A DNA stretch of 30,755 bases, taken from positions 1-30,755 of IMG/VR virus record IMGVR_UViG_3300036820_000650, one strand, 5' to 3'. Position 1 is the first letter of the stretch. The number at the start of each line of letters is the position of its first letter. The position numbers were made by a program, and so were the translations under genes. Below are positions 1-30,755 of the stretch, in pieces. The notes under the pieces were generated by a model that had not been told where the DNA came from, did not search any database, and saw only the letters and a list, made by a program, of their open reading frames with translations. The stretch is from a virus.

Positions 1-1074
1 ACAGCCAAAGGTGCGACTCCGGTCGAGGAAGAAAAACTCAAAAGGTTTATGATCGATATTGAAACCTTGCGACGCGATCAAACTGTACATGTGCGCAGGG
101 AATCGACAGACGCTGCGACCCTCTCACAACTGAGAAAAGACCGGGCACAGATAGAACAAGGTAAGTGTGCCGCATGCGGCCAGAAGCTACCGAACGCAGC
201 CACTGCGCTTGTCAGTGCTGATCACAAGATCTCAATCCTCGAGGCGAACGTATTCAATGCTCGGGAGATGTCTGAAGCTGCAGAAAAGCGCTACAAGGAA
301 TTGCAGAAATCCAGTGAGCATTTTCGTGATGATGTGGTCACCCGCCACCTGGAGAAAGCTCAGCTTGAGCAAGTTGTAAATACACTGAATATAGACATGG
401 CTCGCATGCTGAAAGAGATTGAGACATTTGAACAGCAGATCAATCCATATCAGGAGCAGTTTGCTGATGTATATGAGCAACGAGGCATTTTGTTGATGGC
501 TCAAAGCGAGTATCAAGATGTCGTCAGAATGGTAGATTGTGAGATTGTTGCACTCGAATACTGGAAATCAGCATTCAAGCAGATCCGCCTTTTCTACATT
601 GGTGAAGTTCTATCCTCGCTTGCCATTGAGGTAAATGCTGCCATCGATTCACTTGGTCTCGTTGGCTGGCTTGTGCAATTTGTGACTGAGACTGAGAACA
701 AATCAGGCACGATGAAACTGGGTGTGCAAATTGAGATTCGAGATCCGCGCGGCCGCAAAGGGAAGTATGAGGACTTTGGCTCGGGTGGTGAGGATCAGCG
801 TTTGCGCTTAGGTATTGGCTTAGGAATGGCTTCGCTGATTCAGCGCGCCGCCGGTGTTGTGTGGGATATAGAAATCCTGGATGAGCCAACTCAATTTCTG
901 TCAGCGCAAGGTGTAGAGGATCTACTTACAGCGCTCGCGTATCGGGCTGAATCGCAAGCGAAACAAATTTGGTGTATCGATCACAGGGCGCTTACGCATA
1001 GCAGTTTCAAAGAGCACTGGACTGTCACAAAAACATCAGAGGGCTCAAAGGTTGATTTCGCCGGGCGCACTTGA
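1..1074 (+). CDS. Rad50/SbcC-like (gp46-type) ATPase, C-terminal part
   Basis: The frame is open from base 1, so the gene starts upstream and only its last 357 residues are visible; the Walker A half is missing. What remains has the order expected of an SMC/Rad50-type protein: a zinc-hook-like CAACGQ motif (bases about 166-180), a long charged coiled-coil stretch, an ABC signature (GSGGEDQRLRLG, bases about 784-820), a Walker B and D-loop (DIEILDEPTQFLSAQG) and an H-loop histidine (WCIDHRAL). Proteins of this family work with an Mre11-type nuclease to process DNA ends in phage recombination and replication. No nuclease partner is visible here; it is probably upstream. The 3' end overlaps the helicase gene by 23 bases, which suggests coupled translation. 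The family call is firm; the exact subfamily (SbcC or T4 gp46-like) is not. Confidence 0.85.
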   Translation, partial: TAKGATPVEEEKLKRFMIDIETLRRDQTVHVRRESTDAATLSQLRKDRAQIEQGKCAACGQKLPNAATALVSADHKISILEANVFNAREMSEAAEKRYKELQKSSEHFRDDVVTRHLEKAQLEQVVNTLNIDMARMLKEIETFEQQINPYQEQFADVYEQRGILLMAQSEYQDVVRMVDCEIVALEYWKSAFKQIRLFYIGEVLSSLAIEVNAAIDSLGLVGWLVQFVTETENKSGTMKLGVQIEIRDPRGRKGKYEDFGSGGEDQRLRLGIGLGMASLIQRAAGVVWDIEILDEPTQFLSAQGVEDLLTALAYRAESQAKQIWCIDHRALTHSSFKEHWTVTKTSEGSKVDFAGRT

Positions 1075-2419
1075 AGACGCAATTCTCACCTTACTTTCAT
1101 TCAGTGATGAGCACGCGACAGCCATAGCGCTGCGCGTGCCTGCTGATCTATTCACCAACAAAATCAATCAGATCATTGCGACTGCGGCGCTTGATCACAT
1201 TCGGCGCTACAGCAAGCCACCTAAAGGCCAGCTGGAATACCTGCTGGAATACGAACTTAATCGTGGTGAAGCCGGTAAACTCTTAAGCAATCAACTAGAC
1301 TCCCTAACCAATCAAGCCAAAGATATTCAGCCCAGTTTCATTCTGGATGAACTCGATCGCTTCCTGGAGATTCAGCGAACAACTAAAGCGCTCGGCGCTG
1401 CGCTTGAGGCGCTTACAGGGGGCGATGTAGAAGCTGCCCGGGCCCACATGGCCAAAGCACGTGAGGGAAACGCTCCCAAGGGCTCTCCAGGCATTTTTAT
1501 GCGAGATCCCAAACAGGCTCTGGCATTTCTCGATCACGATATCGAGGAAGGATTCTCATCAGGCATTCAGGCGATTGATAAAATGCATTCGACGCCGGCC
1601 AGGGGAACGATGACACTCTTCATGGCGTCGACTGGTAAAGGTAAATCGTGGTGGTGTCACGCCGTCGGTGCGGCTGCGATTCAGCATCACTTGAAGGTAA
1701 TTCATATTCCATTAGAGAACTCCGAGGAGATGACCGCCAAGCGCTACATTCAGACATTGTTTTCACTCTCTTCTCGTGAGGCGACCGAGGTGAGCATTCC
1801 GTTCTTTTCCGGAGAATCGATCGATGTGCAAACCATCATCCGGCCTAGTGTGGCCAGCCAAAGAGAGAAAATAGTCCAGCGTTTGAAAAGCTGGGGACCG
1901 CGCATGAGCCTGTATATCAAGGGATTTCCAGCGGATTATCTGTCAGTGGAAGAGTTGGATTTATTTCTTGACGATTTCGTCCGCAATGGTGGCTTTTTAC
2001 CTGATGTGCTAATTATCGATTACCTTGATCTGATGCGCATCGGTGCAGAAAACCTGCGCATAGATACAGGTAAAATAACCCGGCAATTGAAAGGGCTCGC
2101 CATGCGCCGTAATTGTGCATTGATTACACCAACACAAGGTAATCGATTGTCTGATGAGGCAAAAACGGTAAAGCGCAATATGGTGAGTGAGGATTGGAGT
2201 AAACCCGGAACAGCGGATAATGTGTATACCTATTCGCAAACACCTGAGGAGTTCAAACTAGGCCTGGCCCGCATCTCAGTTGAGAAGAGCAGAAATGAAC
2301 GCGATCGCTTTATGGTGTTGGTGAGCCAAGCTTACCAAATAGGCCAGTTTGCAATTGACAGTGTCTTAATGCGGGCGGATATATCAACACAGCTAGATCG
2401 ATTGACTTCAGGAGATTGA
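1052..2419 (+). CDS. DnaB-type replicative DNA helicase
   Basis: This 455-residue protein has an N-terminal helical domain opening with SPGALEDAIL, as in DnaB primase-interaction domains, and a RecA-like C-terminal ATPase. Walker A is ASTGKGKS (residues 192-199), the DnaB-type catalytic glutamate is in LENSEEMTAKR (about 222), and Walker B is VLIIDYLDLM (319-328). The late motif LITPTQGNR fits the DnaB sensor region. The start is a TTG at 1052 with a GAGGG ribosome binding site 8 bases upstream, inside the end of the ATPase gene; no ATG gives the complete N-terminal domain. It would unwind the phage replication fork as a hexamer. No primase or helicase loader is visible in the window. It lies within a compact replication operon that ends at the terminator at 3558. 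Confidence 0.85.
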   Translation: MISPGALEDAILTLLSFSDEHATAIALRVPADLFTNKINQIIATAALDHIRRYSKPPKGQLEYLLEYELNRGEAGKLLSNQLDSLTNQAKDIQPSFILDELDRFLEIQRTTKALGAALEALTGGDVEAARAHMAKAREGNAPKGSPGIFMRDPKQALAFLDHDIEEGFSSGIQAIDKMHSTPARGTMTLFMASTGKGKSWWCHAVGAAAIQHHLKVIHIPLENSEEMTAKRYIQTLFSLSSREATEVSIPFFSGESIDVQTIIRPSVASQREKIVQRLKSWGPRMSLYIKGFPADYLSVEELDLFLDDFVRNGGFLPDVLIIDYLDLMRIGAENLRIDTGKITRQLKGLAMRRNCALITPTQGNRLSDEAKTVKRNMVSEDWSKPGTADNVYTYSQTPEEFKLGLARISVEKSRNERDRFMVLVSQAYQIGQFAIDSVLMRADISTQLDRLTSGD

Positions 2420-2422
2420 AAC

Positions 2423-2506
2423 ATGACTTATCAGAATGCCAGGAGCGTGCATATACTTTTGATTGTGGGCCTGCTGTTCTTTTTCTTCTATCCGTGGGGA
2501 TGCTAA
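2423..2506 (+). CDS. 27-residue single-pass membrane peptide
   Basis: A short reading frame with a very good ribosome binding site (AGGAG, 8 bases before the ATG) sits between the helicase and the next gene. After about nine polar residues it encodes one hydrophobic segment (ILLIVGLLFFFF) and ends in YPWGC. It is too short to assign to a family. The segment is long enough to cross a membrane once, and the C-terminal cysteine could form a disulfide or be modified. Tiny phage membrane peptides can be holin-like, superinfection-exclusion or host-membrane modulators, but nothing here selects one. Its tight fit between two genes (3 bases after one stop, 3 before the next start) favours a real gene. 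Confidence 0.5.
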   Translation: MTYQNARSVHILLIVGLLFFFFYPWGC

Positions 2507-2509
2507 GAA

Positions 2510-2785
2510 ATGAGAATCCGTAAATTAAAGGTAAGAGTCTTTGCTCCAGGTAACAAGAAATCAAGCGAAGCAATTATTAGTTCGACCAAGAATCGTTACT
2601 TGAAGCCGGCAGAGATGCAAGCCAAAGCGGAAGAGATCAAGCGTCAGGTAGAAGAACTGTTACCAATGGAGGAATACAGATTGGTAAAGCTCTCTTCCCG
2701 GCAATACAATCTTGTCTGGGTCAGCTCAAGGTTAAAGGTTGGTGACATGATCGATCCTGTGGTAGCGGAGTGGAAAGCAAAATGA
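2510..2785 (+). CDS. Conserved-looking hypothetical protein, 91 aa
   Basis: This small basic protein begins MRIRKLKVRVFAPGNKK and continues with a lysine and glutamate-rich helical stretch (residues about 33-52) and a C-terminal part that looks like beta strands (EYRLVKLSSRQYNLVWV). I do not recognise the family. It follows the membrane peptide by three bases and its stop overlaps the next start in an ATGA, so it belongs to the early/replication operon. The charge and size would suit a small nucleic-acid-binding or regulatory protein, but this is only a guess from composition. Confidence 0.6.
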   Translation: MRIRKLKVRVFAPGNKKSSEAIISSTKNRYLKPAEMQAKAEEIKRQVEELLPMEEYRLVKLSSRQYNLVWVSSRLKVGDMIDPVVAEWKAK

Positions 2786-3288
2786 CTAAATGTCAACATG
2801 GAATTTGGGCAGTACGCGGAATAGTTTTTAAAGAAGGCAAGTTAGCTTTTCACTATCGTACATGCGCGCTGTGTGGATTTGATGTTGTTTGTACCGCTGA
2901 GGAATATGACGGATGTTTTGGATTACGAGAGGAAAAGGAGAAACAACCGATGGAATCAATAAGAGAAGTGAAAACCTGTTTCGAGCGTATAGGCGTGGAG
3001 GATAGAACAGTGATCTTCTGCACGTTGCCTTTGCATCATGAGGGACCGCATCATCATGTGCAGAACAAGTTGCCTCTTCCGGAGCGATTAGTGCCCCGAA
3101 TCAGTGGAAGCATTCGGTCAGTTCCGCTAGAGGAGAGAACTGAAAATGTTCTACGTCCACTTGAAGAGCCTGCAGGAAATCTTCATTGCAATGTCTGCGG
3201 AGCCACTGTGGATTTCAAACTCTCCGTACTTCATGAGTCCTGGCACAAGGAACAGGATGATCGTTGGAACCGGAGACACGAGCCTTGA
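2782..3288 (+). CDS. Hypothetical cysteine/histidine-rich protein, putative zinc-binding
   Basis: The start chosen is the ATG at 2782, overlapping the previous stop in ATGA; a GTG at 2770 in the same frame would add four residues. The 168-residue product carries several metal-ligand pairs: CALCGFDVVC near residue 30, a histidine-dense central stretch (LHHEGPHHH), and a C-terminal CNVCG followed about 13 residues later by HESWH, which resembles a C2H2-type zinc finger. The pattern suggests two or more zinc sites. I do not recognise a named family. Its position in a run of small genes downstream of the helicase suggests an accessory early function. Confidence 0.6.
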   Translation: MTKCQHGIWAVRGIVFKEGKLAFHYRTCALCGFDVVCTAEEYDGCFGLREEKEKQPMESIREVKTCFERIGVEDRTVIFCTLPLHHEGPHHHVQNKLPLPERLVPRISGSIRSVPLEERTENVLRPLEEPAGNLHCNVCGATVDFKLSVLHESWHKEQDDRWNRRHEP

Positions 3289-3425
3289 GCGATAAGCCTA
3301 TACCAGATAAATGCCTTTACGATGGTCACGACTGGGAAGAACTTATTGATCCCCTATCTGGCGGATTTGTGCGGTGCAAAAGATGCGGCTGTACGAGGGA
3401 TTGCGAGGAGGACGAAGAATGGTAA
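3285..3425 (+). CDS. Small putative zinc-binding protein, 46 aa
   Basis: A TTG at 3285 overlaps the preceding TGA stop (TTGA) and has GGAG 9 bases upstream. The 46-residue product reads SDKPIPDKCLYDGHDWEE at the start and contains a C-terminal cluster CKRCGCTRDC followed by an acidic tail EEDEEW. The spacing C..H and CxxCxC fits a single zinc-ribbon-like site. The same start arrangement appears elsewhere in this window, which supports a real gene despite its size. Function is unknown; it is the last confident gene before the terminator. Confidence 0.5.
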   Translation: MSDKPIPDKCLYDGHDWEELIDPLSGGFVRCKRCGCTRDCEEDEEW

Positions 3426-3447
3426 AGCCCAGCCCAAAGGAGAAATC

Positions 3448-3501
3448 ATGAACGCAAAAGAGCAGGAGTCACAAAGGAACACAGAAAGTACTTGCGCTTA
3501 A
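3448..3501 (+). CDS. Possible 17-residue peptide with strong ribosome binding site
   Basis: AAAGGAG precedes an ATG by 5 bases, and the frame encodes a hydrophilic 17-residue peptide (MNAKEQESQRNTESTCA) before TAA. It is the only translation signal between the last zinc-binding gene and the terminator at 3558. It could be a genuine micropeptide, a leader peptide, or the decayed start of a lost gene. The evidence is only the ribosome binding site and start codon. Confidence 0.25.
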   Translation: MNAKEQESQRNTESTCA

Positions 3502-3557
3502 AACCCAAACTGTTGTTATTATCGTTGACAGCATAAAAAGCGAGCTACTGGGGAACA

Positions 3558-3592
3558 GGGCTCTGAGTCCAAATCGGATTCAGGGCCCTTTT
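3558..3592 (+). terminator. Rho-independent terminator between replication and virion modules
   Basis: A 13-pair stem (two G-T wobbles) runs from GGGCTCTGAGTCC to GGATTCAGGGCCC around a 5-base AAATC loop and is followed by TTTT GCTT. The T run is on the + strand only, so it ends rightward transcription from the replication genes. About 50 bases of AT-rich sequence precede it. The virion module begins immediately after, so those genes must be served by read-through, antitermination, or a promoter I could not identify. Confidence 0.8.
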
Positions 3593-3605
3593 GCTTGTCG
3601 AGGTA

Positions 3606-5354
3606 ATGACTTTGGACTTTGGACTCTATCTTCCGATATCTAAAATTGATGAGGAAAAGCGCATGGTGTGGGGTTACGCATCCACACCTACGAAAGACCT
3701 GCAAGGTGAGATAGTCAAAGTCAGCGCCATCAAGAACGCTCTTCCTGATTATCTTCAATGGTCGAACATCCGGGAGATGCATCAGAACTCTGCAGTTGGT
3801 ATTACCGTAGAACATAACGTCAGCGAAAAGGGTCTGTACATTGGTGCGCACATCGTCGACGATAGCGCCTGGAAGAAATGCAAACCCCTTACTCCAGGAA
3901 AGCTGGATTCTGTTTATAAAGGATTCTCAATCGGCGGCAACACGATCGAGAAAGTCGGAGATACGATCACGGAGATCAAGCTGATCGAAATCAGTTTGGT
4001 TGACCGGCCGGCAAATAGTGAATGTCGCATAGACTCCATCAAGCTTGAAAAAGGTATAGCCGAAGTAACAATGGCCGGCGCTGATTTAGATGAGCCCTCC
4101 CGCAACACTCTCTTTGAAAAGTTTCTAGATACAGCACGCAATTTCTTTGGTACGGAAAAGTTCTCCGCGACCGGGGAACCCGTTCTCGACCTCTATGAGG
4201 CTGCGACCCTTCTGGAGGTCGAGAAGCGGGAATTCAAGCAGAAGGAACGTGAGCATCTAGCTTCAACCGGTGCGGCCCTCCCCGATGGCTCCTTCCCGAT
4301 TTCAAATACCTCCGATTTGCACAACGCCATCCAGGCGCACGGTCGCGCCAAGGATAAGGAAAAAGCGAAGCGGCACATCATTGCTCGTGCTCATGCGCTC
4401 GGTGCCACACACATGCTCCCCGCGGGCTGGGGTGAAGGAAAATCTCTAACTATTGAGGACACAGACATGAAACTCGAAGAGGCACAAGCTCTCGCCAAGA
4501 AATATGGAATCACGGTAGAGGAACTATCCAAACGCCTCTCGAAATCACGCGCCATGCACTTTGGCAAAGCGATGGAGCATTTACACAAGGCTCAGCGCGA
4601 GCACGACAAGTGCATGAAGTGTCTGGGCAAATCACTCAGTGACGGTACCTTATTCAAGACGCTCATCGCCTCCGGACTCGAGAAGGGCGAAGCCGAGTCG
4701 CTTGTTTCGCACCTGCACAAGATGAGTGACGAGCATGACATGGTTGAACATCACATGGGCAAAGCTGCTGGCGGCCACGTCTCACAGGGCGGGATGGCTC
4801 CGATCGATGCTTCTTATGATGACTCCGGTGACGTCAAGGAAAAACCCCAGAGCGAACTGACTGAAGGTGAAGTAGAAGACATCAGCATGTTCGGTACCAA
4901 TTCACCCTACGACGAGCATGAGCGTCACGAGTCGAGCGCACGCGGAGGCAATGTGAACAAGAAAGAACTCACTGATCTGATTAAGAGCGCCGTCATCGAA
5001 GCCACGAAACCACTCGAGAAGCAACTCAACGATCTCAAAGTGGAAAATGCTGAGCTGAAAGGCGCACAACGCGTATTGGCATCCATGCCGGGCGCCGGGC
5101 GCCGTGCCAATCTCTTTGCTCTCGACAAGTCCGCGCCGGCAGTAGCTATGCTAGGCGACGGTTCGGATGACAAGAGCGCAGTCAATGAGGAGATCGGCAA
5201 AGCTTTCTCGTCCATGGATCGTGACGATCCGGATAGCATGCTCCGCGGCACAGCACGCATCATCGGCCTCCGGGCCACACATCCGAACATGTTCGGCAAG
5301 TCAATCTTTGATCCTGAATACAAAGGTGGCGCTGGCAGCAGACGCGGCGTTTAA
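3606..5354 (+). CDS. Prohead maturation protease (S78/XkdF-like) fused to scaffold-like region
   Basis: Residues 1-145 form a phage prohead protease: VWGYASTPTKDLQGEIV, the catalytic-histidine context REMHQNSAVG (His about 59), the serine context VYKGFSIGGN (Ser about 108) and IEISLVDRPANSEC. Residues about 219-275 (ASTGAALPDGSFPI through MLPAGW) match a small helical module often joined to phage proteases and structural proteins. Beyond that come charged helices and a coiled coil near 445-485 (DLIKSAVIEATKPLEKQLND), fitting an internal scaffold that is cleaved during capsid maturation. The start is uncertain: ATG 3606, TTG 3612 (better spaced, 8 bases after CGAGG) or TTG 3591, which lies in the terminator tail. 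The gene is directly upstream of the capsid gene, as expected. No portal gene precedes it. Confidence 0.85.
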   Translation: MTLDFGLYLPISKIDEEKRMVWGYASTPTKDLQGEIVKVSAIKNALPDYLQWSNIREMHQNSAVGITVEHNVSEKGLYIGAHIVDDSAWKKCKPLTPGKLDSVYKGFSIGGNTIEKVGDTITEIKLIEISLVDRPANSECRIDSIKLEKGIAEVTMAGADLDEPSRNTLFEKFLDTARNFFGTEKFSATGEPVLDLYEAATLLEVEKREFKQKEREHLASTGAALPDGSFPISNTSDLHNAIQAHGRAKDKEKAKRHIIARAHALGATHMLPAGWGEGKSLTIEDTDMKLEEAQALAKKYGITVEELSKRLSKSRAMHFGKAMEHLHKAQREHDKCMKCLGKSLSDGTLFKTLIASGLEKGEAESLVSHLHKMSDEHDMVEHHMGKAAGGHVSQGGMAPIDASYDDSGDVKEKPQSELTEGEVEDISMFGTNSPYDEHERHESSARGGNVNKKELTDLIKSAVIEATKPLEKQLNDLKVENAELKGAQRVLASMPGAGRRANLFALDKSAPAVAMLGDGSDDKSAVNEEIGKAFSSMDRDDPDSMLRGTARIIGLRATHPNMFGKSIFDPEYKGGAGSRRGV

Positions 5355-5418
5355 AACTCGCTCCTTTCGGGGGACTCCGGGGTTTGCCTGTACCTTGCGA
5401 GAAAACAGGCAAGAGTTT
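5354..5418 (+). promoter_or_regulatory. Structured leader between protease and capsid genes
   Basis: The 92-base gap before the capsid gene contains a perfect 8-base inverted repeat, TTGCCTGT (5384-5391) and ACAGGCAA (5405-5412), directly flanked on its 3' side by GAGTTT (5413-5418), which pairs with AAACTC at 5354-5359. Together they could form a closed multi-branched RNA. No T run follows, so it is not a normal terminator. It may stabilise or control the highly expressed capsid mRNA. This is read by eye without an energy calculation. Confidence 0.35.
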
Positions 5419-5446
5419 CTAACAAATCATTAACCAGAGGAAGCCA

Positions 5447-7039
5447 ATGTCAACCACTTTTCCCAATCTAGAAGCCCTCCTTGACAACAGTGATTTCATC
5501 AAGGGGATTTCGCAGAAGATAGGCGCGCTGAACAAGGCGGACACGATTGATCAGTCGCTTGGCCTACTTTGGTATGACTTGCGTCCTGTGGTTCAGCTGC
5601 TCTATCCCTATAAGCAGTTGATCCCGCTGATCAGCCGCTTGCCTCGTGTGCCGGCCGACGGCGGCAATGCGTTTCACTGGAAACGCATTACGGCCATCAA
5701 CATTAATAACACCTACATCGGTGTGTCTGAAGGCAATCGCGGCGCGGCGATCGCCATCAATCTCCAGGATCAGCAGGCGAGCTACAAGACGCTGGGCCTT
5801 GAGTCCTCTGTCAGCTTCGAAGCCAGGCTCGGCGCAATGAATCTGATGCCCGATGCATTGGGCAACGCGATTCAATCCACGCTGCGCTCCACCATGATCG
5901 GCGAGGAGCAAACGCTGATTGGTGGCAACGCCAGCACGCCGTTAGGCATTACGCCAACCCCAGCGCTTGTTTCAACCGGCACGGGCACAAGTTTCACGAC
6001 CGCACAAACCATTTATGTACGCTGCGTAGCGTTGGCCCATGGCGCTTGGCTTGTTGCATCCCTGAGCAACGGCGTCCCGGGACAGATCACACAGCAGAAC
6101 ACCGACGGCTCGACGAACGTCTTCGGTGGCGGATCAGCACAACCATCCGCAGAAGCATCGCTTGCCATCGGCACAAATGGCAATTACATGCAGGCAACCG
6201 TGACGGTTGTGCCCAACGCCGTGGCCTATGCCTGGTTTGTGTCTGCAGCAACCGGCACCGAAACCCTCAAGTACATCACAGCCGGCAATCAACTCAATAT
6301 CCTCTCGCTCCCCCCAGGCGGCCGGCAGCCGGTCACAGCTCTGCAGGTCAACGGAACCTATCAGGACAACAGCACAAACTCGCTCTTGCCCGATGGCATC
6401 CTGTCACAAATCTATGGTTCTGTGTTCGGCCCTGCCCCGTCATTGGCGATGTCCACAAATCAGCTATTACCTACCGGAGTTTCGATCACTTCCGGTGGAT
6501 CGCTGATCTTTACCAAGGCTACTGCCAACACCGGCTTAACCATCTCTGGCACCAACATCAGCGAATTCGACGCCATACTGCAGGCGGGTTACGACCAATA
6601 CAAGATTGGTTATGATCGCATCCTGATGTCATCCGCTGATATCTCGAACTTCATGGGTCAATTCCTGGGCCAGAGTGCTGCAGCTCAATTCCGCATCCTG
6701 TTTGACGCTGATGCGGAATCAGGGCGTATCGTAGCCGGCCGCAGAGTGACGAGTTATCTGAACAAGTTCTTCGGCAACACCCTCGATATCGAGATCCATC
6801 CTTACATTCCGCCAGGCACGATTATCTTCTGGAGTGACCGGGCGCCGTATGAGTTGAGCGGTGTGCCCAACATTCTTGAGGCTCATGTGCGGATGGACTA
6901 CTATCAGATTCAGTGGCCATTCCGTTCCCGGCGCTACGAGTATGGTGTCTACACCGATGAGGTGTTTGCCTGCTACTTCACACCGGCATTCGCCATCATG
7001 AACAATGTCTATGCGCCAACAGGTACGCCATCGGCATAA
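5447..7039 (+). CDS. Major capsid protein, HK97 fold with inserted Ig-like domain
   Basis: A 530-residue protein following the protease gene, with a GAGGA ribosome binding site. The N-terminal part (FIKGISQKIGALNKADT, GGNAFHWKRIT, then a long conserved-looking stretch to MIGEEQTLIGG) and the C-terminal part (ISEFDAILQAGYDQYKIG, DILMSS-like helix, RRVTSYLNKFFGN, PPGTIIFWSDRAPYEL, FRSRRYEYGVYTDEVFACYFTPAFA) fit an HK97-type capsid protein. Residues about 167-300 interrupt this fold with small-residue-rich beta sequence (YVRCVALAHGAW, YMQATVTVVPNAVAYAWFVS) typical of Ig/FN3-like surface insertions. It forms the icosahedral shell. There is no separate delta domain or cleaved propeptide obvious at the N terminus. 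High confidence from position and both fold halves. Confidence 0.85.
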   Translation: MSTTFPNLEALLDNSDFIKGISQKIGALNKADTIDQSLGLLWYDLRPVVQLLYPYKQLIPLISRLPRVPADGGNAFHWKRITAININNTYIGVSEGNRGAAIAINLQDQQASYKTLGLESSVSFEARLGAMNLMPDALGNAIQSTLRSTMIGEEQTLIGGNASTPLGITPTPALVSTGTGTSFTTAQTIYVRCVALAHGAWLVASLSNGVPGQITQQNTDGSTNVFGGGSAQPSAEASLAIGTNGNYMQATVTVVPNAVAYAWFVSAATGTETLKYITAGNQLNILSLPPGGRQPVTALQVNGTYQDNSTNSLLPDGILSQIYGSVFGPAPSLAMSTNQLLPTGVSITSGGSLIFTKATANTGLTISGTNISEFDAILQAGYDQYKIGYDRILMSSADISNFMGQFLGQSAAAQFRILFDADAESGRIVAGRRVTSYLNKFFGNTLDIEIHPYIPPGTIIFWSDRAPYELSGVPNILEAHVRMDYYQIQWPFRSRRYEYGVYTDEVFACYFTPAFAIMNNVYAPTGTPSA

Positions 7040-7048
7040 AGGAGTCTT

Positions 7049-7297
7049 ATGAGTGTCTCATTTCTCGCTCCACCGAATACATCGTACTTTTCGATGGATA
7101 ACGTAACTGTGAAAGTGAATCCGGATACGTGCATTTGTACCGTGCCCGATCATCTGGCCGAGAAAGTGAAGTCCCTGCTAGGTTGGCCTCCGGTTGCTGA
7201 GAGCAAGCCGATCGAGGTCAGCACACGCAAGCGGCCGGAGATTCCGGAGATCCCCGCACTGGGCACAACGCCAGTACCGGACGCAAAGAAAGAGTAG
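7049..7297 (+). CDS. Small hypothetical protein next to capsid gene, 82 aa
   Basis: It starts 9 bases after the capsid stop with an AAGGAG ribosome binding site. The first half may form a short beta domain (YFSMDNVTVKVNPDTCICTVPD) and is followed by a helix (HLAEKVKSLLGW); the last 30 residues are proline and charge-rich (KRPEIPEIPALGTTPVPD), probably disordered. Similar small proteins between capsid and connector genes are common in phages and may be minor head components, but I do not recognise this one. Confidence 0.6.
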   Translation: MSVSFLAPPNTSYFSMDNVTVKVNPDTCICTVPDHLAEKVKSLLGWPPVAESKPIEVSTRKRPEIPEIPALGTTPVPDAKKE

Positions 7298-7301
7298 TTC
7301 A

Positions 7302-8159
7302 ATGCCTTATCCGACTGATCTAACGACGCTAGCGAGAGCGGCTAATTACATCACGCCGGGCCTGAGCGGCCAAGCGTTGAATGCGGCTACTCCTGTGCTG
7401 GCGTTGCAGATCAGTGCATGCTCGAACACGATTCAGCGATATCTGGCGCGTCAGTTGCCTGCGTTGGGACGTTCGGAGTTGCGCAATGGTCAAGGTCGTC
7501 CCTCAATCCGCACGTTGGTTACCCCGATCATTGAGATTTCCCAGCTCCAGATTTCGGCCATCGGCGGCTCAGAAGCTTGGTCAATCATCCCCCCTGCAAA
7601 CGGCCAGGGCGGTTGGGGTTACACGAACGATAGTTGGTTCATCAATCTACAACCGGGTTGGTTCGGATCATATTTCCCGGTCGGCAAGCAGAACGTCCAG
7701 ATTACTTACACAGCGGGTTTCGTTACGCCTGGGATGATCGCGCTCAACACATTATCAAGTTGGGTTGCATTGACACCAACGATTGCCGGCACACAGATTC
7801 AGAATGCAGGCTATTACTATCTCGCCGTTACGGCTGGTGCCACAGGAGCGACTGCACCAGCGTGGAGCACAGTTACGAACAGCTTGACGACCGATGGCTC
7901 TCCAGCGATTGCCTGGATGTGTCAAGGCGCTGTGCCGGTATTGCCCGCGGGGGCGAGTTACATCCCCGAGGACATCGAACTCAGTTGTCTCGAACTGGTG
8001 AGTTTAACTTACAAGAATCAAACACGGGTAGGCGACACAGGTACAGGTGTGGGACCGGATCGAGTGAACTACATGCTCGCGGCTATGCCCAAACCTACGA
8101 TGGAGCGTCTGAATCGTCACCGTGAAGTTTTCCCTGTGGATGGCGCAGGAACTCAGTAA
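7302..8159 (+). CDS. gp6-like head-tail connector (adaptor) with inserted beta module
   Basis: The start is ATG 7302, four bases after the previous stop. The 285-residue protein opens with PYPTDLTTLARAANYI and helices typical of HK97 gp6-like adaptors, then VQITYTAGFVTP (131-143) and a final helix PEDIELSCLELVSLTYK (222-238). Between these two conserved pieces, residues about 146-219 carry an extra module with GYYYLAVTAGATGATAPAW and TDGSPAIAWMC, a sequence style I know from modules repeated in phage tail fibres. The adaptor would form the ring below the portal. The call rests on fold-like motifs and on position two genes after the capsid gene. Confidence 0.7.
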   Translation: MPYPTDLTTLARAANYITPGLSGQALNAATPVLALQISACSNTIQRYLARQLPALGRSELRNGQGRPSIRTLVTPIIEISQLQISAIGGSEAWSIIPPANGQGGWGYTNDSWFINLQPGWFGSYFPVGKQNVQITYTAGFVTPGMIALNTLSSWVALTPTIAGTQIQNAGYYYLAVTAGATGATAPAWSTVTNSLTTDGSPAIAWMCQGAVPVLPAGASYIPEDIELSCLELVSLTYKNQTRVGDTGTGVGPDRVNYMLAAMPKPTMERLNRHREVFPVDGAGTQ

Positions 8160-8179
8160 ATTGACGGAGTGCATAAGCA

Positions 8180-8746
8180 GTGAGTACACTAGCGATCATG
8201 AGATCAACACCGTGGATGCTAGGGAACAAAAATGGTCTTAAGCATGGTTATTCCAGAACACTTATGTACAGGGCGTGGAGTGTGATGATAGCCCGAACTG
8301 ATGTGGAAATTGCTCCAAGCTGGCTAGTGTTCACAAACTTCCTCGCTGATATGGGCGAGCGTCCGGAAGGAAAGGTACTTGAGCGTGTAGATATAAGTGC
8401 GGGGTTCTGCAAAGATAACTGCAGATGGGGGAAAGACACTAGATTTACTGTGCGTCATGGGATGACGTTTTCACCCACTTATACATCGTGGAACGGGATG
8501 AAGAACAGATGCCTGAATCCCAAAGTAAAGGATTTTAAATACTATGGGGGACGCGGCATTTCAATAGATCCCCGCTGGATGTTGTTTGAGAATTTCCTCG
8601 CTGATATGGGCGAGCGTCCGGAAGGGACAACCATTGATCGAATTGAGGTCAACGGCAACTACTGCAAAAGCAATTGCCGTTGGGCCGGTCCGGATATTCA
8701 AGGTAGGAATCGAAGAAACGTGGGTCCAGTAAATCAAGGAGATTGA
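8180..8746 (+). CDS. HNH/AP2-like inserted phage protein, tandem-duplicated domain
   Basis: A GTG at 8180 with GGAG 10 bases upstream gives 188 residues; an ATG at 8198 is an alternative. The second half has the pattern TSWNGMKNRCLNP, YYGGRGISIDPRW, FENFLADMGERPEGTTIDRIEVNGNYCKSNCRWA, which is widespread in selfish or accessory phage proteins often annotated as HNH- or AP2-like DNA-binding. The first half is a shorter copy (TNFLADMGERPEG, AGFCKDNCRWG). A canonical HNH catalytic triad is not visible, so nuclease activity is doubtful. Its presence between connector and decoration genes suggests insertion of a mobile gene. The two copies share a 32-base exact DNA repeat. Confidence 0.7.
   Translation: MSTLAIMRSTPWMLGNKNGLKHGYSRTLMYRAWSVMIARTDVEIAPSWLVFTNFLADMGERPEGKVLERVDISAGFCKDNCRWGKDTRFTVRHGMTFSPTYTSWNGMKNRCLNPKVKDFKYYGGRGISIDPRWMLFENFLADMGERPEGTTIDRIEVNGNYCKSNCRWAGPDIQGRNRRNVGPVNQGD
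8339..8625 (+). repeat. 32-base exact direct repeat within the HNH-like gene
   Basis: Bases 8339-8370 and 8594-8625 are identical over 32 positions, starting TTCCTCGCTGATATGGGC and ending CGGAAGG. The copies are 255 bases (85 codons) apart and encode FLADMGERPEG in both domain copies, while flanking codons differ. Perfect identity limited to this core suggests recent gene conversion or a recent duplication with strong constraint. Confidence 0.85.
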
Positions 8747-8747
8747 A

Positions 8748-9611
8748 ATGCCTAACTACGCACTTCCTAACCCGGCAACAGCTCAAGATCTTGCAAACAT
8801 TATTGCGGCGATCGTTGGGAATTTTCCGCTTACTCCTCCTGCTGTTACCTTAACGGTTGCGACTTCGGGTTCCACCACATATACCTATGTGGTTGTGGCT
8901 AAGATGTATGGGCTGGCTTATCCGGTCACAGCCACAACTGCACTCGCAGCATCGACGCTCACGGCAACCAATAACATTGCAATCGCTTGGTCTGCACTTG
9001 TGCCACCTATTCCGGCGCCATCCACAGCGCTCTCCGCTGTGCTCTACGATGTCTACAGGACGGCTGGAGGCACGACACAGGGCAAGATCCTATCCAATCT
9101 GTCGCCACTGCAGCTAGGCCCACTTAACGCCACACAGCTCGCCGCCGCGGGCGCAGGTGGAAATCTGCCTGGTGGGATTACATTCAACTCAGGGTCGCTC
9201 AATGCTCTGCAGGTCATCGATAACGGCATTGCTGGCGATGGCACAACGCCTCCGACTTTCAGTAGCTTTGGCACGATTGCCACAGGAGTAGTTGAGCCGT
9301 TGCAAGTTGCTAGTGCCTCTGGTGCCATCATGATCGCCTCTGGCACCGTGCTAATTACAGATACAGGTGTGTGCGCTCTTACTTTGGCCCAGCCTGTTGC
9401 GGGTTCTCCTGCCTCTGGCGGGCAAGATGGGTCAACACTACTGATTAGTTCAACTACGGCAGAAGCACACACAGTTACTTGTGCGTCGAATGGCATTAGT
9501 CCATCACATCATTTGCTGACGTTCACCGCTAATGTAACCAGCTATGTGACTTTGATAGCCTATAACGGGCTTTGGTATCTCGGACCACTGCTAACTGTGA
9601 CAGCCAGCTAA
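8748..9611 (+). CDS. Putative capsid decoration or head-fibre protein
   Basis: A 287-residue protein almost without charged residues, rich in Ala, Thr, Ser and Gly. It begins with a short helical segment (PATAQDLANIIAAIVGNF), then an Ig/FN3-like part (VTLTVATSGSTTYTYVVVAKMYG, and LYDVYRTAGG), a central linker, and a C-terminal beta region (SGTVLITDTGVCALTLAQP, GQDGSTLLISST, AHTVTC, SYVTLIAYNGLWYLG). The C-terminal pattern is one I associate with phage surface or fibre proteins. Its location between connector and neck genes fits a virion surface protein. AAGGAG lies 6 bases before the ATG. Function remains inferred. Confidence 0.5.
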   Translation: MPNYALPNPATAQDLANIIAAIVGNFPLTPPAVTLTVATSGSTTYTYVVVAKMYGLAYPVTATTALAASTLTATNNIAIAWSALVPPIPAPSTALSAVLYDVYRTAGGTTQGKILSNLSPLQLGPLNATQLAAAGAGGNLPGGITFNSGSLNALQVIDNGIAGDGTTPPTFSSFGTIATGVVEPLQVASASGAIMIASGTVLITDTGVCALTLAQPVAGSPASGGQDGSTLLISSTTAEAHTVTCASNGISPSHHLLTFTANVTSYVTLIAYNGLWYLGPLLTVTAS

Positions 9612-9612
9612 C

Positions 9613-10206
9613 ATGTTCAACATTCAACTCAGAGGCGATAAGCAACTGTCTGCACGGCTTGGCCGGCTATCCCCAGCTATCCGCCAAGCCGCGCGCAAAC
9701 ACTTAGCCGTGATTGGTGAGAATCTCGCCACCTACGGCAAGACAGTTGCCTGGGAGGAATCGGGCCTCAAAGTCAGAACAGGGGATCTCAGGCGATCGAT
9801 GGCCGCCATGCCTGTTACGGAGAACGAACATGGCCTTCAAGGTGGAATGCTTGCGGGCCAGGGATTGGCTTATGGACCCATCCAGGAATACGGCGGAATC
9901 ATTCGGGCGAAGAACGTCACGTTCCTTACCATTCCTCTCGATGAAGCCCTCACTGCAAGCGGCGTTGCTCGATTTAGCGCTCGCGATGCGGAAGCGGCTG
10001 GATATCGAACCTTTGTCCGCAATCACATCATCTACGGAGTCAAGGACGGTGTTCTCTATCCTCTGTTCCTCCTTGTCCCATCTGTAACCATTCCGGCTAC
10101 GCATTTCGCCGGGCGCATTCTGGCGCCGAACAGAACAATGATCGAACGGGAATTGAAGCAGGCTGTGGATGAGGGGATTCACGAGTCGAAGTTAGGGAGT
10201 GAATGA
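9613..10206 (+). CDS. HK97 gp10-like neck / tail-completion protein
   Basis: The 197-residue protein starts MFNIQLRGDKQLSARLGRLSPAIRQ, then a helix, VRTGDLRRSMA (residues about 55-65), AYGPIQEYGGI (95-105) and a C-terminal THFAGRILAPNRTMIEREL helix. The combination of an RTG-L-S element, the Y-x-x-x-x-EYGG element and the terminal helix is characteristic of the HK97 gp10 family, which joins head connectors to the tail. The start is one base after the previous stop. There is no clear ribosome binding site, so translation is probably coupled. Confidence 0.75.
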   Translation: MFNIQLRGDKQLSARLGRLSPAIRQAARKHLAVIGENLATYGKTVAWEESGLKVRTGDLRRSMAAMPVTENEHGLQGGMLAGQGLAYGPIQEYGGIIRAKNVTFLTIPLDEALTASGVARFSARDAEAAGYRTFVRNHIIYGVKDGVLYPLFLLVPSVTIPATHFAGRILAPNRTMIERELKQAVDEGIHESKLGSE

Positions 10207-10458
10207 ATGAGTATTGAAAAGCGTATCAAGGAACTGGGACTTCAGTCCTATGGTAGCCAAGCGATCAGCCTTACGATTGAGTACGGCTGGATCCGAACAT
10301 CTGAGAACGTAAACGGTGAGTATCGCCCGACTGTGAAACTCTTCATGTGGGTTGAGAACGGCCAGACAATCCAATGCGAGGGCAGCTCAGTTGAAAAGGT
10401 TCTCGACAAGGCTGAAGAGCGCTTGAGCCAGTACAAAGGGAGCAAGGAGCTGGATTAA
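10207..10458 (+). CDS. Small hypothetical protein, 83 aa
   Basis: It starts directly after the neck gene with GGGAG 7 bases before the ATG. The sequence is MSIEKRIKELGLQSYGSQ, then beta-like segments (ISLTIEYGWIRT, RPTVKLFMWVENG) and a C-terminal helix (SSVEKVLDKAEERLSQY). The composition is charged and ordinary, unlike the low-charge virion surface proteins nearby, suggesting an intracellular accessory protein. No family recognised. Confidence 0.6.
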   Translation: MSIEKRIKELGLQSYGSQAISLTIEYGWIRTSENVNGEYRPTVKLFMWVENGQTIQCEGSSVEKVLDKAEERLSQYKGSKELD

Positions 10459-10509
10459 TTGCGTGCGAAACTGCACAAGATTCATGATCTATCAGGATGC
10501 CCGGCGTAA
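10459..10509 (+). CDS. Possible 16-residue peptide
   Basis: A TTG directly after the previous stop, with AAGGAG 9 bases upstream, opens a 16-residue frame ending GCPA before TAA, 12 bases ahead of the next gene. It may be a real micropeptide or only a link that carries ribosomes to the downstream GTG start. Weak evidence. Confidence 0.2.
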   Translation: MRAKLHKIHDLSGCPA

Positions 10510-10521
10510 GGAGCAGAAAGT

Positions 10522-10986
10522 GTGGCACTCGGCAGGGAAAAGATCTACTCGGCCTTCTATGCGCAGATTGCAGCACTGCTGCTCGCGCCGGCCGGTCCTT
10601 TCATGTATGGCGGACGCAGGCCAGTTCCCCCCAGTGGATTGGGACAGTATCAGTATCCGGCTTTTTTCTTTATGGAGTCCGGAGAGATTTACGATCGTAC
10701 CGTTTTACGTGCTCCTGCTCGCGTTTCGTTACTCGCGACCCTGAGCATACATAGCGTGTTGGGTGACATTCATGATGAATCGAGTGTGCCTCAACTGAAC
10801 AATTTAGCGGATGCTGTCGAGGATGCGATTCAGGGAGCCTGTCAGCCGACATGCCAACTGATCCTGGGAGGATTAGTGCAACAGGCTTGGATCAATCATC
10901 GGCAGATGGTAATCACTGGGTCGTATCCGCAGCAGAGCTCAGTGCAGAACATGGGAATTGAGATTGTTTTACCACACTCTAGGTGA
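10522..10986 (+). CDS. Tail terminator-like protein (siphovirus/lambda U style)
   Basis: GTG start at 10522 with AGGAG 9 bases upstream. The 154 residues follow a pattern I recognise from phage tail-terminator proteins: an N-terminal helix GREKIYSAFYAQIAALL, then PAFFFMESGEIYDR, a strand ARVSLLATLSIHSV, a helix LNNLADAVEDAIQ, then LGGLVQQAWI and a final strand GIEIVLPH. Such proteins cap the tail tube and join it to the head. Another terminator-like gene lies just downstream (11551), so one of the two may have a different neck role. The gene ends in GTGA overlapping the next start. Confidence 0.55.
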   Translation: MALGREKIYSAFYAQIAALLLAPAGPFMYGGRRPVPPSGLGQYQYPAFFFMESGEIYDRTVLRAPARVSLLATLSIHSVLGDIHDESSVPQLNNLADAVEDAIQGACQPTCQLILGGLVQQAWINHRQMVITGSYPQQSSVQNMGIEIVLPHSR

Positions 10987-11369
10987 GTATGAAGACTATT
11001 GCAGAAGCACAAAGACACGGAGTCGGATGCGATTGCAAAAAGTGCTATGGCGATTATCGCGCTGCGGCCGGTTCCGGCAAGTACGACAAGGAGTGTGCTA
11101 CCTGCGAAGCGAAATCGATGCATCATAACTCGATGCGTCAGAAACACGATTCAAAGGTTTGGGGCCATGACGGCGGCCCTGTCCTCTCTATTGAGCAAAA
11201 GGCACAGCACTTGATGGCGGCCAAAGCTCACGAGAAAGCTTCACATCACTTCGGTCAAGCTGCACGTGCCTATCAAGAGGAGCGACCAAAAGCTGCGAAG
11301 GAGCATGAAGCTTTTGGAGAAGACCATGCGGACAAGGCGCAGAAGCTCACCGATAAGTGTGACATGTGA
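10983..11369 (+). CDS. Cysteine- and histidine-rich small protein, putative metal-binding
   Basis: The GTG at 10983 overlaps the previous TGA (GTGA); an ATG at 10989 is an alternative but leaves hardly any spacing to AGGTGAG. The 128-residue product has CDCKKC near residue 16 and CATCEAK near residue 40, a possible zinc knuckle, followed by HHNSMRQKH and a helical, alanine- and histidine-rich region (AAKAHEKASHHFGQAARAY, KAAKEHEAFGEDHADKA) built of irregular helical repeats. I do not recognise a named function. It lies between two tail-terminator-like genes and looks like an inserted accessory gene rather than a virion part. Confidence 0.6.
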   Translation: MSMKTIAEAQRHGVGCDCKKCYGDYRAAAGSGKYDKECATCEAKSMHHNSMRQKHDSKVWGHDGGPVLSIEQKAQHLMAAKAHEKASHHFGQAARAYQEERPKAAKEHEAFGEDHADKAQKLTDKCDM

Positions 11370-11554
11370 TGAAAGGGCCACACAAGTTCGAGTCAACACA
11401 AGTGAATGCGGCCGGGGAGCCCGCAGAGTTCCAACGTATCTGCAAGCGCTGCGGAGCGGTTGAGGCAAACTGTCCGCCAGTTACCTGCTATCGCGTAAGC
11501 TTCTGGCGTTGGCTGGCCCAAAGTACTTTAAAAGTTTTGACGTGGAAGATATGA
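11369..11554 (+). CDS. Small zinc-ribbon-like protein, 61 aa
   Basis: The ATG at 11369 overlaps the preceding stop by one base and the stop overlaps the next ATG (ATGA at 11551-11554), so it is linked on both sides. The product contains CKRCGAVEANCPPVTC (residues about 26-41), four cysteines suited to one zinc site, then an aromatic and basic C-terminal segment (SFWRWLAQSTLKVLTWKI). Function unknown. Confidence 0.5.
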   Translation: MKGPHKFESTQVNAAGEPAEFQRICKRCGAVEANCPPVTCYRVSFWRWLAQSTLKVLTWKI

Positions 11555-12174
11555 GTCTGACTCCCAGTTATGGCAATCTCCCGACAGTCATTGATCCCAC
11601 AGCGTGGGCTGGGAGAACCACAAACTATCTGCTCGATCCTGGGACGGTCCAGAACCAACTGCAAGCGCAACTCAATCTGATCTTCCAGCGGTTCAGTCTG
11701 TCGATCAGCACCTATGTGTTTCCCAAGTTTGACTTCGATACCTGGTGGGCCGGTCCGGACATTGCTTTTGTGTTGATCTCTTATGCCGGCGCCGATCACT
11801 CAAAACCCAAGTCGACCTCCGCTATGCATCAGGAGACGGTGCAGAAGTACAGGTTCACTATCGAGGCTAGGCAGGTTTGCTGGCCGCTGACTGGACCGGG
11901 CTCGGTTTATTACTTGCTTCAGTTCATTCAGCAGGCAATGGGTGGCTTCCAAGTGCCCGGCACGCGCCGCGGCTATTTTACTGAGGAGCGATTCAACGAA
12001 CAGGACCCGCAAGGGCGTGTGTGGCTTTATGACATAACTTACAATGTCGTGTTCGATCGCCAGATGCTACAGCCTATCTACGATCTCGCGAATCTTGTGC
12101 AAGAAAACGTAGCAGTGACTGCGAGCATTGGTGAGAACGTCAGTCCTACAGAAGACTTGGTAATTGAGCCGTAG
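11551..12174 (+). CDS. Mu gp37-like tail terminator / tail-to-head joining protein
   Basis: ATG 11551 with GGAAG a few bases upstream gives 207 residues. Features include LQAQLNLIFQRFSLSISTYVFP at the N terminus, DIAFVLISYAGADHS, a strand QKYRFTIEARQVCWP, a helix GSVYYLLQFIQQAMGG, and a C-terminal strand RVWLYDITYNVVF. This alternation and the position immediately before the sheath gene fit the gp37 family of Mu-like phages, which end the tail tube and sheath. The call rests on pattern and gene order; the neighbouring terminator-like gene at 10522 makes the division of labour uncertain. Confidence 0.55.
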   Translation: MSLTPSYGNLPTVIDPTAWAGRTTNYLLDPGTVQNQLQAQLNLIFQRFSLSISTYVFPKFDFDTWWAGPDIAFVLISYAGADHSKPKSTSAMHQETVQKYRFTIEARQVCWPLTGPGSVYYLLQFIQQAMGGFQVPGTRRGYFTEERFNEQDPQGRVWLYDITYNVVFDRQMLQPIYDLANLVQENVAVTASIGENVSPTEDLVIEP

Positions 12175-12188
12175 GGAGGTGTACCATT
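12174..12188 (+). promoter_or_regulatory. Ribosome binding site and ATT start of sheath gene
   Basis: GGGAGGT (12174-12180) is followed by a 5-base GTACC spacer and ATT at 12186. The site is as strong as any in the window, while the nearest standard start (TTG 12207) is 27 bases beyond GGAGG, too far to be served by it. It therefore decides the start in favour of ATT. Confidence 0.7.
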
Positions 12189-13754
12189 AGTTTCTTTCAT
12201 GGTATTTTGATCACCGAAGTCTCCCTGGGCGGCGTAACGATTCAGGTCGTCAATTCGGCAATTATTGGTTTAGTTGGGACTGCACCGCAATGGCTGAATG
12301 GATCAGCCACCAAACCGGGCATCAACACACCTACGCTTGTCACGACACAGGCCCAGGCTGCCGCTTTTGGGCCACTGACATCCGGCTACACGATTCCACG
12401 CGCCCTGTATGCCATCCAGCAGCAGGGCGCGGGCGCTGTGATCGTCATCGACGTATTCGATCCGGCCACTGATAGCGCTTCTCAGACGGCCACAGCTTAC
12501 ACAGCCCCAGCAACCAATGCCATTCCCATCACTCTCGGTCACATGGGAATCATCGGACCTGGGCTCGGAGCTGTTTATGATCTTGAGACCACAGTCGTGG
12601 TTACGAATTCCGGCGCCACCACAACATACGTCGAGGGCACCGACTACACCATCGACTATGTCAATGGCTTGCTCTACACCAAATCGGCCGGAGCGATCAC
12701 ACCGTCAGAAGCGATCAAAGTTGCGTTCAGCTACTGCTCGCCTTCGGCTGTAACCAGCGGGAATATTGTTGGTACGGTAACGAGCGGTGTTTACACCGGC
12801 GCGCAGTGCCTGCTGAACACGATGGCTACGATGGGAATCACGGCCAAGCTTCTCATCACACCATCCTTTTACGATTCGACCACAGCGACCGGCATGACAA
12901 CGTTGGCCAATACGCTGTCGGCTAATTTCTTACTCGATCTTGCAAACAACACAACTGTGGCGAATGCGATCGCCGCCCGCGGCACATCGGGAAGCCCCTG
13001 GGAAACTGCGAGCTATCGCGTGTGGTGCTGCTTCCCTGGCGTGCTGTTCCAGGACAACAGCATCGTCCCGACCGGAGTTACGATATCTGCGCAAGGCACA
13101 GTCGTTCTGGCCTATAGCACAGGCACAGTAGATTCCACACCTAGCCAGTGGTTTGCCGGCGTGCAGGCCAATGTCGATCTGACTAGGGGCTATTGGTTCT
13201 CACCATCGAACAATCCCATCAATGGTGTGTTGGGACCTGACATCGCCATGTACATGAGCGCCTTCGATCCCAACAGCGATACGAATCAGCTTAACGCTGC
13301 CGGCATTGTGACTGTGTTTAATGGCTTCGGCACTGGCTTTCGTGTTTGGGGCAATCGCAATGCAGCCTTTCCCTCAAACACGAATCCGACCACATTCATT
13401 GCTGTGCGCAGAACACTCGATGTGATTGAGCAATCAATCCAGGTGAGCAGCTTACCATTTCTCGATCAGCCAATCACCAACGGTCTGATCAATTCGATCC
13501 TAAGTGCTGTGAATGGCTTTCTGCGTACGCTCATCCAACAAGGTGCTTTGTTGACGGGCTCGGCCATCACTTACAATCCGGCTGACAACCCAGTAACGAG
13601 CCTTCAGGCCGGGCAGTTGACTTTTGAGGTTGCTGTGATGCCTCCGCCTCCAGCAGAAGAGATCATCTACAACGTTTACGTTGACATTAGTTTGCTGGCC
13701 AATCTGGGTCCGACGATTACCACCACTTCAACCAACGCGAACGTACTGCCTTAA
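12186..13754 (+). CDS. Contractile tail sheath protein (ATT start)
   Basis: From 12186 the frame reads ATT AGT TTC TTT CAT GGT ATT TTG, giving (M)SFFHGILITEVSLGG, the N terminus typical of P2/Mu-type sheaths. GGAGG ends 6 bases before the ATT. The frame has an in-frame stop at 12165 and no ATG, GTG or TTG before TTG 12207, which would remove SFFHGI. The 522-residue protein then has VNSAIIGLVGTAP, YTIPRALYAIQQQGAGAVIVIDVFDP, central insertions, a helix-rich domain (NFLLDLANNTTVANAIAARG), RGYWFSPSNNPINGVLGPDI, FRVWGNRNAAF, FIAVRRTLDVIEQSI and a C-terminal handshake region ending with EEIIYNVYVDISLLANLG. It polymerises around the tube and contracts during infection. Confidence 0.88.
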   Translation: MSFFHGILITEVSLGGVTIQVVNSAIIGLVGTAPQWLNGSATKPGINTPTLVTTQAQAAAFGPLTSGYTIPRALYAIQQQGAGAVIVIDVFDPATDSASQTATAYTAPATNAIPITLGHMGIIGPGLGAVYDLETTVVVTNSGATTTYVEGTDYTIDYVNGLLYTKSAGAITPSEAIKVAFSYCSPSAVTSGNIVGTVTSGVYTGAQCLLNTMATMGITAKLLITPSFYDSTTATGMTTLANTLSANFLLDLANNTTVANAIAARGTSGSPWETASYRVWCCFPGVLFQDNSIVPTGVTISAQGTVVLAYSTGTVDSTPSQWFAGVQANVDLTRGYWFSPSNNPINGVLGPDIAMYMSAFDPNSDTNQLNAAGIVTVFNGFGTGFRVWGNRNAAFPSNTNPTTFIAVRRTLDVIEQSIQVSSLPFLDQPITNGLINSILSAVNGFLRTLIQQGALLTGSAITYNPADNPVTSLQAGQLTFEVAVMPPPPAEEIIYNVYVDISLLANLGPTITTTSTNANVLP

Positions 13755-13771
13755 GCTAGGGAGAATTATTT

Positions 13772-14293
13772 ATGTCATCGCTCGTGATAAACGCTCTCTC
13801 GAACGCCAATGTATATGTTGGTGGCATAGGCTTCCTTGGCCAAGCGGCAGAAGCAACGGTTCCTCAGCCGAAGCGCATTTTCACAGACTATAAAGCTCTG
13901 GGTATGATGGCCCGGATCGAGATTCCGACTGGATGGGACAAGCTTGATGGCTCAATCAAATGGTCCAGCTTCGATGAGTCATATCTGCTACAAGTCGCCC
14001 AGTCGACAGCGGTGCTCCCGTTTAGTGTGCTAGCTGATTTGCAGACATTTTCTGCGGCTGGTGAAATTGAAGAGCAACCGGTGATTTACAACTTTACCGG
14101 TACGTACAAGGATATAGGTAAGATCAATTTCAAATCCCAGGAATTGGTTGAGTTCACGACCGAGCTTGTTGTCTATCATGTGGAGTTGTATGTCGCTGGC
14201 CAGCAGATTTACCTTTATGATGCCTTCTCGAATCAATACATTGTTGGTGGAGTAGACCAACTAGCGCTTTATAGAGCGAATATAGGTTCGTAG
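13772..14293 (+). CDS. Major tail tube protein (P2 FII-like)
   Basis: The 173-residue protein lies 17 bases after the sheath gene with GGGAG 9 bases before its ATG. It has LVINALSNANVYVGGIGFLGQAAEATVPQ, a YKALGMMARIEIPTGWDKLDGSIKW stretch, and C-terminal strands FTGTYKDIG, VEFTTELVVYHVELYVAGQQIYLYDAFSN, fitting the P2-type tail tube family, whose members begin with a similar leader and contain a repeated beta hairpin. It forms the inner tube through which DNA passes. Position between sheath and chaperone is the classic arrangement. Confidence 0.85.
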   Translation: MSSLVINALSNANVYVGGIGFLGQAAEATVPQPKRIFTDYKALGMMARIEIPTGWDKLDGSIKWSSFDESYLLQVAQSTAVLPFSVLADLQTFSAAGEIEEQPVIYNFTGTYKDIGKINFKSQELVEFTTELVVYHVELYVAGQQIYLYDAFSNQYIVGGVDQLALYRANIGS

Positions 14294-14339
14294 CACATTA
14301 GCACATTACAATTCTAGGAAACAACTTCCGGAGAACAAT

Positions 14340-14696
14340 ATGGAACGTCCCAAGCCCAATGCGGCGCCGTCTTTTCCTGTCCAGCCCAGCGCTCCTCAGC
14401 CTGAAATAGTCAAAACATTTACTCTACCATCCGGCAAAGTCGTCACAGTGCTGCGTGCTAAGGGCAAGCATCAGCGCCTGGCTCTGATGGCTGCCGGCCC
14501 GACTGCTGACCGCTACAAGATCCTTTACGCGCTCATTGCACAGATCACTCGTATCGATGGGAAGATAGTACCCATGGAAGCCTTGGACGAGATGGATTTG
14601 TCCGATTTGATCCTGATCGAAAAAGAGGTAAATGAAGTGATGGGCCCTTTAGGGGCGGCGAAGGAGGAAGTGGAAAAAGAGCACTTACCATCATAA
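14340..14696 (+). CDS. Tail assembly chaperone, short product (P2 E / Mu gp41-like)
   Basis: GGAG lies 7 bases before ATG 14340. The 118 residues comprise a proline-rich start, a short beta element FTLPSGKVVTVLRAKGKHQ, and helices (RLALMAAGPTADRYKILYALIAQITRIDG, ALDEMDLSDLILIEKEVNEVMGPLG). Between tube and tape measure, this is the place of the chaperone pair that holds the tape measure during tail assembly; these pairs normally use a programmed frameshift. A second frame (14636-14830) continues the protein, as listed separately. After the slip candidates the short form ends KEEVEKEHLPS. Confidence 0.75.
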   Translation: MERPKPNAAPSFPVQPSAPQPEIVKTFTLPSGKVVTVLRAKGKHQRLALMAAGPTADRYKILYALIAQITRIDGKIVPMEALDEMDLSDLILIEKEVNEVMGPLGAAKEEVEKEHLPS

Positions 14697-14830
14697 GATT
14701 CAAGGATCTGGGGGCCTTGCTTGAATTCGGCCTTGGTGCCCAGGAAATGGACGACATGGAACTTACCGATCTATTTGGTTGGTATGAAGTCCTGGTTGAG
14801 TATTCAAAAGAGATGAAACCCCATGGCTGA
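14636..14830 (+). CDS. Tail chaperone extension reached by predicted -1 frameshift
   Basis: The -1 frame relative to the chaperone gene is open from 14636 (after TGA at 14633) to TGA at 14828. It has no suitably placed start codon, yet encodes a protein-like segment, TIIRFKDLGALLEFGLG and MELTDLFGWYEVLVEY. In the overlap, zero-frame codons ATG GGC CCT TTA contain two overlapping slippery heptamers, G GGC CCT (14642-14648) and C CCT TTA (14645-14651). A second candidate, G GAA AAA (14672-14678), lies shortly after an AAGGAGG motif (14661-14667) of the type that stimulates slippage. Either site gives a fusion of 163 residues starting at 14340. The stop overlaps the tape measure start by 8 bases. 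Confidence 0.7.
   Translation, partial: SDGPFRGGEGGSGKRALTIIRFKDLGALLEFGLGAQEMDDMELTDLFGWYEVLVEYSKEMKPHG
14642..14651 (+). promoter_or_regulatory. Candidate -1 frameshift site GGGCCCTTTA
   Basis: This 10-base run contains two X XXY YYZ heptamers in the correct phase: GGGCCCT and CCCTTTA. It sits just inside the 5' limit of the region where the two frames overlap. Both tRNAs could re-pair after moving back one base. Confidence 0.5.
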
Positions 14831-16622
14831 AAATGAAGATCAGTCAATCCTCAAAGTTTTAGTCGAGCTGACCGATGAGATATCGGAACCACTTCACGGC
14901 ATTCAGGAACGTGTCGAATCCTTTGATCATTCTCTTGAGGATTTGAGTGCTGCATTTGCTGGTCTGTTCGGCTCCTACGAAATCCTTGAGCACATCATAG
15001 AACCCGCAGCTAGCTTTCAAACAGCTCAAACAGGTATAGCGCTAGCGGCCGGGCTATCCGCTGAAAAGCTTGATGAACTCAAAGAGCAGGCATACGCCTT
15101 ATCCGTTGTATTGCCGCGTTCGGCCGAGGACATCGCTGGCGCGCAAGAGGAACTGTACAAGACTCTTGGCAATATCGATACGGTAAAGGATGTAATTGAT
15201 CAAGCTACAAAGATGGGTGAGGTCATGGGGGGAAGTGCCACAGAAGGTGCCCAACTTCTGGCTACCACTTATCAAAACCTAGGGGACTTAAGCACACCAG
15301 TGGCCGATAAAATGCAGATCATGGCCAATAAGCTTACCTACTTGCTAACTGTTTTCCCGCGAACCGGCGCAAGTGCAAGCCAAACGGCCAACAGTTTCGC
15401 CCGGGTGGCTGCAGCTACAAAGAGTTTTGGTGTGTCAGTAGACGATACGCTAGCTCTTATGTCGGAATTGGCTCGTTTACATGTTGGTGTGGGTGGCCGC
15501 GGGGCTGGCATCTATGCGCAGGAGATCATTACAGCTTTGGGAGAACTTGATACACACGGTGTCCCTAAACTTGAAAAGTATGGGTTGATAATAGCAAAGA
15601 CTAGGGCCGGGCAACTCGAGCTTGTAAAAACGCTGAGAATGCTCGCTGATATGCCTGCTGCCAAGCAGGCAAGCATCCTCGGTCATCTAGGCGAGCGCGG
15701 TCAATACTTAGCACTCTTACTACCTCATTTGAAAGACTTGATTGATGTGCAGAAAAACTATGCAGCCATCACGGCGCAGACAGGGGAGGAAGACAAGGCT
15801 GTAGCCGTCATAGGGGCTACTTTAAATGTAAAAATTCAAGAGTTGAAGAATAGCTTCATCTCCCTAGCTGATAGTTTAGGTACATTCGCATTGCCACAAA
15901 TAACTGCGTTGACGGATTTGATGACCGACGCTGCAAAAGCCTTACTTACCTTTCTTGACAAGCACCCCAAATGGTCTGTTTTTATCGCTGATGTAGTCTT
16001 GGCGACCACAGCGGCGCTTGCTTTAGGTGGGGCTATCAAGATAGTGAGTGTGGCTTGGGGTTTGCTGAACACTGTCGTCGAAGCGACCGGCCTCATAAGT
16101 GTTGTAAAGAACTTGTGGTTGATTACTAGTCTGCTGGGTGACTTGACACTTGAGTCGTTGCCGGCTTTTATTGGTCTGCTTTTTGGGGCTGTGAGTCCGG
16201 TCGGTTGGATTCTTCTCGGGGTCGCCGCCGTGGCTGTCATCAGCTATGAGATATATAAGCATTGGGACGCGATCTCAAATGCCATTGGGAAGGCTGTTGA
16301 GTATCTGCACGATTTCATCGCTTACGGACTTGGCATATCGAAAGGAGGCACGCTTGATACTTTATTGGGAAACGCTTTGGGACAATCCGCTTATTCGAGT
16401 GAGTTGGATCTGAGGTCGCGCGGCACGCCTTTTATTGGCGGTGCTCCCAACTCCCAATTGACTTTCCACTATGCTCCGACCATTCATCACAGCGGCAGCG
16501 CGCAGGGATTGAAAGAAGTGCTTCAGGAGCATGGTGACGATATGCTGGGCAAGATCGAGGAACAACAACGTCAGCAACAGCGCCTAGCCTTCAAAGACCC
16601 AACACTGGCCCCGAGTTTTTAA
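14823..16622 (+). CDS. Tape measure protein
   Basis: A 599-residue mainly helical protein following the chaperone. It starts AENEDQSILKVLVELTDEIS, contains helices with LTYLLTVFPRTGASASQTANSFARVAAATKSFG (a tape-measure-like element of the TP901/P2 T family), two hydrophobic stretches (VFIADVVLATTAALALGGAI near 375-395 and a longer one near 455-485, LFGAVSPVGWILLGVAAVAV), and a glutamine-rich tail (EEQQRQQQRL). It spans the tail tube lumen and sets tail length; at about 0.15 nm per residue it predicts about 90 nm. The hydrophobic parts may insert in the host membrane during DNA entry. It is compact compared with many tape measures. Confidence 0.85.
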   Translation: MAENEDQSILKVLVELTDEISEPLHGIQERVESFDHSLEDLSAAFAGLFGSYEILEHIIEPAASFQTAQTGIALAAGLSAEKLDELKEQAYALSVVLPRSAEDIAGAQEELYKTLGNIDTVKDVIDQATKMGEVMGGSATEGAQLLATTYQNLGDLSTPVADKMQIMANKLTYLLTVFPRTGASASQTANSFARVAAATKSFGVSVDDTLALMSELARLHVGVGGRGAGIYAQEIITALGELDTHGVPKLEKYGLIIAKTRAGQLELVKTLRMLADMPAAKQASILGHLGERGQYLALLLPHLKDLIDVQKNYAAITAQTGEEDKAVAVIGATLNVKIQELKNSFISLADSLGTFALPQITALTDLMTDAAKALLTFLDKHPKWSVFIADVVLATTAALALGGAIKIVSVAWGLLNTVVEATGLISVVKNLWLITSLLGDLTLESLPAFIGLLFGAVSPVGWILLGVAAVAVISYEIYKHWDAISNAIGKAVEYLHDFIAYGLGISKGGTLDTLLGNALGQSAYSSELDLRSRGTPFIGGAPNSQLTFHYAPTIHHSGSAQGLKEVLQEHGDDMLGKIEEQQRQQQRLAFKDPTLAPSF

Positions 16623-16633
16623 AGGATGCACAA

Positions 16634-16813
16634 ATGATAACCAAAGAACAGTTGATAGCACGGTCGCTTGAATTGGGGCTTGACATGCGTGACTGGGAAG
16701 AGCCCAGGATTCAACAGATACTCAACATCGTGAATGAGCCGGTCTGCTTTCCGAAAGTAGAACCTAAGTTTAAAGATGACTGGTGGAACACACCAATCTC
16801 CTACATCTATTGA
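16634..16813 (+). CDS. Small hypothetical protein, 59 aa
   Basis: AAGGA precedes ATG 16634. The 59 residues (MITKEQLIARSLELGLD at the start, SYIY at the end) form a helical and tryptophan-containing, acidic protein (MRDWEEP, KFKDDWWNTP). No family recognised. It sits between tape measure and the U-like gene; the TGA at 16811 overlaps possible TTG starts of the latter, suggesting coupled translation. Confidence 0.5.
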   Translation: MITKEQLIARSLELGLDMRDWEEPRIQQILNIVNEPVCFPKVEPKFKDDWWNTPISYIY

Positions 16814-16824
16814 ATTTGGCCCAC

Positions 16825-17397
16825 ATGTTCGCTAGTTTCGGTACGCTCAGCTTCGAGGTGCTCGCCTCCCCCACAAAGTGGGAGACAGGAAAGAAGTACA
16901 GCTACGCCAAAGTTGAGGTAATTGGTGCGCCACCGATTTTACAATGGATCTATGACGACTTGCGCCATGTGGAAATAACCATCATGTTGCATCAGCTTTG
17001 GTGTAATCCGCAGGGAGCCATTCAACAGTTCGCCTTGCTGGCGAATACTCATGCCGCGCAGAACTTTGTCCTGGGGAATGGTACGAATCTGGGCCAGTTC
17101 GTGATTGAGTCTTTGCACTCCAAGCGTGAGTGGATGGGAGACAACGGCTATCTAGTGCAGGCAGAGCTTGAAATTACTCTGATGGAGTATGTGGCCTCTG
17201 CGCTGCCTCAGGGTGCTCCTCCGGCCGATGCAACAGCTCTGGGTGTAGCTGCGCCCGCCGTAAGCAATCCTCAGTTCGTGACGCCGGGTCAGGCGATTCA
17301 GACCGTTCCATCCTCTGCTGCGCCTGATGGAATCGCATTTAATCCCAGTGGTTATCAAGCCGTACCGCTGGAAACGATTGCGAGAGCTGGAAACTAG
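16825..17397 (+). CDS. P2 U-like tail protein
   Basis: From ATG 16825 the protein begins MFASFGTLSFEVLASPTKWE, then KKYSYAKVEVIGAPPILQWIYDDLRHVEITIMLHQLWCNP and GYLVQAELEITLMEYV, closely following the plan of the P2 gpU family (a beta-rich domain with F-V-L/SP, L-W-I and a final L-E-I-T strand). The last 50 residues are proline and alanine-rich. GpU is needed for completing functional P2-type tails. The start is unsure: TTG 16810 (overlapping the previous TGA) and TTG 16819 are in frame and none has a clear ribosome binding site. Length from ATG is 190 residues. Confidence 0.7.
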   Translation: MFASFGTLSFEVLASPTKWETGKKYSYAKVEVIGAPPILQWIYDDLRHVEITIMLHQLWCNPQGAIQQFALLANTHAAQNFVLGNGTNLGQFVIESLHSKREWMGDNGYLVQAELEITLMEYVASALPQGAPPADATALGVAAPAVSNPQFVTPGQAIQTVPSSAAPDGIAFNPSGYQAVPLETIARAGN

Positions 17398-17658
17398 ATG
17401 CGGTTAATTTGGACTCCATCAGGTAATTCTACTTGCTCCATTGCTGATTGCGATTACAAGAGTTTATGGGAAGGTAAGTGCTATGCTCACATACTCGGCA
17501 AACAACCTAAGTTTTCCTTCGAACGTTTTAAAGAGCTCAATGAGCTCGCAGCTCGAAAAGACGAACTCTTGTGGACTAGTCTTGGTGAGCGCATTACGCT
17601 TGAGGAAGGTGAGATGATCCTTCGACGGATACAGGAAGGGAACTCAGATTGCCCATAG
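17398..17658 (+). CDS. Small protein with N-terminal zinc-finger-like motif, 86 aa
   Basis: ATG follows the previous stop directly. The N-terminal part CSIADCDYKSLWEGKCYAH has the C-x4-C-x8-C-x2-H spacing seen in zinc fingers accompanying phage HNH-type proteins. The rest is helical and charged (FERFKELNELAARKDELLW, EEGEMILRRIQEG). No nuclease motif is visible, so it may be a remnant or regulator. It interrupts the U-X-D order of tail genes. Confidence 0.5.
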   Translation: MRLIWTPSGNSTCSIADCDYKSLWEGKCYAHILGKQPKFSFERFKELNELAARKDELLWTSLGERITLEEGEMILRRIQEGNSDCP

Positions 17659-17936
17659 TCGTAATTCCGGGGCAAGAATCCCCCTATCTCTTGAACACAG
17701 TCCTGGCGGCGATGACCTATCCCACGCCGCCGTCCCAGGGTCTGCTGTACACGGCGAAAGGGGATCGTTGGGACAATATCGCTTACGCAATGTACGGTGA
17801 TCCCACACAGGTAGAATCATTGATTCAGAATAATCCTGGGGTGCCGGTCGCCGACTACGTGGCAGCAGGCACTCCGCTCTTTGTTCCGCTGATCGAGGTG
17901 AGTACGACCTCTACATCAAGTACACCCTGGGGCTGA
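17649..17936 (+). CDS. P2 X-like tail protein with LysM domain
   Basis: TTG 17649 overlaps the preceding gene by 10 bases and follows a GGAAGGGAA purine stretch. The 95-residue product has a proline-rich start and a LysM-like module, YTAKGDRWDNIAYAMYGD, then SLIQNNPGVPVADYVAAGTPLFVPL (residues about 37-82), as in tail protein X. GpX connects baseplate hub and tail parts and may contact peptidoglycan-like folds. Position directly before D (with one small gene between) agrees with the P2-type gene order. Confidence 0.75.
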   Translation: MPIVVIPGQESPYLLNTVLAAMTYPTPPSQGLLYTAKGDRWDNIAYAMYGDPTQVESLIQNNPGVPVADYVAAGTPLFVPLIEVSTTSTSSTPWG

Positions 17937-17938
17937 GC

Positions 17939-18160
17939 ATGAATAAACTTTGCCGTTACTGCGGGCAACCGATGAAACCGAAGGGCATAAAGAAATTGCC
18001 CAATGAGTATGATCATGCACAAGGTTGTCCTTACAGCAGGAATGAGAAATTCAAGTGCGGCCATCCGAAGACCAAGGAGAATACCTGGGCACCCCCGAGA
18101 TGCCGCACTTGCCATAATGAGATACAGCGTAAAGCCAAGCAAAGGAAGAAATGCAAGTAG
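17939..18160 (+). CDS. Small HNH-associated zinc-finger-like protein, 73 aa
   Basis: The 73 residues contain CRYCGQPM near the start and CGHPKTKENTWAPPRCRTCHNEIQRKAK near the end. The second part is a zinc-finger pattern that I know from the ends of phage HNH nucleases (C-GH-x-x-x-x-NT ... CR-x-C). No HNH catalytic core is present. The basic tail (KRKKCK-like) suggests nucleic acid binding. The gene overlaps D by 10 bases. It may be a cut-down mobile gene. Confidence 0.5.
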   Translation: MNKLCRYCGQPMKPKGIKKLPNEYDHAQGCPYSRNEKFKCGHPKTKENTWAPPRCRTCHNEIQRKAKQRKKCK

Positions 18161-19182
18161 CAACCCCACAATGGCAAATGCTCTATGGAGGGACCAATAT
18201 CACTGGTAACCTCAATCAGCATGATGCCCGTGTGGATTACTACGAGGTAATCGGGGGCAAAGCCAACCATTTAGAGATAACGCTTGAGGATGCTTCGAAA
18301 GCGTTTCAGAACAATCCACCGACGGCGGGCACTGTAGTAGGGCTGTCCATTGGGTACGTAGGCGCTAGTCTCGTCAATTGTGGGAACTTCGAAGTAGACG
18401 AATGGCAATTTAATGGTCCTCCCGATCTCTTTGTGCTGCGTTGCCTGCAGGCCGGCATCTCTCAGTCCCTGCGCACACCAAAGTCAGTAGCCTGGAACAA
18501 CATGGATTTGACAGCGATTGCCAATCAGATCGCGAACAACTATGGGATGACGGCCGTCGTCGACGCAGTTGTTCCCAATGTTTACTACACAAGACTTACC
18601 CAGAGACTGGAGTCAGATCTTGGCTTCCTGCACAGAATCTCTAACGCTCATAACTACGACTTTCAGATTCGTGGGAGTCAGCTGGTCTTTTATTCGCGTC
18701 CCCAGCTTGAGGCAGCAAATCCTGTTGCTACTCTGGCGAAGACGGATGTTAACCGTTTCCGTATCCACAAGCAGCATGTGGGCCACAGATCATACAAGAG
18801 TGCGAAGGTTGGATATTTCAATCCTCAGTCAAAAGCTTTAGTCCAGCAGCTTGCGACCGATCCTAACGCTACCTCGCAGGACATTCTGAACATCGTCGAG
18901 CGGATGGAGAACACACAGCAGGCGACGTTGCGGGCTGCGTCTCACTTGCACACTGCGAACATGCTTCAAATCGAAGGTGAATTTACAATTCCGGGGACGA
19001 TGCTGTTCCGGGCCGGGAACACGATGATGATTCAGGGCTTTGGTGACTTTGACAGTGTTAAATTTATCATTCACAAGGCCAGGCATACAATGACCCCGCG
19101 GGGCTACTACACAACCTTGACGCTCCGCAATACGATCGTGGGAACGCTAACCCAGATCATCGATGACACGTATTTAGAGTGA
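18151..19182 (+). CDS. P2 D-like late control / baseplate hub protein
   Basis: ATG 18151 with AAGGA close upstream. The 343 residues include QMLYGGTNITGNLNQ, YYEVIGGKANHLEITLEDASKAFQNN, TVVGLSIGYVG, GNFEVDEWQFNGPPDLFVLRCLQAGI, LTAIANQIANNYGMTAVVDAVVP, YTRLTQRLESDLGFLHRISNAHNYDFQIRGSQLVFY and LRAASHLHTANMLQIEGEFTIPGTMLFRAGNTMMIQGFGDFDSVKFI. This is the gpD family, the P2 counterpart of hub proteins such as T4 gp27. It forms the trimeric hub above the spike. Gene order X, D, V supports it strongly. Confidence 0.85.
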   Translation: MQVATPQWQMLYGGTNITGNLNQHDARVDYYEVIGGKANHLEITLEDASKAFQNNPPTAGTVVGLSIGYVGASLVNCGNFEVDEWQFNGPPDLFVLRCLQAGISQSLRTPKSVAWNNMDLTAIANQIANNYGMTAVVDAVVPNVYYTRLTQRLESDLGFLHRISNAHNYDFQIRGSQLVFYSRPQLEAANPVATLAKTDVNRFRIHKQHVGHRSYKSAKVGYFNPQSKALVQQLATDPNATSQDILNIVERMENTQQATLRAASHLHTANMLQIEGEFTIPGTMLFRAGNTMMIQGFGDFDSVKFIIHKARHTMTPRGYYTTLTLRNTIVGTLTQIIDDTYLE

Positions 19183-19191
19183 GGTGAATGT

Positions 19192-19401
19192 GTGACCGTA
19201 TCCAGGGAACTTACCAAGAAAGAGGAAATGGTCCTGATTTTGATTGCCAAGGGCCGAAGTGACCGGGATATAGCAACTGAGATGGCCATAAGCATTAACA
19301 CGGTAAAGAACTACGGTTACAGCATCAGAAACAAACTTGGGATGGATGATCGTGTCAGTATGGCCATGCACGCGGTCAGAGTGGGTTTGATAATACCATG
19401 A
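19192..19401 (+). CDS. Stand-alone LuxR-type helix-turn-helix protein
   Basis: GTG 19192 follows GAGGTGA with a 4-base spacer. Nearly all of the 69 residues form a LuxR/GerE-type domain: LTKKEEMVLILIAKG, then the helix-turn-helix SDRDIATEMAISINTVKNYGYSIRNKLG, then DDRVSMAMHAVRVGLI. There is no receiver or ligand-binding domain. It should bind DNA, perhaps as a dimer, and might regulate phage or host transcription. It lies in the tail operon between D and an HNH gene that overlaps its stop (ATGA), so these two may have arrived together. Target unknown. Confidence 0.8.
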   Translation: MTVSRELTKKEEMVLILIAKGRSDRDIATEMAISINTVKNYGYSIRNKLGMDDRVSMAMHAVRVGLIIP

Positions 19402-19859
19402 AACGACCAAAACCAAAGATATGGCCAGATCATGTAATTGCCAGCGCAACTAAGCGCAGAGGAGTGAAACGCTCTCCTGAAATGTGTAAGAGGATGTCAG
19501 AGGCCCACATGGGTAAGAAGCTCCCGCCTCGGTCACCGGAATGGTGCTCAAAAATATCCTTAGTACATCGAGGAATGGGGCATTCTGAAGAAACAAGAAA
19601 AAAGCTTGCTCTGATAAACACCAAGCATGGAAATGCACGACGCTCTGTCCGCTATAGGGCTTGGGAGCGCGCAGTTAAAGTGAGAGATAACAGAACGTGT
19701 AGATATTGTGGTAAGGCTGATCTCAAAGGCAGAAATTGTCAAGCACATCACATTCTTGACTATGCAACTCATATCGAAGAGCGCTACAACGTAGACAATG
19801 GGCTGACTTTATGTGTCTCCTGTCACGCCAAAGAACCTAAAATTAAGAAAGAGACGTAA
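19398..19859 (+). CDS. Free-standing HNH homing endonuclease with NUMOD3 motifs
   Basis: The 153-residue basic protein carries NUMOD3-like repeats (KRSPEMCKRMSEAHMGKK at about 24-41 and SEETRKKLALIN at 63-74) and a C-terminal HNH domain: CRYCG (Cys 101, 104), QAHHILDYA (His 117, 118), NVDNGLTLCVSCHA (Asn 131 or 134, Cys 139 and 142). These are the DNA-binding and catalytic elements of group I homing endonucleases. It would cut a target in related phages that lack the gene and promote its own spread. The ATG overlaps the stop of the LuxR-type gene. Confidence 0.82.
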   Translation: MKRPKPKIWPDHVIASATKRRGVKRSPEMCKRMSEAHMGKKLPPRSPEWCSKISLVHRGMGHSEETRKKLALINTKHGNARRSVRYRAWERAVKVRDNRTCRYCGKADLKGRNCQAHHILDYATHIEERYNVDNGLTLCVSCHAKEPKIKKET

Positions 19860-20477
19860 ATGAGCGAAGTCTACACACAGCAGTTTCATCCAGCATTCCG
19901 CACCGGTCTTGTCTATGCTGTACAGATAAGTCCATTTCCCGCTTGTCAGGTTCAATTTCCAGATAGAGGCGGGATTGTTACCACGTGGTTGCAGATTAGT
20001 TATCCCTGCACCGGTCCTAATAAATTCTTTTGGTTACCTGCGATTGGGGATCAGGTAAAAGTGTCGATGGACGAAAACGACGAGTACGGCTCAGTTGATG
20101 GCAGTCTCTACTCACTGATCGACGGACCGCCAGCCGGCGCCTCGACGACGACGTTCATCATCGAGTTCTCTGACGGATCGGTGCTGATGTACGATACAGC
20201 CACGCACGCATTGACTGTGACTTTGGGCTCAAGCGCCACTGCGATATTGCAGAGCGCTGCGGGAGGCTCGATTGCTTTGGATTCGTCAGGCGGGATTCAG
20301 ATTAGTGTCGCTACTACCTTGTCGATTACCCAAGGGACTGGCGACACAGACTCACTTGCTCTCGTATCGTTGCTTGTTGCCGCATTCAACAGCCACGTCC
20401 ACTCGGCTGATGATACTCCGCCAACGGTCCAGTGGACCCCAGCAACAGTAGCTACTCCGTTTGTGAAGGTGACATAA
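19860..20477 (+). CDS. P2 V-like baseplate spike protein
   Basis: The 205-residue protein starts on the base after the HNH stop. It has RTGLVYAVQISPFPACQVQFPDRGGIVTTWLQISYP, FFWLPAIGDQVKVSMDENDE, then a beta-rich repetitive part (FIIEFSDGSVLMYDTATHALTV, GGSIALDSSGGIQISVA) and FNSHVHSADD (His 179, His 181). The OB-like domain followed by a beta helix is the gpV plan, and the HxH motif is the iron-binding element at the tip of P2-type spikes. It pierces the host outer membrane. This supports a Gram-negative-type host. Confidence 0.85.
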   Translation: MSEVYTQQFHPAFRTGLVYAVQISPFPACQVQFPDRGGIVTTWLQISYPCTGPNKFFWLPAIGDQVKVSMDENDEYGSVDGSLYSLIDGPPAGASTTTFIIEFSDGSVLMYDTATHALTVTLGSSATAILQSAAGGSIALDSSGGIQISVATTLSITQGTGDTDSLALVSLLVAAFNSHVHSADDTPPTVQWTPATVATPFVKVT

Positions 20478-20480
20478 GTT

Positions 20481-20711
20481 ATGAGCACAAGGCACACGAT
20501 CTATGCAAGTGATTTAGACAAGGATGAGCTTTCTATATTTTGGGACTATGCTAACTTGGCTTACTTTGTTGAGGTTAAATCAATGAAGGGAAGGCAAGAG
20601 AATCTAACCTCTGAATATGTGATTGTGCCTTTACCAGAAAGGTTAAGGCTAGCACTTGGGCTTTCTCCTGATGGCCCGGGAAGCATCACTGATAAAGACG
20701 CTAGAATCTAA
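20481..20711 (+). CDS. Small hypothetical protein, 76 aa
   Basis: AAGGTG lies about 9 bases before ATG 20481. The product has DLDKDELSIFWDYANLAYFVEVKSMKG and a short C-terminal helical stretch with a glycine/proline turn. It lies between spike and wedge genes, which are usually adjacent, so it is probably an accessory insertion. The stop shares one base with the next ATG (TAATG). No family recognised. Confidence 0.5.
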   Translation: MSTRHTIYASDLDKDELSIFWDYANLAYFVEVKSMKGRQENLTSEYVIVPLPERLRLALGLSPDGPGSITDKDARI

Positions 20712-21160
20712 TGGCCTCCATCCCCTACGCAACGGCCGCAAACATCCAGTCCCAAAGCTGGAGTCTGGAGCTTGACTCGACAGCGGGCGGAGGGCAAGGA
20801 AGTGGCCTAGGCAAAATTGTGCAGGGAATAGGCGATATTCACCAATGCCTGCAAATCCTGTTCTCAACTATTCCTGGGGAAGATCCTTGGCGGCCAACGT
20901 TCGGATGCAACCTGCTTAGCTTTCTCGACATGCCGCTCGCGGCCGCTATTCCGGCCATTGTTTCGGCAGTTACTGATGCCATCAATATTTGGGAACCACG
21001 CATTATCTTAGAGGGTGTACAAGCTAGCTATTCCCCTGCGGAGATAAGTCAGCTTACAATCACTGTGACCTGGCAGCCCAACTTAGGAACTCAGACGCCC
21101 ACGTCGAGCACCATTGGTCTGCAAACCACAATCTTGATAGTGCCGGGAGGAACAACCTAG
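20711..21160 (+). CDS. P2 W / gp25-like baseplate wedge protein
   Basis: The 149-residue protein includes SLELDSTAGGGQGSGLGKIVQGIGDIHQCLQILFSTIPGEDPWRPTFGCNLLSFLDMPLAAAIPAIVSAVTDAINIWEPRIILEGV, the hallmark of the gp25/W family (a helix ending in I-L-T-x-x-GE-x-x-x-x-P-FG, then a helix and WEPR). It is part of the wedge that holds the sheath start ring. Its ATG overlaps the previous stop by one base. Confidence 0.85.
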   Translation: MASIPYATAANIQSQSWSLELDSTAGGGQGSGLGKIVQGIGDIHQCLQILFSTIPGEDPWRPTFGCNLLSFLDMPLAAAIPAIVSAVTDAINIWEPRIILEGVQASYSPAEISQLTITVTWQPNLGTQTPTSSTIGLQTTILIVPGGTT

Positions 21161-21194
21161 ATGGCCGTCGCGACTGCATTGCGCGGGGTGAGCC

Positions 21195-22457
21195 ATTCCA
21201 GTAGTCATCCCATCTAATCAACTGCCAGCGGCCACAGGCACGCCACAGACAGTTCCGGTCCAGCTTCCGAACCCGACATTCGTCAACGATTCGGATGGGC
21301 TCGATCCTACATCCGTGCTTGCGGATATGGTTTCCTATTTCCAGACGGAAGCCGATCGCACTCTTTATCCAGCCCAGCTCGAACAGCTTCTCATCAATCT
21401 TTACGCCTATCGCGAGATCCTTGTCCGGAACAATATTCAGTACTGCGGAATGCAGAACCTGGTTGCCTTCGCTGTTTATCCCATGCTGGATTATCTGGGA
21501 GCCTTCTACGATCTTCCACGTTTCCCTGAGCAGCCGGCAAGCTGTACTCTTCAATTCACATTAGGAGCGGTTCAAGGAAGCTCCGTATCCATCCCAGCCG
21601 GAACGAACATAGGTACAACTGATGGGCTATTCATCTTTACTACCACCGTGCTCCTGGTCATATCCGCGGGTGCCCTGTCGGGCGTGGTATACGCAACCTG
21701 CACAACCTACGGTGATGCAGCCAACGGATATGCCCTGGGTGCAGTCAGTGTTCAACTTCCCGCCCTGACACCTACGATGACGGTCACAAACACGACCATC
21801 ACCGCAAATGGCGCCGCAGAGGAAACAGACAATCACTATCGCTCGCGCATCCAGGCGGCGCCAAACAATCTGACGACGGCCGGCCCTTCAGGTTCCTATC
21901 GTTCCCTAACCCTCGATGTCTCCCCCACAATTGTTGACGCCCAGGTCGTGACTCCGGTTCCTGGTACTGTGCAGGTTTACGTGCTGGCAGGCCCTGCAAC
22001 GGTTCCGTTGGGTCCTCCCAACAATACGGGCCTCCCTACGGCTGAACTCCTCACAGCGGTCAACGATGCGCTATCAGCGGCCGACGTACGACCACTCTGC
22101 GATACAGTTCTAGTCTCGCCGGTCGCCGAAGTCGACTATCAGGTTTCAGGCTCGATCACGCTTTACGCGAATGCGGACTATGCCTCTGTCGCTGCGGGCA
22201 TCAATGCCGCCGCCCAGAACCTTGCCCTGTCGCTTGCGGCAGCAGTCCAGCAGGACATCATTCTCAATCAGTGGATTACAGCCTTGAGTGTTGCAGGTGT
22301 CTACAATCTTGATATCACATTAGCAGCGCAACTAGGTGGTACGTCTCTTACGCCCGCATCCGATGGCAGCTTTCTGCTGACTTCCGGACAGTGGGCGAAT
22401 CTAACATCATTTACACCTGTGATTGTGTTTGGTACGCGGTTGCAGCCGGGGAGCTGA
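21195..22457 (+). CDS. P2 J-like baseplate protein (predicted ATT start)
   Basis: The body is clearly gpJ-like: [119 protein letters not shown] and [13 protein letters not shown]. The first standard start is GTG 21315, but residues upstream of it ([19 protein letters not shown]) already look like the J family N terminus. The frame is open back to TGA 21189, and the best start is ATT 21195, three bases after GGGGTGA, giving 420 residues. A separate ATG at 21161 with GGGAGG opens an 18-codon frame that would need a +1 shift into this one. The body call is firm; the start is not. Confidence 0.8.
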
Positions 22458-22461
22458 CTTG

Positions 22462-25400
22462 ATGAAAAGACTAGCTCTATTTTTCTTTCTGTTGACAGGC
22501 TTACTGGCGCACGCCCAAACAACCCAGATCCTGGGGACGAACATCAGCTATGCGACAGGTGGAACGATTACAGGTCAGTTCTGTATGTCACCTACGGATG
22601 GTTCAGGCAATCCCATCAACATCACAACTTCAAACGGCCAGGGACTTGCTGGCAATGTTCCTACCTGCTTTGCCATAGTTAATGGCACGTTGGCCAGCAA
22701 CGCGATTGTGCCCGATGTTCAGCTTTCGAATCCGATCGACTTCTGCTACAAGACGACGATCTCTGATCTTTCCGGTGGCCCGGTTCTCAACACTTATCCA
22801 TGCTTGCAGCCGACCGGCTCAACCTGGAATTTTAATACGTACGTGCCTGCGGCGTTGCCCCTGACTTATCAACTTCCACAGTTCTATACCAATAGTGTTC
22901 AAAACCCGAATCAACTCCGGTTGAACATCATCGGCAGCACCGGGATTAATGCTGTCTACGGTAGCGGAGGAAATGTCACACTCAGCTTGACTGGGGGTAC
23001 AGGTGGTATTGATTGGCTAGGCGATTGGAGCAGCTCAACATCCTATGTATCCAGCAACGGCGTTTCCTACGAGGGCTCGTCTTACTACTGCTTGCAGGCC
23101 AATACAAACGTCGTGCCCACAAACACGACTTACTGGGCATTGATCGCTCAGGCTGGCGCCACGGGACCCACAGGTCCAACCGGGCCAACTGGCCCTACAG
23201 GTGCAACAGGCCCGACCGGATCAACGGGCTCGACGGGTCCAACTGGCCCAGCTGGTCCTACGGGCCCGACCGGGGCGACTGGTGCAACCGGGGCAGCCGG
23301 GAGTGCAGCAACAATAGCCGTACAAAGTACCACAACTCTTGCCCCCGGTGACGCTGCGACAGTCGTCAATAATGGCTCAAGTTCGGTAGCCAACTTAGCC
23401 TTTGGTATTCCACAGGGAGCTACTGGTGCGACCGGCGCAACTGGGGCGGCAGGAAGCAATGGCGCCGCGGCAACGATTGCTGTGCAGAGTACAACAACCC
23501 TTGCTCCAGGAGATCCTGCCACAGTTGTTAACAATGGTACGAGTTCAGCAGCAAATCTTGCTTTTGGCATCCCTCAGGGAGCAACGGGAGCCACAGGCCC
23601 GACGGGGCCAACGGGGCCAGCAAGCTCACCGGGCGGAGCCACCACGAACGTCCAGTTTAACAATTCTGCGGTGTTCGGCGGAGACTCAACCTTCACATTC
23701 AATTCGACGACTAAGGCCGTAGGTGTTTCGAGCCTGCTCACAAACAACATTCTTGGCACGAGCGGGGGATTGACAATCTCCGCAGCCACTGGCCAGCAGA
23801 CGCATCTGAACAACGTCACTGCGTTCGGCATGTCCGGAGATAACTGGACCACGAATGAGCTGAACACTTACATCTATGTGGACGGTGTGAATGGCGCGGG
23901 CATTAATCAGGACCCGGTCGCGTGGTCGTCTTCTGGAGCCTACCCATGGTGCCAAGAGGTCAGCTACTCTGGCGGCAACTATCTCATGACCCAAGTGGGC
24001 GGGAATGTGGGTACAACACCCGGCACTAATTCGCAGATATGGTATCCCATTACCAATGGGTCTATTCCAACGCAACTTGATTGCGCATTCTACACGGCTG
24101 CAGCCGAAATCGTGTCTGGCACGGGAACTGTGGCTAGCGGTGGAGTGGGCTCGACGATCATTCTTGGAACCGCTGGACGCTACTACACGAACATCGGGCT
24201 GACGGAACCAACGGTCTCCTCGGCTGTTTCCCCGGTCGTCAACATCACCGGCCCCGGACGGACGCAGGCAACGATCTACCAGGGATCATCCAAGGGAGAT
24301 GGATTACCAACCTTGTACGTTCCCGACACCCTAACGCCCTATGCCTTCTCAACCTTCAAGTGGTCAGGATTCACGGTAGATGCACATTATCAAGCTTGTC
24401 CGGCAGTCGCAATCCACGGTGCACAGCAATTTACAATGAACGATATCCTGATCGCGGATGCGACAGACGGCTGCGATCATGAAATTGAGCTAGGAGACGC
24501 GTCAAGTCAAGAATATGGGTGGGTATTTGAGCCGGATTTGAATCTTGTGGATCTGGGAACCTTCGAGGGATTCGGTTCTGGCGCGTATGGTGCCTGCACA
24601 GTTTCCGGTGGAACGCCGTCCTGCACGGTTACGGCTGGAGGCAGTGGCTATGGCTCAGCAGACACAAAGGTGATTCCCGGAGGCACTTCTGATTTCGGCA
24701 AGCCATGCAATACGAATGGTACATGGACGGCAACAATCTCCGGAGGAGCCATTACGGCCATCACGATCTCTGGAGCGAGTGGCTGCGTTGCCCCGGTCTA
24801 TCCGATCATCTTCAGCGGGCCGAACATCAACTACGGCTACAAGCTCTCTAACGTCTCAGACGCAAAGAATCTGCGCAACATGACCGATGGTGGGGTGGGT
24901 TGGTTGGCTGGGATGTGGATCAACGATATAGACAACGCCATTAAGGTCTACAACTATCACCCGGAAGCTGTCGTCGAAGGCGTCTATCAATCTGGCATCG
25001 CTGATTTCTATTCCCTGCAATGCGACACCGTTTTTCAATACTGCGTTGACTTTGAAGGTGAAGGCATCACCAATCTCTATTCCCCGGAGATCGAGTGGAA
25101 CAACGCTAACATGACGGCATCTCGGGACTTCTACATAGGCAACGCGGCCACCAACGGCGTACCCGGATACACCGCGCCGATGGCAATTAATGTATTTGCT
25201 ACCAATTGTCTCAATCAAGCTCAACAGCCTGGATATGCACACTGGGATTCAAACCAAGGTGTAATCGATTCGGTCGTCGGTGGTGACGAAGCGCAGTTGC
25301 CCAACTTTGTGCATGTTCAAAACGATATGTACTGCAATCAGGTATATGCGGGTGGTAGCCCGAACCCAATCACCCAAATAACGCCGAGTGTCCTTGGGAA

Positions 25401-26034
25401 CAACTTCACCATCTCGAACGGCTTTGTGGGTGCAGGGTGGAATTTTGGTGTCACGCCTGGAGCGCTGGGTGGGAGTGGGGCCGGCTCAAGCGTAATGAAT
25501 CTGAGCCAATACAACAGTTATGGCGCGATCGGACAATATCAATTCAACTTCCAAAATCCCACCGCTTCGACCAGCGGAAATGACCAAAACTCGCCCATTG
25601 TCGGTATATGTGGAACTTACTACGGCAGCTCAATTTCGAATCCTTCCTGCTCCACACTGCAAACAGCTTTCTCCGGAACCTCAAGCACTCTCGAATTCGC
25701 GGGAGCGGGGGCATATTCCTTCGATCACAACATTAGCGCCCCAAACATTCCCACCGTGATTGCCAACACGACTTTTACCAGCGCAACCACTACTGTGAGT
25801 GCCAACACGTGCAGCGCAAGTGCTGTAACGGTGACTATGACCGGGGTAGCTACCTCAAGCGTTTTCGTGATCACGCCGAGCACGGACGTAAGTGGATCGA
25901 ATGGATGGGGAGCCAACGGCGGCCTAGTGATTGATGCGTGGCCAACTTCGAACACGCTCAACTATAAGATTTGCAACCAGTCCGGCTCCAGTGTGACTCC
26001 GGCAGCTGTGACCTGGAACGTTGGTGCCAAATGA
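22462..26034 (+). CDS. Collagen-like tail fibre with Sec signal peptide
   Basis: GGGGAG lies 8 bases before ATG 22462, giving 1190 residues. It begins [20 protein letters not shown], a standard Sec signal peptide with an AHA|Q cleavage site. Next are a Cys-containing N-terminal domain (FCMSP, TCFA, FCYK, PCLQP), a carbohydrate-binding-like module near 182-229 ([30 protein letters not shown]), a Gly-X-Thr collagen-like run (about 231-282), two copies of an [15 protein letters not shown] module, and a region near 460-945 that looks like a beta-helix fibre or depolymerase ([23 protein letters not shown]). The end ([40 protein letters not shown]) is probably a receptor-facing domain. It stands between J and I. 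An enzymatic role is not shown. Confidence 0.75.
23155..23307 (+). repeat. Collagen-like Gly-X-Thr repeat region
   Basis: This stretch encodes about 50 residues of GATGPTG-type triplets, the collagen-like triple-helix motif, with low DNA complexity. Shorter GATGATGAAG and [10 protein letters not shown] runs recur after each of the following ATIAVQ modules (to about 23625). Confidence 0.85.
23308..23580 (+). repeat. Two copies of [15 protein letters not shown] module in fibre
   Basis: Copies begin at 23308 and 23470, 162 bases (54 codons) apart. Both encode [15 protein letters not shown] followed by a variable VVNNG segment and [12 protein letters not shown]. The proteins agree closely while the DNA differs at many third positions, so the duplication is not recent. 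Such modules link collagen-like segments in bacterial collagen-like proteins. Confidence 0.8.
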
Positions 26035-26741
26035 TCCTGCCGCTACTCCTCGGCCTGCTCATTGGACAGTATGCGATCCCCGGCCACACCGGAGCTTCGA
26101 GCGTGGCTCCGGTTCCAGTACCTACAGCAAAGACCTGCACTGCCCAGCAGAACAGCTCGGATACGGTGACCTGCACGTTTAATACAAATCCGGTGGCGGG
26201 CGAAACGGTTCTAGTGTATGCCGTAACCTACGTAAGCCTGGCAGATACCTTGGCAGTTACCGATTCTGCTTCTAATATCTACACTGCAGTAGCGACCATC
26301 CATACGCCAACCTATTTAGCGAATTATCAGACTCAGATGTTTTACTTTGGGCCACTGACATCCTCGATCAGCACCATCACAATGACTGCGTCAGGGATCA
26401 CCACTCCTACCGCATTGGTGCTTAACGCTGATACATCGACCGGGCTGGCAAGATCCGGACTGGATGGCTCTCCCTGCTATGCGGAGGGCAACTCTGTGGC
26501 GACAGCATCATGTGGATCGGCGCTCACCACGTCGGCAGCAAACGACCTGCTCTTCTGCGGAGCACAAAATGGATCGGGCAACACGATGACTCCAGAGGCA
26601 GGCTGGACTGCAGGTTCAAGCCCGAACGGATACACGCTAAATCAGTATTATGTAGAGCCCTCAGCCGGCAGCGTTACGCCGACGATCAGTATTAGCCCTA
26701 GCGCAGCTCTAACGATGACGTGTGCGGCCTTTAATCCATGA
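26031..26741 (+). CDS. Putative exported Ig-like adhesion protein
   Basis: ATG 26031 overlaps the fibre stop (ATGA). The 236 residues start [18 protein letters not shown], a short hydrophobic segment without the usual positive start, so it may be a weak signal peptide or anchor. Then come [74 protein letters not shown], cysteine pairs ([20 protein letters not shown]) and a final [19 protein letters not shown]. The whole reads as an extracellular Ig-like beta domain with disulfides. It may be a fibre accessory tip or a secreted protein. Position between two fibre genes suggests the adhesion module. Confidence 0.5.
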
Positions 26742-26780
26742 CAGACGACGATCTCACTACTGATACACATTGATCAAGAA

Positions 26781-27986
26781 ATGAGTACTGCTCCCACACT
26801 TCGGCCGCCATCGTCAATCAATGATGAGCGCACGCAAATTCACCTAGGCTTGTCTGCTCGTCTGTTTCCTCCGTTTGCAATTGCCAATGGCAAACTTGAC
26901 TTGACTGATTTGCTGATCCGCACGGTGACTGCGGCTCCGCAGTCTGTGCTTCCATATCTGCTTTGGGAGTTCGATGTTTGGGATATTGCGGCGCCGATGC
27001 TCGCCTTCGGTGTAAGTTCAATGGAATTGATTCAGAACGCGATCTATCTTCATCAAATACAAGGTACGGTCTACTCAATTCAATATGCGCTCGAATTAAT
27101 GGGCCTGACCAATGTTGTGCTCTATGAAGGTGCAGCTCTCTGGGGAGGCGCCTATCCGGTTAGCCAGGCTTGGGCTGTCTTTCGCGTATCCTTTGCCGAA
27201 GTCAGTTCCCTCAATCCAACCCAGCTGGCGCAGGTTACACAGGTTATCAATTTCCTGAAGCCGGCACGCTGTCTGCTCGACGCAATCATTGTGGGCTCGG
27301 TCTATTTTGCCGATGACGAGATCCCCACTATTTCAGGCAACACGGCGACACTGACGGCTGGCGCAGCGCCGTCAGGCGGTTTGCTGTTCTACGTCAATGG
27401 CATTCTTTGGACACAATACATTGACTACATCCTGGTGGGAACTACGGTAACGTTCATAAATACGTTGCCTTCAGGAGCAATCGTCAGAACTTGGTACGCT
27501 TACAACGTCGCTCCGACGAACATTTTCTATGTTCTGCCCACAGGCACAAAGAATGGCTCAAATCTTGTCTTCAACTTATCACTTGTGCCAAGCCCGGCAA
27601 ACTCGCTAGAGTTTTATCGCAATGGCCAATTACTGACTTACGGAGTGGATTTCACGCTCTCGGGCGCAATTGTGACTCTGTCGGGTAGCGGAGGCGGCGC
27701 GGCTCCGATCTCTACAGATGTGCTTTTCGCTACCTTCCGGATCGGCACAGATCCGTTGCTGTCTTCAATTGGCTTTGCGTCAGATGAGACGCCATCGCGT
27801 GTAGGAGGGAATACCTATTCGCTGCTTAACAATCCCAATCCGAGTCAGAGTTTGAGGCTGTTTCGAAATGGCGCCTTACTTGTGCTGGGAACGGACTACA
27901 CTATATCGACAAATCAAATAACGATCACGTCGATCGCCATTCAGCCCACGGATGTGCTGTTGGCATACTACCGTTTCACGATCTAA
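26781..27986 (+). CDS. P2 I-like tail protein with three C-terminal beta modules
   Basis: The N-terminal half (residues 1-180) matches the P2 I family: QIHLGLSARLFPPFAIANGK, LLIRTVTAAPQSVLPYLLWEFDVWDIAAPMLAFG, IYLHQIQGTVYSIQYALELMGL, YPVSQAWAVFRVSF and INFLKPARCLLDAII. This part links baseplate and fibres. Residues about 184-241, 250-320 and 338-401 repeat a beta module centred on FYVNGILWTQYIDY, FYRNGQLLTYGVDF and LFRNGALLVLGTDY, each followed by two strands and a Y-rich end. The extra modules probably extend the attachment point for fibres. The ribosome binding site is weak, and 39 bases separate it from the previous gene, including an 11-codon frame at 26738 without support. Confidence 0.75.
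   Translation: MSTAPTLRPPSSINDERTQIHLGLSARLFPPFAIANGKLDLTDLLIRTVTAAPQSVLPYLLWEFDVWDIAAPMLAFGVSSMELIQNAIYLHQIQGTVYSIQYALELMGLTNVVLYEGAALWGGAYPVSQAWAVFRVSFAEVSSLNPTQLAQVTQVINFLKPARCLLDAIIVGSVYFADDEIPTISGNTATLTAGAAPSGGLLFYVNGILWTQYIDYILVGTTVTFINTLPSGAIVRTWYAYNVAPTNIFYVLPTGTKNGSNLVFNLSLVPSPANSLEFYRNGQLLTYGVDFTLSGAIVTLSGSGGGAAPISTDVLFATFRIGTDPLLSSIGFASDETPSRVGGNTYSLLNNPNPSQSLRLFRNGALLVLGTDYTISTNQITITSIAIQPTDVLLAYYRFTI
27330..27983 (+). repeat. Three-fold beta-module repeat in I-like protein
   Basis: Three protein-level copies (about 60-70 residues each) share F-x-NG-x-L-x-x-x-x-DY followed by strand-turn-strand. They start near 27330, 27528 and 27792. DNA identity is low, so it is an old duplication. 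Confidence 0.7.
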
Positions 27987-28001
27987 GGGAGGGTACTGAC
28001 A

Positions 28002-30755
28002 ATGCGCAAGGCACTCCTGCTGCTCTCCCTGGTCTTTGCTGCCATCCCTGGGCTAGCACAAACGCAGATTGATTTGACTACCCAGGTAAAGGGTATTCTG
28101 CCGCCGGCGAATTTTGCCAATTCATCTCTTACGAATACGACCGTTCTTTACAACAACTACTACCAAGGCATCTATAGCGCGACCGTTACTTACTCCCAAG
28201 GCCAGATGGTCACGTCTTCTGGCACTACGTATATATCTCTCATCAACAGCAATCTCAATAACACCCCAGCTAGTTCGCCTTCTGATTGGGCTGGAGTCGC
28301 GAGTGGTGAGGGAGGCAATGTTACCTCTTGCTCCCTGACGACCAATACCCTCCCGCTTGCCACCGGCGCGGGCGCCATATGCAACTCACTCGTAACAGAT
28401 ATCTCAGGCGTGCTGAACTACTCGGGCACAAACGTTACCTTTCCTAAGTTGACTATAGGTAGTGTGGGCTCGGGTAACTACGTGATCGTAGGGACAGACA
28501 CACTTGGCAACCCTGGCACACAGTATTTCAGTTCTAATCCTTCCTATGGGGTTACTGTCGATGCGACTGGCTTCTACGGGCCAGGGGTCAATGCAGGTGG
28601 AGTAACTGCTGGGGATCTGGTAGTTAGCGGAAATACAAATCTAGGTGAACTGGGCAACGGTGTCCCGGGTTCCCCAATCTATGTGAACCAATACGGTGGC
28701 GGGGCCATTGCCATGCAGTTCAATGGTGGGGTTTACGTCACGGGAGCCATCGAACTTTCAAATGGCTTTGGGACTTCCGGACAGGTGCCAGTCTCTGGCG
28801 GTCCCAGTGGGGTGGCAGCTTGGGGCACTGTTGGGGGCAGCACGACCTATCCCGGTGCTGGAGTAGCAAACTCTACAGGAAGCGCCTGGGCGACTTCCTA
28901 CACGGTGGGCACAGTTGCCAATGATCTTGTCCAACTGAATGGATCCGCGGCCCTCCCAGCCGTATCCGGTGCGAATCTGACAGCCATCACAGCGGCGAAC
29001 ATATCTGCCGGCACGGCAGGAATCAGTATTTCAGGCTCGGCCGCCAATCTGGCCGGATGCACAGGCTCGACGGCCGGTGATGTTTGTTACTGGAATGGCA
29101 GCAGTTGGGCTCGCCTGGCCGGGAACACAAGCGGAACTCTTTATCTGCAGGAGAACGGCTCAGGGAGCCCTTCATGGGCAGCGTCGAGCACAGTTTATCC
29201 CGGAGCGGGCGTAGCCAACTCCACGGGCTCGGCCTGGGCTACTTCCTATACAGTCGGAACTTCAGCAAGCAATCTTGTGCAGTTGAATTCAGGTGCCCAG
29301 CTCCCAGCCGTATCCGGTGCGAATCTGACGAGCCTTACGGCCGCAAATATCTCCAGTGGCACGGCCGGAATCAATATCTCAGGTAATGCGGCCACTGCGA
29401 CACAGCTCACAGGTTGTGCGGGCTCGACGGCTGGGGATTTCTGCTACTGGAATGGATCAGCCTGGACTCGACTGGCAGGCAACACAAGTGGCACGCAGAT
29501 ATTGCAGGAGACATCGTCAGGAACGCCTTCATGGGCTTCGGGAACAGCCTTTACATATCCAGGCGCTGGGGTGGTTTGCTCGACGGGCTCAGCTTGGTGC
29601 ACGTCCTACACGGTGGGCACAGCAGCAAATGATCTAGTTGAGTTGAACGGAAGTGCCCAACTTCCCGCTGTGAGCGGGGCATTGCTGACAAATCTTCCAG
29701 CAGCGAATCTGACCGGGACAGCATCGGTCAACACGACCGGCAGTGCTGGGAGCCTGTCTGCTTTTATCGTTCCAAGAGAAACTACAGTTGCATCTGCCGC
29801 GACGATCACGCCGGGGGGTGCAGGTGGCTTTATCCATATAACTGGCACAGCCACAGTTACAACCATCACCGTTCCATCCGGATGCACTTCAACGAGCATC
29901 GTGTGTATTTATCAGATGCTTCCTGACAATGGTTTCAGCGTCGGAACTGGCGGCAATATTGATGTTGGCGAAACTATCCCAATCAACACGCCTACCCTCA
30001 TTACCTGGGATCAGAATAACGGAACATGGTATTTGGGTAATTTTGGTAATGTAACTACTGGCGTGAGTTCCTTGACCTCAGGTGTTATATCTGTTGCAAC
30101 AAGTCCCTATTCCATTGGCAACTCTTTGCTCTCAGATAGTGGCAGCGCGCTAACCTACTCGGGCTCAAGTGGTCTAGACCTAACAGGAAGCGGTGCCGGG
30201 ATCACCATTTCAGGAGGCTCGGCTCCCGGCTATTACACGCTTGGTACAGGCACAGCATCATTGCCCAGCCTGCCTGCTGGATCTTATGGCGAAGTGGGTT
30301 CGCTTTCCGGTGGAACTCCTTATCTTCGCCAACATGCGAATACTGCGACTGCTGGCTTCGAGGAGTGGGCAGCTCCGGCCACAGAGTACGGCGTGAATGT
30401 AACTCAATCGAGTTTTGTTCATATTCCATTCCACATGGATTCGGTAACTGCTTCTGTTGCGATATATCCGCTTAATTATTATCTTTCGATTGCTTTCCCG
30501 CAGACAGCCGGTCACTTCTCCAAATTGCAGGGCTATTACGATGGCGGTGGCTGTCCGACTCCGCCGTCAATCAATGTGGCCAATATCACGCAGGCCACAG
30601 TAGGAACCGCCCTAGCGTTGAATGCAACCGGCCTAGCGCAACAATCAGAAACCTTGTCATGGAATGCGGGTGATGAAGTAGTGATCGAGATCTCCACAGC
30701 CGGCAGTTGCTCCGGTTCCTTTCACACGGTCAGTGCGGACGGGCTCATACCATGA
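28002..30755 (+). CDS. Repetitive tail fibre with Sec signal peptide
   Basis: A GGGAGGG ribosome binding site precedes ATG 28002; TGA falls on the last base of the window, so the gene is complete at 917 residues. It begins MRKALLLLSLVFAAIPGLA|Q, a clear Sec signal peptide. A carbohydrate-binding-like module (YSATVTYSQGQMVTSSGTTY, NNTPASSPSDWAGVA) lies near 53-103. Three repeats of about 116-120 residues start YPGAGVANSTGSAWATSYTVG near residues 283, 399 and 519 and include CYWNGS-W-RLAGNTSGT in the first two. A shaft-like beta region follows, and the end (795-917, VTQSSFVHIPFHMDSVTAS, ISTAGSCSGSFHTVSADG) is a likely receptor-binding domain. It is probably the main host-range fibre, but an enzyme or secreted adhesin is possible. 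Confidence 0.75.
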   Translation: MRKALLLLSLVFAAIPGLAQTQIDLTTQVKGILPPANFANSSLTNTTVLYNNYYQGIYSATVTYSQGQMVTSSGTTYISLINSNLNNTPASSPSDWAGVASGEGGNVTSCSLTTNTLPLATGAGAICNSLVTDISGVLNYSGTNVTFPKLTIGSVGSGNYVIVGTDTLGNPGTQYFSSNPSYGVTVDATGFYGPGVNAGGVTAGDLVVSGNTNLGELGNGVPGSPIYVNQYGGGAIAMQFNGGVYVTGAIELSNGFGTSGQVPVSGGPSGVAAWGTVGGSTTYPGAGVANSTGSAWATSYTVGTVANDLVQLNGSAALPAVSGANLTAITAANISAGTAGISISGSAANLAGCTGSTAGDVCYWNGSSWARLAGNTSGTLYLQENGSGSPSWAASSTVYPGAGVANSTGSAWATSYTVGTSASNLVQLNSGAQLPAVSGANLTSLTAANISSGTAGINISGNAATATQLTGCAGSTAGDFCYWNGSAWTRLAGNTSGTQILQETSSGTPSWASGTAFTYPGAGVVCSTGSAWCTSYTVGTAANDLVELNGSAQLPAVSGALLTNLPAANLTGTASVNTTGSAGSLSAFIVPRETTVASAATITPGGAGGFIHITGTATVTTITVPSGCTSTSIVCIYQMLPDNGFSVGTGGNIDVGETIPINTPTLITWDQNNGTWYLGNFGNVTTGVSSLTSGVISVATSPYSIGNSLLSDSGSALTYSGSSGLDLTGSGAGITISGGSAPGYYTLGTGTASLPSLPAGSYGEVGSLSGGTPYLRQHANTATAGFEEWAAPATEYGVNVTQSSFVHIPFHMDSVTASVAIYPLNYYLSIAFPQTAGHFSKLQGYYDGGGCPTPPSINVANITQATVGTALALNATGLAQQSETLSWNAGDEVVIEISTAGSCSGSFHTVSADGLIP
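28848..29750 (+). repeat. Three tandem repeats in distal fibre
   Basis: Repeat units begin at 28848, 29196 and 29556, spaced 348 and 360 bases. Each opens with TATCC and encodes YPGAGV-STGSAW-TSYTVGT, then LV-LN-GA-LPAVSGA. The first two are complete; the third lacks the CYWNG part. Several DNA stretches are nearly identical (for example CCAGCCGTATCCGGTGCGAA in units 1 and 2), enough for homologous recombination. Confidence 0.85.

Follow-up and report, generated by a model that had tools for sequence, protein, structure and literature searches.

The window analyzed here is a virus record of 30,755 bases (IMGVR_UViG_3300036820_000650), which carries a contractile-tail module made up of an upstream virion gene, the sheath, the tube, the tape measure, tail X, the gpV, gpW and gpJ baseplate genes, and fibres (Table 1). 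The sheath gene is recognized by the Pfam domains Phage_sheath_1 and 1C, which score 45.7 and 33.1 bits against curated cut-offs of 31.4 and 26.9, and by its assignment to PHROG 23 "tail sheath" (E 9e-74). The Phage_tube gene lies 3′ of it within the module, as expected for a contractile-tail sheath. Over 521 codons compared with the relative G001, the differences at codon positions 1, 2 and 3 number 161, 128 and 323, showing that the gene is conserved at the protein level. An HNH/NUMOD3 endonuclease-like gene (19398-19859) is found amid the baseplate genes, and comparable ORFs occur elsewhere in relatives. Two long ORFs (22459-26034 and 28002-30755) are fibre-like, with signal-peptide-like N-termini and, in one, collagen-like GPTGPT repeats; comparable ORFs are present in relatives such as L061, L063 and L064. 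A promoter and terminator scan gave no signal beyond chance.

Table 1. Features of the tail module around the two ATT codons of the window
Feature	Position	Strand	Details
Upstream virion gene	11551..12174	+	ATG 11551; stop TAG 12172-12174, 11 nt 5′ of the ATT; assigned from homologues
In-frame TGA bounding the sheath frame	12165..12167	+	
Extended Shine-Dalgarno, GGGAGGTG	12174..12181	+	GGAGGTG, a 7-base match to the anti-SD; duplex -15.7 kcal/mol
Predicted sheath start codon, ATT	12186..12188	+	ATG in the homologue column in 27/27; R2 pyocin M1 aligned
Tail sheath, 522 aa counted from the ATT	12186..13754	+	Pfam, PHROG and R2 pyocin alignment
TTG, first conventional start of the sheath frame	12207..12209	+	SD -2.9 kcal/mol; its use would drop 7 conserved residues
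Tail tube FII	13772..14293	+	ATG, SD -8.8 kcal/mol; Pfam Phage_tube 1.3e-32
Tail X gene, TTG start in the window	17649..17936	+	Phage_tail_X 5.7e-10; homologue in G005 has ATT at the start (L044:4651)
18-codon ORF, out of frame with gpJ	21161..21217	+	Begins where relatives begin gpJ
GGGGTGA, candidate gpJ Shine-Dalgarno	21185..21191	+	-10.9 kcal/mol; overlaps the in-frame TGA 21189-21191
Baseplate J gene, candidate ATT start 21195-21197	21195..22457	+	Baseplate_J 3.2e-42; next conventional start GTG 21315

Following the TGA at 12165-12167, the sheath frame reads GCC GTA GGG AGG TGT ACC ATT AGT TTC TTT CAT GGT ATT TTG. The GGGAGG occupies 12174-12179, a spacer of 6 nt (12180-12185) separates GGAGG from the ATT at 12186-12188, and no in-frame ATG, GTG or TTG is present between the TGA and the TTG at 12207. 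This arrangement is exactly the one described in the first-pass annotation, which had also proposed that the sheath N terminus begins at the ATT. The homologues agree with that placement. We found 34 related sheath loci and compared 28 over the start, one of which (L004) begins at a contig end, leaving 27 usable relatives. All 27, many of which are near-identical and hence amount to fewer than 27 independent cases, have ATG in the column of the window's ATT, followed by SFFHG or AFFHG. Residue 1 of the MSFFHG of the solved R2-pyocin sheath (3J9Q) falls in the same column, and F3, F4, H5, G6 and I7 are invariant in an eight-sequence sheath alignment. Alignment with homologues bears out the position of the start, which is common to all, but not the ATT codon itself. 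Some of the related loci differ in other respects: the sheaths of L008, L012, L029 and L031 have about 250 additional residues inserted after window residue 134, and at L167:1504 the sheath frame is apparently interrupted by a frameshift in this contig.

A genome scan with P0002 alone returned 36 stretches and no relatives. We also scanned viral_contigs for a pattern of ATT, ATC or ATA followed by XFFHG and preceded by GGAG; among the 80 examined of the 100 stretches obtained, there was no other sheath starting with one of these codons, so that the ATT start of the sheath is singular as far as seen. Genes initiated at AUU can be recognized by an AUU in the homologous start column without another start in range, by a strong or extended Shine-Dalgarno (SD) at suitable spacing, and by conservation of the start codon among relatives. 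The window sheath displays the first two features and lacks the third, and our proposal is therefore that it works like AUU-initiated genes, for this gene.

We compared the starts of 20 window genes with those of their homologues, and later surveyed 19 conserved families in 168 dereplicated loci. Among the resulting 578 N-termini, three have a non-canonical codon in the start column of the homologues, and in all three this codon is ATT: the window sheath, the window baseplate gene gpJ (21195), and the tail-X gene of the relative G005. These were retained from 24 flagged N-termini that were read by hand. The other 21 were set aside, in most cases owing to a canonical start at the flagged point or shortly after it. 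The rest comprised poorly supported columns, the gpD group, whose near-identical members begin MTPQF, and a frameshifted fragment (L167). As counted automatically in this survey, the sheath column is supported by only 11 of 33 homologues. An earlier survey, noisy from shadow ORFs, flagged 64 of 1024 evaluated N-termini, which were likewise read by hand; a further early run omitted the window sheath, whose start column was under the support limit of that script. ATT starts are found at 2 of 19 N-termini in the window versus 1 of 559 elsewhere (Fisher p 0.003). In the G005 tail-X gene, the ATT stands in the context GGGAGGTACACC ATT, and the others in this family have ATG, GTG or TTG.

At gpJ, the codon in the conserved start column is the ATT at 21195, where all usable homologues, 56 of 56, carry a canonical start, and the next conventional start, the GTG at 21315, lies 40 codons in. 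Baseplate gpJ thus possibly also starts at AUU. Of the 22 other gpW-gpJ junctions listed, 20 have between -1 and 4 nt from the gpW stop to the gpJ start, and the two that do not, L118 and L230, are mis-anchored rows. The window has 34 nt there. Directly at its gpW stop, in the very place at which gpJ begins in relatives, an out-of-frame ATG (21161) opens an ORF that spans the ATT. A +1 shift or an indel could join this ATG to the gpJ frame, in keeping with its position next to the gpW stop, but the product would have added residues that are absent from the relatives seen. Because of the 34-nt gap and the out-of-frame ATG, gpJ is a less clean example of an ATT start than the sheath. When genomes of two phyla were searched, 3 of 396 in one and 9 of 297 in the other carried gpJ homologues at E 1e-30 or better, with identities of no more than 54%.

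SD strength was taken as the energy of the duplex that positions -22 to -3 form with the 3′ end of 16S rRNA. In the ranking of 28 assigned window starts, one of which (22459) is misplaced by one codon, the sheath comes first (-15.7 kcal/mol) and gpJ third (-10.9 kcal/mol). The sheath ATT gene also outranks its whole family in anti-SD duplex strength, as first of 26 (31 rows less 5 mis-anchored inside the gene), and its value is matched by none of the 336 canonical starts in the group. Within their own families, gpJ is tied third of 21 (23 rows less 2 mis-anchored) and tail X of G005 is second of 20. The summed SD of the three ATT genes was equalled by 13 of 100,000 random triplets. In the group as a whole, SDs are no stronger at GTG and TTG starts than at ATG starts (p 0.39), indicating that SD compensation is not a general rule there. 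At the sheath itself, the weakness of the start codon is probably compensated by an SD stronger than any other in the group. The tail-X homologue of G002 (L041), which has a GTG start, carries an SD nearly identical to that of the window sheath.

Taken together, these results point to genuine AUU initiation of the sheath at 12186, aided by the extended SD, as the likely explanation, with gpJ probably behaving likewise. The initiator tRNA would read the AUU as fMet in ordinary 30S initiation, the 30S subunit being held in place by the unusually long SD duplex (GGAGGTG, 6 nt from the AUU). Re-initiation by ribosomes finishing the preceding gene at its TAG, 11 nt before the AUU, may contribute; an SD improves this process, according to the available text of PMC2268962. 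Sheath output would probably be moderate and not crippled, the strong SD offsetting the weak codon. A special initiator tRNA was also considered and was rejected, as a search for tRNA genes found none in the window and none in the 16 relatives' loci examined.

We weighed this reading against others that concern the letters themselves or the point at which ribosomes enter the frame. The sheath gene might really start with ATG, the T at 12188 having arisen in sequencing or assembly or representing a minor variant: ATT is one base away from the ATG of all 27 usable relatives, the searches yielded no relative above 64-65% identity, and the base at 12186-12188 is known from a single record. We regard this as unlikely, since ATT recurs at a second start of this record and at one in a relative, and since the strongest SD of the group is not where an error would be expected to land; both the recurrence of ATT and the strength of this SD argue against an error. 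Moreover, no nonsense codon interrupts the 5585 codons of 19 intact window genes, and the substitution error is thereby bounded at about 0.005 per base. The probability of two ATG-to-ATT errors among 19 starts is then at most about 5e-4, and an error behind both ATT genes of the window is improbable, although one confined to the sheath base retains some probability. Translation of the sheath might instead begin at the TTG at 12207, giving a protein without its first 7 residues. This is the first conventional start and would be the choice of a gene finder limited to ATG, GTG and TTG, but its SD is only -2.9 kcal/mol against -15.7 at the ATT, and the protein would then lack FFHGI, which does not vary in the eight-sequence alignment and of which FFHG is also found in the solved R2 pyocin sheath. 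In the available text of PMC10457771, the N- and C-termini of sheath subunits of phage XM1 and R pyocins are described as joining in a "handshake", which also speaks against such a truncation. We consequently ruled out the TTG, on its SD and on the conservation of the N terminus, as a very improbable start. That ribosomes shift into the sheath frame while translating the upstream gene, or re-initiate without selecting a start codon, seems to us scarcely credible. Such a route could draw on the proximity of the upstream stop and on the out-of-frame ORF that crosses the ATT at gpJ, but between the TGA at 12165-12167 and the last base of the upstream TAG only 7 nt are available for a shift, this stretch has no visible slippery run, and a strong SD at normal spacing makes a shift unnecessary.

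The AUU could also be genuine and act as a regulatory device, limiting sheath or coupling virion assembly to IF3. The first-pass annotation had raised both ideas, and there is precedent in infC, which is autoregulated via its AUU, and in the repression of non-canonical starts by IF3, which disfavours such codons (available text of PMC5472188 and PMC2268962). Neither idea found support in our analysis. With regard to limiting sheath relative to tube, the SD of the sheath (-15.7 versus -8.8 kcal/mol for the tube) would offset the codon, and the other two ATT genes, gpJ and tail X, are not tube partners. With regard to sensing of IF3, no phage-encoded IF3 homologue was found in the 10 phage records searched, and no unusual mRNA structure was detected around the sheath start (z -0.49 and -0.37), RNA structure at the ATT starts in general being ordinary. 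The AUU is, in addition, not conserved in any relative seen, and the strong SD counteracts the weak codon. We thus consider a regulatory role quite unlikely, and retain AUU initiation at 12186 supported by the extended SD as the preferred explanation.

AUU starts are already known from infC, pcnB and cvfC1, to which the sheath would add a further case. According to the available text of PMC13009471, all three non-canonical starts reported in Staphylococcus aureus (AUA, AUU, AUA) have extended SDs, and in poor medium such starts reach about 10% of the output of AUG. In these genes, cvfC1 (AUU), ccpN (AUA) and infC (AUA), a strong extended SD directs the start, as it would at the sheath. They are, however, chromosomal, whereas the sheath is a phage virion gene; the odd start of cvfC1 is conserved among staphylococci, unlike the ATT of the sheath among its relatives; and their initiation was established by ribosome profiling and reporters (PMC13009471, available text), whereas the AUU start of the sheath is predicted from sequence. 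Escherichia coli infC has an AUU start, like the sheath, but it encodes IF3 and is autoregulated (PMC5472188, available text), whereas nothing is known that links the sheath to IF3. In E. coli pcnB, the AUU lies on an ordinary gene, as in the sheath, but pcnB is described as translationally limited (Binns and Masters 2002, as cited in the available text of PMC13009471), whereas the sheath is needed in many copies. The R2 pyocin sheath (3J9Q), compared at the protein level, belongs to the same family and has the same N terminus, MSFFHG, its chain beginning with Met where the window has ATT. No phage virion gene with an AUU start was found in the literature searched, which covered few subscription papers.

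A broader and more speculative reading, which we consider unlikely as it stands, is that this lineage uses AUU for several virion genes, evading start-codon proofreading by extended SDs and termination-coupled re-initiation, such that late virion genes would be translated by rules unlike those of most host genes. If the sheath is indeed initiated at AUU, AUU initiation would reach an abundant virion protein, beyond a few low-output chromosomal genes, and a very strong Shine-Dalgarno could make a near-cognate start serviceable. Gene finders limited to ATG, GTG and TTG would then truncate such proteins, by 7 residues for the sheath and by 40 for gpJ.

Follow-up and report, generated by a model that had tools for sequence, protein, structure and literature searches.

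Taking the evidence as a whole, the two large fibre genes at the 3' end of the window (the whole stretch of 30,755 bases of a virus record that was analysed here) are best explained as late-operon fibres or spikes that are exported by Sec and join virions upon lysis, a reading to which we assign a probability of roughly 0.5. Judged from the sequences, the window fibres are very probably exported by Sec, and the odds that they dock on the virion after export appear about even. The more general proposal is that assembly of some tailed phages is divided between two compartments: the particle would be built in the cytoplasm and the receptor-binding fibres, exported by Sec and bonded by disulfides, in the periplasm, and the two would be joined only at lysis. 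This we put forward tentatively, at somewhat less than even odds.

The window contains SbcC-like, DnaB, head protease, neck, sheath, tape-measure and P2-like baseplate genes and is a fragment of a myophage. Its 3' part comprises, in order, the genes for J, fibre 1 (22462-26034), a small protein (26031-26741), I (26781-27986) and fibre 2 (28002-30755), and because the intergenic gaps amount to 4, -4, 39 and 15 bp, this run looks like a single operon. Both fibre genes are thus found in a late tail-operon position together with baseplate genes, and the same holds for their counterparts in the related locus L154. The features of this region are as follows:

21315..22457, + strand: baseplate J protein (PHROG phrog_6), which served as the operon neighbour for finding relatives
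22462..22515, + strand: predicted signal peptide of fibre 1, with the predicted cut before QTT
22516..26034, + strand: mature fibre 1, with a Cys-containing N-domain, a collagen-like stalk (approximately residues 231-282) and a long C-terminal part; matches to tail fibre PHROGs and Pfam Collagen; 21 Cys
26031..26741, + strand: small Cys-rich protein, whose hydrophobic N-terminus lacks Lys and Arg and is borderline, below the rule of the signal scorer
26781..27986, + strand: gpI-like tail protein with a C-terminal extension (Pfam Tail_P2_I), located between both fibres
28002..28058, + strand: predicted signal peptide of fibre 2, MRKALLLLSLVFAAIPGLA, with the predicted cut before QTQ
28059..30755, + strand: mature fibre 2, with repeated stalk modules containing paired Cys; the repeats have a match in a tail gene of phage vir555 that bears a signal

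The probable true start of J is an ATT codon at 21195 (MPVVIPSNQ..., which aligns with the ATG-start MPVIVPNSS of L154); neither ATG nor GTG nor TTG is available as a start in 21195-21315. At 19398-19859, the D and V baseplate genes are separated by an inserted gene that by eye resembles HNH endonucleases. The product of 26031..26741 is possibly a third exported or anchored protein, and no homology was found between it and the Binatota spikes described below. The fibre-type assignment comes from PHROG tail-fibre and Pfam Collagen matches only in the case of fibre 1, and from stalk repeats only, with no firm family, in the case of fibre 2. Since the gpI extension is the only further fibre candidate in the window, a virion role is likely for at least one of the two.

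The sequence-only reading had ascribed to both fibres a textbook three-part signal followed by QT, and this description is confirmed by the signal scorer, the ribosome-binding sites and the start codons. Fibre 1 (1190 aa, ATG at 22462) has an N-terminal Sec/SPase-I-type signal peptide before QTT, and fibre 2 (917 aa, start at 28002) begins with MRKALLLLSLVFAAIPGLA, followed by QTQI. A Shine-Dalgarno-like GGGGAG or AGGGAGG is present upstream of both starts, and the preceding genes end 4 and 15 bp before them. Our in-house rule-based scorer evaluates a basic n-region, an uncharged hydrophobic core of 8-16 residues and a small-x-small site, all of which are present in both fibres; of eight well-known signal peptides of E. 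coli it recognised seven, and among the 25 called genes of the window it picks only fibre 1 and fibre 2. Over both strands, 11 of the 657 open start codons reach a score of 7.5, and five of these correspond to the N-termini of the two fibres with alternative starts. The observed score is attained by 3 of 5000 residue shuffles for 22462 and by 98 of 5000 for 28002, hence composition accounts for part of the score of fibre 2. At about 12-13 residues, both hydrophobic cores are shorter than one would expect of a membrane anchor.

The further claim that these signals are genuine and selected for export is well supported by their recurrence on unrelated bodies at the same operon slots, by a signal-less homologue that begins with the mature domain, by the fast but constrained divergence of the signal region and by the Cys-rich character of the mature proteins. 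L154 (found, like L153, with the W protein as query) is the closest relative of the window that we found, sharing D, V, W, J and I in the same order, with 63% identity in J. Its gene directly after J starts with MKRIAIFLFLILSVITCFA followed by QTQVDPTY, and its large gene after I (with one small ORF in between and a phage lysozyme next) starts with (V)KRILSLTSLWLFVAAAFAQA followed by QTGVCLNN. Neither of the window fibres gives a tblastn match to the fibre bodies of L154. Both slots are therefore occupied by different bodies, and yet each retains a predicted export signal ending before Gln-Thr, which we regard as the strongest single argument for selection acting on the signals.

The repeats of fibre 2 led to a third unrelated genome, vir555, in which three consecutive tail-end genes carry signals. 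In the corresponding region (L107:13766-18783; vir555, BK063671) of this podovirus-like genome, whose record gives Methanomicrobiales as the host, four consecutive tail-end genes have hydrophobic or signal-like N-termini. Apart from these repeats and from L141, in which the weakly matching gene has no signal, no direct relatives of the window fibres were found in the IMG/VR scans or among phage and plasmid records. None of the 12 fibre and spike genes of eight cultured phages related by J has a signal.

Relatives of J came both from IMG/VR contigs and from MAGs; the latter are titled Candidatus Binataceae, Candidatus Binatus or Deltaproteobacteria, with two further ones from Acetobacteraceae, and most of the hosts read as Binatota. 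Those Binatota elements that were examined are prophages of the Mu-like type; they encode a terminase, portal, protease and capsid (named partly by eye), and because of these genes we reject the interpretation of these elements as tailocins. Their tail operon consists of J, I, a protein of ~215 aa, a short signal-less fibre of ~190 aa and one giant protein of up to ~1340 aa. In the related loci, scores of at least 6.5 are reached by 55 of 312 ORFs downstream of J, compared to 12 of 642 ORFs upstream of it and none of the 94 J genes themselves. A family of signal-bearing spikes comes next after the short fibre in 45 of the 54 loci that extend at least 500 bases beyond it. The mature proteins start with a sequence like Q(Y/F/N)..IPN(Y/F).G.GAG..FR..IN, and a signal peptide precedes this conserved domain in 52 of 53 members (44 by the rule, with the cut near the domain start, and 8 by eye). 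The sole signal-less member, L029, occupies the same operon slot, and in it the mature domain follows directly after ATG-SGT, with the start overlapping the preceding frame. That this homologue begins near the predicted cut gives indirect support to cleavage and translocation of the other members.

Several Binatota members contain the beta-helix PF12708 and one contains a Laminin_G_3 domain. The model of the L021 spike (mean pLDDT 67) is best aligned to phage tailspikes, namely LKA1 gp49 (Z 26.5), phi297 gp61 (25.7) and the depolymerase KP34p57 (25.2), and the body of L029 resembles a Klebsiella phage tail spike. The fold of the conserved N-domain is modelled with confidence only in part, and no PDB match was obtained for it at E 0.001; in the class of G006 (an Acetobacteraceae MAG) the N-domain has one weak match among 385 genomes. 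In a related phage an extra signal-peptide protein is encoded between the D and V tail genes (L033:1691-3127). An integral-membrane gene that by eye appears glycosyltransferase-like often follows the spike (L011, L017, L018, L021, L037) and is a possible partner in receptor modification.

The sequences themselves show the signals and their repeated occurrence, a mature start that is conserved and, in the Binatota relatives, a tailspike fold; from these observations we infer the following route. Real late-operon tail fibres or spikes would be made with a cleavable Sec signal peptide and exported by Sec during the late phase, signal peptidase I would cut before the Gln, and folding and trimerisation, with formation of disulfides, would take place in the periplasm or outside. 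Lysis would then mix the compartments, so that the fibres could meet the particles built in the cytoplasm and, in this post-lysis step, dock on them as receptor-binding fibres or depolymerase spikes. Tailspikes of P22 can join finished particles in vitro.

The Cys content offers a clue to the compartment. It amounts on average to 2.1% in the signal-bearing spikes vs 0.63% in the upstream proteins and J, and to 1.6% in the fibres of the window and L154 vs 0.66% in the control fibres (p 2e-5). Four near-invariant Cys residues are present in the N-domain of the signal-bearing forms and none in L029, and L019 lacks two of them, which were lost together. In fibre 2 of the window, one repeat holds both Cys residues of a pair and its sister repeats hold neither (CSTGSAWC vs NSTGSAWA). 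These patterns would fit disulfides formed outside the cytoplasm. However, Cys richness alone is weak evidence, as the body of the signal-less L029 is Cys-rich too, and the argument is further weakened by the finding that a disulfide can occur in an extracellular contractile particle without export of the fibre (PMC13314943).

We favour the joining of virions after lysis over a free role, in which the exported proteins would act away from the virion as adhesins or depolymerases, e.g. opening the host exopolysaccharide before release, or masking or trimming receptors against superinfection; the sequences leave room for both, and we consider the free role rather unlikely. A bacterial exported tailspike-like enzyme does exist, namely WceF of Pantoea, which is encoded in an EPS cluster and has a Tat signal (PMC7949094), and one chromosomal copy of the Binatota spike (L122:8763-12200, signal-bearing) lies within an EPS locus that includes Poly_export and Wzz genes. 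Moreover, the Binatota spike need not be on the virion, as these phages encode the separate short signal-less fibre. Yet a conserved N-domain followed by a variable body is typical of docked spikes, the signal-less L029 homologue shares the operon slot of the exported forms, and the window shows no further obvious fibre unless the gpI extension is counted.

Signal-bearing spikes are also found away from phage genes (L121, L122, L123 and L124). These copies demonstrate that exported-type spikes can occur on host chromosomes in the absence of a linked tail module, a point against the favoured docking on the virion. In four genomes a Mu-like element has no linked spike beside its tail module and a copy is present elsewhere, which is compatible with action in trans. 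The Mu-like head-tail elements without a linked spike in L013, L025, L004 and L009 seem, in pairs of different genomes, to have the same host genes at their ends; they may have become fixed and domesticated, their spike gene lying elsewhere.

It is improbable, in our view, that the signal is vestigial or serves as an N-terminal docking or trimerising segment of fibres that remain in the cytoplasm, even though this is the normal place of assembly of tailed-phage fibres and the baseplate proteins encoded by the same late operon are cytoplasmic. In close Binatota pairs, Ka of the signal region is mostly 0.1-0.4 and Ks mostly 0.2-0.9, with Ka/Ks below 1, and Ka of the first 60 mature codons is mostly below 0.1. 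The signal sequences diverge fast, while their hydrophobicity and small-x-small sites persist; such fast change under physical constraint is the behaviour of signal peptides and speaks against both a vestige and a docking role. The same is indicated by the signals on unrelated bodies at both slots of L154, and by the expectation that an uncleaved export signal would target the fibre to the membrane. The sequence-only reading had also considered retention of the segment as an attachment tail, and this is disfavoured, as the segment is variable in sequence and conservation sets in near the predicted cut.

Still less probable is the possibility that these genes are not fibres but host-derived exported surface proteins carried as cargo of lysogenic conversion. 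The chromosomal copies L121:5656-8619 and L123:6176-9394, both signal-bearing, do share a conserved host neighbourhood, adjoining rpe- and glnB-like genes in two genomes. However, the chromosomal copies are scattered inside the family tree of the phage spikes and therefore look like captured phage spikes, those in L121, L122 and L123 being possibly domesticated; an origin of the fibres from host exported proteins, suggested earlier, is thus unsupported. Further points against the cargo explanation are the tight late-operon position, the tailspike fold, and the occurrence of the spike in exactly the same six of 297 sampled genomes of the phylum that possess J and the tail module, a coincidence due largely to linkage. 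Finally, although the calls rely on a rule-based scorer and 2% of the shuffles of the 28002 N-terminus reach its score, it is highly improbable that the hydrophobic starts reflect chance or wrong start codons, given the ribosome-binding sites at both starts, the recurrence in three unrelated phage groups and the lack of signals among the 12 control fibres.

Tail fibres set the host range of phages, and it is assumed that they are completed in the cytoplasm; the spikes LKA1 gp49, phi297 gp61 and KP34p57, on which, to our knowledge, no export signal is known, are likewise assumed to assemble there. The signal-bearing spikes are similar to these tailspikes and depolymerases in the beta-helix spike fold, the tail-operon position and the variable body behind a conserved N-domain. 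In the open-access literature we found no report of Sec signals on virion fibres of tailed phages, and the closest precedents for exported fibres are host proteins. WceF of Pantoea stewartii is a tailspike-like trimer with an export signal, which retains a phage-like head domain and acts on exopolysaccharide (PMC7949094), but it is encoded by a host EPS-cluster gene with a Tat signal and without a phage tail operon. The window fibres, in contrast, belong to a phage tail operon, and only the chromosomal copy L122 is located in an EPS locus. The MAT fibres of Bdellovibrio are phage-fibre-like trimers, in which a conserved domain of ~130 aa comes immediately after a signal peptide (PMC10769870); they differ in being host predation adhesins, with 21 paralogues and no phage, many of which have an S74 chaperone. 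No S74 match was found in Pfam for the fibres, but not every MAT fibre has S74 either. Among late phage proteins, the exported endolysin Lys44 of fOg44 has a true, cleaved Sec signal peptide (PMC6116005), although it is a lysis enzyme and not a fibre. Maintained export signals on fibres would add a second assembly compartment, or else a secreted role, to the biology of tailed phages, and would hint at a possible origin of exported host proteins that resemble tailspikes, such as WceF and the MAT fibres. If assembly indeed proceeds in two compartments, the periplasmic machinery could fold the fibres, and even an unlinked chromosomal gene could supply them.
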